Assembly: GCA_027078745.1 (NCBI GenBank)
Contig: JALWWO010000006.1
Location: 1 to 64,000 of the forward strand
Source of the DNA: Chromatiaceae bacterium
Lineage (GTDB): Bacteria; Pseudomonadota; Gammaproteobacteria; Chromatiales; Chromatiaceae
Direction of reading: 5' to 3'
DNA: 64,000 nt
Shown here: positions 1 through 64,000 of the stretch, piece by piece
Numbering within the stretch: position 1 is the stretch's first letter
Layout of the letters: every line of letters begins with the position of its first letter
Notes under the pieces: generated by a model
Database searches by the model: none
What the model saw: the letters and a program-made list of their open reading frames with translations, nothing else
What the model was told of the DNA's origin: nothing
Position numbers and translations under genes: made by a program

Positions 1-2
1 AT

Positions 3-446
3 CGCTTGGTCTACACGCCCAAGGCTATCCCGGAATCTTCCGCTGTGATCCATGAGATCACAGACGATCAAGCGGCCGCTGGTGAAGCCTTAGGGGTTGT
101 GCTGGCACAGCTGCTCCGAATCCTAGCAGGCAAGGTGTTGATCGCTCATCATGCAGCGATCGAAATCGGCTTTCTCAGAAGAGCTTGCCGAACCTGCTTC
201 GGGGGGGATTTCATCGCGCCGGTCATCGATACCCAGCGGATGGCCATCCGCACCTTGCAGCGACGGCAGATCGCCTATCGAGGGGAGATGCTGCGCCTTC
301 AGGCACTGAGGGAGCAGTACCATCTGCCCCGCTACGGCGCCCATCATGCCCTGAACGATGCCCTAGCCGCTGCAGAACTCTTCCTCGCCCAAGTGGCTCA
401 TAAGGATGGGGGTCGCGGCGTGCGGTTGCGGGACCTCCTTTGGTGA
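3..446 (+). CDS. 3'-5' exonuclease, DnaQ/PolIII epsilon-like (5' end missing)
   Basis: The gene enters from the left edge, so its start lies outside the window. The visible 147 residues are the second half of a DEDDh exonuclease fold. An IAHHAAIEIGFL stretch matches the Exo II motif (usually AHNAxFD). Further on, HHALNDALAAAELF matches Exo III, with the catalytic His and Asp. Such enzymes remove nucleotides from DNA or RNA 3' ends using two metal ions. The gene sits 111 bases before acs. In many proteobacteria a DnaQ-like exonuclease and a DUF294/CBS nucleotidyltransferase lie beside acs and the acetate permease, so the left flank may hold that set. The exact substrate cannot be told. Confidence 0.8.
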   Translation, partial: RLVYTPKAIPESSAVIHEITDDQAAAGEALGVVLAQLLRILAGKVLIAHHAAIEIGFLRRACRTCFGGDFIAPVIDTQRMAIRTLQRRQIAYRGEMLRLQALREQYHLPRYGAHHALNDALAAAELFLAQVAHKDGGRGVRLRDLLW

Positions 447-557
447 AACGGAACGCCGGTGGCATAGGAACCGGCGAGCGTTTAGACTACGGCGAAATGT
501 CCGATCAGGCATTGTTCCCGAATTCTTTGAAAGCCTATGCAATGGAGGAGCGCTCCT

Positions 558-2504
558 ATGCCGGATAGTAAAGTTTACGAAGTGCCCGCCGAGATCGCTG
601 CGAACGCCCATATCAATGCGGAACAATATGCTGCCCTTTACCAGCGTTCCATCGAACAGCCGGAAGCATTCTGGGCGGAACAGGCGGAACAGTTCGTCAC
701 CTGGAGCCGGAAATGGGATCGGGTCCTGGAATACAGCTATGACCCGGAAAACCTCTATATCAAATGGTTTGAAGGGGGCAAGCTCAACGTGGCCTTCAAC
801 TGCTTGGATCGCCATCTGGAAACCCGAGGGGATCAGGTGGCGATCCTCTGGGAAGGGGATGATCCCGCAGAAGATCAGCGGATCACCTATCGGGAACTCC
901 ATGCCCAAGTCTGCAAGCTCGCCAATGTGCTCCGGTCTCGGGGCGTGAAAAAAGGGGATCGGGTCTGCATCTATCTGCCCATGATCCCGGAAGCAGCGGT
1001 GGCCATGCTCGCCTGCGCTCGCATCGGTGCAGTGCATTCCGTGGTCTTCGGGGGCTTCTCTCCCGATTCTCTGCGGGATCGCATCCTGGATTCCGATTGC
1101 CAGACCCTCATCACTGCGGATGAAGGGGTGCGCGGCGGCCGCCGTGTGCCCCTGAAAAAGAATGCGGATGCCGCCCTGACGGAATGCCCCAATGTGCGCA
1201 CTGTGCTGGTGGTTCGGCGCACCGGCGGTGAAGTGGCTTGGACCGAGGGCAGGGATATTTGGTATCAGGAAGCCATGGCCACAGCTTCCCCGGATTGCGC
1301 GCCGGAAGAGATGGATGCGGAAGATCCTTTGTTCATCCTCTATACCTCTGGTTCCACTGGAAAACCCAAAGGTGTGCTGCACACCACCGGCGGCTATCTC
1401 GTCTACGCCGCCATGACGCACAAGTACACCTTCGACTATCACGAGGGGGAAGTTTACTGGTGCACAGCGGATGTGGGTTGGGTGACCGGCCATACCTATA
1501 TCGTCTATGGCCCCTTGGCCAACGGCGCTATCTCCCTCATGTTTGAGGGTATTCCCAACTATCCGGACATGTCCCGATTCTGGCAGGTGGTGGATAAGCA
1601 TCAGGTCAACATCTTCTACACCGCGCCCACTGCCATCCGCGCCCTCATGCGCGCCGGCGCAGAGCCGGTGCGGAAGACCTCCCGCAAGAGCCTGCGCATC
1701 CTGGGAACTGTGGGAGAGCCCATCAATCCGGAGGCTTGGGAATGGTATTACCAGGTGGTCGGCGAAGGACGCTGCCCCATCGTGGATACCTGGTGGCAGA
1801 CGGAGACCGGCGGCCATCTCATCACGCCCTTGCCCGGCGCAACCCCCCTGAAGCCCGGTTCCGCTACCCGCCCCTTCTTCGGCGTCTGCCCGGCCCTGGT
1901 GAACCCTTCGGACGGCACGATCCTCGAAGGAGAGGGGGAAGGCGCCCTGATCATCACTCGACCTTGGCCCGCTCAGATGCGCACCGTCTACGGCGATCAC
2001 GCCCGGTTCGTGGACACCTATTTTCGGCAGTACCCCGGCGCCTATTTCACGGGAGACGGCGCGCGGCGGGACGCGGACGGATACTATTGGATCACCGGCC
2101 GCATCGATGACGTGCTCAATGTATCCGGCCATCGCCTGGGCACGGCGGAAATCGAATCCGCTTTAGTACTCCATGAGCAGGTGGCAGAAGCCGCGGTCGT
2201 GGGCTTCCCCCACGAGATCAAAGGGCAGGGCATCTATGCCTATGTCACTCTCATGGCCGGCGTGGAACCGACAGAGACCCTGAAAAAGGAATTGATCCAG
2301 CTCGTGCGCCAAGAGATTGGCCCCATCGCTACCATCGATCTCATTCAGTGGGCCCCAGGACTGCCCAAAACCCGCTCGGGCAAGATCATGCGGCGGATCT
2401 TGCGCAAGATCGCTGCCAATGAGATTCATGCCTTGGGGGATACCTCAACGCTCGCTGATCCCACGGTGGTTCAAGATCTCATCGCAAATCGGGTTAATCA
2501 GTAG
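558..2504 (+). CDS. acs: acetyl-CoA synthetase (acetate-CoA ligase)
   Basis: AMP-forming acetate-CoA ligase of 648 residues, the normal family length. It converts acetate, ATP and CoA to acetyl-CoA in the cytoplasm. The ATP-binding loop [12 protein letters not shown] lies near residue 265. The aromatic-rich WWQTETGG motif follows, and the C-terminal [11 protein letters not shown] holds the adenylation lysine that is controlled by acetylation in the family. An in-frame ATG exists at 537, but the ATG at 558 is preferred: GGAGGAG at 544-550 sits at good spacing before it and [10 protein letters not shown] is a typical N-terminus. The gene appears to stand alone. A long reverse-strand frame opposite it is a shadow. 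Confidence 0.97.
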
Positions 2505-2566
2505 ACGATCCGGGCGGATCCACTGCCTTTCCTACCTTCTCATGGATCATTGTAAAGAGGTTTTCC

Positions 2567-3400
2567 TTGACTTCCTTCATGAGAGTCGGCGTTTTCGTAG
2601 ATGCGGAGAATGTGCGCTATAACGGTGGTTACCAGATGCGGTACGATGTGTTACGGCGCTTCGCTGCTCGAAACGGTGGGCTGATCCAGCGGCTCAACAC
2701 CTATCTTGCCTTCGACCGAGAGCGGGCGAAGGAAGATCTCGATTATGCAAAAAAGTCCCGGGCCTATCAGCAGATGGTGCGGGATTTCGGCTGGAAGATC
2801 ACGGTAAAGCCGGTGCGCAGATATACGGATGAGCACGGCAACATTACCACCAAGGCGAACGCGGATCTGGATATGGCGGTGGACGCTATGTTACAGGCGA
2901 GCAAATTGGATCAAGTCCTGCTCGTCACCGGAGATGGGGACTTTCTCCAGGTGGTGACCGCGCTGCAGAACACAGGTTGTCGAGTGGAGCTCATCGGCTT
3001 TAAGAACGTTTCTCGCCAGCTGCAGCAGGAAGTGGACACCTATTATTCAGGCTATATGATCCCCGATTTGCTCCCCATCTCCTCTGAGCCGCGCAACGAA
3101 TGGGGACAACCGGGTTCTTGTGTGCGCGGTATCTGCACCAAATGGTTTCCAGACAAGGGCTATGGATTCCTGCGATTCATGCATCGCATTTCCCCGAATC
3201 TCTGGATCACGGATCCCCGAGACCCAGATTCCCCCTATAGCAGCGTCTTTTTCCATGCAAACGAGATCTCCGAGGAGATCGAAGAAGAGATGCTCATGAA
3301 CCGAGAGACAATCTTTGAATTCCATCTCAGCGAGAGTGAGCAAAAGGATAACGGCTTAGTGGCCAAAAGGGTGCGTCTCACCTATAGCCCCAATCGCTGA
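2567..3400 (+). CDS. NYN-domain (LabA/DUF88) protein with C-terminal cold-shock-like domain
   Basis: The first ~150 residues are a NYN (PIN-like) domain: VFVDAENVRYN near the start, then ADLDMAVDAML and LLVTGDGDF supply the spaced acidic residues that bind metal in this nuclease fold. After a linker, residues ~185-270 resemble a cold-shock/OB domain (KWFPDKGYGFLRF, then VFFHANEI). The combination suggests an RNA-binding protein with possible RNase activity; the target is unknown. The TTG start at 2567 has AAAGAGG six bases upstream. An ATG at 2579 is the alternative but its spacing is poor. It lies between acs and pilB with no sign of co-transcription. Confidence 0.8.
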   Translation: MTSFMRVGVFVDAENVRYNGGYQMRYDVLRRFAARNGGLIQRLNTYLAFDRERAKEDLDYAKKSRAYQQMVRDFGWKITVKPVRRYTDEHGNITTKANADLDMAVDAMLQASKLDQVLLVTGDGDFLQVVTALQNTGCRVELIGFKNVSRQLQQEVDTYYSGYMIPDLLPISSEPRNEWGQPGSCVRGICTKWFPDKGYGFLRFMHRISPNLWITDPRDPDSPYSSVFFHANEISEEIEEEMLMNRETIFEFHLSESEQKDNGLVAKRVRLTYSPNR

Positions 3401-3445
3401 AGGTTCGTCTTCCACATTGGATTCAAACTGCACACGCAGAGACCC

Positions 3446-5179
3446 ATGGCAATCACCCCCAAAGCAACGGTACCTCTCACGGGATTAGCTTGGCAGCTCG
3501 TTCAGGAAAAATTGATCACCGAGGAGGCAGTTAAAAAAGCCATCCAGGAGGCGAGGAAAGAGACCGTTCCCCTCGTACAGTATCTCATCGATAAGAAGCT
3601 CGTGGATGCCACCGTCATCGCGGTCACTGCCTCCAACAAATTCGGCATTCCCCTGTTAGATCTGGATGCCATGGATCCGGACGAGATGCCCTTGGATTTA
3701 GTGAAGGAAGATCTGATTCGCAAGCATCACGTCCTGCCCCTGTACAAGCGAGGCAACCGGATCTTCGTCGCCCTGGCGGATCCCACCCAGTCTGACGCTC
3801 TCCGAGACATCCGGTTCAGCACGGGATCCGCTACAGAAGCCATCCTGGTCGAGGGAGATAAACTCGCTGCCGCAATCGAACGTGTCCTCAAGGCGAGGGA
3901 TGCTAGCGCCATGGACGACGTGATGGGGGATCTAGAGGACGATCTAGACCTCGAATTGGTCGATGAGCAGGACCAGAAAACCGAGGAAGAAGATGAAAAG
4001 GCGGTGGATGAGGCGCCCGTCGTGCGCTACATCAACAAGATCCTGAGAGATGCAATCCAGAGCGGCACTTCGGACATCCATTTCGAACCATACGAGAAGT
4101 TTTTCCGCATCCGTTACCGGCAGGATGGTCTGTTGCAAGAAGTGGCCCGGCCGGCCGTCAATTTGGCTCCCCGGCTGACCGCCCGCCTCAAAGTCATGTC
4201 CCGCATGAACATCGCGGAGAAGCGGGTTCCCCAGGATGGCCGTATCAAGCTGAGGTTGAGTAAAACGCGCAGCGTAGATTTTCGCGTCAACACCCTGCCC
4301 ACCCTCTACGGGGAGAAGGTCTGCTTACGAATTTTGGACTCCAGCGCAGCCACTGTAGGAGTCGACAAACTCGGCTTCGAGCCAGAACAGCGGGAGGCTT
4401 TTGAGAAGGCTATCCATCGGCCCTATGGCATGATCCTGGTGACGGGACCCACCGGCTCCGGCAAGACGGTCTCCCTGTACACCGCTTTGAACATGCTCAA
4501 CAGGCCAGAGGTGAATATCTCCACTGCAGAAGATCCGGTAGAAATTCAAGTAGCGGGCATCAACCAGGTCAATGTAAACCCTGCGGCGGGTTTGACCTTT
4601 GCAGAAGCGCTGCGGTCTTTCTTGCGTCAGGATCCGGATATTGTCATGGTGGGAGAGATCCGAGATTTGGAAACCGCAGAAATCGCCGTCAAGGCCGCGC
4701 AGACGGGTCATTTAGTGCTCTCTACCCTCCACACAAATGATGCGCCCCAGACCCTGACTCGGCTGGCAAACATGGGCATCCCTCCCTTCAACATCGCCTC
4801 TTCCGTGCTGCTCATCATGGCCCAGCGCCTGGCGAGGCGGCTGTGTCCCGAATGCAAGCGGCCGGAAGAGATCCCGCCGGAAATTTTGAAATCAGAAGGC
4901 TTTACCGATCAAGACATCGAGGAAGGATTTATCGTCTATGGACCCAATCCAGAAGGCTGCGAACGTTGTAACCGCGGCTATAAAGGACGGGTGGGGATCT
5001 TCCAAGTGATGCCTATCTCCGATGCCATGACTCGGTTGATCTTGTCAAATGGCACTTCTATCCAGCTCGCTGACCAGGCACGCAGCGAAGGCATTTCAGA
5101 CTTGCGGCAATCAGGGTTGCGCAAGGTCAAGGCGGGTATCACCAGTCTCGAAGAACTCAACCGAGTGACCAAGGATTAA
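3446..5179 (+). CDS. pilB: type IV pilus assembly ATPase PilB
   Basis: Cytoplasmic hexameric ATPase that powers pilus extension, 577 residues. An N-terminal MshEN-like domain (residues ~10-150) is followed by an acidic linker (~155-190) and the GspE/PilB core. Walker A GPTGSGKT is at 334-341, and the Walker B/Glu region PDIVMVGEIRD at 397-407. The zinc-binding tetracysteine is complete (Cys467, 470, 505, 508). It is followed three bases later by pilC and then pilD, the usual pilus assembly order. In Pseudomonas and Xanthomonas PilB is controlled by PilZ and FimX; a FimX-like protein is encoded at 37418. Confidence 0.97.
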   Translation: MAITPKATVPLTGLAWQLVQEKLITEEAVKKAIQEARKETVPLVQYLIDKKLVDATVIAVTASNKFGIPLLDLDAMDPDEMPLDLVKEDLIRKHHVLPLYKRGNRIFVALADPTQSDALRDIRFSTGSATEAILVEGDKLAAAIERVLKARDASAMDDVMGDLEDDLDLELVDEQDQKTEEEDEKAVDEAPVVRYINKILRDAIQSGTSDIHFEPYEKFFRIRYRQDGLLQEVARPAVNLAPRLTARLKVMSRMNIAEKRVPQDGRIKLRLSKTRSVDFRVNTLPTLYGEKVCLRILDSSAATVGVDKLGFEPEQREAFEKAIHRPYGMILVTGPTGSGKTVSLYTALNMLNRPEVNISTAEDPVEIQVAGINQVNVNPAAGLTFAEALRSFLRQDPDIVMVGEIRDLETAEIAVKAAQTGHLVLSTLHTNDAPQTLTRLANMGIPPFNIASSVLLIMAQRLARRLCPECKRPEEIPPEILKSEGFTDQDIEEGFIVYGPNPEGCERCNRGYKGRVGIFQVMPISDAMTRLILSNGTSIQLADQARSEGISDLRQSGLRKVKAGITSLEELNRVTKD

Positions 5180-5182
5180 CCC

Positions 5183-6412
5183 ATGGCTGCCACCAAAGAG
5201 AAGAAAGATCAAAGCGATATCTTTATCTGGGAAGGCAAGGATAAGAGCGGAAAAAAGCTCAAGGGGGAAATCCCTGCGCCCAATGCGGCCTTTGCCCGAG
5301 CAGAGCTTCGGCGACAGGGCATCAATCCCACCAAGGTTAGCAAAAAACCGAAACCCCTGTTCGGCCCCAAAAAAAAGAAGATTACTCCCAAGGACATCGC
5401 GATCTTCAGCCGCCAGCTGGCCACCATGATGGCGGCCGGCGTGCCCCTCGTCCAAGCCTTTGAAATCGTCGGCCAGGGCCACGAAAACCCGAGCATGCGG
5501 GAACTGATCCTCAGCATCAAGGCGGACGTGGAAGGAGGCACCGCCCTGGCGGATGCGCTGGCCAAGCATCCCTTATACTTCGACGAACTCTTCTGCAATC
5601 TGGTAGAGGCGGGCGAGCACGCTGGTGTGCTCGATACCCTGCTGGATAAGATCGCCACCTACAAGGAAAAGACCGAGAGCATCAAGGGTAAGATCAAGAA
5701 AGCCCTCTTCTATCCGGTCTCGGTCATCATCGTCGCCATCGTGGTGACCGCCGTCATCCTGCTGTTCGTCATCCCCCAGTTCAAAGCCCTGTTCTCCAGC
5801 TTTGGGGCGGATCTGCCCGCGTTCACTCTGTTAGTTCTGAGCATCTCAGATTTCATGGTGGAATGGTGGTGGGCTCTGGGGCTCGGTATCGGCGCCACCA
5901 TCTATGGGATCAAGTCCCTCTTTCAGCGCTCCCCGAAGTTTCGGGAACTGGTGGATCGGGCGACCCTGCACATTCCCGTCATCGGGATCATCATGCACAA
6001 GGCAGCTGTAGCCCGCTTCGCCCGCACCCTGTCCACCATGTTCGCCGCAGGTGTCCCCCTGGTGGAAGCCTTGGAATCCGTAGCCGGTGCCACGGGCAAT
6101 ATCGTCTATTCTAAGGCGGTCTTGGCCATGCGGGATGAGGTGGCCACCGGCCAATCCCTGCAGTTCACCATGAAACAACAGGGGATTTTCCCCCATATCG
6201 TGGTGCAGATGACGGCCATCGGGGAAGAATCCGGTGCGCTGGACACGATGTTGGGCAAGGTCGCGGATTTCTACGAGGAAGAGGTAGATAATGCGGTGGA
6301 TGCCCTCAGCAGCTTGTTGGAACCCATGATCATGGTGGTCATCGGCGGCATGGTGGGCAGCCTCATCATCGCCATGTACCTACCCATCTTCAAGCTAGCT
6401 GCTGCGGTCTGA
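5183..6412 (+). CDS. pilC: type IV pilus inner-membrane platform protein PilC
   Basis: Polytopic inner-membrane protein of 409 residues with two repeated T2SSF domains (~70-195 and ~275-400). Each domain begins with the family pattern, e.g. FSRQLATMMAAGVPLVQAFE and the matching FARTLSTMFAAGVPLVEALE. Hydrophobic segments near 175-200, 210-240 and 375-400 are the membrane spans. It forms the platform that couples PilB ATP hydrolysis to pilin insertion. The start is three bases after pilB, so the two are co-transcribed. Length is standard. Confidence 0.97.
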   Translation: MAATKEKKDQSDIFIWEGKDKSGKKLKGEIPAPNAAFARAELRRQGINPTKVSKKPKPLFGPKKKKITPKDIAIFSRQLATMMAAGVPLVQAFEIVGQGHENPSMRELILSIKADVEGGTALADALAKHPLYFDELFCNLVEAGEHAGVLDTLLDKIATYKEKTESIKGKIKKALFYPVSVIIVAIVVTAVILLFVIPQFKALFSSFGADLPAFTLLVLSISDFMVEWWWALGLGIGATIYGIKSLFQRSPKFRELVDRATLHIPVIGIIMHKAAVARFARTLSTMFAAGVPLVEALESVAGATGNIVYSKAVLAMRDEVATGQSLQFTMKQQGIFPHIVVQMTAIGEESGALDTMLGKVADFYEEEVDNAVDALSSLLEPMIMVVIGGMVGSLIIAMYLPIFKLAAAV

Positions 6413-6420
6413 GCGGGAAA

Positions 6421-7293
6421 ATGTCCCTGCAACTCCTTTCGGAAACGCCTGAATTGCTCTACAGCATCACCCTGTTGTTGGGGCTGGCGGTGGGCAGCTT
6501 TCTCAACGTGGTCATCCATCGACTGCCCCGAATTCTGGAAGCCCGCTGGCGGCAGGACTGCGCGGAGATCCTGGGGGCATCAGCGGAAACGCCTTCAGGA
6601 GAAAAACTTTCTCTCTGGCATCCCCCTTCCCGCTGTCCCCATTGCGGCCATCGCCTAGCGATCTGGGAGAACATTCCCGTACTGAGCTATCTTTGGCTGC
6701 GGGGGCGCTGTGCCAACTGCCGCACTCCCATCAGCCCCCGCTATCCCCTGATCGAGCTGTTGACCGGTCTGCTTTCGGTGGCAGTGGTCTGGCGCTTCGG
6801 CCTCAGCTGGGAAGGGAGCGCGGCGCTGATATTTACCTGGTCCCTCATCGCCCTGGCAGGCATTGATCTGGAAACCCAGCTCCTGCCTGATGTGCTCAGC
6901 CTGCCTCTGCTCTGGCTCGGCCTGCTGCTCAGCCTGCTGGGCTGGTTCACGGATGCCCGATCCGCCATCCTGGGCGCAGCTTTCGGCTATCTTTCCCTAT
7001 GGTCAGTCTTTCAACTCTTCCGCCTCGCCACTGGCAAGGAGGGGATGGGTTATGGGGATTTCAAGCTGTTCGCTCTGTTCGGGGCCTGGCTCGGCTGGAC
7101 GCACCTCCCTCAGATCCTCCTGCTGTCTGCGGTTTCCGGCGCCCTCATCGGCCTGCTGCTCATCGCGCTCCGCGGACAGGATGGGCAGATTCCCATTCCC
7201 TTCGGTCCCTACCTTGCCATCGCCGGTTGGGTCAGCTTGATGTGGGGGGACGCCCTCAATCAAGCCTATCTGGCAGCCAGCGGGCTCCAATAG
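6421..7293 (+). CDS. pilD: prepilin peptidase / N-methyltransferase PilD
   Basis: Inner-membrane aspartyl peptidase that cleaves and N-methylates type IV prepilins, 290 residues. The catalytic aspartates are visible as Asp149 (in AGIDLET) and Asp213 (in GYGDFKL). The cytoplasmic zinc loop has the two CxxC pairs Cys72/75 and Cys97/100. About eight hydrophobic segments are evident. It follows pilC by eight bases. In many gammaproteobacteria coaE and yacG come next; here rlmB follows instead. Confidence 0.97.
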   Translation: MSLQLLSETPELLYSITLLLGLAVGSFLNVVIHRLPRILEARWRQDCAEILGASAETPSGEKLSLWHPPSRCPHCGHRLAIWENIPVLSYLWLRGRCANCRTPISPRYPLIELLTGLLSVAVVWRFGLSWEGSAALIFTWSLIALAGIDLETQLLPDVLSLPLLWLGLLLSLLGWFTDARSAILGAAFGYLSLWSVFQLFRLATGKEGMGYGDFKLFALFGAWLGWTHLPQILLLSAVSGALIGLLLIALRGQDGQIPIPFGPYLAIAGWVSLMWGDALNQAYLAASGLQ

Positions 7294-7299
7294 CGATTC

Positions 7300-8037
7300 G
7301 TGGCGGATCTACCCATTCCCGGCATTCACAGCGTGCGGGCTGTCCTCGTCAGAGATCCTGAAAGGGTTTCAAAAGTCTGGCTGTGCCGGCAGCGCAGGGA
7401 TCAGCGCCTGGGCGAGATCGCCGCCCTCACCCGCGCAGCAGGTATCCCTTTGCATCAGGTAGAGCGGGAAGAACTGGATCGGGTGGCGGCGAAACATCAG
7501 GGTGTGATCGCCTGGGCTCGGATGCCAGGCGTTCGGGGAGAACAGGATCTTTGGCCTCTGTTAGCAGGGCTTCGAGAACCGCCGCTGTTGTTAGTGCTCG
7601 ACGGGATCCAGGATCCGCATAATCTGGGGGCCTGTCTGCGCACCGCAGATGCCGCCGGCGTGCATGCCGTACTGTCCTCCAAAGATCAAACAGTCGGCCT
7701 GACACCGACCGTGTTCAAAGTGGCCAGCGGCGCCGCCCAATCCGTTCCCTATGTGCAGGTGACCAATCTAGCGCGCACCCTGGATCAACTCAAGGAACGG
7801 GGCATCTGGCTGTTAGGCACGGCTGCGGACGCAGAAACACTCCTGTATCAACAGGATCTTCGGGGACCCTTGGGCATCGTCATGGGCAGCGAGGGCAAGG
7901 GATTGCGGCGGCTCATCCGAAGCCGCTGCGACTTCCTGGCTCGACTCCCCCTATTGGGTCGGGTGGAGAGTCTCAACCTGTCTGTGGCCACGGGCATTTT
8001 CCTCTACGAAGCCCTTCGGCAGCGTACCCAGTCCTAA
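7300..8037 (+). CDS. rlmB: 23S rRNA (guanosine-2'-O-)-methyltransferase RlmB
   Basis: SPOUT-class methyltransferase of 245 residues that 2'-O-methylates G2251 in the 23S peptidyl-transferase loop using SAM. The trefoil-knot motifs are all present: NLGACLRTADA, MGSEGKGLRRL and LNLSVATGI. The N-terminal ~75 residues are the substrate-binding domain. It starts with GTG seven bases after pilD, so it may be expressed with the pilus genes. Its TAA stop overlaps the TAG stop of the facing gene by two bases, leaving no room for a terminator. Confidence 0.95.
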   Translation: MADLPIPGIHSVRAVLVRDPERVSKVWLCRQRRDQRLGEIAALTRAAGIPLHQVEREELDRVAAKHQGVIAWARMPGVRGEQDLWPLLAGLREPPLLLVLDGIQDPHNLGACLRTADAAGVHAVLSSKDQTVGLTPTVFKVASGAAQSVPYVQVTNLARTLDQLKERGIWLLGTAADAETLLYQQDLRGPLGIVMGSEGKGLRRLIRSRCDFLARLPLLGRVESLNLSVATGIFLYEALRQRTQS

Positions 8038-8318
8038 TGGGATGCGGCTTGCCCCGCCTTTTCGTTCTCTAGGGCCCGTGCAGTGATCTCGTGATAGAGA
8101 TGGGCAACTCGTCCGTAGAGCCCTTGAAATTCGGGGTATTGATCCACGAGCACCTGGGCGCGCCGGATATCCTGAATCACCTCTTCTAAAAAGGCCGTAT
8201 CCCGCTCGCTGAGCTTTTCCCCCCGATCCACCTTTTCCTTGATCTTCAAGGTATCCGGCAGCCAGCAGCTTTCGAATCGCTGCATCATCACGGTGATAAT
8301 ACCCTTCTGCTTGGTCAT
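8034..8318 (-). CDS. conserved hypothetical protein, small and helical
   Basis: A 94-residue soluble protein with no signal peptide or membrane segment; I do not recognise a named family. It is charged and predicted helical, with a WLPDTLKIKEKVDRGE stretch, and ends in ITARALENEK. The ATG overlaps the stop of the upstream gene in an ATGA junction, so it is translationally coupled as the last gene of the four-gene set behind gltD. Whether it belongs functionally to the toxin-like cassette or only shares its transcript is open. Confidence 0.7.
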   Translation of the reverse strand: MTKQKGIITVMMQRFESCWLPDTLKIKEKVDRGEKLSERDTAFLEEVIQDIRRAQVLVDQYPEFQGLYGRVAHLYHEITARALENEKAGQAASH

Positions 8319-9283
8319 GATGCTCCCTTTTCGTATTCCAATCGTTTCCAGGTCTCCTCCTTGGGGTCGTATTGAACGAGCCGTGCCCTGGGCTGCTGCT
8401 CATCCTCGATCAGATAGAGCTGATCGCTGATGGCGAAGAGCTTCAGGGGAAATACGTCCTTTTTGAGCGAAACGAAGGCCCGTTCCTTAAGCTCCCAAAG
8501 CCCGCTGCGTCCCCCCGCGAAGAACCATCGCCCCTGCACCTGGGCTACTCCAAACAGGGGATGAGGGCGCTGTGTGAGGAGTGCCAACCCTTCTGGGTTG
8601 GCCCCCACCAAGGTGCCGTTTCGTCCGGTAATGAACAGATTTCCCCCGGGTCCAGGGCATAAATCCGTGAAGACTTCCCGAGGATGGACGGCTTCCGGCC
8701 GCTTTAAGGGCCACCAGCGATGGCCATCCCAGTGGAACACAGTTGCCCCATAGCCTACCGCATAAACCTCCGTCTTGCTGCGCCCGCTGATCTGGTTCAG
8801 GGCTTGGCGATTTTCCGACGCTCCTTCCTGCCAAGCCTTGCCTGCCCAATGATAGATCGGTCCTTCATAGGTGGCGGCCCAGATCTGATGGTCATCCAGA
8901 CCCCAGAGCGCGCTGATATTTGGTGGATAACCCAAGGCTCTCATGTCTGGCAAGGTCGTGATCTGCCAGGGCAAGCTGCGATGGAAATATTCCACTTGCA
9001 GGGCGCGATCTCTGTGGGGAGGCAGTGCTACAGGTGCCGTGGTCCAGAGATTGCCATTCGCACTGCCCAGCCAGAGATGACCTTGAGGAGAAGTCCAAAG
9101 ACCGCGCAGAGGGTCGTTGGTGCGGAACAGCCGATGAACAGCACGCCCCGCTTCATAGAGCAGGGTGCAATGGGCGTTGAGCGCATCTCCCTCTGCATAG
9201 TCCAGGTGCAAAAGATATTTACCTCCGCCCGCAGCAGGCTGCACAGCGATGATGTGTTGAATCCGGTCCGGCTCTGTACTCAT
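8315..9283 (-). CDS. predicted beta-propeller (WD/BNR-like repeat) protein
   Basis: 322 residues with no signal peptide. Repeated short strand units suggest a propeller: LWTSPQGHLWLGSANGNLWT, IWAATYEGPIYHW, VYAVGYGATVFHW, LFITGRNGTLVG and WFFAGGRSGLWEL. Each has the hydrophobic-turn-G-x-L/V-aromatic pattern of WD40/BNR blades, and five to seven blades could fit. No catalytic motif is seen. It overlaps the 9280-9918 gene by four bases (ATGA) and the next gene likewise, so it is inside one operon. It may be a binding scaffold or an immunity partner of the upstream toxin-like protein; that is inference from position only. Confidence 0.65.
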   Translation of the reverse strand: MSTEPDRIQHIIAVQPAAGGGKYLLHLDYAEGDALNAHCTLLYEAGRAVHRLFRTNDPLRGLWTSPQGHLWLGSANGNLWTTAPVALPPHRDRALQVEYFHRSLPWQITTLPDMRALGYPPNISALWGLDDHQIWAATYEGPIYHWAGKAWQEGASENRQALNQISGRSKTEVYAVGYGATVFHWDGHRWWPLKRPEAVHPREVFTDLCPGPGGNLFITGRNGTLVGANPEGLALLTQRPHPLFGVAQVQGRWFFAGGRSGLWELKERAFVSLKKDVFPLKLFAISDQLYLIEDEQQPRARLVQYDPKEETWKRLEYEKGAS

Positions 9284-9918
9284 AGGGCACCGACCGCTAA
9301 GCCATTGCGCAGCCGGGTATCCAGGGGAATCCCAAGCTGTTTCATCTGGGCTTCATATTCCTCGCGGATGCAGCGGGCCAACAAGGCCGCGTCCTCTGGA
9401 GAGAACAGGGGGCCCACTTCCCCGGGCGCACTGGTGATGGGCCGATCGGCGAACATTGCTGCCGCAACCGCCTCCATGTGATCCATCCATTCTGCCAAGG
9501 TAGCCGGTTTGCCCTGGGCCTCCAGCTTTTTTGCAAAAGCTCGGGCTGCATCCGTCAGGAATTTATGCTCTGTGCCTGGCGTCTGGTTGTCGTAGACAAC
9601 ATAGGCGATGGCCTGATCTTCCGTGTAGTTTTCCGCGCCGGGCACAGTCTTTCCCGTGCGGCCAGGACCCACCATAAAGCAGGAATTCGGAACAAAATGC
9701 TCCCGCTGATAGCCCTCGGGGATAGGTCTTTTCTTGAGATCTCCATAGGTACCGACGATCAGGCCGAACTTCTGAAAGACCATCTGGCGTTGTGCGGGGC
9801 AGCTGGCGACCACATCCAGACTTTGTCCCGGTGCTTGACGAGCGGCCGCATCGGCGGCGGCTCGGGCACGGTTTTTCATAGATCTACTCGTCTGTCGATT
9901 GCCAGGCTCTGGAATCAT
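9280..9918 (-). CDS. putative nuclease-toxin-like protein (HNH/ENDO VII-like motif)
   Basis: 212 residues from the first ATG, 199 if it starts at the ATG at 9879. The core carries GTYGDLKK, then GYQREHFVPNS and later DNQTPGTEHK. These resemble, from memory, the GTYxxL...HHIVP...GTEH blocks of HNH/endonuclease-VII-type toxins of polymorphic and type VI systems, but with EH in place of HH. No PAAR, VgrG or secretion leader is attached. The 9918 start has GAGGAAAG close upstream but overlaps the previous gene by 35 bases. The 9879 start lies just after that gene's TAG with a weaker ribosome site. Toxin function is a proposal, not shown. Confidence 0.5.
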   Translation of the reverse strand: MIPEPGNRQTSRSMKNRARAAADAAARQAPGQSLDVVASCPAQRQMVFQKFGLIVGTYGDLKKRPIPEGYQREHFVPNSCFMVGPGRTGKTVPGAENYTEDQAIAYVVYDNQTPGTEHKFLTDAARAFAKKLEAQGKPATLAEWMDHMEAVAAAMFADRPITSAPGEVGPLFSPEDAALLARCIREEYEAQMKQLGIPLDTRLRNGLAVGAL

Positions 9919-10306
9919 AGGCTTTCCTCGCCTCTTCCCAGTCCGATCCCTCCGTGCGATACCAAAGCCAATCGATCCGATATTCGTCCCAGAGCGCCGG
10001 ATCTTTCAGGACCTTCTGAATGTTCGGCTGAGCATCAAAATTGGGTGCGACGACGAACATCAGGGTGACAAAAGCGTAGCAGCTAGCGGCGGACTGCAAG
10101 CCGTAGGCGCGGGCTCGAATGAGCCCCTCCCGCACCAAAGCTTGCAACTGATCTTCCGGCAGAGCCTCCAACCGCTGATCCCCCTGGGGTAGGCGTAGGA
10201 TTTCCGCACCATGGACTTTGCGCAAATAGGCGGCCAATTCGACCGCCAGCGCCGCTTCCCGTTCGGCGCGGAAAGCCTCCATCTGTTCGGCGCGGATGCG
10301 CAGCAT
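9884..10306 (-). CDS. conserved hypothetical protein, helical, toxin-cassette-associated type
   Basis: 140 residues, soluble and helical. The opening MLRIRAEQMEAF, a middle LVREGLIRARAYGLQS and LMFVVAPNFD match a pattern I recall from small proteins encoded next to type VI/PAAR effectors, where they act as adaptors or immunity proteins or are uncharacterised. It starts ten bases after the gltD stop and heads the four-gene accessory run, so gltBD transcription may read into it. No enzyme motif is visible. Confidence 0.6.
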   Translation of the reverse strand: MLRIRAEQMEAFRAEREAALAVELAAYLRKVHGAEILRLPQGDQRLEALPEDQLQALVREGLIRARAYGLQSAASCYAFVTLMFVVAPNFDAQPNIQKVLKDPALWDEYRIDWLWYRTEGSDWEEARKAYDSRAWQSTDE

Positions 10307-10316
10307 GCTTCAGGCG

Positions 10317-11771
10317 CTAGCGGGGTAGATCCGATCTGCCCATGAGCCATTCATCCACCGCCCGCGCACACTGACGGCCTTCCCGAATCGCCCAGACCAC
10401 CAGGGATTGACCTCGGCGCATGTCGCCTGCGGTGAAGACCCCGGGCAACGAAGTGTGATAAGCGCTAGGCCCTTCTGAATCGCTCTTCACATTGCCCCGT
10501 CCGTCCAACTCTACGCCCAGTTCTTCTAACAGGCCCTGATGGACCGGATGGAGGAAACCCATAGCGAGCAAGGCGAGGTCCGCTTGGAGGGAGAATTCCG
10601 AATCTGGCAGTTCGGCCATCTGCCAACGGCCCTGCGCATCCCGGTGCCATTCCACCTTGATGCAGCTCAGGGCCTTGAGCTGGCCTTGCCCATTCCCAAT
10701 GAACGCCTTGGTGGCCACCGACCACATGCGGGTGCAACCTTCCTCTTGGGAAGTGGAGGTGCGCAGCTTGTGGGGCCAGTTGGGCCAGGTGAGGGCCTTG
10801 TTCTCCTTCTCCGGCGGTCTGGGCAGGATCTCCAACTGGGTGACGGATTTGGCACCGTGCCGGTTGGCGGTGCCGATGCAATCAGAACCCGTATCCCCAC
10901 CGCCGATCACCACCACATGCTTGCCTTCGGCGGAAATGAAGGCTTCGTCTGGCACATAGACCCCCTGCACCCGCTTGCTGTTCGCCCGCAGGAAGTCCAA
11001 GGCAAAGTGAATGCCGTTCAACTTCCGACCGGGGACCGGTAGATCTCGGGGTTGTTCCGCGCCTCCGGTCAACACTAAAGCATCGTATTCCTCCCGCAGC
11101 TGGGCGGCGGGCAGATCCACGCCGACATGAGTGTTGGTGCGGAATTCCACCCCTTCGGCGCGCATCTGGGCCATGCGCCGGTCGATGAGGCGCTTGTCCA
11201 GTTTGAAATCCGGAATGCCATAGCGCAGGAGCCCGCCGATCTTATCCTGGCGCTCGAACAAAGTGACCTGATGGCCTGCGCGAGCGAGCTGTTGGGAACA
11301 GGCCAGGCCCGCCGGCCCGGAACCCACCACCGCCACCCGCTTGCGGGTCTTGTGCCGAGGAATCTGCGGTTTGATCCAACCCGCTTCCCAAGCGCGATCG
11401 ATGATGGCGCATTCGATGTTCTTGATGGTGACGGGTTTGTCTTCGATGTTCAGGGTGCAAGCAGCTTCGCAGGGCGCCGGGCAGATTCTGCCCGTGAACT
11501 CGGGGAAATTATTGGTGGCGTGCAACGCGAGCAGGGCGGATTGCCAATCCGAACGATAGACCAGGTCATTCCAGTCGGGGATGAGGTTATGCACGGGGCA
11601 TCCCCGATGGCAATAAGGGATGCCGCAATCCATGCATCGGGCACCCTGCCGCTTGAGGTCTTCTTCGGACAGGGGAATGGTGAATTCCCCATAGTGAACG
11701 AGGCGATCCGCGACGGGCTGATAGCCGCGGTCGAGCCGCTCGTACTCCATGAAACCGGTGGGCTTACCCAT
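10317..11771 (-). CDS. gltD: glutamate synthase (NADPH) small subunit
   Basis: 484 residues. It supplies electrons from NADPH through FAD and two 4Fe-4S clusters to GltB for making glutamate from glutamine and 2-oxoglutarate. The N-terminal cysteine clusters [14 protein letters not shown] and CPAPCEAAC are intact. The FAD Rossmann motif [14 protein letters not shown] (near 145) and the NADPH motif [13 protein letters not shown] (near 290) follow. Its ATG overlaps the end of gltB by eight bases. Length matches the bacterial family. Confidence 0.96.
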
Positions 11772-14700
11772 GTTTGACGACTCCCTTGGGTTGCTTGGGC
11801 AATTGGGGGGGGCGGCGATGCCGCGCTTGAATTTCGGTCAGGGCCCGACGGTAATCCACAGGCATCACCTTGACAAACTTCGGCAGATAGGCAGCCCAGT
11901 CATCGAGAATGCGCTTCGCCACCGGGCTGCCCGTGTAGTGCAGATGTTTTTCGATGAGTTGCCGCAGCCGGAGGCTGTCGAAGCGGGTCATGTCATGGCT
12001 CAGATCCACCCGACCCATGGTTTCCAGATCGCCTCCCTGATGATCCAAGGCTTCCAAAGCTTCGTCTTCTTCCAGGATGGGTTCCAACTCCACCATAGCC
12101 ATGTTGCAGCGGCGACTGAAATCGCCTGATTCGTCGAGCACATAGGCAATGCCGCCGGACATGCCCGCAGCGAAGTTGCGCCCGGTGGGGCCCAGGCACA
12201 CCATGATGCCGCCGGTCATGTATTCGCAACCGTGGTCGCCCACACCCTCGACGACGGCGGTGGCACCGGAGTTGCGCACGCAGAACCGTTCGCCCGCCAC
12301 CCCGCGGAAGAAGCATTCTCCCTGAATGGCCCCGTAAAGCACAGTATTCCCCACGATGATGTTTTCCTCGGCCCGATCCGCCATGGCGGCATGTCGAGGG
12401 GGATAGATCACCAACCGGCCACCGGACAACCCTTTTCCCACGTAATCGTTGGCTTCTCCTTCCAGTTCGATGGTAACCCCTCGGGCGAGCCAAGCCCCCC
12501 AGGATTGCCCGCCGGTGCCCTTGGCCTGAATGTAAATAGTATCGTCCGGCAGGCCGGCGAGCCCGTATTGCTCCGCGATGCGGCTGGAGAGCATGGTGCC
12601 GAAGGTGCGATGATAGTTCTTCACCGCCACGGCGATGCGCACCGGCTCCCCACGCTCCAAGGCGGGCTTCGCCTGTTCGATGAGCTGATGATCCAATGCC
12701 CGCTCCAAGCCGTGATCCTGGGCTTCGCAGTTGTAGATGGCCACATCATCGGGCACCTGGGGCTTGGCGAGGAGGCGGCTGAAATCCAAACCTTTGGCCT
12801 TCCAGTGCTGGATGGCGCGACGCATTTCCAACCGATCGGACTGACCGATCATCTCGTTGACCGTGCGGAAGCCCAGTCGGGCCATGATGCGCCGCAGTTC
12901 TTCCGCCACGAAGAAGAAATAATTGACCACATGTTCCGGTTTGCCGGTGAATTTCTTGCGCAGCTCGGGATCCTGGGTCGCCACACCCACCGGACAGGTG
13001 TTCAGATGACACTTCCGCATCATGACACAGCCTTCGGCGATGAGGGGGGCCGTGGCGAAGCCGATCTCGTCCGCCCCCAGCAAGAAGGCGATGGCCACAT
13101 CTCGCCCCGTGCGCATGCCCCCGTCCGCCTGGACGGCGATGCGCCCCCGCAGCCGGTTCAGCACCAGGGTTTGATGGGTTTCCGCCAAGCCGATTTCCCA
13201 GGGAGAACCGGCATGTTTGATAGAGGTCAGCGGGCTGGCACCGGTGCCCCCATCGTAGCCAGCGATGGTCACATGATCTGCATGGGCTTTGGAGACCCCA
13301 GCCGCCACCGTGCCCACCCCCACTTCGGACACCAGCTTCACCGAGATGCGGGCCTTCGGGTTCGCATTTTTGAGATCGTGGATCAGCTGAGCTAGATCCT
13401 CGATGGAATAGATGTCATGGTGGGGCGGCGGTGAGATCAAACCCACCCCCGGGGTGGAATGGCGCACCCGCGCGATCTGTTTGTTGACCTTGTGTCCGGG
13501 CAGCTGCCCCCCTTCCCCGGGCTTGGCGCCCTGGGCGATCTTGATCTGAATGTCGTCCGCATTGACCAAGTATTCGATGGTGACACCGAAGCGGCCGGAA
13601 GCCACCTGCTTGATGGCGGAGCGCTCAGGGTTAGGCCTGCCGTCCGGCAGGGGGTTGAACCGCTCCGGCTCCTCGCCGCCCTCGCCCGTGTTGGACTTGC
13701 CCCCGATCTGGTTCATGGCGATGGCCAGGGTGGAATGGGCTTCGTAGGAAATGGACCCGAATGACATGGCGCCGGTGGCGAAGCGCTTGACGATCTCTCG
13801 AGCGGGTTCCACTTCTTCCAAGGGGATCGGTGATTCCGCCCACCGGAAATCCATCAGGCCCCGAAGGGTGAGCAGGCGTTCGCTCTGGGTGTTGACCAAG
13901 CGGGCATATTCCTCGTAGGTCTGCCAATTCTTGCCTCGCACCGCATGTTGTAGCTTGGAGACGGTCTCCGGCGTCCAGACGTGATCTTCCCCGCGGACCC
14001 GATAGGCATAATCCCCCCCTACATCCAGATGATGTCGGTAGATATGGGCATCTCCATAGGCCGCTTCATGCCAGTACACCGCTTCTTGGGCGACCTCTGC
14101 CAAGCCGATGCCTTCGATCCGCGTGTGGGTACCGGTGAAATACTGATCCACAAAGGCTTGGCTCAGCCCCACCGCATCGAAGATTTGGGCACCGCAGTAG
14201 GACTGGTAAGTAGAAATGCCCATCTTGGACATAACCTTTTTCAGGCCCTTGCCCACCGCCTTGATATAGCGGGCCTGGGCGACCTCAAAGGAGAGGGGTT
14301 CCGGCAGGCGGGGCAGCATTTCCTGAATGGTGTCGAAGGCTAGATAGGGATTGATGGCCTCTGCCCCATAGCCCGCTAAGGTAGCGAAATGATGTACTTC
14401 CAGGGCAGCACCGGTTTCCACCACCAGGCCAGCGCTGGTGCGCAGCCCGCGCCGAATGAGGTGGTGATGCACTGCGGAAGTGGCCAGCAGGGCAGGGATG
14501 GGGATGTAATCTCGGTTCGTGTTCCGGTCGGAGAGGATGAGGATGTTGTAGCCTTCCAACACCGCCTGCTCCGCCTGGCGGCATAGGGTCTCCAAAGCCT
14601 CCCCCATGCCTGCCGCTCCTTCCTCTACCGGATAGGTGATATCCAGGGTATGGGTGCGGAAGGCGCCGGCGGTATTGTCTTGAATATGCCGTATCCGTTC

Positions 14701-16422
14701 TAAGTCCTCATTGGTCAATACAGGTTGGTTGACCTCCAATCGCCAGTGCTTGCCCGTCTCATTCAGGCCCAGCAGATTGGGTCGGGGGCCGATGAGGGAG
14801 ACCAAGGACATGACCAGTTCTTCCCGAATGGGATCGATGGCCGGGTTGGTTACCTGGGCGAAGTTCTGCTTGAAATAGGTGGAAAGATGTTTGGATCTGC
14901 GGGAGAGCACGGAAGGGGGATTGTCCGCACCCATGGAGCCTACTGCTTCTTGACCCGTCATCACCATGGGTTTGAGCAGGAACTTGAGATCCTCTTGGGT
15001 GTAGCCGAAAGCCTGTTGCGCATCCAACAGGGTTTCCGAATCCGGCGCCATGGGCGCCACATCCGTGGGCAATTCGTCCAAGTGAATCTGCGTGCGATTC
15101 AACCATTCCTGATAGGGCTGGGCAGCGGCCAACTGAGATTTGATCTCCGCATCATCGATGATGCGTCCCTGTTCCAGATCGATGAGGAACATCTTCCCCG
15201 GCTGAAGCCGCCATTTCTTGATGATCTTTTCCTCGGGAATGTCCAGCACCCCCATCTCCGAGGCCATGACCACCAGATCATCGTCGGTGACCAGATAGCG
15301 GGCGGGGCGCAGGCCGTTGCGATCCAGGGTAGCGCCGATCTGGCGACCGTCAGTGAAGGCCACGGCTGCCGGACCGTCCCAGGGTTCCATGAGGGCGGCA
15401 TGATATTCGTAGAACGCTCGGCGCTGTTCATCCATGAGGGCATTGCCTGCCCAGGCTTCTGGAATCAACAGCATCATGGCGTGGGCGAGAGAATAGCCCC
15501 CCATGACCAGGAGTTCTAACGCGTTGTCAAAGCAAGCGGAATCCGATTGCCCCTCTGGAATCAAAGGCCAGATCTCATCCAGATCGGAGCCCAGCACCTC
15601 AGATTTCATGGTGTGGCGGCGGGCAGCCATCCAGTTGAGATTGCCCCGCAAGGTGTTGATCTCCCCGTTGTGGCAGATCATGCGAAAGGGCTGCGCTAGA
15701 TCCCAGGTGGGGAAGGTGTTGGTGGAAAAGCGCTGATGCACCAGAGCGAGGGCGGATTGAAAGCGTTCGTCCTGAAGATCTAAGTAATAGCTGCCCACCT
15801 GATCAGCGAGCAACATGCCCTTGTAAGTGAGGGTGCGAGAGGAAAGGGAGGTTGCATAATAGGTGCTCTCCCCCTGGCTCACTTCCCGAACGCGGTTGTC
15901 GATGCGCTTGCGAAGGACGAATAGCTCGCGCTCGAAAGCATCTTGGCTTTTGCAGTCCGGACGACGGCCGATGAATACCTGCCGGATGACGGGCTCCAAG
16001 GGACGCACGCTTTCCCCGAGTTCCCGATTGTCCACGGGTACTTCACGCCAGCCCAAGACCGGATCACCCCGTTCCGCACACTGTGCTTCGATCAGCTGGA
16101 TGATCTTCTCCCGGACTTCCGGTTCTCTGGGCAGGAACAGATGGCCCACCCCATATTGACCGGCCGGAGGCAGGGAGAAGGGCACCACGGCCCGGAAGAA
16201 GGCGTCGGGGATCTGTACCAAAATGCCTGCACCATCCCCCGCTTTGGGATCTGCCCCCACTGCACCTCGATGGGTGAGCCGTTTGAGAATCTCCAGACCT
16301 TGCCGGATGATCTCATGACTCTTCCGGTTGCGGATGTGGCAGACGAAACCGACGCCGCAGGCGTCGCGCTCAAGGGCTGGGTCATAGAGTCCCTGAGCAG
16401 GGGGTAGGGCGCGAAGGCTCAT
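11764..16422 (-). CDS. gltB: glutamate synthase (NADPH) large subunit
   Basis: About 1,552 residues. Domains in order: N-terminal class II glutamine amidotransferase (nucleophile Cys22 after removal of a 21-residue propeptide, context [10 protein letters not shown]), central domain, FMN-binding synthase domain with the 3Fe-4S cysteines (CHLNTCPVG), and the GXGXG beta-helix. A longer GTG-initiated frame starts at 16476, but the ATG at 16422 gives the usual propeptide length. gltD overlaps its end. Together they form the ammonium assimilation enzyme. A G8 run lies near the 3' end at about 11805. Confidence 0.96.
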
Positions 16423-16714
16423 AGGCGATCTCACTAATCTAGGTTGACGCCGCAAGATGGGGTCCGATCTCGGCACGGATTGAGTTTCTGGAAGCTATGC
16501 TCAGATGCCTTGACAAAGGCGGGACCGCGGCGGACCTTCCCGGTGGGATCCGGCACCTAGAGCAAGCCCAGACCGACACACAGAGCGCCCTAACTTATCA
16601 AAGTCTTCCCAACTGTGCCAAGCGATCAGAAGTCAACATTGCGGATCAGGCATAGATCCTTTAGAAAAGTCCGATAAAATCCTCTGTATATTTTCCTCAG
16701 CTCCGCGCGCACCG
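16423..16714. other. divergent intergenic region gltB / dacC
   Basis: 292 bases between two divergent start codons, which must hold promoters in both directions. I found no convincing paired -35/-10. TATATT at 16687-16692 is a possible -10 for dacC but lacks a well-spaced -35. TTGACA at 16510-16515 has no matching -10. No open frame, tRNA or clear operator was seen. Confidence 0.5.
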
Positions 16715-17863
16715 ATGAAATCTTCCATTAGAGGTTCCTTTCTACTCAGTCTCGCTTGGCTCTGGATCTCCGTTGGTTCGGCTGAGCCATTGCAAACGCC
16801 CATTCCCGCCCCGCCCGCCGTGGCGGCCCAGAGCTACCTGCTCATGGATTACCACAGCGGAACCCTGTTGGCCGAGCATCAAGCAGATAAACGCCTTCCC
16901 CCGGCGAGCCTGACGAAGATCATGACTGCCGATGTGGTCTTCCGGGAAATCGCGGCGGGCCATCTTTCCTTAGAAGATCAAGTCCTGGTGAGCGAAAAGG
17001 CCTGGCGCACCGGCGGTTCCAAAATGTTCATCGAAGTGGGCACACGGGTGAGCGTCGAAGATCTGCTCAAGGGAATGATCATCCAGTCGGGCAATGATGC
17101 CAGCGTCGCCCTGGCGGAATATGTGGCGGGCAGCGAAGAAACCTTTGCGGGACTGATGAACGCTCAAGCCCAGCGGCTGGGGATGAAAAACAGCCATTTC
17201 GTCAATGCCACTGGCCTGCCACATGAAGACCATTACACAACTGCCCGAGACCTTGCCTTGGTCACAGCGGCGACGATTCGGGAATTTCCCGAATACTATG
17301 CCTGGTATTCCCAGAAGAGCTTCACCTACAACGGGATCAAGCAGTCCAACCGCAACCGATTGCTGTGGCGGGATAGCTCAGTAGACGGAGTGAAGACCGG
17401 ACACACCAAAGCCGCTGGCTATTGTCTCGTGGCTTCCGCCAAGCGGGGAAACATGCGTTTGATCTCTGTGGTCCTGGGCACGGACAGCGAGGAAGCTCGG
17501 GCCCAAGCGAGCCTCGCTCTGCTGAACTATGGTTTTCGGTTCTTTGAATCCCACCGGCTCTATCCCAAGGATAAAGCAGTGGCCCGGCTGCGGGTTTGGA
17601 TGGGGGAAAAGGCGGAACTCCCTGTGGGTCCGGCAAAGGATGTCTATGTGACTATTCCCAGACACAGCTATGACCAGCTTTCCGCTCACATCGAGAAGCA
17701 AGGAAAGCTCCGGGCCCCCATCGAGAAGGGACAACAGGTAGGCGAACTCGTGCTAAGTCTCAATGATAAAGTCCTCTCACGCATGCCCGTGATCGCCTTA
17801 GAGTCCGTGGCGGAAGGGAGTTGGTGGCAGAAAGCGAAGGACTCCCTGTTGCAGTGGTTCTGA
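16715..17863 (+). CDS. dacC: D-alanyl-D-alanine carboxypeptidase (PBP5/6 type)
   Basis: 382 residues. A cleavable signal peptide (~23 residues, ending near GSA) exports it to the periplasm. The penicillin-binding triad is complete: Ser65-x-x-Lys68 (SLTK), Ser125-Gly-Asn127 and Lys227-Thr-Gly. A C-terminal beta domain (~280-355) and an amphipathic tail ending LLQWF fit the PBP5 membrane anchor. It trims the terminal D-Ala from peptidoglycan stem peptides. It heads a tight operon with dat, ybeD and lipB. The symbol could equally be dacA. Confidence 0.93.
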   Translation: MKSSIRGSFLLSLAWLWISVGSAEPLQTPIPAPPAVAAQSYLLMDYHSGTLLAEHQADKRLPPASLTKIMTADVVFREIAAGHLSLEDQVLVSEKAWRTGGSKMFIEVGTRVSVEDLLKGMIIQSGNDASVALAEYVAGSEETFAGLMNAQAQRLGMKNSHFVNATGLPHEDHYTTARDLALVTAATIREFPEYYAWYSQKSFTYNGIKQSNRNRLLWRDSSVDGVKTGHTKAAGYCLVASAKRGNMRLISVVLGTDSEEARAQASLALLNYGFRFFESHRLYPKDKAVARLRVWMGEKAELPVGPAKDVYVTIPRHSYDQLSAHIEKQGKLRAPIEKGQQVGELVLSLNDKVLSRMPVIALESVAEGSWWQKAKDSLLQWF

Positions 17864-17865
17864 GC

Positions 17866-18705
17866 ATGGCGCAAGTCTATCTCAACGGAGACTTTCTCCC
17901 ACCGGAAGCAGCGCGGATTTCCCCCTGGGATCGGGGCTTTCTCTTTGGCGATGGGGTCTATGAAGTCATCCCCGTCTATCGGGGCCGGCCTTTTCTCGGG
18001 GAAGCCCATTTGGACCGCCTGCACCGCAGTTTGGCTGCCATCGATCTGGCAGTCCCGGCGATCCCTTGGCAGGAGATCTTCCCCAAACTGATCGGCCCGG
18101 CACCCCGAGATTGCGCCCTCTACCTGCAGATCACCCGAGGCACCTATGCCACCCGAGATCATCGCCTTCCCGAGGTCGTGCGACCCACGGTGTTCGCCTT
18201 TACCTGGGATCTGACCCCCCCCCCAAAGTGCGGGGTATCGGGGATCACTCGAGAAGATTTTCGCTGGGATCGCTGCGACATCAAATCCATCGCCCTCTTG
18301 GGCAATGTGCTTCTGCGCCAATCGGCGACAGAAGCTCAGGCTCAGGAGGCCCTGCTCTTCCGCAAGGGCTGGCTGACCGAGGGTTCTTCCAGCAATGTGT
18401 TCGCGGTGCTCGAGGGAAAGCTCTGCACGCCCCCCAAAAGCCGGCGGTTGCTGTCGGGCATCACTCGGGCGCTGGTGCTGCAGCTCGCGGAACAGGCAGG
18501 CTTGCCCTGCGAGGAACGGGAGATCCATCAGGAGGAATTGGCAAAGGCGGAAGAAATCTGGATCACCAGCTCCACCCGGGAAGTGCTGCCTCTGATTCAG
18601 CTAGATGGCAAACCCGTGGGTGCCGGTCAAATCGGCCCCTGGTGGCGGCAGATGGATCAATGGTTCCAACAGTACAAGCAGAAATGGTTGGCTGCTCATG
18701 ACTGA
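17866..18705 (+). CDS. dat: D-amino-acid (D-alanine) aminotransferase
   Basis: Fold-type IV PLP aminotransferase, 279 residues. Lys140 (in CDIKSIALLGNVL) is the Schiff-base lysine. FLFGDGVYE near residue 26 and TEGSSSNVF further on form the cofactor and substrate pocket. It interconverts D-alanine and 2-oxoglutarate with pyruvate and D-glutamate, supplying wall precursors. The ATG at 17866 lies two bases after dacC; a longer in-frame start at 17821 would overlap dacC and is less likely. The gene contains a run of ten C (18215-18224), which could allow slippage. Confidence 0.93.
   Translation: MAQVYLNGDFLPPEAARISPWDRGFLFGDGVYEVIPVYRGRPFLGEAHLDRLHRSLAAIDLAVPAIPWQEIFPKLIGPAPRDCALYLQITRGTYATRDHRLPEVVRPTVFAFTWDLTPPPKCGVSGITREDFRWDRCDIKSIALLGNVLLRQSATEAQAQEALLFRKGWLTEGSSSNVFAVLEGKLCTPPKSRRLLSGITRALVLQLAEQAGLPCEEREIHQEELAKAEEIWITSSTREVLPLIQLDGKPVGAGQIGPWWRQMDQWFQQYKQKWLAAHD
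18215..18224 (+). repeat. C10 homopolymer inside dat
   Basis: Ten consecutive C bases encode part of Leu-Thr-Pro-Pro-Pro in dat, before the catalytic lysine. Gain or loss of one base would shift the frame and inactivate the enzyme. The frame is open as given. Confidence 0.85.
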
Positions 18706-18967
18706 ACGAGAAAAAAACCTTCTGCAGTTCCCCTGCACCTTTCCCATCAAGGCTGTGGGCAAGGCGGGAAAAGATTTTGAACGCCTGGTATTCGAAATTA
18801 TCCGCCGGCATGTGCCCGATCTTCAGGCAGGGACCTTGCAGCGGCGGGAGAGCCGCAAGCAGAATTGGGTTGCGGTGACCGTGACCATCAAGGCTCAGAG
18901 CCGGGCCCAGTTAGATGCGATCTATAGGGAGCTAAGCGCGCATGAGCAGGTGGTCTGGGCCCTATGA
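18698..18967 (+). CDS. ybeD: YbeD/DUF493 family protein
   Basis: 89 residues, a small ferredoxin-like fold related to ACT domains. [12 protein letters not shown] and [12 protein letters not shown] match the DUF493 pattern. Its function is unproven, but in gammaproteobacteria it sits between dacA and lipB exactly as here. It overlaps the end of dat by eight bases and the lipB start by four, so it is translationally coupled on both sides. The ATG at 18698 is chosen because upstream in-frame codons lie inside dat. Confidence 0.9.
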
Positions 18968-19575
18968 AGCTGCGGCATTTGGGGATGCAGCCCTATGGGG
19001 AAACCTGGGCAGCCATGCGGGATTTCACAGATCGGCGGGGGCCGGATACAGAGGATGAACTCTGGCTCCTAGAGCATCCGCCAGTCTTCACCCTGGGGCA
19101 GGCGGGCCGCTGGGAACATGTGCGGGACCCTGGAGACATTCCCGTGATCCAGGTGGATCGAGGGGGACAAGTAACCTACCATGGCCCGGGGCAACTGATT
19201 CTCTATGTGCTGCTGGACCTGCGCCGCCGCCGCCTGGGAGTCAAGTCTTTGGTGCACCAGTTGGAAAACGCAGTCATCGCCCTGTTGCGCACCTATGGCA
19301 TCTCGGGCACGACGCGCCCCCAAGCCCCCGGGGTCTATGTGAACGAGGCCAAGATCGCCGCTTTGGGGCTGCGCATTCGCAAGGGCTGTAGCTTCCACGG
19401 GCTGGCCCTCAATGTGGACGTAGATCTCGCCCCCTTCTCCCGCATTCACCCCTGCGGCTATGCGGGATTGCCCGTCACCTCCCTGGCGGCGCTGGGCGTC
19501 GCCCAATCCTTGGATTCGGTGGGGGAACGCTTGGCTGCTCTATTCACCCAGGGATTGGAAGCCCATGATCATTAA
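18964..19575 (+). CDS. lipB: octanoyltransferase LipB
   Basis: 203 residues. It moves octanoyl from acyl carrier protein to the lipoyl domains of dehydrogenase complexes or the glycine cleavage H protein. The signature [16 protein letters not shown] (residues 66-81), the lysine in [10 protein letters not shown] (Lys130) and the catalytic cysteine in HPCGYAG (Cys164) are all there. It starts in an ATGA overlap with ybeD. lipA, which normally follows, is absent from the window; a sulfotransferase-like gene takes its place. Confidence 0.96.
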
Positions 19576-20227
19576 CCATCGCTACGGTTTCATCTTCCTG
19601 CACGTGCCCAAGAATGCGGGCACTGCGATCACCAGTTGGCTCTCCCAGTTCACCGGCTGGAACGATATTGAGCTGGGCAGCACGCCCTACGGGGAAGCCA
19701 TTCAACCCATCTATGGGGAGCGCTTCCACCTGCACAAGCATTCCACCGCCGCCCAGATCCGCCGCGTCATCGGAGATGTTCTCTGGGATCAGTACTTCAC
19801 CTTCGCAGTCGTGCGCCATCCCCTGGATCGCTTGGTCTCCGCCTATCATTTTTATCGCCAGTGGCAGCATCCGAGCACGGACGCCGTGCGCGCCTTCGAC
19901 AGTTTTGAAGCCTTCGTGCTGTCCGATTACTTCCGGCAGGATGTGAAAAATCCCACCCGCCCTGGCGGCCTGCAATCGGAGTTCCTGCGCACGGATCAGG
20001 CCCATCCCATCGACCGGATCTGTCGGTTCGAATCCCTACAACAGGATCTGACGCAAGTAGCGCAGCAACTGGGGCTTTCCAAGCCGGTTTTGCGGCGGGT
20101 CAATGAGAGCAAACGGGGCAGATACGAACGCTATTACACCCCCCAAACTCTGGCAGTCGCTCGGGCAGTCTTTCGAGAAGATTTCGAGCGTTTTGGCTAT
20201 GAGATTCCTGAGCAGCTGTTGCTATGA
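19565..20227 (+). CDS. sulfotransferase-family protein
   Basis: 220 residues. [10 protein letters not shown] (Lys16) matches the 5'-phosphosulfate loop and [13 protein letters not shown] the 3'-phosphate loop of PAPS-dependent sulfotransferases (family 2 / Gal-3-O-type). Substrates in bacteria are often glycans or lipids; none can be named here. The ATG at 19565 lies inside the last codons of lipB (11-base overlap), so the gene is coupled to lipB although unrelated in function. The longer upstream frame is a lipB shadow. It ends in an ATGA overlap with the next gene. Confidence 0.8.
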
Positions 20228-22107
20228 TGCGCAACACACTCTTGTTCTCTTGGCTGCTCTGCCTAGCCCTCCTCTATCTGGAAAGCTACCAGCCCCCGAC
20301 CCGAATTCGCTTTTCAGAAGTTACTCAGGAAGTAGGCATCGAGTATGCGGGTACGAGCTTCGGCGCCGCTTGGGGCGATGCCAACGGGGATGGCTATCCG
20401 GACCTCTGGGCCAGCGGCCACAGTCCTCAACGGTTGCTCCTCAATGAGCAAGGGCGCCGCTTCTCCGACCGCACGGCGGAATGGATTGTGCCCATCCGCT
20501 ATTCTGACCGGCACAACGCGGCTTGGGCGGATTTCGACAACGATGGGGATGCGGATCTCCTGCAGCTTTCCGGCGCGGATCGGGGCAAGGGGGCAGATCC
20601 TAACGCGTTCTATGTGAATGAAGATCATCGCCTGATCGACCGCGCGAAGGCACTGGGCCTCGACTATGGATTAGCCCGCACGCGGGCCGCTCTCTGGCTG
20701 GATGCGGATGCAGATGGGCGGCTGGATGTGCTCATCACCGCCGCTCCCCGACCGGAAGCGCCCCCCGCCCTGTTTCTGCAGAAAGAAAAAGGCTTTCAGG
20801 GCAGTCCCATCGAGGGACTTCAGCGCTCGGAGATCGCCTTGCTTGCGCTGCTCACTTCGGAACCCAAACCCTATGTGCTCGCCGGCCCCCCGCATCAGCT
20901 CTTCGTGTATCAGCCCAGTCCGGCCGGTCTGCGGGAAACCAGTGCTGCCTTCGGTCTTGATCCACCCTTAGCCCCCTGGACGGCGGATCTATTGGCGGCG
21001 GATCTGGACAACGACGGCCTGCAAGACCTGGTCTTCCTGCGGGGCGGGCTGCGCCCTGGGGTCCGCCGCGTGAATGCCCACCGTCTGGAAGCGCGGCTTC
21101 AGTCCTATTGGGGACAACCCCAAAGCCTGCGCTTTGCCGGGCCGGATGAGATTCAGGTTTCCCCCTACCCCCTGGCCAAACAATGGTGGGGCAAAGGGCG
21201 GATCTTCATCGGGGCTCGGGGCAAAGATCCCGAATCGATTCCATTGATGCTGAACAAGGATGACCCTGCAGTTCAGGGCTTAGCAGCGGGAAAAAAGGGT
21301 CTTTTCCTGGGCTATGATGGGGAAGCGCGGCGCTGGATCATCGAGATGCGAGATCCAGAATGGAATTCGGTGAATCTCCAGGTACAAGGAGATCAACCCT
21401 TGATACAGCTCGTTCAAAAGGGTTTCCCCTTGAAGCTCGAACCCTTGGAACAGCGCATCCGCTGGAACGAGGACGGGCGTTTTCCTGAGACCGCCCAAAC
21501 GATCCTAGCCCGAGATAATTGTTTCAGCGGTGCGGCGGGGGATTTCGACAACGATGGGGATCTGGATCTCTATCTGGTCTGCGGCAGCTATCTGGGAAAC
21601 CGTCCCAACCGGTTGTTTGAAAATCTCGGAAACCGGCACTTCCGGGAAGTGCCGGCAGCAGGTGGGGCGTCGGGCAGTTCCCTGGGCATCGGGGATGCGG
21701 TGGCTGTGGCGGATTACGATCTGGACGGCGCGCTCGATCTTTTCGTCCGCAACGGACGGGGATTAGTCCCCTTCGCCCGAGGACCCGACCAGCTTTTCCG
21801 CAATCTGGGCACCGAAAACCATTGGATCGAGCTAGCGCTTGAGGGCGTTCACAGCAATCGGTCTGGCATCGGGGCTCGGATCTTCGCGATTACCGGCGAG
21901 CGGCGGCAAGTCCGTCTGTTGGATAACGGTACTCACGGACGGGTGCAGGATTTTCGACGCATTCATTTCGGTCTGGGGCCTCACGAAAAGGTCACTATTC
22001 AGGTGGATTGGCCCTCGGGCAGGAAGCGCCTCTATCGGGATCTCGATGCGGATCAAGTTTGGCTCCTTCGGGAAGAGGGAGGTCAGGCCCTGCTCTTTTC
22101 TCCTTGA
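20224..22107 (+). CDS. FG-GAP/VCBS-repeat protein with C-terminal ASPIC/UnbV domain (CRTAC1-like)
   Basis: 627 residues. The N-terminal hydrophobic stretch (~5-20) is a signal peptide or anchor. Calcium-type repeats follow, e.g. GDANGDGYPDL near 52, DFDNDGDADL near 101, DLDNDGLQDL and DFDNDGDLDLY, as in integrin-like propellers. The last ~90 residues (from NHWIELALEGVHSNRSGIGA) are the ASPIC/UnbV module. Such proteins are secreted or surface exposed and may bind glycans; the precise role is unknown. It is coupled to the sulfotransferase-like gene (ATGA) and ends the six-gene run that starts at dacC. Confidence 0.88.
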   Translation: MMRNTLLFSWLLCLALLYLESYQPPTRIRFSEVTQEVGIEYAGTSFGAAWGDANGDGYPDLWASGHSPQRLLLNEQGRRFSDRTAEWIVPIRYSDRHNAAWADFDNDGDADLLQLSGADRGKGADPNAFYVNEDHRLIDRAKALGLDYGLARTRAALWLDADADGRLDVLITAAPRPEAPPALFLQKEKGFQGSPIEGLQRSEIALLALLTSEPKPYVLAGPPHQLFVYQPSPAGLRETSAAFGLDPPLAPWTADLLAADLDNDGLQDLVFLRGGLRPGVRRVNAHRLEARLQSYWGQPQSLRFAGPDEIQVSPYPLAKQWWGKGRIFIGARGKDPESIPLMLNKDDPAVQGLAAGKKGLFLGYDGEARRWIIEMRDPEWNSVNLQVQGDQPLIQLVQKGFPLKLEPLEQRIRWNEDGRFPETAQTILARDNCFSGAAGDFDNDGDLDLYLVCGSYLGNRPNRLFENLGNRHFREVPAAGGASGSSLGIGDAVAVADYDLDGALDLFVRNGRGLVPFARGPDQLFRNLGTENHWIELALEGVHSNRSGIGARIFAITGERRQVRLLDNGTHGRVQDFRRIHFGLGPHEKVTIQVDWPSGRKRLYRDLDADQVWLLREEGGQALLFSP

Positions 22108-22182
22108 GCTTTCATTCGCTGGAAGAATCGCTATCATTGCTCTTGACCACCCCATCGACCCCTCGGAGAGAACGAGTTGAGC

Positions 22183-22632
22183 ATGACGGAAGAAGAGAAG
22201 ACCTCGGCAAAGCAGACCGAAGAGAAGACTGCCGCAGCAAAGACCACAGCAGCTAAGAAAACCACGGGAAAGGGAACGACTACCCGAAGAGCGGCGACTA
22301 CTAAAAGAGCGAGCACCAGCACAGCAACGAAGAAAACCAGCGCTAGGGCGAAGAAAAGCACGACCACGCGGAAGAAGTCCACCGCAGCGAAGTCGACGGG
22401 CACGGCAAAGCGCACCCGAGCCACCCAGGCAAAAGCAACGCCTGCTGCGGAATCCCAGAAGGTTAGCGCCGAAGAGCGTCCGGTGAGCTTGGAAGAGCGC
22501 CATGCGATGATCGCGGAAGCGGCCTATTTCAAGGCGGAAAAGCGCGGGTTCGATCCCGCTTACGATCAACAAAACTGGGAAGAGGCTTGCAAGGAGATCG
22601 ACGAACTTTTGGCAAAGCGCGGCCAGCGCTAG
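22183..22632 (+). CDS. histone-H1-like Lys/Ala/Thr-rich protein with C-terminal DUF2934
   Basis: 149 residues. The first ~95 are low-complexity Lys/Thr/Ala/Arg with many KK, TKR and AKST units, resembling bacterial H1-like nucleoid proteins. The last ~45 (RHAMIAEAAYFKAEKRGF onward) match DUF2934, a short helical domain. It probably binds DNA or RNA by charge. The ATG at 22183 follows GGAGAG by 12 bases; a TTG at 22177 at six-base spacing is an alternative start. It faces hisB with one base between the stops. The gene is not part of the upstream operon by function. Confidence 0.82.
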   Translation: MTEEEKTSAKQTEEKTAAAKTTAAKKTTGKGTTTRRAATTKRASTSTATKKTSARAKKSTTTRKKSTAAKSTGTAKRTRATQAKATPAAESQKVSAEERPVSLEERHAMIAEAAYFKAEKRGFDPAYDQQNWEEACKEIDELLAKRGQR

Positions 22633-22633
22633 T

Positions 22634-23224
22634 TCAGAGGGTGCCCTTGGTGGAGGGGGTCAATCCCGCCATGCGAGGATCGGGTTCCAAGGCCATGCGC
22701 AGGGCGCGCCCAAAAGCCTTGAAGAGGGTTTCCGCTTGATGGTGGGCGTTGCGCCCCCGCAGGTTGTCCACATGGAGTGTGAGCCCGCCGTGGTTCACGA
22801 AACCTTGAAAGAACTCCTGGAAGAGATCCACATCAAAGGTGCCGATTCGAGCACGGGTGAAATCCACCTGGAAGCAGAGTCCCGGCCGTCCTGAGAGATC
22901 CACCACCACCCGAGACAAGGCTTCATCCAAGGGCACATAGGCATGGCCGTAGCGCCGAATTCCCCGCTTGTCGCCCAGGGCCTGGGACAACCCTTGCCCC
23001 AGGGTAATGCCGATATCTTCCACTAAGTGATGGTCATCGATGTGGAGATCTCCGGTGGCTTCGATGCGAAGATCCAACAGCCCATGCCGGGCTACCTGAT
23101 CCAGCATGTGTTCCAGAAAGGGCACGCCGGTTTGGAAATGGGCTTGCCCTGTGCCGTCCAGATTGAGCTGAAGATCGATCTGGGTTTCCAACGTCTGGCG
23201 TCGGATTTCGGCGATACGCGGCAT
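22634..23224 (-). CDS. hisB: imidazoleglycerol-phosphate dehydratase
   Basis: 196 residues, the monofunctional form without the phosphatase domain. It dehydrates imidazole glycerol phosphate to imidazole acetol phosphate (histidine step 6). The two manganese-binding motifs are present: [13 protein letters not shown] / [10 protein letters not shown], and later [17 protein letters not shown]. No other his genes are adjacent: dtd precedes it by 11 bases, hisG lies at 27253 and hisD at 56671, so the histidine pathway is scattered. Confidence 0.97.
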
Positions 23225-23235
23225 TTCGGGAATTC

Positions 23236-23673
23236 CTAGGTTTCTAGCCAGAAGGTTACGGGACCGTCGTTGATGAGGTGCACTCGCATATCCGCACCAA
23301 ATCGGCCGGTTTCCACTGATTCATAGCGATGCCGCACCTGTTCCACCAGGATATGGAAGAGCTTGTGGCCTTCCTCTGGCGGGGCAGCCGAGGTAAAGCT
23401 GGGCCGATTGCCCTTCCGCGTGTCCGCTGCCAAGGTGAACTGGGGCACCAACAGAATCCCCCCCTGAATTTCCCGCAAGCTCAGATTCATGCGATCCCGT
23501 TCATCGGGAAACACCCGATAGGCCAGCAGCCGTTCCGCAAGCCGAGCCGCCCGTTTTTCATCGTCTCCTCGCTGTACGCCAACCAAAACCAGCAGGCCCC
23601 GTCCGATAGCACCGATGGTTTCCTCCTCCACCATCACGCGGGCTTGCTGGACCCGCTGCAACAATCCGATCAT
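23236..23673 (-). CDS. dtd: D-aminoacyl-tRNA deacylase
   Basis: 145 residues, usual length. It hydrolyses D-amino acids (for example D-Tyr) mis-attached to tRNA. The active-site segments [17 protein letters not shown] and the C-terminal [11 protein letters not shown] (the cross-subunit Gly-Pro motif) are clear, although the usual S of SQFTL is P here. It overlaps the upstream parvulin gene by four bases. Confidence 0.95.
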
Positions 23674-24530
23674 GGATCGGTGCTCCCTCGGATCACTACG
23701 CCATAGCGTTGAAAAAGGGCACTTTCTGCAGCTTGATAAGCCGCATCTCGGCGTTCCCGCAGGAGTTGTTCATAGATCTCCTGGGCCACTTCCTGAAATG
23801 TTTGTTTTCGTGCAGGTCGGCGGGCCAGCACTTTGAAGACGCGATAGCCGTTGGACACCCGAATGGGATCGCTCACTTCCCCCACCTGGAGGGAAAAGAT
23901 GCGATCGGCTACTTGCGGCACCCAGTGGAAGCGATCGTAGAAATCATATTGGCCTGCGGTATGATCGGCAGAATAGGTTTTAGCCAGCGCATGGAAATCC
24001 TCACCGGCGCGGAGCCGATGCACCAGTTCCCAAGCCTGCTGTTCCGCCGCTTTCCACGCCGCTTCCGTGGCTTTTGCGTGCACCCGAAGCAACAGGGAGG
24101 GGGCTCGGATTTTCTCCGGAGAAACGAAGCGTTCCCGATGGGTCTGATAATACCGGCGCACTTCCTCCGGCTGCACCTGAACAGGCCCTAGGATCTCCCG
24201 CTGCACATATTGATGGGCCAGCATAGCATTCATGATGTCCTGAATCCGCGCTTGGATCTCGGGATCCCGATCCAAACCCTGTTCCCTGGCTGCCCGCGCG
24301 AATACTTCCAGCCGAACCAGTTCCCGAAGATAGGCGGATCGGCCCGCTTCACTGCGGTACTGTGCCTGTACTTCTGGCGGCAGCCGTTGCAGACGGGCTT
24401 CTAACGACTGGCGGCTGATGATCTTGTCACCGATCTGAGCTAAGGGGACTGAATCCTGCTCGCTGCCCCAGACGCCTGAGGGCAGGAGCAGTACGATCAG
24501 CCCAGGGATCAGCCAATTCCACGTTTCCAT
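23670..24530 (-). CDS. periplasmic parvulin-type peptidyl-prolyl isomerase
   Basis: 286 residues. A signal peptide (~22 residues, ending near VWGS) directs it to the periplasm. A SurA-N-like helical chaperone region (~30-130) precedes one rotamase domain (~140-245). The end of that domain (VADRIFSLQVGEVSDPIRVSNGYRVFKVLARRP in pieces) matches the parvulin fold. The front histidine motif is weak, so isomerase activity is uncertain. It resembles the PpiC/PrsA type. It lies 18 bases after the protease gene and overlaps dtd. Confidence 0.82.
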   Translation of the reverse strand: METWNWLIPGLIVLLLPSGVWGSEQDSVPLAQIGDKIISRQSLEARLQRLPPEVQAQYRSEAGRSAYLRELVRLEVFARAAREQGLDRDPEIQARIQDIMNAMLAHQYVQREILGPVQVQPEEVRRYYQTHRERFVSPEKIRAPSLLLRVHAKATEAAWKAAEQQAWELVHRLRAGEDFHALAKTYSADHTAGQYDFYDRFHWVPQVADRIFSLQVGEVSDPIRVSNGYRVFKVLARRPARKQTFQEVAQEIYEQLLRERRDAAYQAAESALFQRYGVVIRGSTDP

Positions 24531-24548
24531 GGAGTCACTCGGGCGATT

Positions 24549-25694
24549 TCATTGCGCCTCGCAATAATCCCGCAGGCTAGCAAATTCCGCACCGAAATAA
24601 GGGCCGTAGATCTGCTCCGGCTGGTCATTATAGACATAACTGCTCACCCCATTGATGTAATTGTTGCTGCCTGCCTGTTGGGGTTTGTAGTTCAGGACCC
24701 AGGGACCACCGCTGGCACCGCCCGACAGTCCCCAGCCCACACCCAGCGTGTTGGGGCCCGATACACAAGCTGGGCTATCGTCGAGATTCCAGGAAGTGGC
24801 AGAAACGACCATTACATCTCCAGACCAACCGTTCTCCGCAGGATAACCGAAGAGATGCCAATGTTGTTGACGGCCCGCGTCGTATACATAGCCCAATTCA
24901 CCCACCACTTCGCCGATGTGTTGGCCGCTGCCGTTCGTGTTGAGGATGACACAGCCCAGATCCTCGCACCAACCGCCGTTCTCCCCGTTGTTATGCCAGG
25001 CATTCCGCGCCCCCAGTGCCCGTGCGGTCCAAGTGCCATAGGGCGCATCCCAGGCAGGACGGTGGGCAGGCTTGAACAGCACGTTCGTCGCCCAGTTCCC
25101 GGCCCCGTCGGATACACAATGACCGGCCGTCTGGATCACATCGTTGGAACTGGTCTGAATCACCGCCCCCGAGCACACATAATTGACCCCAGAAAGACTG
25201 AAGTACAGTTTTCCCACCGCGCGCAAGGGGAAGGAGCCATACCAGGTGACGGGAATGGCGTAGGTCGTTTGCGGGGGCGGATAGGTATAGACCCCGTCGC
25301 CGGCCGCTTGGGGAACCACAGGATCGGTTGCCAAAGCGCCGGTGATCCCGAGCACAGCGCGCACATCGTCCCCTTGCAACACAGTTTCATGGCCTTCCCC
25401 CTGGAGTCCGCTGTTGCCTGCGGTGGGGGTTCCCGTAGGGAAATGGGAAGATCGCGCCGATTGAGGGCTGGGACTGCCTTCCAAAACCATCTGCCTGGGC
25501 TGGGCAGATCGCATTCTCTCCTCGGTCCAGTAGGCCCGAACTGCTTCTTGGGCTGCTTGGGGGGTTGGGGTGCCCGGAGAGGTGCTAAAGACATTGCCAT
25601 CCACTTCATAGGACTGGCCTAGGGCACTGCTGTTCCAGAAACCCGTGCTCGCGACTAGGAGCACAAGGGGAATTTCTCGCAAACTCGCCTGCAT
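24549..25694 (-). CDS. secreted trypsin-like (V8/glutamyl-type) serine protease
   Basis: 381 residues. The signal peptide is MQASLREIPLVLLVASTG, ending near SSALG, followed by a ~120-residue Pro/Ser/Gln-rich propeptide-like stretch. The protease domain has His192 (TAGHC), a candidate Asp245 (EDLGCVI) and Ser328 (GGASGGPW). Several cysteines could form disulfides. The start at 25694 is chosen because GGAG lies eight bases upstream and the signal peptide then begins properly; a longer frame starts at 25724. It is followed by a parvulin, which might help fold exported proteins. Confidence 0.85.
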   Translation of the reverse strand: MQASLREIPLVLLVASTGFWNSSALGQSYEVDGNVFSTSPGTPTPQAAQEAVRAYWTEERMRSAQPRQMVLEGSPSPQSARSSHFPTGTPTAGNSGLQGEGHETVLQGDDVRAVLGITGALATDPVVPQAAGDGVYTYPPPQTTYAIPVTWYGSFPLRAVGKLYFSLSGVNYVCSGAVIQTSSNDVIQTAGHCVSDGAGNWATNVLFKPAHRPAWDAPYGTWTARALGARNAWHNNGENGGWCEDLGCVILNTNGSGQHIGEVVGELGYVYDAGRQQHWHLFGYPAENGWSGDVMVVSATSWNLDDSPACVSGPNTLGVGWGLSGGASGGPWVLNYKPQQAGSNNYINGVSSYVYNDQPEQIYGPYFGAEFASLRDYCEAQ

Positions 25695-25770
25695 GAATCT
25701 CACTCCGATGTTAGGACATTCCACGATGCTGATATGCTAACTCTATACCAAAACCAGGGGGATTATTTGG

Positions 25771-26655
25771 ATGAACCATTGGGCACCGATCTTCGATGCG
25801 ATTGAAGCAGCCACCGGGGAGCCCTTTCAAGCGGTTTCTCCCTGTGATGTGAGCGGCGGTTGCATCAACCGAGCGATCGTTCTGGACGATGGTCGCCGCC
25901 GATTCTTCGTCAAACTGAATCGGGCTCAGCGACTGCCCATGTTCGAAGCGGAGGCGGCGGGACTCGCTGAGATGCTAGCCACCCAGTGCATTCGGGTACC
26001 CAAGCCCTTGGGAACGGGCTTAGTAGGCTCGGAAGCCTTCCTGCTGCTGGAATATGTGGATCTCAGCGGCGGGCGCACGGCAGCCGGCGAAGCCCAAGCC
26101 GGCCGCCAGCTCGCCGCCTTGCACCGCACCACCCGAAAGACCTTCGGTTGGGATCGGGACAACACCATCGGTTCTACCCCCCAGCCCAATGCCCCCACAG
26201 AGAATTGGATCGCATTCTGGCGCAAGCATCGCCTCGGGTTCCAATTGCAACTGGCGGCGCAACAGGGTTATCGGGGGCAGTTGCAAAGCCGAGGACAGCG
26301 TTTGCTGGAAACCTTCGATCCTTTGTTATCCCATGATCCAATCCCTTCCCTGCTTCACGGAGATCTCTGGGGCGGGAACATCGGTTATACGACAGACGGC
26401 ACGCCGGTACTCTATGATCCAGCGGTTTATTTTGGGGATCGAGAAGCAGATCTCGCCATGACGGAACTGTTCGGCGGCTTCAGCAACCGGTTCTATGCAG
26501 CCTACAACGAAGTCTGGCCCCTAGATCCTGGTTATCCGGTGCGGAAGGATTTCTACAACCTCTATCATGTGCTCAATCATCTGAATCTCTTTGGGAGCGG
26601 CTATCTGGGGCAAGCCCTGCGTCTCATCGACCGCTTGCTCGCCCAACTCGGTTAA
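25771..26655 (+). CDS. fructosamine kinase family protein
   Basis: 294 residues, a protein-kinase-like fold (FN3K/APH). The signature LLHGDLWGGN holds the catalytic Asp, DPAVYFGDRE the metal ligand, and FFVKLN near residue 47 the ATP lysine. The family phosphorylates ketoamines (fructosamine, ribulosamine) on glycated proteins, which then fall apart. It stands alone, divergent from the protease gene. Substrate choice cannot be read from sequence. Confidence 0.92.
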   Translation: MNHWAPIFDAIEAATGEPFQAVSPCDVSGGCINRAIVLDDGRRRFFVKLNRAQRLPMFEAEAAGLAEMLATQCIRVPKPLGTGLVGSEAFLLLEYVDLSGGRTAAGEAQAGRQLAALHRTTRKTFGWDRDNTIGSTPQPNAPTENWIAFWRKHRLGFQLQLAAQQGYRGQLQSRGQRLLETFDPLLSHDPIPSLLHGDLWGGNIGYTTDGTPVLYDPAVYFGDREADLAMTELFGGFSNRFYAAYNEVWPLDPGYPVRKDFYNLYHVLNHLNLFGSGYLGQALRLIDRLLAQLG

Positions 26656-26695
26656 CAGCCCTTTCCAGAAGGTTACGGATCTGTTAAAAGACGGC

Positions 26696-26715
26696 AATAT
26701 GCCCTCTTTTTCCTT
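26696..26715 (+). terminator. weak intrinsic terminator after the fructosamine kinase gene
   Basis: GGCA-ATA-TGCC forms a short four-pair hairpin followed by CTCTTTTT. The stem is short, so efficiency is doubtful. TTAACAG and CTGTTAA arms just upstream (26651-26687) could add structure. Confidence 0.35.
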
Positions 26716-26741
26716 CCACTGATCGAGTGCCTTTGCTTCCC

Positions 26742-27260
26742 ATGCCTAGAGAGCTCTTGATCCTGCGCCATGCGAAATCCGATTGGAACACGGATAGCCC
26801 GAACGACTTTGCGCGCCCCCTCGCCAAAAGAGGCAAGAAGGATGCGCCCCAGGTGGGGGCCTGGCTGTATCGGGAAGGGCTGATCCCGGACTGGGTGGTC
26901 AGTTCTCCGGCAAAACGGGCGAAAGAAACCGCTCGGCAGGTCTGCAAGTCCCTGGAGTTCAAACCCAAGCGCATCGCTTGGGAACCTGCGCTCTATGGTG
27001 CAGATGTGCCTACCTTGCTGAAGGTGCTAGCCGACTGCCCTTCGGAGGCGGAGATTGTCTTGCTCATCGGCCACAATCCAGGGCTGGAAGAACTGCTGCG
27101 CTTCCTCGCCGGCGAGGACCTGGAGACGCCGCCGGACGGCAAGCTACTGCCTACCGCCGCTCTCGCTCGCCTCGAAATGCCCAAGGATTGGCGAAATCTG
27201 GAACCCGGCTGCGCCCAGCTCCTCCACATCCGCCGCCCCCGAGCCCCCCGCATCAAATGA
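26742..27260 (+). CDS. sixA: phosphohistidine phosphatase SixA
   Basis: 172 residues, histidine-phosphatase superfamily. LILRHAKSDWN near the start holds the catalytic RHxK, and LIGHNPGLEEL the second active-site histidine. SixA removes phosphate from histidine in phosphorelay or PTS proteins; in E. coli it acts on the nitrogen PTS phosphocarrier NPr. That is of note since ptsN and hprK are encoded at 45433-46859. The ATG at 26742 gives the family-typical N-terminus; a GTG at 26727 is in frame. It overlaps the 3' end of facing hisG by eight bases. Confidence 0.9.
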   Translation: MPRELLILRHAKSDWNTDSPNDFARPLAKRGKKDAPQVGAWLYREGLIPDWVVSSPAKRAKETARQVCKSLEFKPKRIAWEPALYGADVPTLLKVLADCPSEAEIVLLIGHNPGLEELLRFLAGEDLETPPDGKLLPTAALARLEMPKDWRNLEPGCAQLLHIRRPRAPRIK

Positions 27261-28125
27261 CCTTGCGCAGTTCATATTCCAAGATGCCTTCCGCACCGGC
27301 GGCCCGGAGCTTGGGCACCAGATCTCGGGTGGATTGGGCATCGACCACGGTTTCCAGGGCGAACCATTCCGGATCGTAGAGCGGGCTCAAGGTGGGGGCG
27401 TGCAGGCTGGGCAGCAAGGCGATCACCGCTTCCAGGTCTGCTTTCCGCACGTTGAGTTTCAAAGCTACCTTATGCCGAGCGGCGAGGGCGGCTTGCAGCA
27501 TCAGGGCGATCTGATCGATCTTTTCCCGCTTCCAATCCTCCTTCAAAGCTTCAGGGTTAGCGATGAGCCGGGTTTCCGTGAAGAGTAGCGTTTCCACGAT
27601 CCGCAATCCATGGGCCCGGATGGTGCTGCCCGTCTCGGTGATCTCCACCACCGCATCCACCAATCCTTCCACTACCTTGGCTTCCGTAGCCCCCCAGGAA
27701 AATTCCACGGAAGCTTCGATCTGCCGTTCCGCGAGATAGCGCTTGGTGAACTGCACCAGCTCGGTGGCGATCTTTTTGCCCTGGAGATCCGCCACCGACT
27801 GAATGGGCGAATCCTGTGGCACCACCAGCACCCAGCGGCTCGGTTGATCCGAACTCTTGGAATAGGTGAGGGTGCAGATTTCTTCCACCTGGGCACCGGT
27901 TTCCAGAATCCAATCCAACCCCGTCAGGCCCAGATCCAGGGTGCCGTTGGCTACATAGGGGGCCATCTCCTGAGCCCGCACCAGGGCGCAGGATAATTCC
28001 GGATCGTTGATCTGAGGGTAATAGTTGCGGGATCGGGGGCGGATCTTCCAACCCGCCTGGGCGAAGAGTTCGATCGTAGCGTTTTCTAAACTTCCCTTGG
28101 GGATACCGAGACGAAGTGGTTTCAT
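27253..28125 (-). CDS. hisG: ATP phosphoribosyltransferase, long form
   Basis: 290 residues, the first enzyme of histidine synthesis. The N-terminal catalytic halves include GIPKGSLEN at the start and EITETGSTIRAHGL (PRPP loop). The C-terminal ~75 residues are the ACT-like histidine-sensing domain, so no HisZ is needed. Its sequence is of the kind I associate with deltaproteobacterial long HisG (for example IPKGSLENATIELF, VEFSWGATEAKVV). It is not in the murA-hisD slot, where many gammaproteobacteria keep hisG. It lies nine bases downstream of pyrK. Confidence 0.95.
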   Translation of the reverse strand: MKPLRLGIPKGSLENATIELFAQAGWKIRPRSRNYYPQINDPELSCALVRAQEMAPYVANGTLDLGLTGLDWILETGAQVEEICTLTYSKSSDQPSRWVLVVPQDSPIQSVADLQGKKIATELVQFTKRYLAERQIEASVEFSWGATEAKVVEGLVDAVVEITETGSTIRAHGLRIVETLLFTETRLIANPEALKEDWKREKIDQIALMLQAALAARHKVALKLNVRKADLEAVIALLPSLHAPTLSPLYDPEWFALETVVDAQSTRDLVPKLRAAGAEGILEYELRKVI

Positions 28126-28134
28126 AAACTCAAC

Positions 28135-29001
28135 CTAAAAAATCTGATGGGCATCGAATACCGGCCCGTCCACACAGACCCGCTTTCTCGCCAAGCCCTG
28201 GGCCGTGTGAACATCCACCGCACAGCCCGCACAGCCGCCGACCCCGCACGCCATGAAAGCTTCCAGAGAAACTTGGCAAGCACAGCCGAAAGCGCGCGCC
28301 AGATCGGCGGCGGCGGCGAGCATGGGTTGGGGTCCGCAGGCTAGGATTTCCGTTTGGGCAGCGGCTGTGGGTTCTAACGATTGGAGCCAGCGCCGGGCCA
28401 GATCGGTCACATAGCCGGAGAAGCAGCCTGGATAACCCTGTTGACTCGCCAACCGGTTGGGAATGCCCCAGTCTTCCAACAGAGGCATGGCGGCGATGAC
28501 GTCCGGCGGCAGGCCGGACACGAGGAATTCCGCAGGCTTAGGTGCAAAGGGAAAGGGGATTTCCGAGCCGAAGGCAGCGAACACCCGCCCATGATTTCTT
28601 CGGTGCAAGATTTGGGCAGCGAAGACCAGGGGGGGAATTCCGATGCCCCCACCGATCAAGAGCACGGGTTTTTCCGAACTGGGCAGCTGAAAGGGCTGCC
28701 CGATGGGGCCCAGCAGGCTGAGCCGAGCGCCCACAGGCTGCCGGGCGAGGGCGCGGGTACCTCGACCCACTGCCCGAAACAGGAGTTCAATCCAATCCGC
28801 CTGGGCGCGCAGGATGGACAGGGGACGGCGCAAGGGCAACGCTTCCTGGCAGCGGAGATGGATGAATTGCCCCGGGCGAGCGGCTTTCGCGCAAGCGGGT
28901 GCGCGAAGGCGCAAAAGATATTGTTCGCCTTCGTAGGCGGTCCGTTGCAGGATCTCCCCTTCCTCCAGAAAGATCGTGCCGCGATGGGAGTTAGGCCTCA
29001 T
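28135..29001 (-). CDS. pyrK: dihydroorotate dehydrogenase electron transfer subunit (PyrK-like)
   Basis: 288 residues from the ATG at 29001. An FAD-binding barrel (1-100), an NAD-binding domain (LLIGGGIGIPPL near 115-125) and a C-terminal 2Fe-2S site with Cys252, Cys257, Cys260 and Cys276 (ACGVGGCAGCAVD...VCVDG) match PyrK. It passes electrons from dihydroorotate through PyrD class 1B to NAD. pyrD is not in the window. It overlaps the end of pyrC' by 11 bases, so it belongs to the pyrB-pyrC'-pyrK unit. The upstream-extended frame starting at 29112 is pyrC' shadow. Confidence 0.9.
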   Translation of the reverse strand: MRPNSHRGTIFLEEGEILQRTAYEGEQYLLRLRAPACAKAARPGQFIHLRCQEALPLRRPLSILRAQADWIELLFRAVGRGTRALARQPVGARLSLLGPIGQPFQLPSSEKPVLLIGGGIGIPPLVFAAQILHRRNHGRVFAAFGSEIPFPFAPKPAEFLVSGLPPDVIAAMPLLEDWGIPNRLASQQGYPGCFSGYVTDLARRWLQSLEPTAAAQTEILACGPQPMLAAAADLARAFGCACQVSLEAFMACGVGGCAGCAVDVHTAQGLARKRVCVDGPVFDAHQIF

Positions 29002-30289
29002 GGGGATCTTTCCAGAGAATGCGGCCTTTGCCCAGCGTCCAGGTAACTCGCCCTCGGAGTGCCTTTCCCCAGAAGGGGGTGTTGCGGCCTTGGCTGTGCC
29101 AGTGCGCTGCATCCACTTTCCAGCGCCGCTTGGGGTCGAAGATACAGAGATCCGCCGGTTGTCCTGGGGTCAGATCGCCGCCGGCGCAGCCCAGGATCTG
29201 GGCGGGCACTCGGGTCAGGGCTTCGAGGATCCGAGAGAGGGGAATCCCGCCCTCTTCTGCCAAGCGCAAGCTGAGGGGCAGCAGGGTTTCCAAACTGGAG
29301 ATGCCGGGTTCCGTGCTGGGGAAGGGAGCCAGCTTTGCATCCGCTTCATGGGGGCGATGATCCGAACAGAGGGCACCGATCACCCCTTGCGCCAGGCCCT
29401 GTCGCAGAGCTTCCCGATCGGCAAGGCTGCGCAGGGGCGGATCCAGATGATAGTTGCTGTCAAATCCCAGCAGATGTTCTTCTGTGAAGAACAACTGATG
29501 CAGGCTCACATCCGCTGTGACGGGAAGCCCTCGGGCCTGGGCGTCTGCGATCATCTCCACGGAGCGGCCGCAGGACAGCCCTCGAATATGAATGCGCGCA
29601 CCCGTCTGTTCCGCGAGCGCCAGATCCCGCGCGAGAGCGACGGTTTCCGCCGCTTCGGGGATGCCTGGTAGCCCTAAGCGAGCGCTGACCTGCCCTTCAT
29701 GGGCGCAGCCCCGATTGTGCAAGTCCGCATCCTGGGGGCGCAGCATCACGCTGAGTTCAAAGGTCGCCGCATATTCCAAAGCATTGCGAGCCACCTGCAT
29801 GTTCCGCAACGGAGCATCCCCCTGGCTCAGAATCGGACAACCCGCCGCTTTGAGGGCGGCCATCTCGCTGAGCTGCTTGCCCTGCAAGCCTTGGGTGAGG
29901 GCACCGGCGGGAATCACCCGAGATTTTCCAAGGCGTTCTGCCCGCTGGGCGATGAGCTGGGCTACTGCCGGCGTGTCGATAACGGGTTGGGTGTCCGGCG
30001 GACAGCACAGGATGGTGATGCCTGATGCGGCGGCGGCTTGAGTCTCGCTAGCGATGGTCGCCTTATGTTCTGCGCCCGGTTCTCCGAGTCGTGCGCAGAG
30101 ATCGATGAAACCCGGGCAGAGGATCTGATCCCGGGCATCGATTCGCAGATCGGGATGAAAGCCCAGGGGCTGGGCACCGATCTGTAGGATCTTGCCCTCG
30201 GCGATGTGCACATCCCGTTGCGCATCGATGCCGTTGGCAGGATCGATCAGGCGGCCTCCGCAGATGCTGATCTTGGACGGTTCAGGCAT
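28991..30289 (-). CDS. pyrC: dihydroorotase-like protein PyrC' (probably non-catalytic)
   Basis: 432 residues, dihydroorotase fold. The first metal-binding HxH of active enzymes (DxHVHxREPG) reads [10 protein letters not shown] here, so Cys65-Ala-Arg67 replaces both histidines. This matches the inactive PyrC' of Pseudomonas, which assembles with PyrB and is needed for its stability. Opening segments such as [12 protein letters not shown] and [14 protein letters not shown] also resemble PyrC'. The ATG at 30289 overlaps the pyrB stop by eight bases. An active dihydroorotase must be encoded elsewhere. Confidence 0.9.
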
Positions 30290-31262
30290 GATGCTCCCGC
30301 GCGTTCTGGGTGCCGATGCAGCGGGAGATGACTGCCATGCGCACCGCGATGCCATTGCTCACCTGTTCCAGGATCACGGAGCGCGGCCCATCGGCCACCT
30401 GGGAATCCATCTCCACGCCCCGATTGATGGGGCCTGGATGCAGCACGATGGCATCCGGTTTGGCAGCGCTCAGCTGGGCTTCCGTCAGGCCGAAGCAATG
30501 GAAATATTCCCGGGCGCTTGGCAGCAAAGCCCCCTGCATCCGCTCCCGCTGCAAGCGCAATGCGATGATCACATCCGCATCTCGAATCCCTTCCTGAAGG
30601 TCGTGGAAAACCCGCGCACCCAGGGCTTCTGGGTGGCTCGGCAGCAGGGTGCGGGGGGCGATGAGGCGCAGCTCGCCTACCCCCAGGCTATTCAGGGCCA
30701 GCAGCTGAGACCGGGCCACCCGCGAATGCAGGATGTCCCCTACGATGGCCACGCATAGGTTGGAGAAATCCCCCTTGTGCTGGCGGATGGTGAACAGGTC
30801 CAACAAGGCCTGGGTGGGGTGGGCATGGCGGCCATCCCCCGCGTTGATGACGCTCACATGGGGCGGTAGGTGCTGGGCGATGAAATGGGCGGCGCCCGTG
30901 TCCCGATGGCGGACCACGAAGAGATCTAGATGCATGGCTTCCAGATTCCGCAGGGTATCCAGGAGGCTTTCCCCTTTGGCGGTGGCGGAGGTGGAGATGT
31001 TCAGATTCAGCACATCTGCCGACAGGCGCTTGGCCGCCAGTTCGAAGGTGGTGCGGGTGCGGGTGCTGGTTTCGAAGAAGAGATTGGCGACCACCTTGCC
31101 CCGGCAGATGGGCACCTTTTTCACTGTCTGGCGCGCCACACGGAGGAAGCCCTCAGTCTGATCAAGAATCTCTACCAGCAGTTCCCGAGGCAATCCCTCC
31201 AAGCTGAGGAAATGGCGCAATCGCCCCTGCGCGTCCAGCTGTTGCACCGGTCCCGGGTTCAT
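30282..31262 (-). CDS. pyrB: aspartate carbamoyltransferase catalytic chain
   Basis: 326 residues. It joins carbamoyl phosphate and aspartate, the first committed pyrimidine step. The carbamoyl-phosphate motif [13 protein letters not shown] and the later HPTQALLDL and LHPGPINRG segments are intact. The N-terminal ~15 residues extend beyond the E. coli chain, as in Pseudomonas-type PyrB that forms dodecamers with PyrC'. No pyrI or pyrR is near. It starts the pyrB-pyrC'-pyrK run and lies 68 bases from the smr gene upstream. Confidence 0.96.
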
Positions 31263-31330
31263 GAAACGTTGAAGTCCCTCGCTGCGAAATTCCTTAGGTT
31301 AGCGCTAATTACCTGCTCTTGCAATCGATC

Positions 31331-31894
31331 TCAGCGCCTTCGGTTCGGTCTAGTTCTCCTCTTATCGGGATTTTTCAAGAGCACGTAGAGGGCACCCGTG
31401 CCCCCATCCCGTCGGGTGGCGGAACAGAAAGCGAGCACCTCGGGATAGAGGCGCAGCCAATAGTTGACCTTGCGCTTGAGTACGGGCTGTTGGGCTTGGG
31501 ATCGATAGCCCTTGCCATGGATGACCTGGGCGCAGCGCACCCGACGGCGTTGGCAATCGGTGAGGAACGCATCGAGCGTTTCCCGTGCCTGCTCACTGGT
31601 GAGTCCGTGCAGATCCAAGATCAGTTCCACCGGAATTCTGCCCCGTTGCAAATCGGACAGGATGCGCTTCTGCAGACCCGATCGGGAGAAGAACAGAAAT
31701 TCATAGGTCTCTACTTCGGATTCCGCTAAGGGAGCGCCAGCAGGCGCAGGTTTTTTTTCTCGGGGCTGAGAAATGAGCACTGGCGGGGGGCGGCGCCGAT
31801 AGGGCGCAGGCTGCGCTGTATCCAGGGGCTTTGCATCCTTCACCGCTTGGCGGAAGAGTGCCCTTTCCTGCTCATTGATCTTTCCTTTAGCCAT
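31331..31894 (-). CDS. Smr-domain protein (YdaL/SmrA-like)
   Basis: 187 residues. The C-terminal Smr domain (~95-180) shows LDLHGLTSEQARE, VIHGKGY and GGTGALYVLL, the conserved LDxH and HGxG motifs of MutS2-type nicking endonucleases and YdaL. The N-terminal half is charged and Pro-rich, probably flexible. Cellular role in proteobacteria is unsettled (RNA or DNA cleavage). The ATG at 31894 is preferred over a TTG at 31906. It is 26 bases after glgA. Confidence 0.9.
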   Translation of the reverse strand: MAKGKINEQERALFRQAVKDAKPLDTAQPAPYRRRPPPVLISQPREKKPAPAGAPLAESEVETYEFLFFSRSGLQKRILSDLQRGRIPVELILDLHGLTSEQARETLDAFLTDCQRRRVRCAQVIHGKGYRSQAQQPVLKRKVNYWLRLYPEVLAFCSATRRDGGTGALYVLLKNPDKRRTRPNRRR

Positions 31895-31920
31895 GGACGA
31901 AGTCAAAGCGTGCCTGTTCC

Positions 31921-33657
31921 CTATTTGCTGCGGATGTGATCGTAGATATTGAGATAATCCTTGCCCGGCAGGTTCCAGGAATAATCGCTGCGCATGGCAT
32001 TCTTCATCAGTGCCCGAAAATCGTCAGGATGATGGTAATAGCAGGCGATGGCGCGGCCCAGGGCGGATTCTAAGCCAGTTCGATCATAATCGCGGAAGCT
32101 GTAGCCGTTGCGCTCGTGGAAAGGCCGGTGGGAATGGTCCTTGTCGAACACGGTGTCCGCCAGCCCCCCCACCTCCCGCACCACGGGGATGGTGCCGTAG
32201 CGCAGGGCGATGAGCTGGGTAAGCCCGCAGGGTTCAAATCGGCTCGGCACCAGCATGAGATCCGCGCCCGCATAGATGAGATGGGCAAGCGACTCATCGA
32301 AGCCGATCTCCAAATGGCAATCGGGGCTATCGTTGAGCATCTGCTTCAAGCCCCAGAAATCCGCGTTGATCTGGGGATCTGGGCTGGATCCCAGAAGCAC
32401 GAATTGTCCCCCCTGCTCTAAAGTGTAGAAAATGGCATGGCGCACCAGTTCCAAGCCCTTCTGGGGGTCCAATCGACCGATGAAGGCGACGATGGGTTTC
32501 TCATTGTCCGCCAGCAAGAGCCGATGGCGCAGGGCGCGCTTGTTCTCATACTTGTCTTCGATATGGTCGACGTCATAGCGCACGGGAATTTGCGGATCCA
32601 CCTCCGGGTTCCACACTGCATAATCGATTCCGTTCACTACGCCACCGTATTTCACGTGGTGAATATGCAGGGTGGGTTCTAAGCCGAAGCCCTGATCCTG
32701 CTGGGTTTCAAAGGCGTAGCGGGGAGAAACCGTAGTGATGAAGTTGGAATAAACAATGCCCCCCTTGAGCAAGTTCAGCGCCTGGGGATTCTGGTTGTCC
32801 CGCAATCGGTGGTAGTCAAAGAAATGTTCCGGTTTGTGGAGTCCGCCCGCCCGCAACACCTCCATGCCCGTGATGCCCTGATGCTTGAAGTTGTGGATGG
32901 TGAGGCAGACGCGGGGATGGGTCATGCCCAATTGCTGATAGATCTCGTAGAGGAAGACAGGGACCAGGGCGGTCTGCCAGTCATGGCAATGGATGATGTC
33001 CGGATGCTTGCCGGATTTGAAGAGAAATTCCATGGCCGCCCGAGAAAAGAAGGCGTAGCGCAGCACATCATCCGGAAAGCCGTAGATCTGCCCCCGCTCG
33101 AAGAAGCGATCCTGGGAATGGGGTTCGATGAAGAAGCATTTTCGATCGTGCACGAACCCGAAGTAGACGGTGCAATGGATCGCCCCTTCGTACCAGGGCA
33201 CCCAGAGATCTTCATAAGCGGGATGCAGTTCGAAGATTTGGCCGTAGTCCAGGCAGTCATATTTAGGCAGGATGATTTCCACATGATTGCCTCGGATGGC
33301 CAGCTCTCGGGACAATCCAAAGACCACATCCCCCAATCCGCCCACCTTGGCCACCGGCGCCATTTCCGGGCTGATGTGCACCACATAGAGATGAGGAATC
33401 CGAGGGGCTGAAACCCCCGGTGAGTTCACCTCGGGTTCCAGAGGAACGGGTTCTCGGATGGGGGCTGTCGCATCTTCCGGCAGCTGGACCTCCTGGAATC
33501 CTGCGGGGATAAGCGCCTGTTCCACACGGTTTTCCGCTGGCGCGGCTGACCTCGTTTCTTGGCTCGCTTGGGAACGGGAACGCCGAGTCTTGGTGAGTGC
33601 GTTCTCTGATTGCTGGGAACGCCCGGCTTTTCTGCCGGCCGATTTCTCACTGGCCAT
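31921..33657 (-). CDS. glgA: glycogen synthase (ADP-glucose type)
   Basis: 578 residues, about 90 longer than usual. The GT5 core begins near residue 88; KVGGLGDVVFGL (near 105) is the ADP-glucose-binding KxGGL motif, and EPCGLTQLIALRYG near 465 the C-terminal catalytic region. It extends alpha-1,4-glucan chains. The N-terminal extension is Ser/Arg/Gln- and Pro-rich with no fold evident. The core resembles cyanobacterial-type GlgA2 in places. The ATG at 33657 shares its A with the glgB TGA stop; a GTG one codon upstream is also possible. Confidence 0.95.
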   Translation of the reverse strand: MASEKSAGRKAGRSQQSENALTKTRRSRSQASQETRSAAPAENRVEQALIPAGFQEVQLPEDATAPIREPVPLEPEVNSPGVSAPRIPHLYVVHISPEMAPVAKVGGLGDVVFGLSRELAIRGNHVEIILPKYDCLDYGQIFELHPAYEDLWVPWYEGAIHCTVYFGFVHDRKCFFIEPHSQDRFFERGQIYGFPDDVLRYAFFSRAAMEFLFKSGKHPDIIHCHDWQTALVPVFLYEIYQQLGMTHPRVCLTIHNFKHQGITGMEVLRAGGLHKPEHFFDYHRLRDNQNPQALNLLKGGIVYSNFITTVSPRYAFETQQDQGFGLEPTLHIHHVKYGGVVNGIDYAVWNPEVDPQIPVRYDVDHIEDKYENKRALRHRLLLADNEKPIVAFIGRLDPQKGLELVRHAIFYTLEQGGQFVLLGSSPDPQINADFWGLKQMLNDSPDCHLEIGFDESLAHLIYAGADLMLVPSRFEPCGLTQLIALRYGTIPVVREVGGLADTVFDKDHSHRPFHERNGYSFRDYDRTGLESALGRAIACYYHHPDDFRALMKNAMRSDYSWNLPGKDYLNIYDHIRSK

Positions 33658-35885
33658 CACAGCTTCCCCTTGGATAATACCGAGGGGCTGGACCCGTCCT
33701 GCTCTTCTGAATCCGTTTTCGTGGGTTTCAGCAGAATGCCGGCCAAGGGCGGCAAGCTGAGTTCGATGGATTGTCGATGTCCCATCCAGGGCACCGCCTG
33801 GCTCATCAAGTTCCCCTCATTGCGCACCCCACTGCCTCCGTAGGTCGGATCGTCCGAGTTCAGGATTTCCCGATAGCGGCCCGGAGGCACGCCGATGCGG
33901 TAGCCATGGCGGGGCACTGGCGTGAAATTGAGGGCGACGATGAGAAAATCCTCCGGCGCGCGAGCATGGCGGGAGAAGATCAGCACGGAATTTTGGGCAT
34001 CCTGGCAATCGATCCATCGGAACCCATCGGATTCAAAATCCAGTTCATGCAGGGCGGGTTCCTGTCGATGCAGTGCATTGAGCCGCCGCACCAGCCGTTG
34101 CACCCCCTGGTGAAATGGCACTTCGAGCAGCTGCCATTCCAAGGTCTTGGCACTGTCCCATTCGGTGGCCTGCCCGAACTCGATGCCCATGAACAGGAGC
34201 TGTTTCCCGGGATGCGCAAACAAGTAGGTGTAGAGAAGACGGAGATTGGCGAACTTCTGCCATTCATCCCCGGGCATCTTCTGGAGCATGGAGCCCTTGC
34301 CGTGGACTACTTCATCATGGGAGAAGGGCAGGAGGAAATTTTCCGTGAAGGCATAGAGCAGGCTGAAGGTCAGGCTGTCTTGATGATATTGCCGGTAGAT
34401 GGGTTCCCGCGCCATGTAGCGCAAGGTGTCATTCATCCAACCCATGTTCCACTTGAGGTCGAAACCCAGCCCGCCCAGATAGGTGGGTCGGGTCACCTGG
34501 GGCCAAGAGGTGGACTCCTCCGCCATGATGAGGGTGCCGGGCACCTGATCATGGGTGATCTCATTGAGCTCCCGCAGAAAGGCGATGGCTTCCAGATTCT
34601 CCCGCCCGCCGTAGCGGTTGGGAATCCATTCTCCCTCCTTTCGGGAATAATCCAGATAGAGCATGGAAGCCACTGCATCCACCCGCAGGCCGTCCACATG
34701 GTATTCCTCCAGCCAGAACACGGCGCTGGAGAGGAGGAAATTCTTCACCTCATAGCGGCCGAAATTATAGATGAGGGTAGACCAATCCCGATGTTCTCCG
34801 AGGCGCGGGTCTTCGTGTTCGTAGAGGGCCGTGCCGTCGAAGCGGGCGAGTCCGTGGGCGTCCTTAGGAAAGTGGGCGGGCACCCAATCCAGGATGACCC
34901 CCAATCCCTGCTCATGACAGTGATTCACCAGCCATCGGAAATCGTCCGGTGTGCCGAAGCGGCTCGTGGGAGCATAGTAACCGGTGGTCTGATAACCCCA
35001 GGATTTATCATAGGGATGTTCTGTGATCGGCATCAGCTCGATATGGGTGAAGCCCATCTCCTTGGCATAGCGGGCCAACCGCTGGCCGATCTCCCGATAG
35101 TTAAGCATCTCCCCTTCCGGGCCCCGCTGCCAGGACCCCAAATGCACTTCATAAATAGACATGGGCGCGTGCAGCCAGTCCCACTTGGCGCGGGCGTTGA
35201 GCCAATCCTGATCCGTCCAGGGAAAGCGGCTCTCCGGTTCCACCAAAGTGGCGGTGTGGGGGCGCACCTCAAACCGCCGCCCGTAGGGATCGGATTTGAG
35301 GAACACAGCCCCGTTCTTGGCGCGAATCTCATATTTATAGAGGATGCCCGCGGGCAGATCCGGCAGGAAAAGTTCCCAAACCCCGTTGCCCCGCACCCGC
35401 ATGGGATGGGTGCGACCATCCCAACGGTTGAAATCCCCCACCACACTCACCCGCTCCGCATTGGGTGCCCAGAGGGCGAACAGGACGCCGGCCACCCCGT
35501 CTACTTCATGCACGTGGGACCCTAAGAAGCGGTAGGCATGGCGATGGCGACCTTCTCCAAAGAGGTGAAGATCCAGGTCTCCCAGCTGCGGGGGATAGCA
35601 ATAGGGATCATGGATGAGATGTTCCCGATGTTCGTCATCCCGCCAGATCAGGCGGTAGCGTTCGGGAATTTGATCAGCCTTGCCGCGCCATTCGAAGAGA
35701 TCTGTGCCCTCGATGCGCTCCATAGCATGCCCCCCCTCTAGGATGGAGACTGTCTCCGCATGAGGCAGCAGGACGCGGACCAAGATTTCTTCTCCCTCTC
35801 GGTGAGGACCCAAAACGCTGAAAGGGTCGGAATGCCGGGCTTCGATGAGGCGCTGCAGGCTGGGGGGGAGCGGCTGTGCTTTCAT
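33657..35885 (-). CDS. glgB: 1,4-alpha-glucan branching enzyme
   Basis: 742 residues. Two N-terminal CBM48/E-set domains (~15-105 and ~125-215) precede the GH13 barrel and a C-terminal beta domain. The nucleophile is in [13 protein letters not shown], the acid/base region in LIMAEEST and the transition-state Asp in [10 protein letters not shown]. It creates alpha-1,6 branches in glycogen. It is coupled to glgA by a one-base overlap. glgC and glgP are not in the window. A 584-codon frame on the other strand is a shadow. Confidence 0.96.
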
Positions 35886-35964
35886 CCGAGATACTACCTA
35901 GGGAATGGCTCCACCTATCATCCCATAAATCTAGACCGGAGCCCAAGGTGATGGCGTAGTATCC

Positions 35965-36855
35965 TCATCGATGCGCAGGATTCGGGGATTGTTCCTGAAG
36001 ATAATGGATGCAATCCCGCTGGAAGTCCCGCAGATATCGATCTTTCGCATAGGCGATGCGAAGGGTTTCCCAAGAAAACAAATGGCTGAGATCCCGGAAC
36101 AGCAAATCACCGTCTGATTCGGGATCATAGGCGATATTGGCAAGGATGCCGATGCCTCGGGTCTGGCGCACATAGCTTTTGATGGTCTCTGCGTCCGGTG
36201 CTGCAAGGACCACCTGGGGGCGCAAGCCTTCCCGTGCGAAGGCATCGGAAAAGCGGCTGCGACCCAGTGCCCCATCGAGGTAGGTAGCTAGCGGCTGCTC
36301 GCAGAGCCATTCCAGGGTCAGGGGTTGTTGCGCCAGGGCAGGATGTCCCTGGGGCGCGATGAGCCCGTAGTGCCAACGACAGCTGGGCAGGTTTGCCAGG
36401 TCTGAAACGGGAGGTCCGTTGTAAAGCGCCAGATCCGCTTGATCCCGACGCACTCGTTCCCAGAGCTGCGCTAGGGTTCCCGTGTCGATCTGCACTTGGA
36501 TACCTGGATATCGGGCGCGAAAGGCGCGCAGGGCAGCGGAGAGAAAGGGACGGGGCACGCTGGCGGAAACGGCGATGCGCAGGATGCCGATGGTGGGCTG
36601 TCCCCTGAGGCTGTGAATGTTCGCAAGCTCAGTGAGGATGATGCGGGCATGAGCGACCACCTGTTCCCCCAGTTCTGTAAAGCCGATCAAGCGCTTGCCT
36701 TGGCGATGGATTAGGCGGCCCCCCAGTTCCTCTTCCAATCGGCGGAGGTGTTGGGACACCGCCGGTTGCACCAAATGAAGGCGGGCAGCGGTGCGGCTTA
36801 CGCTGAATTCCATCTCAGCCAGCGTGACCAAAGAACGGAGTTGCCGGATTTCCAT
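35965..36855 (-). CDS. LysR-family transcriptional regulator
   Basis: 296 residues. An N-terminal winged helix-turn-helix (~1-60, ARLHLVQPAVSQHLRRLEEE) and a periplasmic-binding-like effector domain (~88-290). The segment GKRLIGFTELGEQVV after the HTH resembles CysB/Cbl-type regulators, though the match is loose. It diverges from the DsrC-like gene, the classic LysR layout, so it likely controls that gene. The ATG at 36855 is preferred over a TTG at 36873. glgB lies 79 bases downstream on the same strand. Confidence 0.92.
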   Translation of the reverse strand: MEIRQLRSLVTLAEMEFSVSRTAARLHLVQPAVSQHLRRLEEELGGRLIHRQGKRLIGFTELGEQVVAHARIILTELANIHSLRGQPTIGILRIAVSASVPRPFLSAALRAFRARYPGIQVQIDTGTLAQLWERVRRDQADLALYNGPPVSDLANLPSCRWHYGLIAPQGHPALAQQPLTLEWLCEQPLATYLDGALGRSRFSDAFAREGLRPQVVLAAPDAETIKSYVRQTRGIGILANIAYDPESDGDLLFRDLSHLFSWETLRIAYAKDRYLRDFQRDCIHYLQEQSPNPAHR

Positions 36856-36876
36856 AGTTTCATTCGTGATCAATCA

Positions 36877-36895
36877 GTAAAAATTATTATTTTAC
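36877..36895. promoter_or_regulatory. candidate LysR operator (inverted repeat)
   Basis: GTAAAA-attatta-TTTTAC, six-base perfect arms around an AT-only spacer, lies in the 94-base gap between the divergent lysR and dsrC-like starts. Size and placement fit a LysR recognition site. A second short palindrome, TGAT-CA-ATCA, lies at 36867-36876. Confidence 0.5.
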
Positions 36896-36949
36896 ATGAT
36901 GCACCCTTGCACCATACTGCTCCCTACCCCTGAGGAGAAATGGAGCACG

Positions 36950-37288
36950 ATGATGCAACCTTATCTGGAACTACAGTCCGAGCAACCTAGACCGCTTTTC
37001 GATGAAGACGGCTTTCTCCTAGATCCCTCTGTTTGGAATGAGAGTCTTGCCGAGCAGATCGCCTGTGAGGAAGGGATTTTGGAACTGACCCCAGAACATT
37101 GGCGAGTCATTGAGCGGGTGCGCACCAAGTTCTTCCAAGTGGGGGCTTTGCCGAATCTGCGCCGCCTGTGCCGAGATACAGCACTTTCCCGCACTCAGAT
37201 GCACTTGCTCTTCGGTAGTTGCAAGTCCATCTGGCGCATCGCGGGGCTTCCTAATCCAGGAGAGGAAGCCAAAACTTATTTAAGTTAA
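36950..37288 (+). CDS. DsrC/TusE-family protein lacking both C-terminal redox cysteines
   Basis: 112 residues, the family length. FDEDGFLLDPSVWNESLAEQ, ELTPEHWRVIERVR and the C-terminal WRIAGLPNP match DsrC/TusE/RspA. The family's redox arm normally reads ACKIAGLPKPTGCV. Here the first of these cysteines is Trp95 and the penultimate one is gone, replaced by GEEAKTYLS; a Cys91 lies just before. It therefore cannot carry a trisulfide like DsrC and fits the RspA-like, possibly regulatory, class. ATGs at 36950 and 36953 both follow GGAG. It is divergent from a LysR regulator and ends in an intrinsic terminator. Confidence 0.85.
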   Translation: MMQPYLELQSEQPRPLFDEDGFLLDPSVWNESLAEQIACEEGILELTPEHWRVIERVRTKFFQVGALPNLRRLCRDTALSRTQMHLLFGSCKSIWRIAGLPNPGEEAKTYLS

Positions 37289-37307
37289 AGCCATTTCCCG
37301 CTCCCTC

Positions 37308-37340
37308 AACCTGCGACCCCAAGGGCCGCAGGTTTCTTTT
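37308..37340 (+). terminator. intrinsic terminator after the DsrC-like gene
   Basis: AACCTGCG-a-CCC-caa-GGG-c-CGCAGGTT forms a stem of about eight plus three pairs, followed directly by TCTTTT. It is well placed 20 bases after the stop. Confidence 0.85.
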
Positions 37341-37417
37341 CTGCCTGATCCTGTCGTGGTGCTAGAATAATTTATTTGTTTTTATTTCTAGCGATTGATG
37401 CTGTCAGGGTCGCCTCC

Positions 37418-39514
37418 ATGCAACATCCGGATGCCGTCTTAGACACTATAGAAGGACCGCTTGCTAAAGTCGTCTGCCTGTTCGGGGGAGAGCAAACGTT
37501 TAATGGGGCAGTGAAACGGCTGCTTCATCAAAAAGACGTACCTGTGCTCAGCTTTTCTTCAGTGGCAGGCATCGAAGCTGCGGATCTTTCCGATCGGCCG
37601 ATTATCCTTGTGGTCGATGTGGCAACCTTGCCCGAAGCGCTTTCCCTGCAAACCCTTTACGAAGCGGTCAAGCGATCTCAGGACATTCCGCCAGACCTGG
37701 TATGTTTGCTTCCTAAAGGCGATCTTCGCCTGCAACTACAGGCCCGTCGCACTGGGGCGCTAGCTTGCTATGAACAGCCTGTTTCCCCAGAAGTCCTGAG
37801 CGAATGGCTAGGAGAACGGAGCGGGCCCGGCCTCGTGGCACCCTATCGGGTCCTGGTCGTCGATGAGAATGCCGAGGAAGCGGAAGTGATGGAACAAGCC
37901 CTCACGGAAGCGGGCATGATCGCCCAGAGCTTGGCAGATCCCTTTCAGATCTTGGAGACCCTGGAAACTTTTCAGGCGGATCTTCTCATAGTGAATCAAC
38001 AGATGGGCGAGATGACCGGGTTGGAACTGGTCGAACTCCTTCGAGATCAGGGCAGAGATGCGACAGATATGCCGGTCATTCTGTTGTTCCCAGAACCCTG
38101 TTCCCCCCGAGAACGATATCTATTGCAGCGCAGCGGCGATGCAGTGCTCTGCAAACCCCTGGAACCGGAACGCCTTGTGGAAGAAATCAAGGACTGTGTT
38201 CAGAAGGCGCGGGTTTGGCAGGGAAGACATCAGCAGCGCAAGGATCAAGATAGCCTGAGCGGTCTCTATAACCGCATGGTCTTTCTCAAGCATCTCAACC
38301 GAGCCTTATCAGAAGAAGGCATCCAAGACCCGGGCAACGGGGTGCTGTTCATCGCCTTGGATCATGCAAAGTCCGTGATCAAACAGCTAGGGCGGGGTTG
38401 TGGCGATTACTTGACCAAATTTCTGGGAAACCGCATTCAGGAATGCTTGGCGCCTACTGATATCGCTGGCCGCATCGGGGATTTTAGCTTCGGGGTGCTC
38501 GCCCGCCGGTCGGAGGAAAGCGCCCTGATGACACTGGCGGAACGCATCCGGGAATCTATCGCAACCCAGGATGAGATCGGACAGGCGGGCGCTCTGAGTG
38601 TGAGCGTGGGCATCGGGCTCTTCTATCCCCCAGCGGACGATGCCTTGACCATGGTTTCCCGAGCGAAAAAGGGATGTGGCAAGGCCCAAGCTCGGGGGGG
38701 GAATCAGGTAGTTGCTTACGAGCGGGCCGTGCCTAAAACCCGTTCTCCAGAACGGGATGAAACGTTGGCCGGCATGATCTCCCAGGCCCTTTATGCCGAT
38801 GATTTTGAACTGCTCTACCAACCCATCGTACCCATGCGGGCTCAATCGCTCAAAAACAAATACGAGGTGTCCGCCCGCTTGCGTGCACCGGATGGGGAAT
38901 ACATCCCCCCCCTCTATTTCATCCCTGTAGCACAACGCTATGGGTTGCTTCCCGCCTTGGATCGCTGGGTGCTCAGCCATGCCCTGGATCGGCTGCGGCA
39001 GGAACTGGAACATTTGTCCGGCGCATCTGGACTCCAGTTCTTCATCCATCAGACGCTGGAGACGACTCAAAAGGAAGATTGGATCCACTGGTTTCGGGAA
39101 CAGATTCTCATGCGGGATCTCATCAAGATGCGGCCAGTACTGCAATTTCGCCTGCGGGATGTGATGAAACATCCGAAAGAGGCGGAACAGACCTTCCGGG
39201 CGCTCGAAAAGTTGCGGATTAAGATCTGCATCATCCAGTTCGACGGCCGCTCTCGGTCCATCGGCCTGCTCGAAACCTTGCCTGTCGCTATGGTCAAGCT
39301 TTCGATGGAATTAGTTCGAGAACGAGATCCCCAGCAGATCGCCCAGATCGTGCATCGGATCCACCGGAGAAAGACCGCAGTCATCGCGCCGGGGATTGAA
39401 CATCCCAATACTATGATCCGCCTTTCGGGTTCCAAGGTAGACTTCGTGCAGGGCACCTTCCTACAATTTCCTAGCAATACCCTCAGTTACAACTTTCAGG
39501 AAATCAACCTTTAG
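37418..39514 (+). CDS. FimX-like protein: receiver-like, degenerate GGDEF and degenerate EAL domains
   Basis: 698 residues. Residues ~15-130 are a receiver-like fold; ~143-262 a second receiver with Asp149 and the conserved Lys246 but Asn193 at the phosphorylation site. The GGDEF slot (~280-435) reads RIGDFSF and the EAL slot (~455-690) starts EVSARL rather than ExLLR, so neither synthesis nor breakdown of c-di-GMP is likely. This is the layout of FimX, a c-di-GMP receptor that drives PilB through PilZ; pilB is at 3446. The ATG at 37418 has AGGG eight bases upstream. A G8 run lies near 38693. Confidence 0.8.
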   Translation: MQHPDAVLDTIEGPLAKVVCLFGGEQTFNGAVKRLLHQKDVPVLSFSSVAGIEAADLSDRPIILVVDVATLPEALSLQTLYEAVKRSQDIPPDLVCLLPKGDLRLQLQARRTGALACYEQPVSPEVLSEWLGERSGPGLVAPYRVLVVDENAEEAEVMEQALTEAGMIAQSLADPFQILETLETFQADLLIVNQQMGEMTGLELVELLRDQGRDATDMPVILLFPEPCSPRERYLLQRSGDAVLCKPLEPERLVEEIKDCVQKARVWQGRHQQRKDQDSLSGLYNRMVFLKHLNRALSEEGIQDPGNGVLFIALDHAKSVIKQLGRGCGDYLTKFLGNRIQECLAPTDIAGRIGDFSFGVLARRSEESALMTLAERIRESIATQDEIGQAGALSVSVGIGLFYPPADDALTMVSRAKKGCGKAQARGGNQVVAYERAVPKTRSPERDETLAGMISQALYADDFELLYQPIVPMRAQSLKNKYEVSARLRAPDGEYIPPLYFIPVAQRYGLLPALDRWVLSHALDRLRQELEHLSGASGLQFFIHQTLETTQKEDWIHWFREQILMRDLIKMRPVLQFRLRDVMKHPKEAEQTFRALEKLRIKICIIQFDGRSRSIGLLETLPVAMVKLSMELVRERDPQQIAQIVHRIHRRKTAVIAPGIEHPNTMIRLSGSKVDFVQGTFLQFPSNTLSYNFQEINL

Positions 39515-39524
39515 GTAGGCGACG

Positions 39525-40623
39525 ATGCAAGATCTCAATCCCCTCTTTCAGGAAATTCAAGATTTGCGGGGGCGCGTGCAGTCCCTGAGGGGGTATCTTT
39601 GACTACGCCCAGCAGCGGGAGCGCTTGACTGAAGTCTTGCGAGAACTGGAAGCTCCCGAGATCTGGGAAGATCCGGAACGGGCCCAAGCCTTGGGCCGAG
39701 AGCGGGCCACCTTGGCTGCCGTGGTGGAAACCATCGATCAGTTGGAGGCCGGCTTGAGGGAGGCGGAAGAGCTGCTTCACCTGGCCGCCGAAGAAGGGGA
39801 TGAAGAAACGGCATCCGCGGTTGCCGAGGATCTGGAATCCCTGGGCGCCCGGGTGGCCCAGTTGGAATTCCGCCGCATGTTCTCCGGCGAGATGGACAAC
39901 CGCAACGCCTTTTTGGAAATCCAAGCGGGTTCCGGCGGCACAGAAGCCCAGGACTGGGCGGAAATGCTGTTGCGCATGTACCTGCGTTGGGGCGAGCGGC
40001 ACGGGTTCCAAATGGAACTCTTGGAGGTTTCCCCCGGAGAAGTGGCGGGCATCAAGTCCGCTGCAGTTCGGGTACAGGGAGACTATGCCTTCGGCTGGCT
40101 GCGCACGGAAACCGGCGTGCATCGCCTGGTGCGCAAATCGCCTTTCGATGCAGGAAACCGCCGCCATACCTCCTTCGCGGCGGTGTTCGTCTCGCCGGAG
40201 ATCGATGATTCCGTGGAGATCGACATCAATCCGGCGGATCTGCGCATCGATGTGTATCGGGCCAGCGGCGCGGGCGGGCAGCACGTGAACCGCACGGAAT
40301 CCGCCGTACGCATCACCCATCTGCCCACGGGCGTGGTCACCCAGTGCCAGAACGATCGTTCCCAACATCGGAACAAGGAGCAGGCCATGAAGCAGCTCAA
40401 GGCGAAGCTCTATGAGCTGGAGATGCAGAAGCGGCGGGCCGATCAACAGGCTTTGGAAGAGACGAAATCCGATATCGGTTGGGGCAGTCAGATCCGCTCC
40501 TATGTGCTGGATCAGTCTCGGATCAAAGACCTGCGCACCCAGGTGGAAGTGGGCAATACCCAGGCCGTGTTGGATGGCAATCTGGATCCCTTCATCGAAG
40601 CCAGTCTGAAAAGCGGACTTTGA
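39525..40623 (+). CDS. prfB: peptide chain release factor 2 (with programmed +1 frameshift)
   Basis: 365 residues in two parts: 25 codons at 39525-39599, then +1 shift past T39600 into 39601-40623. RF2 releases peptides at UGA and UAA. The SPF recognition tripeptide (KSPFDAG) and the GGQ catalytic loop ([13 protein letters not shown]) are present. The internal TGA at 39600 lies in the canonical recoding site, which lets RF2 regulate its own level. Total length equals E. coli RF2. lysS follows 14 bases later, as in E. coli. Confidence 0.97.
39588..39603 (+). promoter_or_regulatory. prfB programmed frameshift site
   Basis: AGGGGGTATCTTTGAC contains the internal Shine-Dalgarno-like AGGGGG, the slippery CTT and the in-frame TGA followed by C. 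This is the standard RF2 autoregulation signal. Confidence 0.97.
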
Positions 40624-40637
40624 ATAAGACGATCATC

Positions 40638-42127
<1,490 letters not shown>

Positions 42128-42131
<4 letters not shown>

Positions 42132-43168
42132 GCGGATTCTGTCTGTGGAGTCTCGTCGAATCCGTAGGGCGGCGAAGCGAGGCGCAGGCGGGCCCCCCCC
42201 TCATTCAAGTACACATCTCCCGCTTCTGCCGTGTGGATCTCCACCACTGCCAGCAGTTCCCAACGATCTGGAGCAACCTGCTGGGCGGACACCACGCGCC
42301 CAGTAGCCTGCTCGGAACGGCTGGAAGGGGCGTGCAGCGCTTGACCCGGCACCACCGGTTGATCGGTCTCTACCTCCGCCCAATACATGCGCCGCTTTAA
42401 CTTGCCCAGATACTGCATTCGGGCCACGACCTCTTGCCCGGTGTAGCATCCCTTGGTGAAGCTCACTCCGTCGATGCGCTGGAGGTTGACCATCTGGGGT
42501 ACCCAAGCTTCTCGGGTCTCCGGATAGATCCAGGGAAGCCCGGCGCGAATGTCCAGCAGCGACCAGAAATTCCCCTCTCTAGGACTCGCTTCCGGTTCCA
42601 GTTCTTCCCACAACGCGATCATGGATTCCGGCGGACCCAGGAGCTGAAAGCGCGGTGTTGGGCCCGGGATCCGCAGCAAGATTTTTGTTGCCGAAGGAAA
42701 GAAATCCCGCGCTGGATCCAGATCGAAATGGGGGGAAAGCAAGGATTCAGCCCGGTCGCCCGCCAAGCCAAAGAAGGCGAATTCATCAGAAACATCCCGC
42801 AGTCCCACCTGTGCCCGCAGCACGAAGAATTGCAGGCGCTGGAGGGTGCTCGCCACCAGACTGCGGGGAAGCTGTAGCAGAAAGGTGTCCCCCAGGCGGA
42901 GCACCCGAAAGATCGCCAGCATCCGACCCTTGGGGGTGCAATGGGCGCTCAAATGGGCGTGGCGATCGGAAAGCTCCCGCACATCGTTGGTCAACTGGCC
43001 TTGGAGGAATTGAACCGCGTCCTTGCCCGATACCTCGATCCATCCCCAATCGCTGAGATCGCACAGGGCACAGGTTTTGGAGGCTTCCGGGGTTGGAAAA
43101 TGTACCTGATCTTGATCGGAGAGTTGAGCACCGCGTTGCTGTAGAAAGGTTTTCCATTGTGTGTTCAT
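42128..43168 (-). CDS. ygfZ: YgfZ/GcvT-domain folate-binding protein
   Basis: 346 residues, a GcvT-like tetrahydrofolate-binding fold. The diagnostic [10 protein letters not shown] holds the redox-active cysteine needed for its part in Fe-S cluster repair and assembly, including MiaB-type enzymes. [10 protein letters not shown] near the N-terminus is also typical. No operon partner is visible; it diverges from the sulfur-globule-like gene. Confidence 0.94.
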
Positions 43169-43289
43169 AAAGCACCTGTCGCTTGAAGAAAGAGTCCGGA
43201 CCTCAGGCTATAGGATGGGATGAAAAAAAACCAAGGCGTTCCGCACTGCGCTGGGACAATGCATAAGAACATCGGAATATGCTAATTTT

Positions 43290-43303
43290 TTGATCTCAAT
43301 CAA
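43290..43303 (+). promoter_or_regulatory. perfect FNR/ANR-type box upstream of the sulfur-globule-like gene
   Basis: TTGAT-CTCA-ATCAA matches the FNR consensus TTGATNNNNATCAA exactly. Its centre lies 41.5 bases before the start point predicted from the -10 at 43326, the classic class II activation position. Confidence 0.75.
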
Positions 43304-43325
43304 CACCTGTGCCTGATTCCTTTGG

Positions 43326-43331
43326 TAGGAT
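43326..43331 (+). promoter_or_regulatory. predicted -10 element of the sulfur-globule-like gene
   Basis: TAGGAT (four of six bases match TATAAT) would give a transcript start near 43338 and a leader of about 116 bases. No good -35 is present, as expected for a class II FNR promoter. Confidence 0.5.
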
Positions 43332-43337
43332 AGAAAC

Positions 43338-43453
43338 AGTGGGAATGGGCTTGAGATTCCCTAAGTATCTCTCTTTGCTATGCTTCAAGGAGTCGGTCCC
43401 TGGAAGGGGCCGGCTTGCTGAGACCATTCATTCGTCGCATAGGAGGAATCAAA
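43338..43453 (+). other. 116-base leader of the sulfur-globule-like gene
   Basis: The predicted leader contains GGTCCC-TGGAA-GGGGCC, a short possible hairpin at about 43395-43411, and a strong ribosome site AGGAGG (about 43441-43446). I do not match it to a known riboswitch; a CTGAGACC piece only superficially resembles part of a TPP element. Confidence 0.35.
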
Positions 43454-43765
43454 ATGTCAAAGCAGAAACGCCTGGCACTCGCCGCAGCGGTCGCCATTTC
43501 CACGGCCTTGACCTCCTTCTCCGCCAATGCCTTCTTCGGTCCCTTCAGCTTCATGCGGGGCTGGGGTGGTCCCTGGGGTTGGGGTGATCCCTGGTGGGGT
43601 TACTATTATCCCTACTGGTATGGATACCCCTATTACTGGGGCTATCCCTATTACTGGGGCTATCCCTACTACGGGCTCTGGGCCTATCCGGCTTGGACGC
43701 TCCCCGTCGCCACTATCCCCGTAGCGACGACACCTGCCGCGCCCGCCTCCAAAGCTGAGAAATAA
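43454..43765 (+). CDS. secreted aromatic/Gly-rich protein, sulfur globule protein-like
   Basis: 103 residues. A clear signal peptide (MSKQKRLALAAAVAISTALT to SANA, 26 residues) precedes a 77-residue mature chain with 15 Tyr and 10 Trp, arranged in GYPYYWGYPYYWGYP repeats. The 18-base DNA repeats behind them are visible near 43628-43672. Sulfur globule proteins of purple sulfur bacteria are small, exported and rich in Gly and aromatics; they coat periplasmic sulfur deposits. The fit is compositional, so other extracellular structural roles remain possible. AGGAGG precedes the ATG. It has its own FNR-box promoter and terminator. Confidence 0.7.
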   Translation: MSKQKRLALAAAVAISTALTSFSANAFFGPFSFMRGWGGPWGWGDPWWGYYYPYWYGYPYYWGYPYYWGYPYYGLWAYPAWTLPVATIPVATTPAAPASKAEK

Positions 43766-43772
43766 TCCCTTT

Positions 43773-43799
43773 CCGGCTCCCGCGGTTTGCGGGAGCCGG
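43773..43799. terminator. strong hairpin between the sulfur-globule-like gene and nadE
   Basis: An 11-pair perfect stem (CCGGCTCCCGC / GCGGGAGCCGG) with loop GGTTT lies between two converging genes and could serve both strands. There is no long T run, so it may act partly as an mRNA end stabiliser. Confidence 0.75.
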
Positions 43800-43802
43800 G
43801 CT

Positions 43803-45422
43803 TCAACAAAACCCGTTGGTAATCGGATAGCGCCGATCCCGTCCGAAGGCCCGTTGGGTGATGCGCACGCCCGGGGGCGCCTGTCGGCGCTTATACTCGT
43901 TCCGATCCACCATCCGCGCTACTTGTTCCACCACTGCGCGGGGAAACCCCGCAGCGATGATCTGATCTACGCTTTCGTCTCTTTCAATATAGCGGGCTAG
44001 AATGCCGTCGAGCAGATCATAATCCGGCAGACTGTCCTGATCCCGCTGATCCGGCCGCAATTCTGCTGAGGGCGGGCGCTCCAGCACCCGCTGCGGGATC
44101 ACCGGAGAAATGCTGTTTCGATAACGAGCGAGTTGATAGACCAGGGTCTTGGGCACATCCTTCAGGGGTGCAAATCCTCCAGCCATGTCCCCGTACAGGG
44201 TGGCATAGCCCACTGCCATCTCGCTCTTGTTGCCGGTGGTGAGGAGGATGCGACCGGTCTTATTGCTGAGGGCCATGAGAATCACGCCTCGGCAACGGGC
44301 CTGAATGTTTTCCTCAGTTACATCCGGTTCGGAGCCTGCAAAGGATTCGGCCAGGATTTCCAAGAACGCTTGAAAGGCGGGTTCGATGGGCAGGATGTGA
44401 TGGGCTACGGAAAGGGCCCGCGCCTGGGTCACCGCATCTTCAACGCTCATGGCTGCCGTATAGCGGGAAGGCATGAGGACCGCTTCCACCTGGTCTGAGC
44501 CCAGGGCATCCACCGCCAAAGCCAGGGTTAAAGCAGAATCAATGCCGCCGGAGAGACCGAGCACCGCCCCCCGAAAGCCATTTTTATGCACATAATCCCG
44601 CACCCCCAGGACCAGGGCTTCATAGATGCCCTGGAGTTCAGGCGGTGCAGGGGCGATCTCCGCCGGCTGCAATCGGGGCGTTCCATCGGGCGCAAGCTGA
44701 AAGCGAACCGGTAGCAGGGCTTCTTGAAAGAAGGGTGCCCGCTGCCGCAGCGCGCCCGTTTCGTCCACCGCAAAGGAACCGCCATCGAAGACCAGCTCAT
44801 CTTGTCCCCCCACCAAATTAGCATAGAGGATAGGAATCTGGTGTTCCCCAGCCCGCAGACACACCAAACTTTCCCGAGCATCTGCCTTGCCCCGACGGTA
44901 GGGGGAGGCGTTGAGGTTGAGCAGAACCTGTGCCCCGGCCTCTGCGGCCCGACGGGCGGGCTCTTCTTCCCAAATATCCTCACAGATCGTGATGCCCAGC
45001 CGGGTGCCGAGAAACTCGATCACCTTGGGTTCTCCACCGGGCTGGAAATAGCGTTTCTCGTCGAAGACCCCATAATTCGGAAGGGCCTGCTTGGCATATT
45101 CCGCCACAATGCGCCCCTGGGCCAACAGACCCGCTACATTGAATCGCCCTCCCAGATCCGATTTGGGATAGCCCAACAACAAGGCGATCTCTCGGGTGTG
45201 GGGCAGAATCTTCTGAAGAGCCCGCGCGGTCTTGTCGAGAAATTCAGGGCGCAGCAATAGATCTTCCGGCGGGTAACCCGTGAGGGCCAGTTCGGGAAAG
45301 AGCACTAGATCCGCACCATAGCGCTGTCGCGCTTCCCGAGCTGTCTGGATGATCCGATCTGTATTGCCCTGGAGATCCCCTACGAGGAAGTTCAATTGCG
45401 CGATGAGAATGCAGATATCCAT
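43803..45422 (-). CDS. nadE: glutamine-dependent NAD+ synthetase
   Basis: 539 residues with an N-terminal nitrilase-like glutaminase and a C-terminal synthetase. The glutaminase triad is Glu in LFPELALTGYPPED, Lys in KQALPNYGVFDEKRYF and Cys in ITICEDIWEE. The PP-loop LGLSGGIDSALT marks the ATP-pyrophosphatase half. It amidates deamido-NAD. The ATG at 45422 begins the normal MDICILIAQLNFLVGD; the longer frame to 45512 runs into hprK. It follows hprK by ten bases, where rapZ is commonly found. Confidence 0.96.
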   Translation of the reverse strand: MDICILIAQLNFLVGDLQGNTDRIIQTAREARQRYGADLVLFPELALTGYPPEDLLLRPEFLDKTARALQKILPHTREIALLLGYPKSDLGGRFNVAGLLAQGRIVAEYAKQALPNYGVFDEKRYFQPGGEPKVIEFLGTRLGITICEDIWEEEPARRAAEAGAQVLLNLNASPYRRGKADARESLVCLRAGEHQIPILYANLVGGQDELVFDGGSFAVDETGALRQRAPFFQEALLPVRFQLAPDGTPRLQPAEIAPAPPELQGIYEALVLGVRDYVHKNGFRGAVLGLSGGIDSALTLALAVDALGSDQVEAVLMPSRYTAAMSVEDAVTQARALSVAHHILPIEPAFQAFLEILAESFAGSEPDVTEENIQARCRGVILMALSNKTGRILLTTGNKSEMAVGYATLYGDMAGGFAPLKDVPKTLVYQLARYRNSISPVIPQRVLERPPSAELRPDQRDQDSLPDYDLLDGILARYIERDESVDQIIAAGFPRAVVEQVARMVDRNEYKRRQAPPGVRITQRAFGRDRRYPITNGFC

Positions 45423-45432
45423 GAGATAAAGA

Positions 45433-46398
45433 TCAATCTTGAGCGGGTGGTCTGGGTTGCGACGCACGCAAGGCCCTCTCCTGGCGGTCGCTGAAATCTT
45501 TGCCCGCATCATAGCCTCGGGTGCGCAGAATCTGATGGCGCACTGCCGCTTCTACCAATACGGCTAGATTGCGCCCAGGGGCCACAGGCATGAGGATCTC
45601 GGGTACTGCCACCCCCAGCACGGAACGGTTGGAAAGGCTACCTTTGAAGCGATCGATCTGGGCCAGTTCTGACTCCGCCAGGGTGCGGAGATTGATGATG
45701 AGATCCAGCGGCTTCTGCTGTTCGATGGCGCTTTCCCCAAACATAGCGCGGATATTGAGGATACCCAGTCCTCTCACCTCTAGAAAATCCTGCAACAGAT
45801 GGGGGCAGCTTCCCTCAAGGGTTTCCGGCGCGATGTGGGCGAATTCCGGCGCGTCATCGGCGATCAAGCGGTGGCCCCGATGGATGAGTTCTAGGGCTAA
45901 TTCGCTCTTACCCACCGCCGGATCTCCCATGAGCAGCACGCCAGTACCCAACACGTCCATGAACACGCCGTGGAGGATGACCCGTTCCGCCAATTCTCGG
46001 GTGAGAAAATATTGCAAATAGGCGATCGCTTCCTCATCGTTCCAAGGGGTAACGAGCAGCGCCGTGCCCGTCTTCTGGGCACTGGTAAAGAAGCGCTCAG
46101 GTGGGGTCAGATCGTTTGTGAACAGGACAGCGACAGGATCGCTCGAGAACAGCTTGTCAAGGGTTTCCCGATAGCTCTGCTCACCGAGTTCCTGGAGGTA
46201 ACGCAGTTCCGCAGGTCCGAGGATCTGAATCCGGTTGGGATGAATGCAGTTCAGAGAGCCCACTAGGGATTGGCCGGCGATTTGGCCACCTTTGGAACGA
46301 AAGGGTAGGGAAGGCCCGGGCGGGGGGGTCAGCCATCGCAGCTTAAGACGGGGCCCGATCCGGTCGACCAGATCCTGAAGGGTCTGAACGCGGCCCAT
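45433..46398 (-). CDS. hprK: HPr kinase/phosphorylase
   Basis: 321 residues. The P-loop GDPAVGKSELAL and the following HprK signature (VRGLGILNIRAMFG) are intact. It phosphorylates and dephosphorylates a serine of HPr or NPr. In proteobacteria with ptsN it belongs to a regulatory, non-transporting PTS. HPr, EI and rapZ are not in the window. It overlaps no neighbour: ptsN is five bases upstream, nadE ten bases downstream. Confidence 0.95.
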   Translation of the reverse strand: MGRVQTLQDLVDRIGPRLKLRWLTPPPGPSLPFRSKGGQIAGQSLVGSLNCIHPNRIQILGPAELRYLQELGEQSYRETLDKLFSSDPVAVLFTNDLTPPERFFTSAQKTGTALLVTPWNDEEAIAYLQYFLTRELAERVILHGVFMDVLGTGVLLMGDPAVGKSELALELIHRGHRLIADDAPEFAHIAPETLEGSCPHLLQDFLEVRGLGILNIRAMFGESAIEQQKPLDLIINLRTLAESELAQIDRFKGSLSNRSVLGVAVPEILMPVAPGRNLAVLVEAAVRHQILRTRGYDAGKDFSDRQERALRASQPRPPAQD

Positions 46399-46403
46399 TC
46401 CAG

Positions 46404-46859
46404 CTAGGCATGAGAGCCGGATAGGAGCTGCAAGATTTCTTCTGCACTCTTGGCATTGCGCAGCTGTGTTCGCAAGCGTTCCTCATCAAACCGAGCGGCG
46501 AGCTGTGCTAACAGCTGCAAATGGGCCTCGGTGGCGGACTCTGGCACTAACATAGCCAAGGCCAGATCCACGGGCTTTTGATCGATAGCATCGAAATCCA
46601 CGCCGGTGCGCAGCTGTACAAAGGCACCGATGGCTTCCCGCAAACCCTTCATCCGCGCATGGGGTAGAGCAACCCCATGTCCTAAACCCGTGCTGCCCAG
46701 ACGCTCCCGCTCCAACAGGCGGTCGAATACCTTATCAAAGTGCAATGCGGGATCTGCATCGGCTAAACGTCTGGCGAGCAACTCCAGCAGGCGCTTCTTG
46801 CTGGTGATGGATACATCTCGTTCGATACGTGCCGGGACGAGGAACTGGGGAGGCAACAT
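46404..46859 (-). CDS. ptsN: nitrogen PTS EIIA component (PtsN)
   Basis: 151 residues, EIIA-fructose/Ntr fold. His67 in GVALPHARM is the phosphorylation site. It takes phosphate from NPr and regulates potassium, nitrogen and envelope functions instead of moving sugar. The ATG at 46859 is preceded by GGGGAGG; the longer frame to 46946 covers the hairpin region and is rejected. Upstream hairpins separate it from hpf. Confidence 0.94.
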   Translation of the reverse strand: MLPPQFLVPARIERDVSITSKKRLLELLARRLADADPALHFDKVFDRLLERERLGSTGLGHGVALPHARMKGLREAIGAFVQLRTGVDFDAIDQKPVDLALAMLVPESATEAHLQLLAQLAARFDEERLRTQLRNAKSAEEILQLLSGSHA

Positions 46860-46897
46860 GAAGGGATGATTCCGATGTCTGGTTGGGCTGATTGAAA

Positions 46898-46937
46898 CGG
46901 GCAGGGGGGACAGAACGATCGATGTCCCACCTGCCCG
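46898..46937 (-). terminator. long hairpin between hpf and ptsN
   Basis: CGGGCAGG...CCTGCCCG arms extend to about 15 pairs with one mismatch around a ~10-base loop, followed on the minus strand by TTTC. A smaller CCCCC-GATCC-GGGGG hairpin lies at 46948-46962, right after the hpf stop. Together they may terminate rpoN-hpf transcripts or protect the message 3' end. Confidence 0.55.
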
Positions 46938-46964
46938 AGAGTTCAATCCCCCGATCCGGGGGGG

Positions 46965-47288
46965 TTAACCGGCTGCGCTCAGGCTTTTATGGCCACTCCC
47001 TCGGCGCTTCAGGCGCTTTTCCTTATATTTGAGCACTTGACGGTCGAGTTTATCCACGAGGATATCGATGGCTGCGTACATGTCTTCGTGGACGGCATCG
47101 GCGAAGAGGGTGCCGCCGTTGACATGCAGGGTAGCTTCCGCTTTTTTCATAAGCTTTTCCAGGCTCAGGACCACATGCGCATTTAGGACATGGTCGAAGT
47201 GCCGGTTCAGGCGCTTAAACTTGGTCTCCACATGGCTTCTCAAGGCCTCTGTGATGTCCACATGATGACCTGTCAAGTTGATCTGCAT
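46965..47288 (-). CDS. hpf: ribosome hibernation promoting factor (short HPF)
   Basis: 107 residues. MQINLTGHHVDITEALRSHV at the start and the beta-alpha-beta-beta-beta-alpha fold match YhbH/HPF. It binds the 30S decoding channel in stationary phase and helps form inactive 100S ribosomes. Only the N-terminal domain is present, without the long-HPF tail. AGGAG lies just upstream of the ATG at 47288; the longer frame to 47372 is not supported. It is 156 bases after rpoN, the conserved neighbour. Confidence 0.95.
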   Translation of the reverse strand: MQINLTGHHVDITEALRSHVETKFKRLNRHFDHVLNAHVVLSLEKLMKKAEATLHVNGGTLFADAVHEDMYAAIDILVDKLDRQVLKYKEKRLKRRGSGHKSLSAAG

Positions 47289-47444
47289 AGTGTGACTCCT
47301 TGATTTCCGATGGAAGGATGGACCCACCGCATTCCTACTGGGTCCGAGATGGGGAGTCCGTTTAGCACGCATCCCCTTTTCCGCCTCAGCGGACGGAAAT
47401 TTGTTGCGCTCGGGTTTCGCAGCTGTCTGGAAGCCTGGATGGAC

Positions 47445-48881
47445 TCAAGCCAAACGCTTGCGTTCATTGGAAGAGGGAATTCCCATGGCTTCACGATATT
47501 TTGCAACGGTGCGCCGGGCCACCTGTATTCCCTGATCTGCGAGCAGGCTGGTGAGTTTGCTATCACTCAGGGGCTTGTCAGGCGGTTCTCCAGCGATGAG
47601 CTTGCGAATCATGGCCCGAATGGCGGTAGAGGAACAGGCTTTCCCTGAAGCTGTGTTGAGATGACTGGAAAAAAAATATTTAAACTCGTAGGTACCCCTG
47701 GGCGTGTGCATGTACTTTTGGGTAGTCACTCGAGATACGGTGGATTCATGTAAACCCAGCGGTTCAGCTACGTCCCGCAGCACCAAGGGTTTCATCGCCT
47801 CCTCTCCCCGTTCGAAGAACTCCTGCTGCAATTCCACGATCTTGGCGGCTACCCGCAACACTGTGTCGTTGCGGCTCTGGATGCTCTTGATGAACCAACG
47901 AGCTTCTTGCAGGTGATTTTTCAGGTAGAGGTTTTCCTCGCTCTGATCCGCTCGGCGCACGAGCTTCGCGTAGGCGGCGTTGATCCGCAGCTTGGGCATG
48001 ATCTCCGGATTCGGCTCTACGATCCAGCGCCTGCCCTGCTTTCGCACAAAGACGTCGGGCACCACATATTCCGGCGGTTCCTCGGCAACCATGCGGCCTG
48101 GGTAAGGATTCAGAGTGCGAATGAGATCGATGGCGGCTTGAATTTCCTCGGGAGATAAATGCAGTTTGCGTTGGATCTGACGGAGTTTATTTTGGGACAG
48201 GGCCTGGAAACAGCTTTCACAGATGGCGATGGCATGTTTTTTGGCATCGCTGTCTGGCAATTGGCGCAGTTGGATCAGTAGGCATTCCGCCAAGTTGCGA
48301 GCACCCACCCCGGGCGGATCCAAGGATTGCACGAAGTGGATCATGGTCTCCACCTCTTGCAGACTGATCGATGGATCGTCTAAAGCCTTTTGCAGATCCT
48401 CCGGGCGCTGTCTCAGATAACCGTCTTCATCGATGCCATCCACGACAGCGGTAGCGATGGCTAAATCCCGCTCCGCCAAGCGGCTCAGGCTCAGTTGCCA
48501 GAGGAGATAGTCTTGCAGGGTTTGGGGGCAACTCTGATGCACCAAGGGATCAAAATCGGGGTCTGCCCCATTGCTCCCCGATGCATAGCTCTCAAAATGA
48601 TCCGACCATTCCGCGTCCACCGGCAGTTCTTTTGGGATCGTTTCACTTCCTTCCGGTGGAAGTTCCTGTTCCGGATCCAGTTCCCCTTGCGGGTCTGCCT
48701 GTTCAGCTTCCGAATCAAGTGGGGCTTCTTCCTCCCGCTCCAGCATCAGATTGGATTCCAGGGCTTCTTGGATTTCCCGCTGCAACTCGAGGCTGGAGAG
48801 CTGTAACAGGCGAATGGCCTGTTGGAGCTGAGGGGTCAGCGTCAGCTGCTGCCCCATCCGAAGCTGCATGGATGGCTTCAT
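47445..48881 (-). CDS. rpoN: RNA polymerase sigma-54 factor
   Basis: 478 residues. Gln-rich region I (GQQLTLTPQLQQAIRLLQLS) contacts activators; acidic region II (~50-115) follows; the core-binding region and the RpoN box ARRTVAKYREAM near the C-terminus are intact. It directs transcription from -24/-12 promoters of nitrogen, pilus and other genes. No clear ribosome site precedes the ATG. A 19-codon frame (48937-48878) ends in an ATGA overlap with the start, so coupling is possible. Confidence 0.97.
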   Translation of the reverse strand: MKPSMQLRMGQQLTLTPQLQQAIRLLQLSSLELQREIQEALESNLMLEREEEAPLDSEAEQADPQGELDPEQELPPEGSETIPKELPVDAEWSDHFESYASGSNGADPDFDPLVHQSCPQTLQDYLLWQLSLSRLAERDLAIATAVVDGIDEDGYLRQRPEDLQKALDDPSISLQEVETMIHFVQSLDPPGVGARNLAECLLIQLRQLPDSDAKKHAIAICESCFQALSQNKLRQIQRKLHLSPEEIQAAIDLIRTLNPYPGRMVAEEPPEYVVPDVFVRKQGRRWIVEPNPEIMPKLRINAAYAKLVRRADQSEENLYLKNHLQEARWFIKSIQSRNDTVLRVAAKIVELQQEFFERGEEAMKPLVLRDVAEPLGLHESTVSRVTTQKYMHTPRGTYEFKYFFSSHLNTASGKACSSTAIRAMIRKLIAGEPPDKPLSDSKLTSLLADQGIQVARRTVAKYREAMGIPSSNERKRLA

Positions 48882-48920
48882 CGTCGTGCGGAAAACATGG
48901 TGAAGGAATCGGTCGGACTG

Positions 48921-48944
48921 CTCATGCCTTTACTCATGCCTTTA
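48921..48944. repeat. 12-base tandem duplication upstream of rpoN
   Basis: CTCATGCCTTTA occurs twice in a row, perfectly, in the 87-base lptB-rpoN gap. On the minus strand each copy gives an ATG, opening a short 19-codon frame that ends at the rpoN start. Confidence 0.85.
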
Positions 48945-48968
48945 TTGTAGCGGAGAACAAACGCTTTG

Positions 48969-49691
48969 CTATAACCGGAAGTGCTCGCCCAAGTAGACCG
49001 CCCGGACCTCCGCATCTTCCAACAAGAATGTAGGGGTGCCTTCTGCGATCACCCGTCCTTCATTGATGATGTAGGCGCGATCGCAGATATCCAGGGTTTC
49101 CCGCACATTGTGATCTGTGATCAGGATGCCGATCCGGCGTTGTCGCAAGTGGAGGATGATGTTTTTGATGTCCCGCACGGCGATAGGATCCACGCCGGCG
49201 AAGGGTTCGTCCAGGAGCATCACCTTGGGTTCCACCGCCAGGGCGCGAGCGATTTCCAATCGCCGGCGTTCCCCACCGGAAAGGCTCAAGGCCAGGGAAT
49301 CCGCCACATGGGCGATGCCCAGTTCTTCCAACAATTCCAGACAGCGATTCCGCTGGGCCCGTTTGGAAAGATCTCGACGGGTTTCCAGCACGGCCAGCAA
49401 ATTATCTCGAGCGCTGAGCTTGCGAAATACAGAGGGTTCTTGAGCAAGGTAACTCAGGCCCTGGCGAGCTCGGGCGTGCATGGGCAGATGGCCTACTTCC
49501 CGCTGATCCAGCCAGATGGAACCCTGATCTGCGCGGATCAAGCCAACGATCATGTAGAAACAGGTAGTCTTGCCCGCTCCGTTGGGTCCCAGCAGACCCA
49601 CCACTTCCCCCGCATCCACGTCCAGGCTAACCCCCCGGACCACCGGCCGCCGGTAGTATTTCACCAATCCCCGAGCAGCCAAGGTGCTCAT
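48969..49691 (-). CDS. lptB: LPS transport ABC ATPase LptB
   Basis: 240 residues. Walker [10 protein letters not shown] near 35, the signature [15 protein letters not shown] and Walker [14 protein letters not shown] are complete. With LptF/G it extracts LPS from the inner membrane. Two consecutive ATGs (49694, 49691) overlap the lptA stop, giving tight coupling. It sits in kdsD-kdsC-lptC-lptA-lptB, the usual order. Confidence 0.97.
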
Positions 49692-50191
49692 CATTGAGTC
49701 GGGTGAAGAAGAATCCGCACTCGTTCTTTGCCCTGCACCTGTTCTCCCGCCTTCACCTGCCCCTTGGCTCGGTCATAGACGATGCGGTCGTTTCGAAAGC
49801 TGTCCTTTCCCTGGTAGACCACCGCTTGACCGATGAGGATGATTGCATCTTTTGCGGTCAGATATTCCATGCGCTGGGCTTGGGCGCGCAGGGGCTGACG
49901 CTCGCCTTCCAGATCCTGCCGGTAGGTGGCAGGGGTGCCCAGAGCGACGATCCGTTCCGGATGCCGGTCTTCCCGATGGTAGATGGTCACCTGATCCGCT
50001 CGAATCTCCAAGGTACCCTGACGGATCAGCACATGCCCTTTGTACACGCTGATGGCGCGTTTTTCATCCAGTTCCGCATCGTCTGCTTCCAGATACAGAG
50101 GTTGCTGCTGATCCGATTCCAAGGCCAGGCTCGGCGCACTCAGAACATTCAATAGGGCGAAGAACCATAGGGGCATCCACATGGGTTTCAT
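49691..50191 (-). CDS. lptA: LPS transport periplasmic protein LptA
   Basis: 166 residues. A signal peptide (~24 residues, ending near PSLA) is followed by an OstA-N beta-jellyroll ([21 protein letters not shown] region, then the G-x-V-x-x-Q repeats). It bridges the periplasm to carry LPS to LptD. It begins five bases after lptC and overlaps lptB. Confidence 0.94.
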
Positions 50192-50196
50192 CCAGT

Positions 50197-50766
50197 CTAT
50201 TTGGGATCGAACTGTTGGCGCACTCGCCCGAAGAGATGAACGCGCATGGGCGTATCCAACCAGACCTCCCCCCCGCGGTCACTGCTCAGCCAGTCGGCGC
50301 GGCTCGTCCCATGGATGGGGGCTTCGGTGCGCCCGTACTGTGCTTCTGTATGCAGGAAAAGATCATAGGTCTTGATGTGAATCGGCGGTTGGTCCGGGCG
50401 GGCAGCACGATCGATGAAGACCGGACCCAACAGGCGGATCCGCTCGCCATCCTCATCTGTCCAAGCCCGTGGTGCTCGGATCTGCCAAGGGGCTTCTCCT
50501 GCTCGGTACAGGCTGAGTTGGGGCCTATCGATCTCATTCGCATTTTCCTGGGGGAAATGACGCAGTTCCCGCCCCAGGAATTGCCGCACCGGCTGACCTT
50601 CTGTTCCCATGAGCGTTATGGAGAAATCGGTTACGATGTAGTCCGGTTCCCGAGCTTCGGGCAAGCGATGTCCTTCGACAGGCCGATGCTGCGCATGATA
50701 CCACCCGCCCAATAGCCCCAGGAGAGCGAGGACCAGGGCGAGCACGGCGGAACGAGTTGTGGACAT
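50197..50766 (-). CDS. lptC: LPS export protein LptC
   Basis: 189 residues. One N-terminal transmembrane anchor (~5-23) and a periplasmic jellyroll similar to LptA. The sequence DYIVTDFSITLMGTEGQP is typical of the family. It links LptBFG to LptA. It starts one base after kdsC. Confidence 0.93.
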   Translation of the reverse strand: MSTTRSAVLALVLALLGLLGGWYHAQHRPVEGHRLPEAREPDYIVTDFSITLMGTEGQPVRQFLGRELRHFPQENANEIDRPQLSLYRAGEAPWQIRAPRAWTDEDGERIRLLGPVFIDRAARPDQPPIHIKTYDLFLHTEAQYGRTEAPIHGTSRADWLSSDRGGEVWLDTPMRVHLFGRVRQQFDPK

Positions 50767-50767
50767 C

Positions 50768-51289
50768 TCAGCGGTAATCTCGCATGAGGCGGTCCCAATG
50801 TCCCTGAGCTTTGAGGATCAGTTCACACACCGCCCGACCTGCTCCGCGCCCCCCCGGCTGTTCCGTGATCCAGTGGGCTTGCTGCTGGACCAGAGGATGA
50901 GCATCGGCCACGGCGATGGCCAGGCCCACCCGCCGCAGAATCGGCAGATCCACCACATCATCCCCCACATAGGCGATGGCTTCATCCGTTAGTTTTAGAT
51001 CTGCCTTCAGGGTTTCGTAGGCGGGCAATTTCTGCCGTTGGCCCTGAAAGATGTGCGCGATGCCCAAGCTCTCCATGCGGATGCGCACCACTTCCGAAGT
51101 GCGGCCGGTGATGATGGCCTGTCGGATGCCCGCCTGCCGCAGCATCACCATGCCGTGGCCATCTCGGGAATGGAAAGCCTTGTACTCCTGGCCATCGTCT
51201 CCCAAATAGAGGCTGCCATCCGTGAGCACTCCATCCACATCGAAGATCACCAACCGAATGCGGCGGGCGCGTGTAAAGATCTCTTCCAT
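50768..51289 (-). CDS. kdsC: 3-deoxy-D-manno-octulosonate 8-phosphate phosphatase
   Basis: 173 residues, HAD superfamily without a cap domain. FDVDGVLTDGSLY holds the nucleophile Asp and the DxD partner; VGDDVVDLPIL is motif IV. It releases Kdo for lipid A core synthesis. The gene lies 16 bases after kdsD and one base before lptC. Confidence 0.96.
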   Translation of the reverse strand: MEEIFTRARRIRLVIFDVDGVLTDGSLYLGDDGQEYKAFHSRDGHGMVMLRQAGIRQAIITGRTSEVVRIRMESLGIAHIFQGQRQKLPAYETLKADLKLTDEAIAYVGDDVVDLPILRRVGLAIAVADAHPLVQQQAHWITEQPGGRGAGRAVCELILKAQGHWDRLMRDYR

Positions 51290-51305
51290 CGCGACCTTCC
51301 CGTTT

Positions 51306-52289
51306 TCAGACTACGCCAGCGCGCAGCAGGTCATGCATGTTCAAGGCACCGATCAACTTGCCTTCTCCATCGATGACAAGCAACGCATTGATCTTCCGCA
51401 ACTCCATGATGCGCAGCGCCTCCGCTGCGAGGCGATCTGGCTCAATGGTAACCGGATTCTTCGTCATCACTTGCTCGATGGGCGTGCGATGCAGGTCGAT
51501 GGCTGCGTCCAGACTCCGGCGCAGATCCCCGTCTGTGTAGATACCCAGGACGCGCCCCGCTTCATCCAGCACAGCGCTCATGCCCAAGCCCTTGCGGGAC
51601 ATCTCCACCAAGGTTTCCTTGAGGGTTGTGCCCGGACCTACCCGAGGAATAGCCTCCCCCCGATGCATGAGATCGGCCACATGGAGCAGCAAGCGCCGGC
51701 CCAGAGTGCCCGCAGGGTGGGAGCGGGCGAAATCTTCCCGCGTGAACCCTCGGCTTTCCAGGAGCGCCACCGCCAGAGCATCCCCCATGGCCAGGGCAGC
51801 GGTGGTGCTGGCAGTGGGGGCAAGTCCCAAGGGACAGGCTTCTTGAACTACGCTTACATCTAAGTTCACTTCCGCTGCCTGCGCCAAGCGGGAACGAGGA
51901 TTGCCGGTCATGGCGATCAGGGGTACCCCCAAGCGCTTGATGAGGGGTACCAGGACCAAGAGTTCTTCTGTTTCTCCGGAATTGGACAGGGCGAGGACCA
52001 GATCCCCCGACACGATCATACCCAGGTCCCCATGGCTCGCTTCCCCGGGATGGACAAAGAAGGCAGGGCTGCCCGTGCTGGCAAGGGTGGCGGCGATCTT
52101 GCCGGCGATATGACCAGATTTCCCCATGCCCAGGACCACGATACGCCCCCGACAAGCCAGCATCCGTTCGCAGGCTGCTGCAAAAGCTTCATCGATGCGC
52201 GGCACCAGGGCTTGCACGGCCTGCGCTTCTGTTTCAATGACTGCGCGACCCAAAGCGCACAGCCGTTTTGCCCGTTCAGAATCTTCCAT
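51306..52289 (-). CDS. kdsD: arabinose-5-phosphate isomerase
   Basis: 327 residues. An N-terminal SIS domain (~40-170, with VVLGMGKSGHIAGKIAAT) is followed by two CBS domains (~205-325). It makes arabinose 5-phosphate from ribulose 5-phosphate, the first Kdo step. It heads the ~8.5-kb minus-strand block down to nadE and diverges from mlaF. Confidence 0.96.
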   Translation of the reverse strand: MEDSERAKRLCALGRAVIETEAQAVQALVPRIDEAFAAACERMLACRGRIVVLGMGKSGHIAGKIAATLASTGSPAFFVHPGEASHGDLGMIVSGDLVLALSNSGETEELLVLVPLIKRLGVPLIAMTGNPRSRLAQAAEVNLDVSVVQEACPLGLAPTASTTAALAMGDALAVALLESRGFTREDFARSHPAGTLGRRLLLHVADLMHRGEAIPRVGPGTTLKETLVEMSRKGLGMSAVLDEAGRVLGIYTDGDLRRSLDAAIDLHRTPIEQVMTKNPVTIEPDRLAAEALRIMELRKINALLVIDGEGKLIGALNMHDLLRAGVV

Positions 52290-52357
52290 CCCGCCCTCCA
52301 GGAATCTTTAAAATTGTTTCAAAGCCTCATTCGGGCTGCAAGAAAAAAACCCCTTCC

Positions 52358-52386
52358 TTGACGCATATCCAAAGGACAAAGAGAAT
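52358..52386 (+). promoter_or_regulatory. predicted sigma-70 promoter of the mla operon
   Basis: TTGACG at 52358-52363, 17-base spacer, GAGAAT at 52381-52386 (five and four matches to consensus). The start point would be near 52393, about 42 bases before the mlaF ATG. Confidence 0.5.
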
Positions 52387-52434
52387 AAAAGGCCGCCCAG
52401 CCAACGCAGGGACCTTCCCAGGGGAATGGAAACG

Positions 52435-53226
52435 ATGGATCCCGTGGTTCGCATCCGTGGACTCAGGTTTGCGCGGGCGGGGAAGCCGATCCTGACGGAC
52501 CTCGATTTAACCGTCGCGCGGGGTTCGGTCACCGCCATCCTGGGGCCGAGCGGCTCGGGAAAGACCACTCTGCTGCACCTCATCAGCGGCTTGCTGCGCC
52601 CTCAGGCGGGTCAGGTGGAATTGATGGGCCACCCCTTCCCCCGAGGCCGCCGTGCCCTGTATCAGCTGCGCACCCGCATGGGAATGCTCTTCCAGAACAG
52701 CGCCCTGCTGACAGATCTCAGCGTCTTCGAGAATGTAGCCTATCCCCTGCGGGCGCATACGGACCTTTCCGAATCCATGATCCGCAAGCTGGTGTTGCTG
52801 AAGCTCCAGTCCGTAGGGCTGCGGGGCGCACGGGACCTGATGCCCAACCAGCTCTCCGGCGGTATGGCCCGGCGGGTAGCCCTGGCTCGGGCCATGGCGC
52901 TGGATCCCAGCTTGCTCCTCTACGATGAACCCTTTACCGGTCAGGATCCCATCTCCCTGGGCATCCTGGTGCGCTTGATCCGGCAGCTCAACGATGCGAG
53001 CCGCCTCACCAGCATTTTGGTCTCCCACGATGTGCGAGAAACCCTCCGCATCGCCGACTATGTGTATCTCTTGGATCAGGGCAAGATCGTCGCCCAGGGC
53101 ACGCCGGCCCAGCTCGCCGCGGAGAACAAGCCCTGGGTGCAGCAGTTCCTACAGGGATTGCCCGATGGCCCCGTGCACTTCCATTATCCGGCCCCGGATT
53201 TGCTTACAGATCTGTTGGAGATCTAG
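52435..53226 (+). CDS. mlaF: phospholipid/intermembrane transport ATPase MlaF
   Basis: 263 residues. Walker A GPSGSGKTT, signature LSGGMARRVALARA and Walker B LLLYDEPFTGQDP are present. It powers the MlaFEDB complex that keeps outer-membrane lipid asymmetry. The ATG at 52435 is chosen because AGGGGAA sits eight bases before it; an ATG three codons earlier lacks a good site. It is first of mlaFEDCB. Confidence 0.95.
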   Translation: MDPVVRIRGLRFARAGKPILTDLDLTVARGSVTAILGPSGSGKTTLLHLISGLLRPQAGQVELMGHPFPRGRRALYQLRTRMGMLFQNSALLTDLSVFENVAYPLRAHTDLSESMIRKLVLLKLQSVGLRGARDLMPNQLSGGMARRVALARAMALDPSLLLYDEPFTGQDPISLGILVRLIRQLNDASRLTSILVSHDVRETLRIADYVYLLDQGKIVAQGTPAQLAAENKPWVQQFLQGLPDGPVHFHYPAPDLLTDLLEI

Positions 53227-53228
53227 CG

Positions 53229-54008
53229 ATGCGCCGGTTCCTCGCCCAGCTCGGTCGCCGAGGGATCGCGTTCTTCGCCCGTCTGGGGCGGCGCTTCCTG
53301 CTCTTGCTCCACATCCTGGCGGGATCGGGAGAACTGTTCCGGCATTTCGATCAGCTGATCCGCCAGCTTCATGGCATCGGGGTGCGCTCGGTAGCGATCG
53401 TCAGCCTGTCCGGTTTCTTCGTGGGCATGGTGCTGAGCCTACAGGGCTATCAGGTGTTGACCCAGTTCAGCGCGGAGGAGAGCTTGGGCCTGCTAGTGGC
53501 CGCTTCTCTGGTGCGGGAGTTGGGGCCCGTGGTCACAGCGCTTCTGGTGGCCGGTCGAGCGGGCTCCGCACTGACTGCAGAAATCGGGTTGATGAAGACC
53601 ACGGAGCAACTCGCCGCCCTAGAGATGATGGCGGTGGATCCCATCCGGCGGGTGCTCGTTCCCCGCTTCTTCGGCGGGCTGCTCGCCATGCCCTTGCTAG
53701 CAGGGCTCTTCAGCGCCTTCGGTCTCTTGGGCGGCTATCTGGTGGGGGTGGATCTGCTGGGGGTGGATGCGGGAGCTTTCTGGGGTCAGATGCAGCAGCG
53801 CATCGATTGCTATGCGGATCTTTGCAGCGGCATCTTCAAGAGTCTGATCTTCGGGCTAGTGGTGATCTGGATCGCCCTGTTCGAGGGCTATGACAGCCGG
53901 CCCACCTCGGAAGGGGTGGGCCGTGCCACCACCCGCACCGTCGTGCAATCCGCGCTGGCTGTGCTCTGCCTGGATTTCGTCCTGACCGCTTTGCTATTGG
54001 GAGTTTGA
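53229..54008 (+). CDS. mlaE: Mla ABC transporter permease MlaE
   Basis: 259 residues, five to six hydrophobic spans. LVREL and AGRAGSALTAEIG are hallmark MlaE/YrbE sequences. It forms the membrane channel of the Mla complex. It starts two bases after mlaF. The N-terminal ~40 residues are Arg/Phe-rich and amphipathic. Confidence 0.96.
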   Translation: MRRFLAQLGRRGIAFFARLGRRFLLLLHILAGSGELFRHFDQLIRQLHGIGVRSVAIVSLSGFFVGMVLSLQGYQVLTQFSAEESLGLLVAASLVRELGPVVTALLVAGRAGSALTAEIGLMKTTEQLAALEMMAVDPIRRVLVPRFFGGLLAMPLLAGLFSAFGLLGGYLVGVDLLGVDAGAFWGQMQQRIDCYADLCSGIFKSLIFGLVVIWIALFEGYDSRPTSEGVGRATTRTVVQSALAVLCLDFVLTALLLGV

Positions 54009-54011
54009 ACC

Positions 54012-54482
54012 TTGGAACGCATGCCTCGGATCGAAATCGCCGTGGGCGCCTTTTTGGCAGCGGGCTTGCTCGCCCTGTTCTTCCTCGCCCTGCAGGCAAC
54101 AAACCTCCGCCTGAGCGGCAGCACTTCCGGCTATACCCTCATCGCGCGGTTTGAAAACATCGGCTCCTTGCGGGTGCGCGCACCGGTCACCATGGCCGGG
54201 GTGCCCATCGGGCGCGTGACGGATATCCGATTCGACCCGAACACCTATGAAGCGGTGGTCGAGCTGCGGATCGATCCGGAAATCCGCACGATTCCGGACG
54301 ATACCTTCGCCAGCATCTACACCGCAGGATTGTTGGGGGAACAATACGTGGGGCTTTCCCCTGGGGCCAGCGACCAGTACCTTCAGGACGGCGACAGTTT
54401 TGCCAACACCCAATCCGCCTTGATTCTGGAGCAGATGATCGGTCAATTTCTGTTCAAGAGCGCGGAGGAACCCTTGCCATGA
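54012..54482 (+). CDS. mlaD: outer-membrane lipid asymmetry protein MlaD
   Basis: 156 residues. One N-terminal transmembrane helix (~8-28) anchors a periplasmic MCE domain (~37-120; VTMAGVPIGRVTDI is the MCE signature). Hexamers form a lipid-conducting ring. Either a TTG at 54012 (GGGAG eight bases before) or the ATG at 54021 could start it; the ribosome site favours TTG. Confidence 0.94.
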   Translation: MERMPRIEIAVGAFLAAGLLALFFLALQATNLRLSGSTSGYTLIARFENIGSLRVRAPVTMAGVPIGRVTDIRFDPNTYEAVVELRIDPEIRTIPDDTFASIYTAGLLGEQYVGLSPGASDQYLQDGDSFANTQSALILEQMIGQFLFKSAEEPLP

Positions 54483-55077
54483 TGCCCTTTTTGCTGCTCT
54501 TCACCCTGCTGTTCTCCAGTCCACCGGCCATCGCTGCGCAAGAGAATCCCACAGCGCTGGTCAAGCGGGTGGCGGATCAGCTGCTGACCATCCTGCAACG
54601 AGAGCGCGCCCGCATCGAACGAGATCCCCGCTTGATCTATCGCCTAGTGGAAGATCTGCTCGTACCTCATTTCGACTTCGAGAAGATCACCCGGGCGGCG
54701 GTGGGGCGCTATTGGAAGCAGGCCAGCCCGACCCAGCGCCAACGGTTGATCGAAGCCTTCCGGCAAGTGCTGGTGCGCACTTATGCCCAGACCCTGTTGA
54801 AGTACTCAGGCCAGCAGATCCGCTATTTTCCCGCCAAACCCGGGCGGCGGCGGGGCACTGTAACAGTGCCCACCGAGGTGCGGGAAGCGGGTGGGCCGCC
54901 CATTCCCGTGGACTACCGGATGTACCGGAAGGGAAACACTTGGAAAGTCTATGATGTGGTCATCGACCATGTGAGCTTGGTGGCTAACTATCGGCACAGT
55001 TTCCAGCGCCAGATCCACAGCAAGGGCATCGACGGACTCGTCACCCGTTTGCAAGCGATGAATCGAGGGGATTCCTC

Positions 55078-55081
<4 letters not shown>
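54479..55081 (+). CDS. mlaC: phospholipid-binding protein MlaC
   Basis: 200 residues. A signal peptide (~20, ending near AIAA) leads to the periplasm; the mature MlaC/Ttg2 fold includes LVPHFDFEKITRAAVGRYW. It shuttles phospholipids between MlaA and MlaFEDB. It overlaps mlaD by four bases and mlaB by four. Confidence 0.95.
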
Positions 55082-56659
<1,578 letters not shown>

Positions 56660-56670
56660 AAGGATCTACC

Positions 56671-57972
56671 ATGTTAGCCATCAAGCGACTTTCTACCACG
56701 GATCCCGATTTCGATGCCCAACTGAGCGCTCTGTTGTCCTGGGAATCCATTTCCGATGCCCAGGTGCAGGAACGGGTTGCGGAGATCTTGCAGGACCTGC
56801 GCCATCGAGGGGATGCGGCTCTACTGGAATACACCCGGAAATTCGACGGTTGGTCACCGGATTCCGCGGCAGATCTCCGCATTCCTCTCTCCCGCTTGGA
56901 AGAAGCCCTGTACCGTTTGGACGCGGAGCAGCGTCAGGCTCTGGAAACCGCCGCCGAGCGCATCCGCACCTATGCGGAACATCAAAAATTGGTGAGCTGG
57001 CGCTACGAAGAAGCGGATGGCACCTGGCTGGGTCAGCAGGTCATGCCCTTGGATCGGGTGGGGCTCTATGTGCCCGGGGGCAAGGCGGCTTATCCCTCCT
57101 CCGTCCTGATGAATGCGATCCCCGCCAAGGTGGCTCAGGTGCCTGAGTTGATCATGGTGGTGCCCACCCCCGCCGGTGCCCTGAATGAACTGGTCCTCGC
57201 CGCCGCTTGCGTGGCCGGGGTGGATCGGGTCTTCGCCATCGGCGGCGCCCAAGCCATCGGGGCGTTGGCCTATGGCACGGAAACCGTACCTGCCGTGGAT
57301 AAGATCGTAGGCCCCGGCAACAGCTATGTGGCCACTGCTAAACGGGCAGTGTTCGGCACTGTGGGCATCGACATGATCGCGGGGCCCTCAGAAATCCTCA
57401 TTCTCTGCGATGGGCAGACGGAGCCGGATTGGATCGCCATGGATCTCTTCTCCCAAGCGGAACATGATGAGGATGCCCAATCCATTCTGATCACCTGGGA
57501 GCCGGACTATTTTTCCCAGGTTGAGGCGGCGATTCAGCGGCTGCTGCCCGAAATGGAGCGGCGGGCAATCATCGCTAAGGCTTTGGAAAACCGAGGGGCT
57601 TTCATCCAGGTGCGGGACGAAGATGAGGCCCTGCGGGTAGCTAATCGCATCGCGCCGGAGCATCTGGAACTTTCCGTGGCCTCACCGGAAACGCTGGTGC
57701 CCCGCATCCGCCATGCGGGAGCGATCTTCTTGGGTCGCCACACCCCCGAAGCCCTGGGAGATTACTGTGCCGGCCCCAACCATGTGCTGCCCACCTCCCG
57801 CACAGCCCGCTTTTCCTCACCCCTGGGGGTCTACGACTTCCAGAAGCGATCCAGCTTGATCCAAGTTTCTCCCGCGGGAGCCGCGACTCTGGCGAAGACC
57901 GCCGCCCTCCTTGCCCGCGGCGAAGGGCTCTCCGCCCACGCCCGTTCTGCGGAATATCGCGGGAAGAAATAG
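56671..57972 (+). CDS. hisD: histidinol dehydrogenase
   Basis: 433 residues. It oxidises histidinol to histidine using two [37 protein letters not shown] and GPSEILIL are the conserved segments; EHLEL and PNHVLPT complete the zinc site. It follows murA by 11 bases; hisG, commonly between them, is not here. It faces the unknown gene at 57975 with two bases between stops. Confidence 0.97.
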
Positions 57973-57974
57973 CC

Positions 57975-58523
57975 TCAGTCGAATAGGTTATCGAAGGCGT
58001 TGGCGAAATCCCGATAGGCTTCATAGCCGTCCTTGTCCATCACCTGATCGATGACCCAGCGATTTTCCCCCGCTTCTCCCATCCAGGTTTGAATGGAAAA
58101 GCCAAGATGGCGGAGGAAGGGATAGCTGGGTCCTTCCTCAGTCATGCGGAAATCGGCGTATTCCTCAGAACGCTCGTTGAGCCGTTCGATGAAGCGCCGC
58201 CCGTGATCGCCCGGGCCCAAGAGCTCTTCTGCATTTTCCTGCCAGTGGGCGAGGATCTGCTTGACCAGGCTGGTGAGGAGGATGCGGCGGGCTTCTGCAT
58301 CCATCCGTTCTGCGGCGAGTCGGTCGGCGATCTGGATCAGAAAGACTAGATATTCCTGAATCACCGCCAGGCGCTGGGCATCGTCCCGATAGAGAAAGCG
58401 CGCACAGTGGAGCTGAATGGCCTTGTCCAGGGCCAAGCGCCAGGCGATGAAGGCGAGGGCGCTGGCGATTTCGGGAAGAGAACGCTGCGCGTCCTCCAGA
58501 TTCCAATGACTCTTGATTCTCAT
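57975..58523 (-). CDS. conserved hypothetical protein
   Basis: 182 residues, soluble and mostly helical; family not named by me. HWNLEDAQRSLPEIASALAF near the start and RWVIDQVMDKDGYEAYRDF near the end recall an uncharacterised family in sulfur- and iron-oxidising proteobacteria. No cofactor motif is seen. It lies 12 bases after thiO, probably in one transcript with ispH and thiO. Confidence 0.75.
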   Translation of the reverse strand: MRIKSHWNLEDAQRSLPEIASALAFIAWRLALDKAIQLHCARFLYRDDAQRLAVIQEYLVFLIQIADRLAAERMDAEARRILLTSLVKQILAHWQENAEELLGPGDHGRRFIERLNERSEEYADFRMTEEGPSYPFLRHLGFSIQTWMGEAGENRWVIDQVMDKDGYEAYRDFANAFDNLFD

Positions 58524-58535
58524 GGCTATGGGGGC

Positions 58536-59621
58536 TCAACGATCTGCTTTTAGATGATAGGGCGTGGGATCGAAGATGGGGTCTCGTCCCAAGAGCTGAT
58601 CGGCGAGCAAACGGGCGGAGGCGGGGGCGGTGACCACGCCGTTTCGGAAGTGCCCGGCGTTGTAGTACAGTCCCTCGACCCCGGGATAGGGACCGATATA
58701 GGGAATCCCTTGGGGAGAACTGGGGCGAAGCCCCGCCCAATGCTGTTCGATGGGCCGATGCTTGAGGCAGGGGAAGAGCGCCAAACCAGCTCGATAGAGG
58801 GATTCCTTGGCCTCGGCAGTGGTGATCTTCTGGAAGCCACGATATTCCAGGGTGCTGCCGATGAGTACATGTCCGTCCCGTCTTGGGATCACGTAGCGAT
58901 CTTGGTACAAAACGATCTGCCGAATCTCCCCGGGCTTTGCATAGAACAGGATCATCTGACCGTGCACCGGCTGAATGTCCGGCTGAATGCCCAACGGTTG
59001 GAAGAGCTGGGCCGTCCAGGCGCCGGCGCAGACGATGACCCGATCCCCCGCGATCGTGCCCATTTTGGTCCGAACCCCCTGCACTCGCCCGTTTTCCACC
59101 CGCAATGCCATCACTTCTTCTTTCTCCCGCAACTGGATGCGCTTTTGCAGCAATAGGCGCAGTGCGCGGGCCAACCGAGGATTGCGCACCTGGGCCACCC
59201 GCGGGAACAGGAGCGCCTGATCGGGTTGCAGTTGCAGCTGGGGTTCGAGCACTTCTAGGGATTTCCGATCGAGGACTTCCAAAGGCTGGTTCTGAGCCCG
59301 CGCCCAAGCTTGGGCTTGTTCTCGTTCTTCTTCATCCAGGATCAGCAGGCCGCTGGGTTGGTATTCTGGATCTATGCCGGTTTCCTCATGCAATCGGTGG
59401 CAGAGATCGGGATAGCGGGCCTGGCTCCAGGTGGCTAGCGCCGTCAGGCTTTCCGGATAACGCCAGGGATAGAGGGGGGACAGAATGCCACCTCCTGCCC
59501 AAGAGGATTCACGGGCCAGGGCGCCCCGTTCCAGCAGAACGACGGAACAACCCGCTTCCGCCAGTTCCCAGGCGGTGAGCAATCCGATGATGCCGCCGCC
59601 GACGATCAAGGTTTTTTCCAT
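58536..59621 (-). CDS. thiO: glycine oxidase ThiO (FAD-dependent)
   Basis: 361 residues, DAO family. The FAD motif LIVGGGIIGLLTAWELAEAG is at residues 5-24; SSWAGGGILSPLYPW, GSTLEYRGF and the C-terminal NAGHFRNGVVTAP match ThiO. It makes iminoglycine for the thiazole part of thiamine. No thiS or thiG is near. It lies 18 bases after ispH. Confidence 0.9.
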   Translation of the reverse strand: MEKTLIVGGGIIGLLTAWELAEAGCSVVLLERGALARESSWAGGGILSPLYPWRYPESLTALATWSQARYPDLCHRLHEETGIDPEYQPSGLLILDEEEREQAQAWARAQNQPLEVLDRKSLEVLEPQLQLQPDQALLFPRVAQVRNPRLARALRLLLQKRIQLREKEEVMALRVENGRVQGVRTKMGTIAGDRVIVCAGAWTAQLFQPLGIQPDIQPVHGQMILFYAKPGEIRQIVLYQDRYVIPRRDGHVLIGSTLEYRGFQKITTAEAKESLYRAGLALFPCLKHRPIEQHWAGLRPSSPQGIPYIGPYPGVEGLYYNAGHFRNGVVTAPASARLLADQLLGRDPIFDPTPYHLKADR

Positions 59622-59639
59622 GGGTTCAACCTCCGTGGT

Positions 59640-60575
59640 TCATTCGCATTCATCGAGCAATGCCTTGGGCAATCCGAAGACCACGGATTCCCGAATGCCA
59701 GATTGTTCTTCCACCCGATCGCAGCCCCATTCCCGAAGCCGTCGGATCACCTGAGCGACCAGCACTTCGGGCGCGGAAGCCCCAGCGGTCACCCCGACGC
59801 GCTGCCGATCCCGCAGCCAATTCCGCGCGATGTCCTCCGGACCGTCGATGAGATGGGCTTGGGTACCGCATTTTTCCGCGATCTCCCGCAGCCGATTGGA
59901 ATTGGAGCTGTTGGGCGAACCCACTACCAACACCAGATCGCAGCGCTTTGCCAGCTCCCGCACTGCGTTTTGACGGTTCTGAGTGGCATAGCAAATATCG
60001 CTCTTCCTCGGCCCCTGAATCTTGGGAAAGCGAGCTTGCAGGGCCTGAACGATGCTTTGGGTATCGTCCATGGAAAGGGTGGTCTGAGTCACATAGGCGA
60101 GGCGATCCGGGTTTTGAATGCGCAAGTCCTCGATATCCTGCACCTCCTGCACGAGATGGATGCGCCCCCCGCTGCACTGTCCCATGGTGCCCTGGACTTC
60201 CGGATGACCGCGATGACCGATGAGGATCACTTCCACCCCGTTCTTGCAGTGGCGGGCTACCTCGGCATGGACCTTGGTCACCAAGGGGCAGGTGGCATCG
60301 AACACCCGCAGCTTCCGGCGCTGGGCCTCTTGGCGCACGGTCTGAGAAACCCCGTGGGCGCTGAAGATGACCGTAGCCCCTGGGGGCACCTCCGCCAGTT
60401 CATCCACGAAGATTGCCCCCCGATCGCGCAGGCTTTCCACCACAAAGCGGTTGTGCACCACCTCATGGCGCACATAGATGGGACTGCCGAAGCGGGCGAG
60501 CACTTGTTCCACGATGGCGATGGCACGATCTACACCGGCGCAGAATCCCCGAGGATTGGCGAGCAAAATATCCAT
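59640..60575 (-). CDS. ispH: 4-hydroxy-3-methylbut-2-enyl diphosphate reductase
   Basis: 311 residues. The three cluster cysteines are in [25 protein letters not shown] and [11 protein letters not shown]. It yields IPP and DMAPP at the end of the MEP pathway. The ATG at 60575 gives the standard [14 protein letters not shown]; an ATG nine codons upstream (60602) is possible. It appears to be the first gene of ispH-thiO-unknown. Confidence 0.97.
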
Positions 60576-60602
60576 GGATCGAAAACTTGTGGAAATGCTC
60601 AT

Positions 60603-60732
60603 TAGTTTAGGCGATCCGGCAAAAGATCTGCCGGACGTTTGCAGCCCATGCGCCCGATCAAAGGACGATCAGGAGAAGGCGAGTCGGGCCAAGCTGTGTG
60701 CACCTGGCAGCCCGCGATTCAGGGAGAAAGCC
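60603..60732. other. intergenic region with two stem-loops
   Basis: TCCGGCA-aaagatc-TGCCGGA (60615-60635) is followed by CGTTT. Further on, GCCCGA (60652-60657) can pair with TCGGGC (60684-60689) around GATC...GATC. No known RNA family was recognised. It could hold the ispH promoter on the minus strand. Confidence 0.4.
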
Positions 60733-60867
60733 ATGAAAGAAAAGGTGTTCGATGTTCTACCCAAATCGGAAGTGAACTGGACTCGATTTTCCTTCCGCAT
60801 GACTCAGCCCAATGTCCCTTCCAACCAGTCTAGAAGCCATCACCGTGAAGTTCGGCATTGCCCATAA
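60733..60867 (+). CDS. possible small protein (44 residues), unrecognised
   Basis: An ATG preceded by GGGAGAAAG opens MKEKVFDVLPKSEVNWTRF and ends after a His/Arg-rich tail at 60867. A second frame at 60812-60982 continues with a CLYC pair. Either could be a real micro-gene or the two pieces of a shifted one. There is no homologue I recognise and no hydrophobic segment. Low confidence. Confidence 0.25.
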   Translation: MKEKVFDVLPKSEVNWTRFSFRMTQPNVPSNQSRSHHREVRHCP

Positions 60868-60951
60868 TCGGAGGATCGATCAGCTCCAATGCCTGTACTG
60901 TGACCAACGAGTAGGATACGACGGAGGAGACGGGGCTGCTTTGGACCGGCC

Positions 60952-61089
60952 TCAAAGCAACTCTTGGGTGATGAAGAGATAGGCCATGGCCACCGCCACC
61001 ACGGCCACCGCTACATAGGGAATCAGGATGCAGACCCCGGGCAGGTCGTTACAGAGACGGCTATAGCGGCAGAGTTTGCAGTTTTTCAT
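60952..61089 (-). CDS. 45-residue membrane microprotein with four cysteines
   Basis: ATG at 61089 with AGGAG five bases upstream. The N-terminal half has Cys4, Cys7, Cys13 and Cys20 (MKNCKLCRYSRLCNDLPGVC). The second half (IPYVAVAVVAVAMAYLFI) is one transmembrane helix. The spacing CxxC-x5-C-x6-C would suit a metal or Fe-S site, or disulfides. It lies 153 bases downstream of ppdK on the same strand. I do not recognise the family. The good ribosome site and the non-random layout argue that it is real. Confidence 0.6.
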   Translation of the reverse strand: MKNCKLCRYSRLCNDLPGVCILIPYVAVAVVAVAMAYLFITQELL

Positions 61090-61172
61090 AGGTACTCCTG
61101 TCTTTTACAACTACTTCCTGGCGCTGGAAGCCGTCTTCATTCTTTCACATTCTCTCTCCCTGAGGTAGCATG

Positions 61173-61198
61173 CCCCCTCAGCCCAGGGCTGGGGGGCC
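61173..61198 (-). terminator. GC-rich hairpin after ppdK
   Basis: GCCCCC-t-CAGCC pairs with GGCTG-GGGGGC around CAG (positions within a base or so). No T tract follows, so it may stabilise the ppdK 3' end or attenuate reading into the small membrane protein gene. Confidence 0.45.
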
Positions 61199-61242
61199 TC
61201 CCCGCCCTGAATGAAAGGCGGAGTTTGCACACCCCAACTGGA

Positions 61243-64000
61243 TCAGTCGCGCAGGGCAGCTTGGGCAGCGGCGAGGCGGGCGACCGGCACCCGAGGTGCG
61301 GAACAGCTCACGTAATCCAATCCTGCCCGATGGCAGAAAGCGATGGAGCCTGGATGGCCGCCATGCTCTCCACAGATGCCTACATGGATTTCCGGCTTCA
61401 CCTGACGGCCCCATTCCACCGCAAGTTGCATGAGTTTGCCCACGCCCTTCACATCCAGGACTTCAAAAGGATTGTCCTGGAGAATGCCGGATTTGTTGTA
61501 GAGAGGCAGGAATTTGTTTTCCGCATCCTCTCGAGAGAAGGAGAAGACCGCCTGGGTCAGATCGTTGGTACCGAAGGAGAAAAACTCCGCTTCCTCTGCC
61601 AAGGACTCTGCCCGCATACAGGCCCGCACCACTTCAATCATGGTGCCGAACTTGAAGTTCACCGGATGGCCGTAGCGCTGTTGGATTTCCTCGTGGATGG
61701 TGTTCACGAAGGATTTCACCTTGCGCAGTTCCTGCACGGTGCACACTTGGGGAACCTTGATCTGAGGATGCACTTCGATCCCCATCTTCGCGCACTCCGC
61801 CGCCGCTTCCAGGATCGCCCGAATCTGCATCTGATAGATCTCGGGGAAGGTGATGCCCAGGCGCACGCCTCGATGTCCCAGCATAGGATTGGTTTCATAG
61901 AGGGCGCGCACTTTCCGCAACATGGTTTCCTTCTTGGCGATGGCTTCCTCTACTAGGTTGAGGTCGACCATATGCCGCATGTTTTCTAGATCCCGCCGCG
62001 CATGGTCGGAAGCGTGGATCAAGCCCATGGAACCCGCTAGCACCATCATGCCCCGGCTCGTGGTGGCGAGCTGGTGCAGAGCAGCTAGATCCTGTTCCAA
62101 CTGATGTTCATCCGGCAGAAATTCATGGATGGGGGGATCCAGCAAGCGGATGGTCACGGGACGGGGCGACATGACTTCGAAGAGTTCCCGGAAATCCTTC
62201 CGCTGCAGAGGCAAGAGTTGATCCAGGGCGGCTTGTCGCTGTTCTGGTGTGTCTGCCACGATCATCTCGATGACGATGGGCAACCGGTCCACCTCGTTGA
62301 ACATGCGCTCCGTGCGGGCCAGACCGATGCCGACCGCGCCATATTTCAGGGCTCTGCGGGCGTCTGTGGGGGTGTCCGCATTGGCCAAAACCTTGAGTTT
62401 AGCGAAGCGATCCGCCCAACTCAGCAGGATATTCAGTTCATTGGTGAAATCCGGCTCCACCTGGGGAATCTCTCCGAGATAGACTTTACCGGTGGTGCCG
62501 TCGATGGTGATCACATCTCCTTCCCGGAAGCTGGTCTCCCCCACATAGGCTTCCCGCCGGCTCACATCCACGCTGATGCCTTCCGCACCCGCCACGCAGG
62601 GCTTGCCCATGCCTCGGGCTACCACCGCAGCATGGGAGGTCTTGCCCCCCCGAGAGGTGAGGATGCCTTGGGAGGCGAAGAAGCCGTGAATGTCTTCGGG
62701 CTTGGTTTCCTCCCGCACCAGGATCACCTTGCGCCCCAGATCCCGACCCAGCTGCTCCGCCCGATCTGCGTCGAAGACGGCGATGCCTGAGGCTGCCCCG
62801 GGGGAAGCGGGTAGCCCCTGGGCCACGGGTTCTGCCCGATGGCTGGGATCCAGACGGGGAAAGAGCATCTGTTCCAAAAGCTCCGGCTGGATGCGCAGCA
62901 AGGCCCGCTCCTTGGTGATCAGACCTTCCCCCACCATCTCCACGGAGGTGCGCACCATGGCTTGGGCGTTCATCTTGGCGTTCCGGGTCTGGAGGCAATA
63001 CAGGGTGCCCCGCTCGATGGTGAATTCGAAATCCTGCACTTCCTTGTAATGGGCTTCCAGCTTGTTGCGCAGCACCTCCAATTCTTCCGCAATCTTGGGC
63101 ATCTCATTCTTGAGATGGTCGATGGGCTTCGGGGTGCGGATGCCCGCCACCACATCTTCCCCCTGGGCGTTGACCAGGTATTCCCCGAATAACTTGTTCT
63201 CTCCGGTGGCGGGGTTGCGGGTGAAGGCCACGCCGGTAGCGGAATCCTCGCCCCGATTGCCGAAGACCATGGTGACCACATTGACCGCCGTGCCATTGGC
63301 CATGTCCGGCGTGATGTGGAACTGTTTCCGATAATCCACCGCCCGCTTGCCCATCCAGGAGTTGAACACTGCCTTCACAGCGATTTCCAACTGTTCGTAG
63401 GGATCTTCTGGAAAGGGCTTGCCTGTGTATTCTTCCACCACCTGCAGAAAGCGCTCGCTGATCTCCTGCAGATCCTTAGCCGAAAGCCCCACGTCTTCCT
63501 TCACATGGGCCTTTTCCTTCACCGCTTCGAACTGGGCATCGAATCGTTCATCGGGAACGCCCAGGGCCACTTTGCCGAAGAGCTGGATGAACCGGCGGTA
63601 GGCATCATAGCCAAAGCGGGCGTCGCCGGTCTGCTGGATCTCCCCCCGCAGGGTTTCTCTGTTGAGCCCCAGGTTCAAAATGGTATCCATCATGCCTGGC
63701 ATGGATAGGGCGGAACCGGAGCGCACGGAGACCAACAGGGGATTATCCGGATCCCCGAACCCCTTGCCGGTCTTTTCTTCCAGCGCGCGCATCTGGGCGC
63801 GGACCTCTTCCATCAATCCTTCGGGCAGCTGGCGTTCTGGGGAATTCAGATATTCCAAACAAGCTTCTGTGGAGATCACAAAGCCCGGTGGGACGTTCAG
63901 ACCGATCTGGGTCATCTCGCACAGATTCGCCCCTTTTCCACCGAGCAATTTCTTGTTCTTGCCATCCCCTTCTTCAAAGGAAAAGACGTATTGCTTTTTC
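61243..64000 (-). CDS. ppdK: pyruvate, phosphate dikinase (5' end just outside window)
   Basis: About 918 residues visible; the frame runs to the window edge with KKQYVFSFEEGDGKN before LLGGKGANLCEM, so only a few N-terminal residues are missing. The swivelling His domain reads GGKTSHAAVVARGMGKP (catalytic His); the PEP/pyruvate barrel ends FCHRAGLDYVSCSAPRVPVA with the catalytic Cys. It interconverts pyruvate plus ATP plus Pi with PEP, AMP and PPi, useful for gluconeogenesis or PPi-linked glycolysis. No ppdK regulator (PSRP/DUF299) is visible. Confidence 0.96.
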   Translation of the reverse strand, partial: KKQYVFSFEEGDGKNKKLLGGKGANLCEMTQIGLNVPPGFVISTEACLEYLNSPERQLPEGLMEEVRAQMRALEEKTGKGFGDPDNPLLVSVRSGSALSMPGMMDTILNLGLNRETLRGEIQQTGDARFGYDAYRRFIQLFGKVALGVPDERFDAQFEAVKEKAHVKEDVGLSAKDLQEISERFLQVVEEYTGKPFPEDPYEQLEIAVKAVFNSWMGKRAVDYRKQFHITPDMANGTAVNVVTMVFGNRGEDSATGVAFTRNPATGENKLFGEYLVNAQGEDVVAGIRTPKPIDHLKNEMPKIAEELEVLRNKLEAHYKEVQDFEFTIERGTLYCLQTRNAKMNAQAMVRTSVEMVGEGLITKERALLRIQPELLEQMLFPRLDPSHRAEPVAQGLPASPGAASGIAVFDADRAEQLGRDLGRKVILVREETKPEDIHGFFASQGILTSRGGKTSHAAVVARGMGKPCVAGAEGISVDVSRREAYVGETSFREGDVITIDGTTGKVYLGEIPQVEPDFTNELNILLSWADRFAKLKVLANADTPTDARRALKYGAVGIGLARTERMFNEVDRLPIVIEMIVADTPEQRQAALDQLLPLQRKDFRELFEVMSPRPVTIRLLDPPIHEFLPDEHQLEQDLAALHQLATTSRGMMVLAGSMGLIHASDHARRDLENMRHMVDLNLVEEAIAKKETMLRKVRALYETNPMLGHRGVRLGITFPEIYQMQIRAILEAAAECAKMGIEVHPQIKVPQVCTVQELRKVKSFVNTIHEEIQQRYGHPVNFKFGTMIEVVRACMRAESLAEEAEFFSFGTNDLTQAVFSFSREDAENKFLPLYNKSGILQDNPFEVLDVKGVGKLMQLAVEWGRQVKPEIHVGICGEHGGHPGSIAFCHRAGLDYVSCSAPRVPVARLAAAQAALRD

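Follow-up and report, generated by a model that had tools for sequence, protein, structure and literature searches.

The soluble regulator FNR has cysteines in a CX2CX5C-type spacing plus a fourth cysteine, and the cluster site of the Cas4/AddB proteins shows the CX2CX5C spacing as well. CydX and CcoQ are small single-span accessory subunits, and neither is known to have such a cysteine site. E. coli RseC is a membrane-bound protein with two helices and three conserved cytoplasmic cysteines in a CX2CX5C motif, and its isolated N-terminal domain was reconstituted in vitro with an oxygen-sensitive [4Fe-4S] cluster (PMC11729352). The Wbl proteins, soluble regulators with a CxnCx2Cx5C arrangement, bind a [4Fe-4S] cluster (PMC7363131). 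The Cas4/AddB iron-sulfur site is formed by four cysteines, three of them near each other, and zinc has been found in the same cysteine arrangement in one related nuclease, which the authors caution is possibly artefactual (PMC3466216).

A 45-residue ORF, read on the minus strand from 61089 to 60952 (MKNCKLCRYSRLCNDLPGVCILIPYVAVAVVAVAMAYLFITQELL) of the window (the whole stretch of 64,000 nucleotides analyzed here), can be compared with each of these systems. Like RseC/MucC (PF04246; SoxR-reducing Rsx/Rnf system), the microprotein appears to be a membrane protein with a CX2CX5C motif, cytoplasmic in RseC and predicted to be so here; however, the seven RseC proteins aligned in this work are about 160 amino acids long. 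Wbl/WhiB and FNR likewise combine three CX2CX5C cysteines with a fourth, but theirs lies elsewhere, whereas in the microprotein it comes 7 residues after the third, near the membrane, and there is no family match between them. The Cas4/AddB site is similar, but the microprotein is without a nuclease domain and its function is unrelated. In size and topology it resembles CydX and CcoQ, yet no operon shared with an oxidase was seen at the microprotein loci. Our preferred reading, to which we give a probability of about 0.42, is that of an inner-membrane microprotein with one span and N-in topology, which binds a metal through its CX2CX5C-X6-C motif, most likely as an oxygen-labile [4Fe-4S] cluster, and signals to a membrane partner. 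We infer both the metal and the partner, and the cluster is suggested by the precedent of RseC and Wbl. The features of the locus are:

60952-61089, minus strand: microprotein coding sequence, ATG at 61089, TGA at 60952-60954 (translation, conserved frame, family relatives)
61095-61099, minus strand: Shine-Dalgarno AGGAG, 5 nt before the ATG (sequence)
61030-61080, minus strand: cysteine motif C4-x2-C7-x5-C13-x6-C20, codons Cys4 to Cys20, predicted cytoplasmic
60973-61029, minus strand: predicted transmembrane helix, approximately residues 21-39 (hydropathy, AlphaFold2, charge asymmetry)
60955-60981, minus strand: conserved C-terminal tail YLFITQELL, which may contact a partner
61243-63999, minus strand: ppdK (pyruvate phosphate dikinase), upstream neighbor reaching the window edge (TIGR01828, 1279 bits, cut-off 843)
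59640-60602, minus strand: ispH (lytB), downstream neighbor (TIGR00216, 345 bits, cut-off 188)

The ORF coordinates, the length of 45 residues, the cysteines at positions 4, 7, 13, and 20, the single helix, and the ribosome site before the ATG, all given in an earlier note on this DNA, were confirmed in the sequence; the ribosome site is AGGAG at 5-nt spacing. The best 19-residue Kyte-Doolittle mean of the window protein is 2.53, in its one hydrophobic helix. The same note had held that such a layout is not expected by chance in a GC-rich spacer. Of the 300 window ORFs of 35-70 amino acids, 7 have at least 4 cysteines in the N-terminal half, and among these the microprotein ORF alone reaches the helix threshold (1/300 combining both), the decisive evidence being conservation. 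The gene lies 153 nt from the ppdK stop codon and about 350 nt from ispH, all three on the minus strand. A consensus scan located a weak terminator-like site 3' of ppdK and no sigma-70-like promoter on the minus strand between 60600 and 61400. No Rfam model matched in the window at gathering score. Neither rimO nor slpA, which recur at related loci (see below), has a match in the window itself, and a search of the spacer for an slpA remnant gave a best E-value of 0.1.

A reading frame under purifying selection

The reading frame is under purifying selection and represents a genuine conserved gene. Mean ungapped DNA identity, from pairwise comparison of up to 21 genomes, is 0.66 within the ORF and falls to 0.26 in either flank, and differences at first, second, and third codon positions stand at 0.29, 0.17, and 0.57, in that order. 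Computed without regard to phylogeny from 852 usable pairs of 1540 (688 undefined) among 56 rows that include a few identical copies, the in-frame median dN/dS is 0.134; the two remaining forward frames give 1.26 and 2.33. The drop in identity at the ORF flanks and the in-frame dN/dS are decisive for the reality of the gene. The earlier note had named an unconserved frame, or a ratio near one, as the finding that would speak against it; the frame proved conserved, with the ratio far from one. Stop codons interrupt the +1 frame of all 67 copies and the +2 frame of 52/67. Shine-Dalgarno-like 4-mers precede 48 of the 67 family starts, as against 401 of 3241 control windows, and the start codons, chosen in the relatives to fit the alignment, are ATG in 44 copies, GTG in 11, and TTG in 12. 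That the ORF is spurious, or marks a conserved RNA element, is suggested by its shortness and its position in a spacer; this is hardly credible, as it is contradicted by the frame test and counts against it are also the codon-position differences, the frame controls, and the lack of an Rfam match.

Distribution and genomic neighborhood

A search with the single sequence found relatives at E < 1e-8 in 27 of 92 genomes, that of the window included. By profile, 84 of the 146 genomes from the family of the window genome (itself again included) gave a match, one being reported for each; the weakest was G006 (E 0.0039), and the copy in G046 is cut by a contig end. A scan of genome contigs yielded 66 loci in named records, mostly Chromatiaceae and Sedimenticola, including Allochromatium, Thiocystis, Thiocapsa, Thiohalocapsa, Marichromatium, Lamprocystis, Halochromatium, Chromatium, Candidatus Thiobius, and others. 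These were collected as set A3 with the pattern [GAS]YL[FL][VI]TQE[LMF], so that relatives without that tail are missed; they encode 63 distinct proteins which, with the window protein, make the 64 distinct sequences used below. Marichromatium gracile DSM 203 and Thiocapsa roseopersicina DSM 217 are among the carriers. Eleven of the 66 records are titled only Gammaproteobacteria bacterium and one Rhodobacteraceae. The latter (L121, Rhodobacteraceae bacterium S139_41) has the rimO / microprotein / slpA / ispH neighborhood of the gammaproteobacterial group, and this MAG may be mislabelled or contaminated.

A wider search of 274 genomes of the class, at E up to 0.01, gave 16 matches, of which 3 are from the same family and 13 from outside it. 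Six of these 13 (G295, E 1e-13; G305, 6e-7; G263, 8e-7; G140, 1e-6; G239, 3.5e-4; G099, 1e-3) have, by eye, all four cysteines in unchanged spacing with a hydrophobic stretch after them, and do not keep the C-terminal tail; the G305 copy lies approximately 1 kb from a rimO match. The seven other class matches (L030, L131, and L134-L138) are short, broken, or unconvincing; judged from their translations to be chance, they were left out. Among 398 genomes of the phylum there were 3 matches at E up to 0.005, of which the window's own was alone convincing; of the two others, one spans 24 columns and contains two stops, and one is part of a 515-residue frame. No match was found among 72,556 plasmid records. 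A type I toxin-like hydrophobic peptide would share the length and single helix of the microprotein, but such a role is very improbable, considering the one match per genome, the recurring chromosomal address, a dN/dS of 0.13 over many genera, and the plasmid records without a match; a possible antisense RNA was covered by the Rfam scan only.

The neighbors of the gene were named from one representative each, with genes called by a simple longest-ORF scheme, and contig ends limit all of the following counts. Upstream, rimO lies on the opposite strand (divergent) in 52 of the 66 named loci; downstream, an slpA-like FKBP gene is present in 46 and ispH, on the same strand, in 39. Of the 66 loci, 21 have pduO and 10 have a TonB receptor. 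The representatives of rimO (TIGR01125) and pduO (TIGR00636) score over their cut-offs. That of slpA reaches 75 bits with NF011676, below the cut-off of 125, and the gene is therefore read as an FKBP-type isomerase; the TonB receptor is presumed to be one from its sequence. Three Allochromatium loci have a phosphoketolase as the next large downstream gene (L068 by family; L065 and L071 by likeness), and three Halochromatium-type loci (L084-L086) have none of the usual neighbors. The link to ppdK noted earlier stands for the window genome, where the two genes are adjacent, but not in general: a position downstream of ppdK in related genomes, as had been proposed for a search, is not borne out, no ppdK match occurring in the stretches around the 66 named loci. 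Reading an operon function from the neighbors was also rejected; rimO, pduO, the slpA-like gene, and ispH recur and none is constant. Because the neighbors recur yet vary, the gene has a habitual address without a fixed partner gene.

A cobalamin riboswitch was detected in 4 of 8 loci scanned (L055, 6204-6427; L110, 10610-10843; L117, 8362-8502; L124, 8214-8420). In those loci a TonB receptor-like gene with its own cobalamin riboswitch lies between the microprotein gene and pduO. Receptor and riboswitch together likely serve B12 uptake, and the arrangement looks like the insertion of a B12 island into this locus.

The window genome (2.18 Mb, 97% complete) has no photosynthetic reaction-centre match at E 1e-10, unlike many carriers, and may be that of a small-genome, non-phototrophic member of the Chromatiaceae. 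Reaction-centre genes are present in 38 of 84 carriers vs. 18 of 62 non-carriers (Fisher p 0.058, uncorrected for relatedness); phototrophy as an explanation is not supported by this value, nor by the window genome. The lack of reaction-centre genes also led us to drop the idea that the window genome belongs to Thiodictyon intracellulare, a ciliate endosymbiont.

Cysteines, helix, and tail

The N-terminal side of the protein carries a net charge of +1 to +3 and the C-terminal side of -1 to 0, N being more positive than C in 64/64 sequences. By the positive-inside rule, the more positive side of a membrane protein faces the cytoplasm, and a single-span N-in topology in the inner membrane, with the N-terminus and cysteines on the cytoplasmic side, is thus predicted from the sequences. 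According to AlphaFold2 (mean pLDDT 83, pTM 0.48), the protein has helices at residues 5-15 and 17-44. In this prediction, the short helix bears Cys7 and Cys13, the break between the helices falls at residue 16, beside Pro17, and Cys20 lies at the start of the long helix, near the membrane surface. The one spanning helix is followed by approximately 6 residues.

Two other classes of membrane-associated protein were set aside. Type IV prepilins have a glycine cleavage site and a glutamate at +5; with G18 as -1, position 23 of the microprotein is L, I, M, or V in 64/64 sequences and never E, which argues against a type IV or Flp prepilin. A lipoprotein was set aside by inspection, there being no hydrophobic stretch before Cys20.

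The full CxxC-x5-C-x6-C pattern, which the earlier note had proposed to search for in related genomes, is complete in 53 of the 64 distinct sequences and incomplete in 11. Four cysteines are present in 53, three in 5, and two in 6 (the L122 type); these counts are unbiased by the search, because the tail pattern used to fetch the loci ignores cysteines. Cys4 is the one absent in the 11 (present in 53/64), and Cys7 is absent too in 6 of them (present in 58/64). C13, P17, and C20 occur in 64/64 and are the sole invariant N-terminal residues besides Met1; in two further relatives, G794 and the marginal G006, Cys13 also appears, by eye, to be absent. An account of cysteine loss by oxygen lifestyle was dropped, because G736 and G798 pair reaction-centre genes with the three-cysteine form.

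This pattern bears on a metal-free thiol switch, in which Cys13 and Cys20, with Pro17, would be the working pair at the membrane surface, joined in a disulfide or taking part in a mixed one, and Cys4 and Cys7 would be lineage-specific additions. The invariance of C13, P17, and C20 and the 6/64 sequences that keep just those two cysteines agree with such a switch. We nevertheless regard it as rather unlikely: Cys4 and Cys7 occur together in 53/64 sequences and, at the same spacing, in the six outside-family matches, two weak relatives are apparently without Cys13, and cytoplasmic thiols are usually reduced.

At the other end of the protein, Y37, L38, T41, Q42, and E43 are at least 90% conserved in a similarity-based set (A1, 28 rows); the invariance of the tail in A3 is partly by construction, because that set was fetched with the tail pattern. 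The helix end and the tail are kept where Cys4 or Cys7 has been lost. This retention, together with the five conserved residues in A1, would fit a structural role as an accessory subunit in a membrane complex, like that of CydX and CcoQ, with the helix and tail as the functional parts and the cysteines secondary. Such a subunit seems quite unlikely, as no constant neighbor encodes a membrane complex and the six outside-family matches keep the cysteines and not the tail.

Family relationships and a possible metal site

The window protein has no match in Pfam, NCBIfam, or PADLOC, and one PHROGs match at E 0.32. When all 64 members were compared with Pfam (E up to 1), 7 families were matched: the best E-value was 0.016 (zf-POGZ, 4 members), the most frequent match was Vac7 (13 members, best E 0.086), and MitoNEET_N was matched by 4 members (best E 0.034), like zf-POGZ at chance level. 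Foldseek returned 0 matches against the PDB at E up to 10, and a sequence profile search of the PDB one match at E 0.5. No report on this microprotein or its peptides was found in the open-licence literature searched. As far as these searches reach, the small protein family is undescribed in the sources covered.

The CX2CX5C spacing of RseC (C4, C7, C13) is present in 53 of 64 members. Membership in RseC/MucC was nonetheless rejected by family model (PF04246 matched by 0/64 members; Pfam, E up to 1), by profile (hhalign of A3 with 7 RseC proteins gave a probability of 0.3 on a percent scale, over 1 aligned column), and by topology, the microprotein having one helix and not two plus a cytoplasmic C-terminal domain. 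A separate RseC is encoded in 139 of 146 family genomes, including that of the window, and co-occurrence with RseC is uninformative because nearly all of them have it.

In the preferred reading, the four thiolates (CX2CX5C plus Cys20) would coordinate a single metal centre, for which an oxygen-labile [4Fe-4S] cluster is the most likely candidate; as the fourth cysteine is predicted near the membrane surface, one chain could supply all four ligands. The spanning helix and the YLF-TQE tail would dock on a larger membrane protein, and the state of the cluster, set by O2, NO, or iron supply, might alter this partner, as RseC serves Rsx/Rnf. Four conserved ligand cysteines, as expected for a [4Fe-4S] site, are found in 53/64 members, and a one-chain four-cysteine cluster is not universal because two- and three-cysteine forms exist. 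In the minority lineage without Cys4, and sometimes Cys7, another ligand or a second chain may complete the site, or a thiol pair may be all that is left of it. Counting against this reading are the loss of Cys4 and Cys7 without clean tracking of lifestyle (G736, G798), the variable neighborhood with no constant partner gene, the lack of a family or structure match, the zinc reported with caution for the same cysteine arrangement in one Cas4/AddB-related nuclease, and the lack of a minus-strand promoter-like site. The earlier suggestion of a metal- or redox-sensing microprotein thus stands as to a real protein, for which the observation has been strengthened, while the sensing role is plausible by analogy with the CX2CX5C spacing of RseC and Wbl, within the limit set by the lineage without Cys4 or Cys7.

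Zinc in place of iron-sulfur would make the N-terminus a small structural zinc knuckle that stabilizes it or docks a partner. Four cysteines within 17 residues would suit such a knuckle, four members have a chance-level Pfam zinc-finger match (best E 0.016), and one nuclease with cysteines of the Cas4/AddB type has been reported to contain zinc there (PMC3466216). We consider zinc unlikely, CX2CX5C being the reported [4Fe-4S] spacing of RseC and Wbl, a weak point given that spacing alone does not choose the metal. To return to the [4Fe-4S] reading, a more specific form of it, which we hold to be doubtful, is a free-standing 45-residue membrane-tethered [4Fe-4S] protein, consisting of little more than a cofactor site and an anchor, that in purple sulfur bacteria would act as a cytoplasm-facing O2/NO/iron sensor plugged into a larger membrane enzyme; the sister lineage, having lost one or two ligands, may build the cluster across a dimer.

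Genome annotation has a gap in small proteins, to which the microprotein contributes a conserved family, and both Chromatiaceae and Sedimenticola have cultured members. If a cluster were held, this would be an unusually small membrane-anchored iron-sulfur protein and a natural minimal model of such a site. With its two-, three-, and four-cysteine forms, the family provides a built-in mutational series, which makes the metal hypothesis directly testable.

Other families of the class have, at L129/L130 and L132/L133, four-cysteine microproteins of a second type, with the pattern C-x2-C-x5-C-x3-GG-x-C-PW. The L132/L133 type adjoins what we take, from their sequences, to be an rne-like gene and one resembling low-molecular-weight phosphatase genes.
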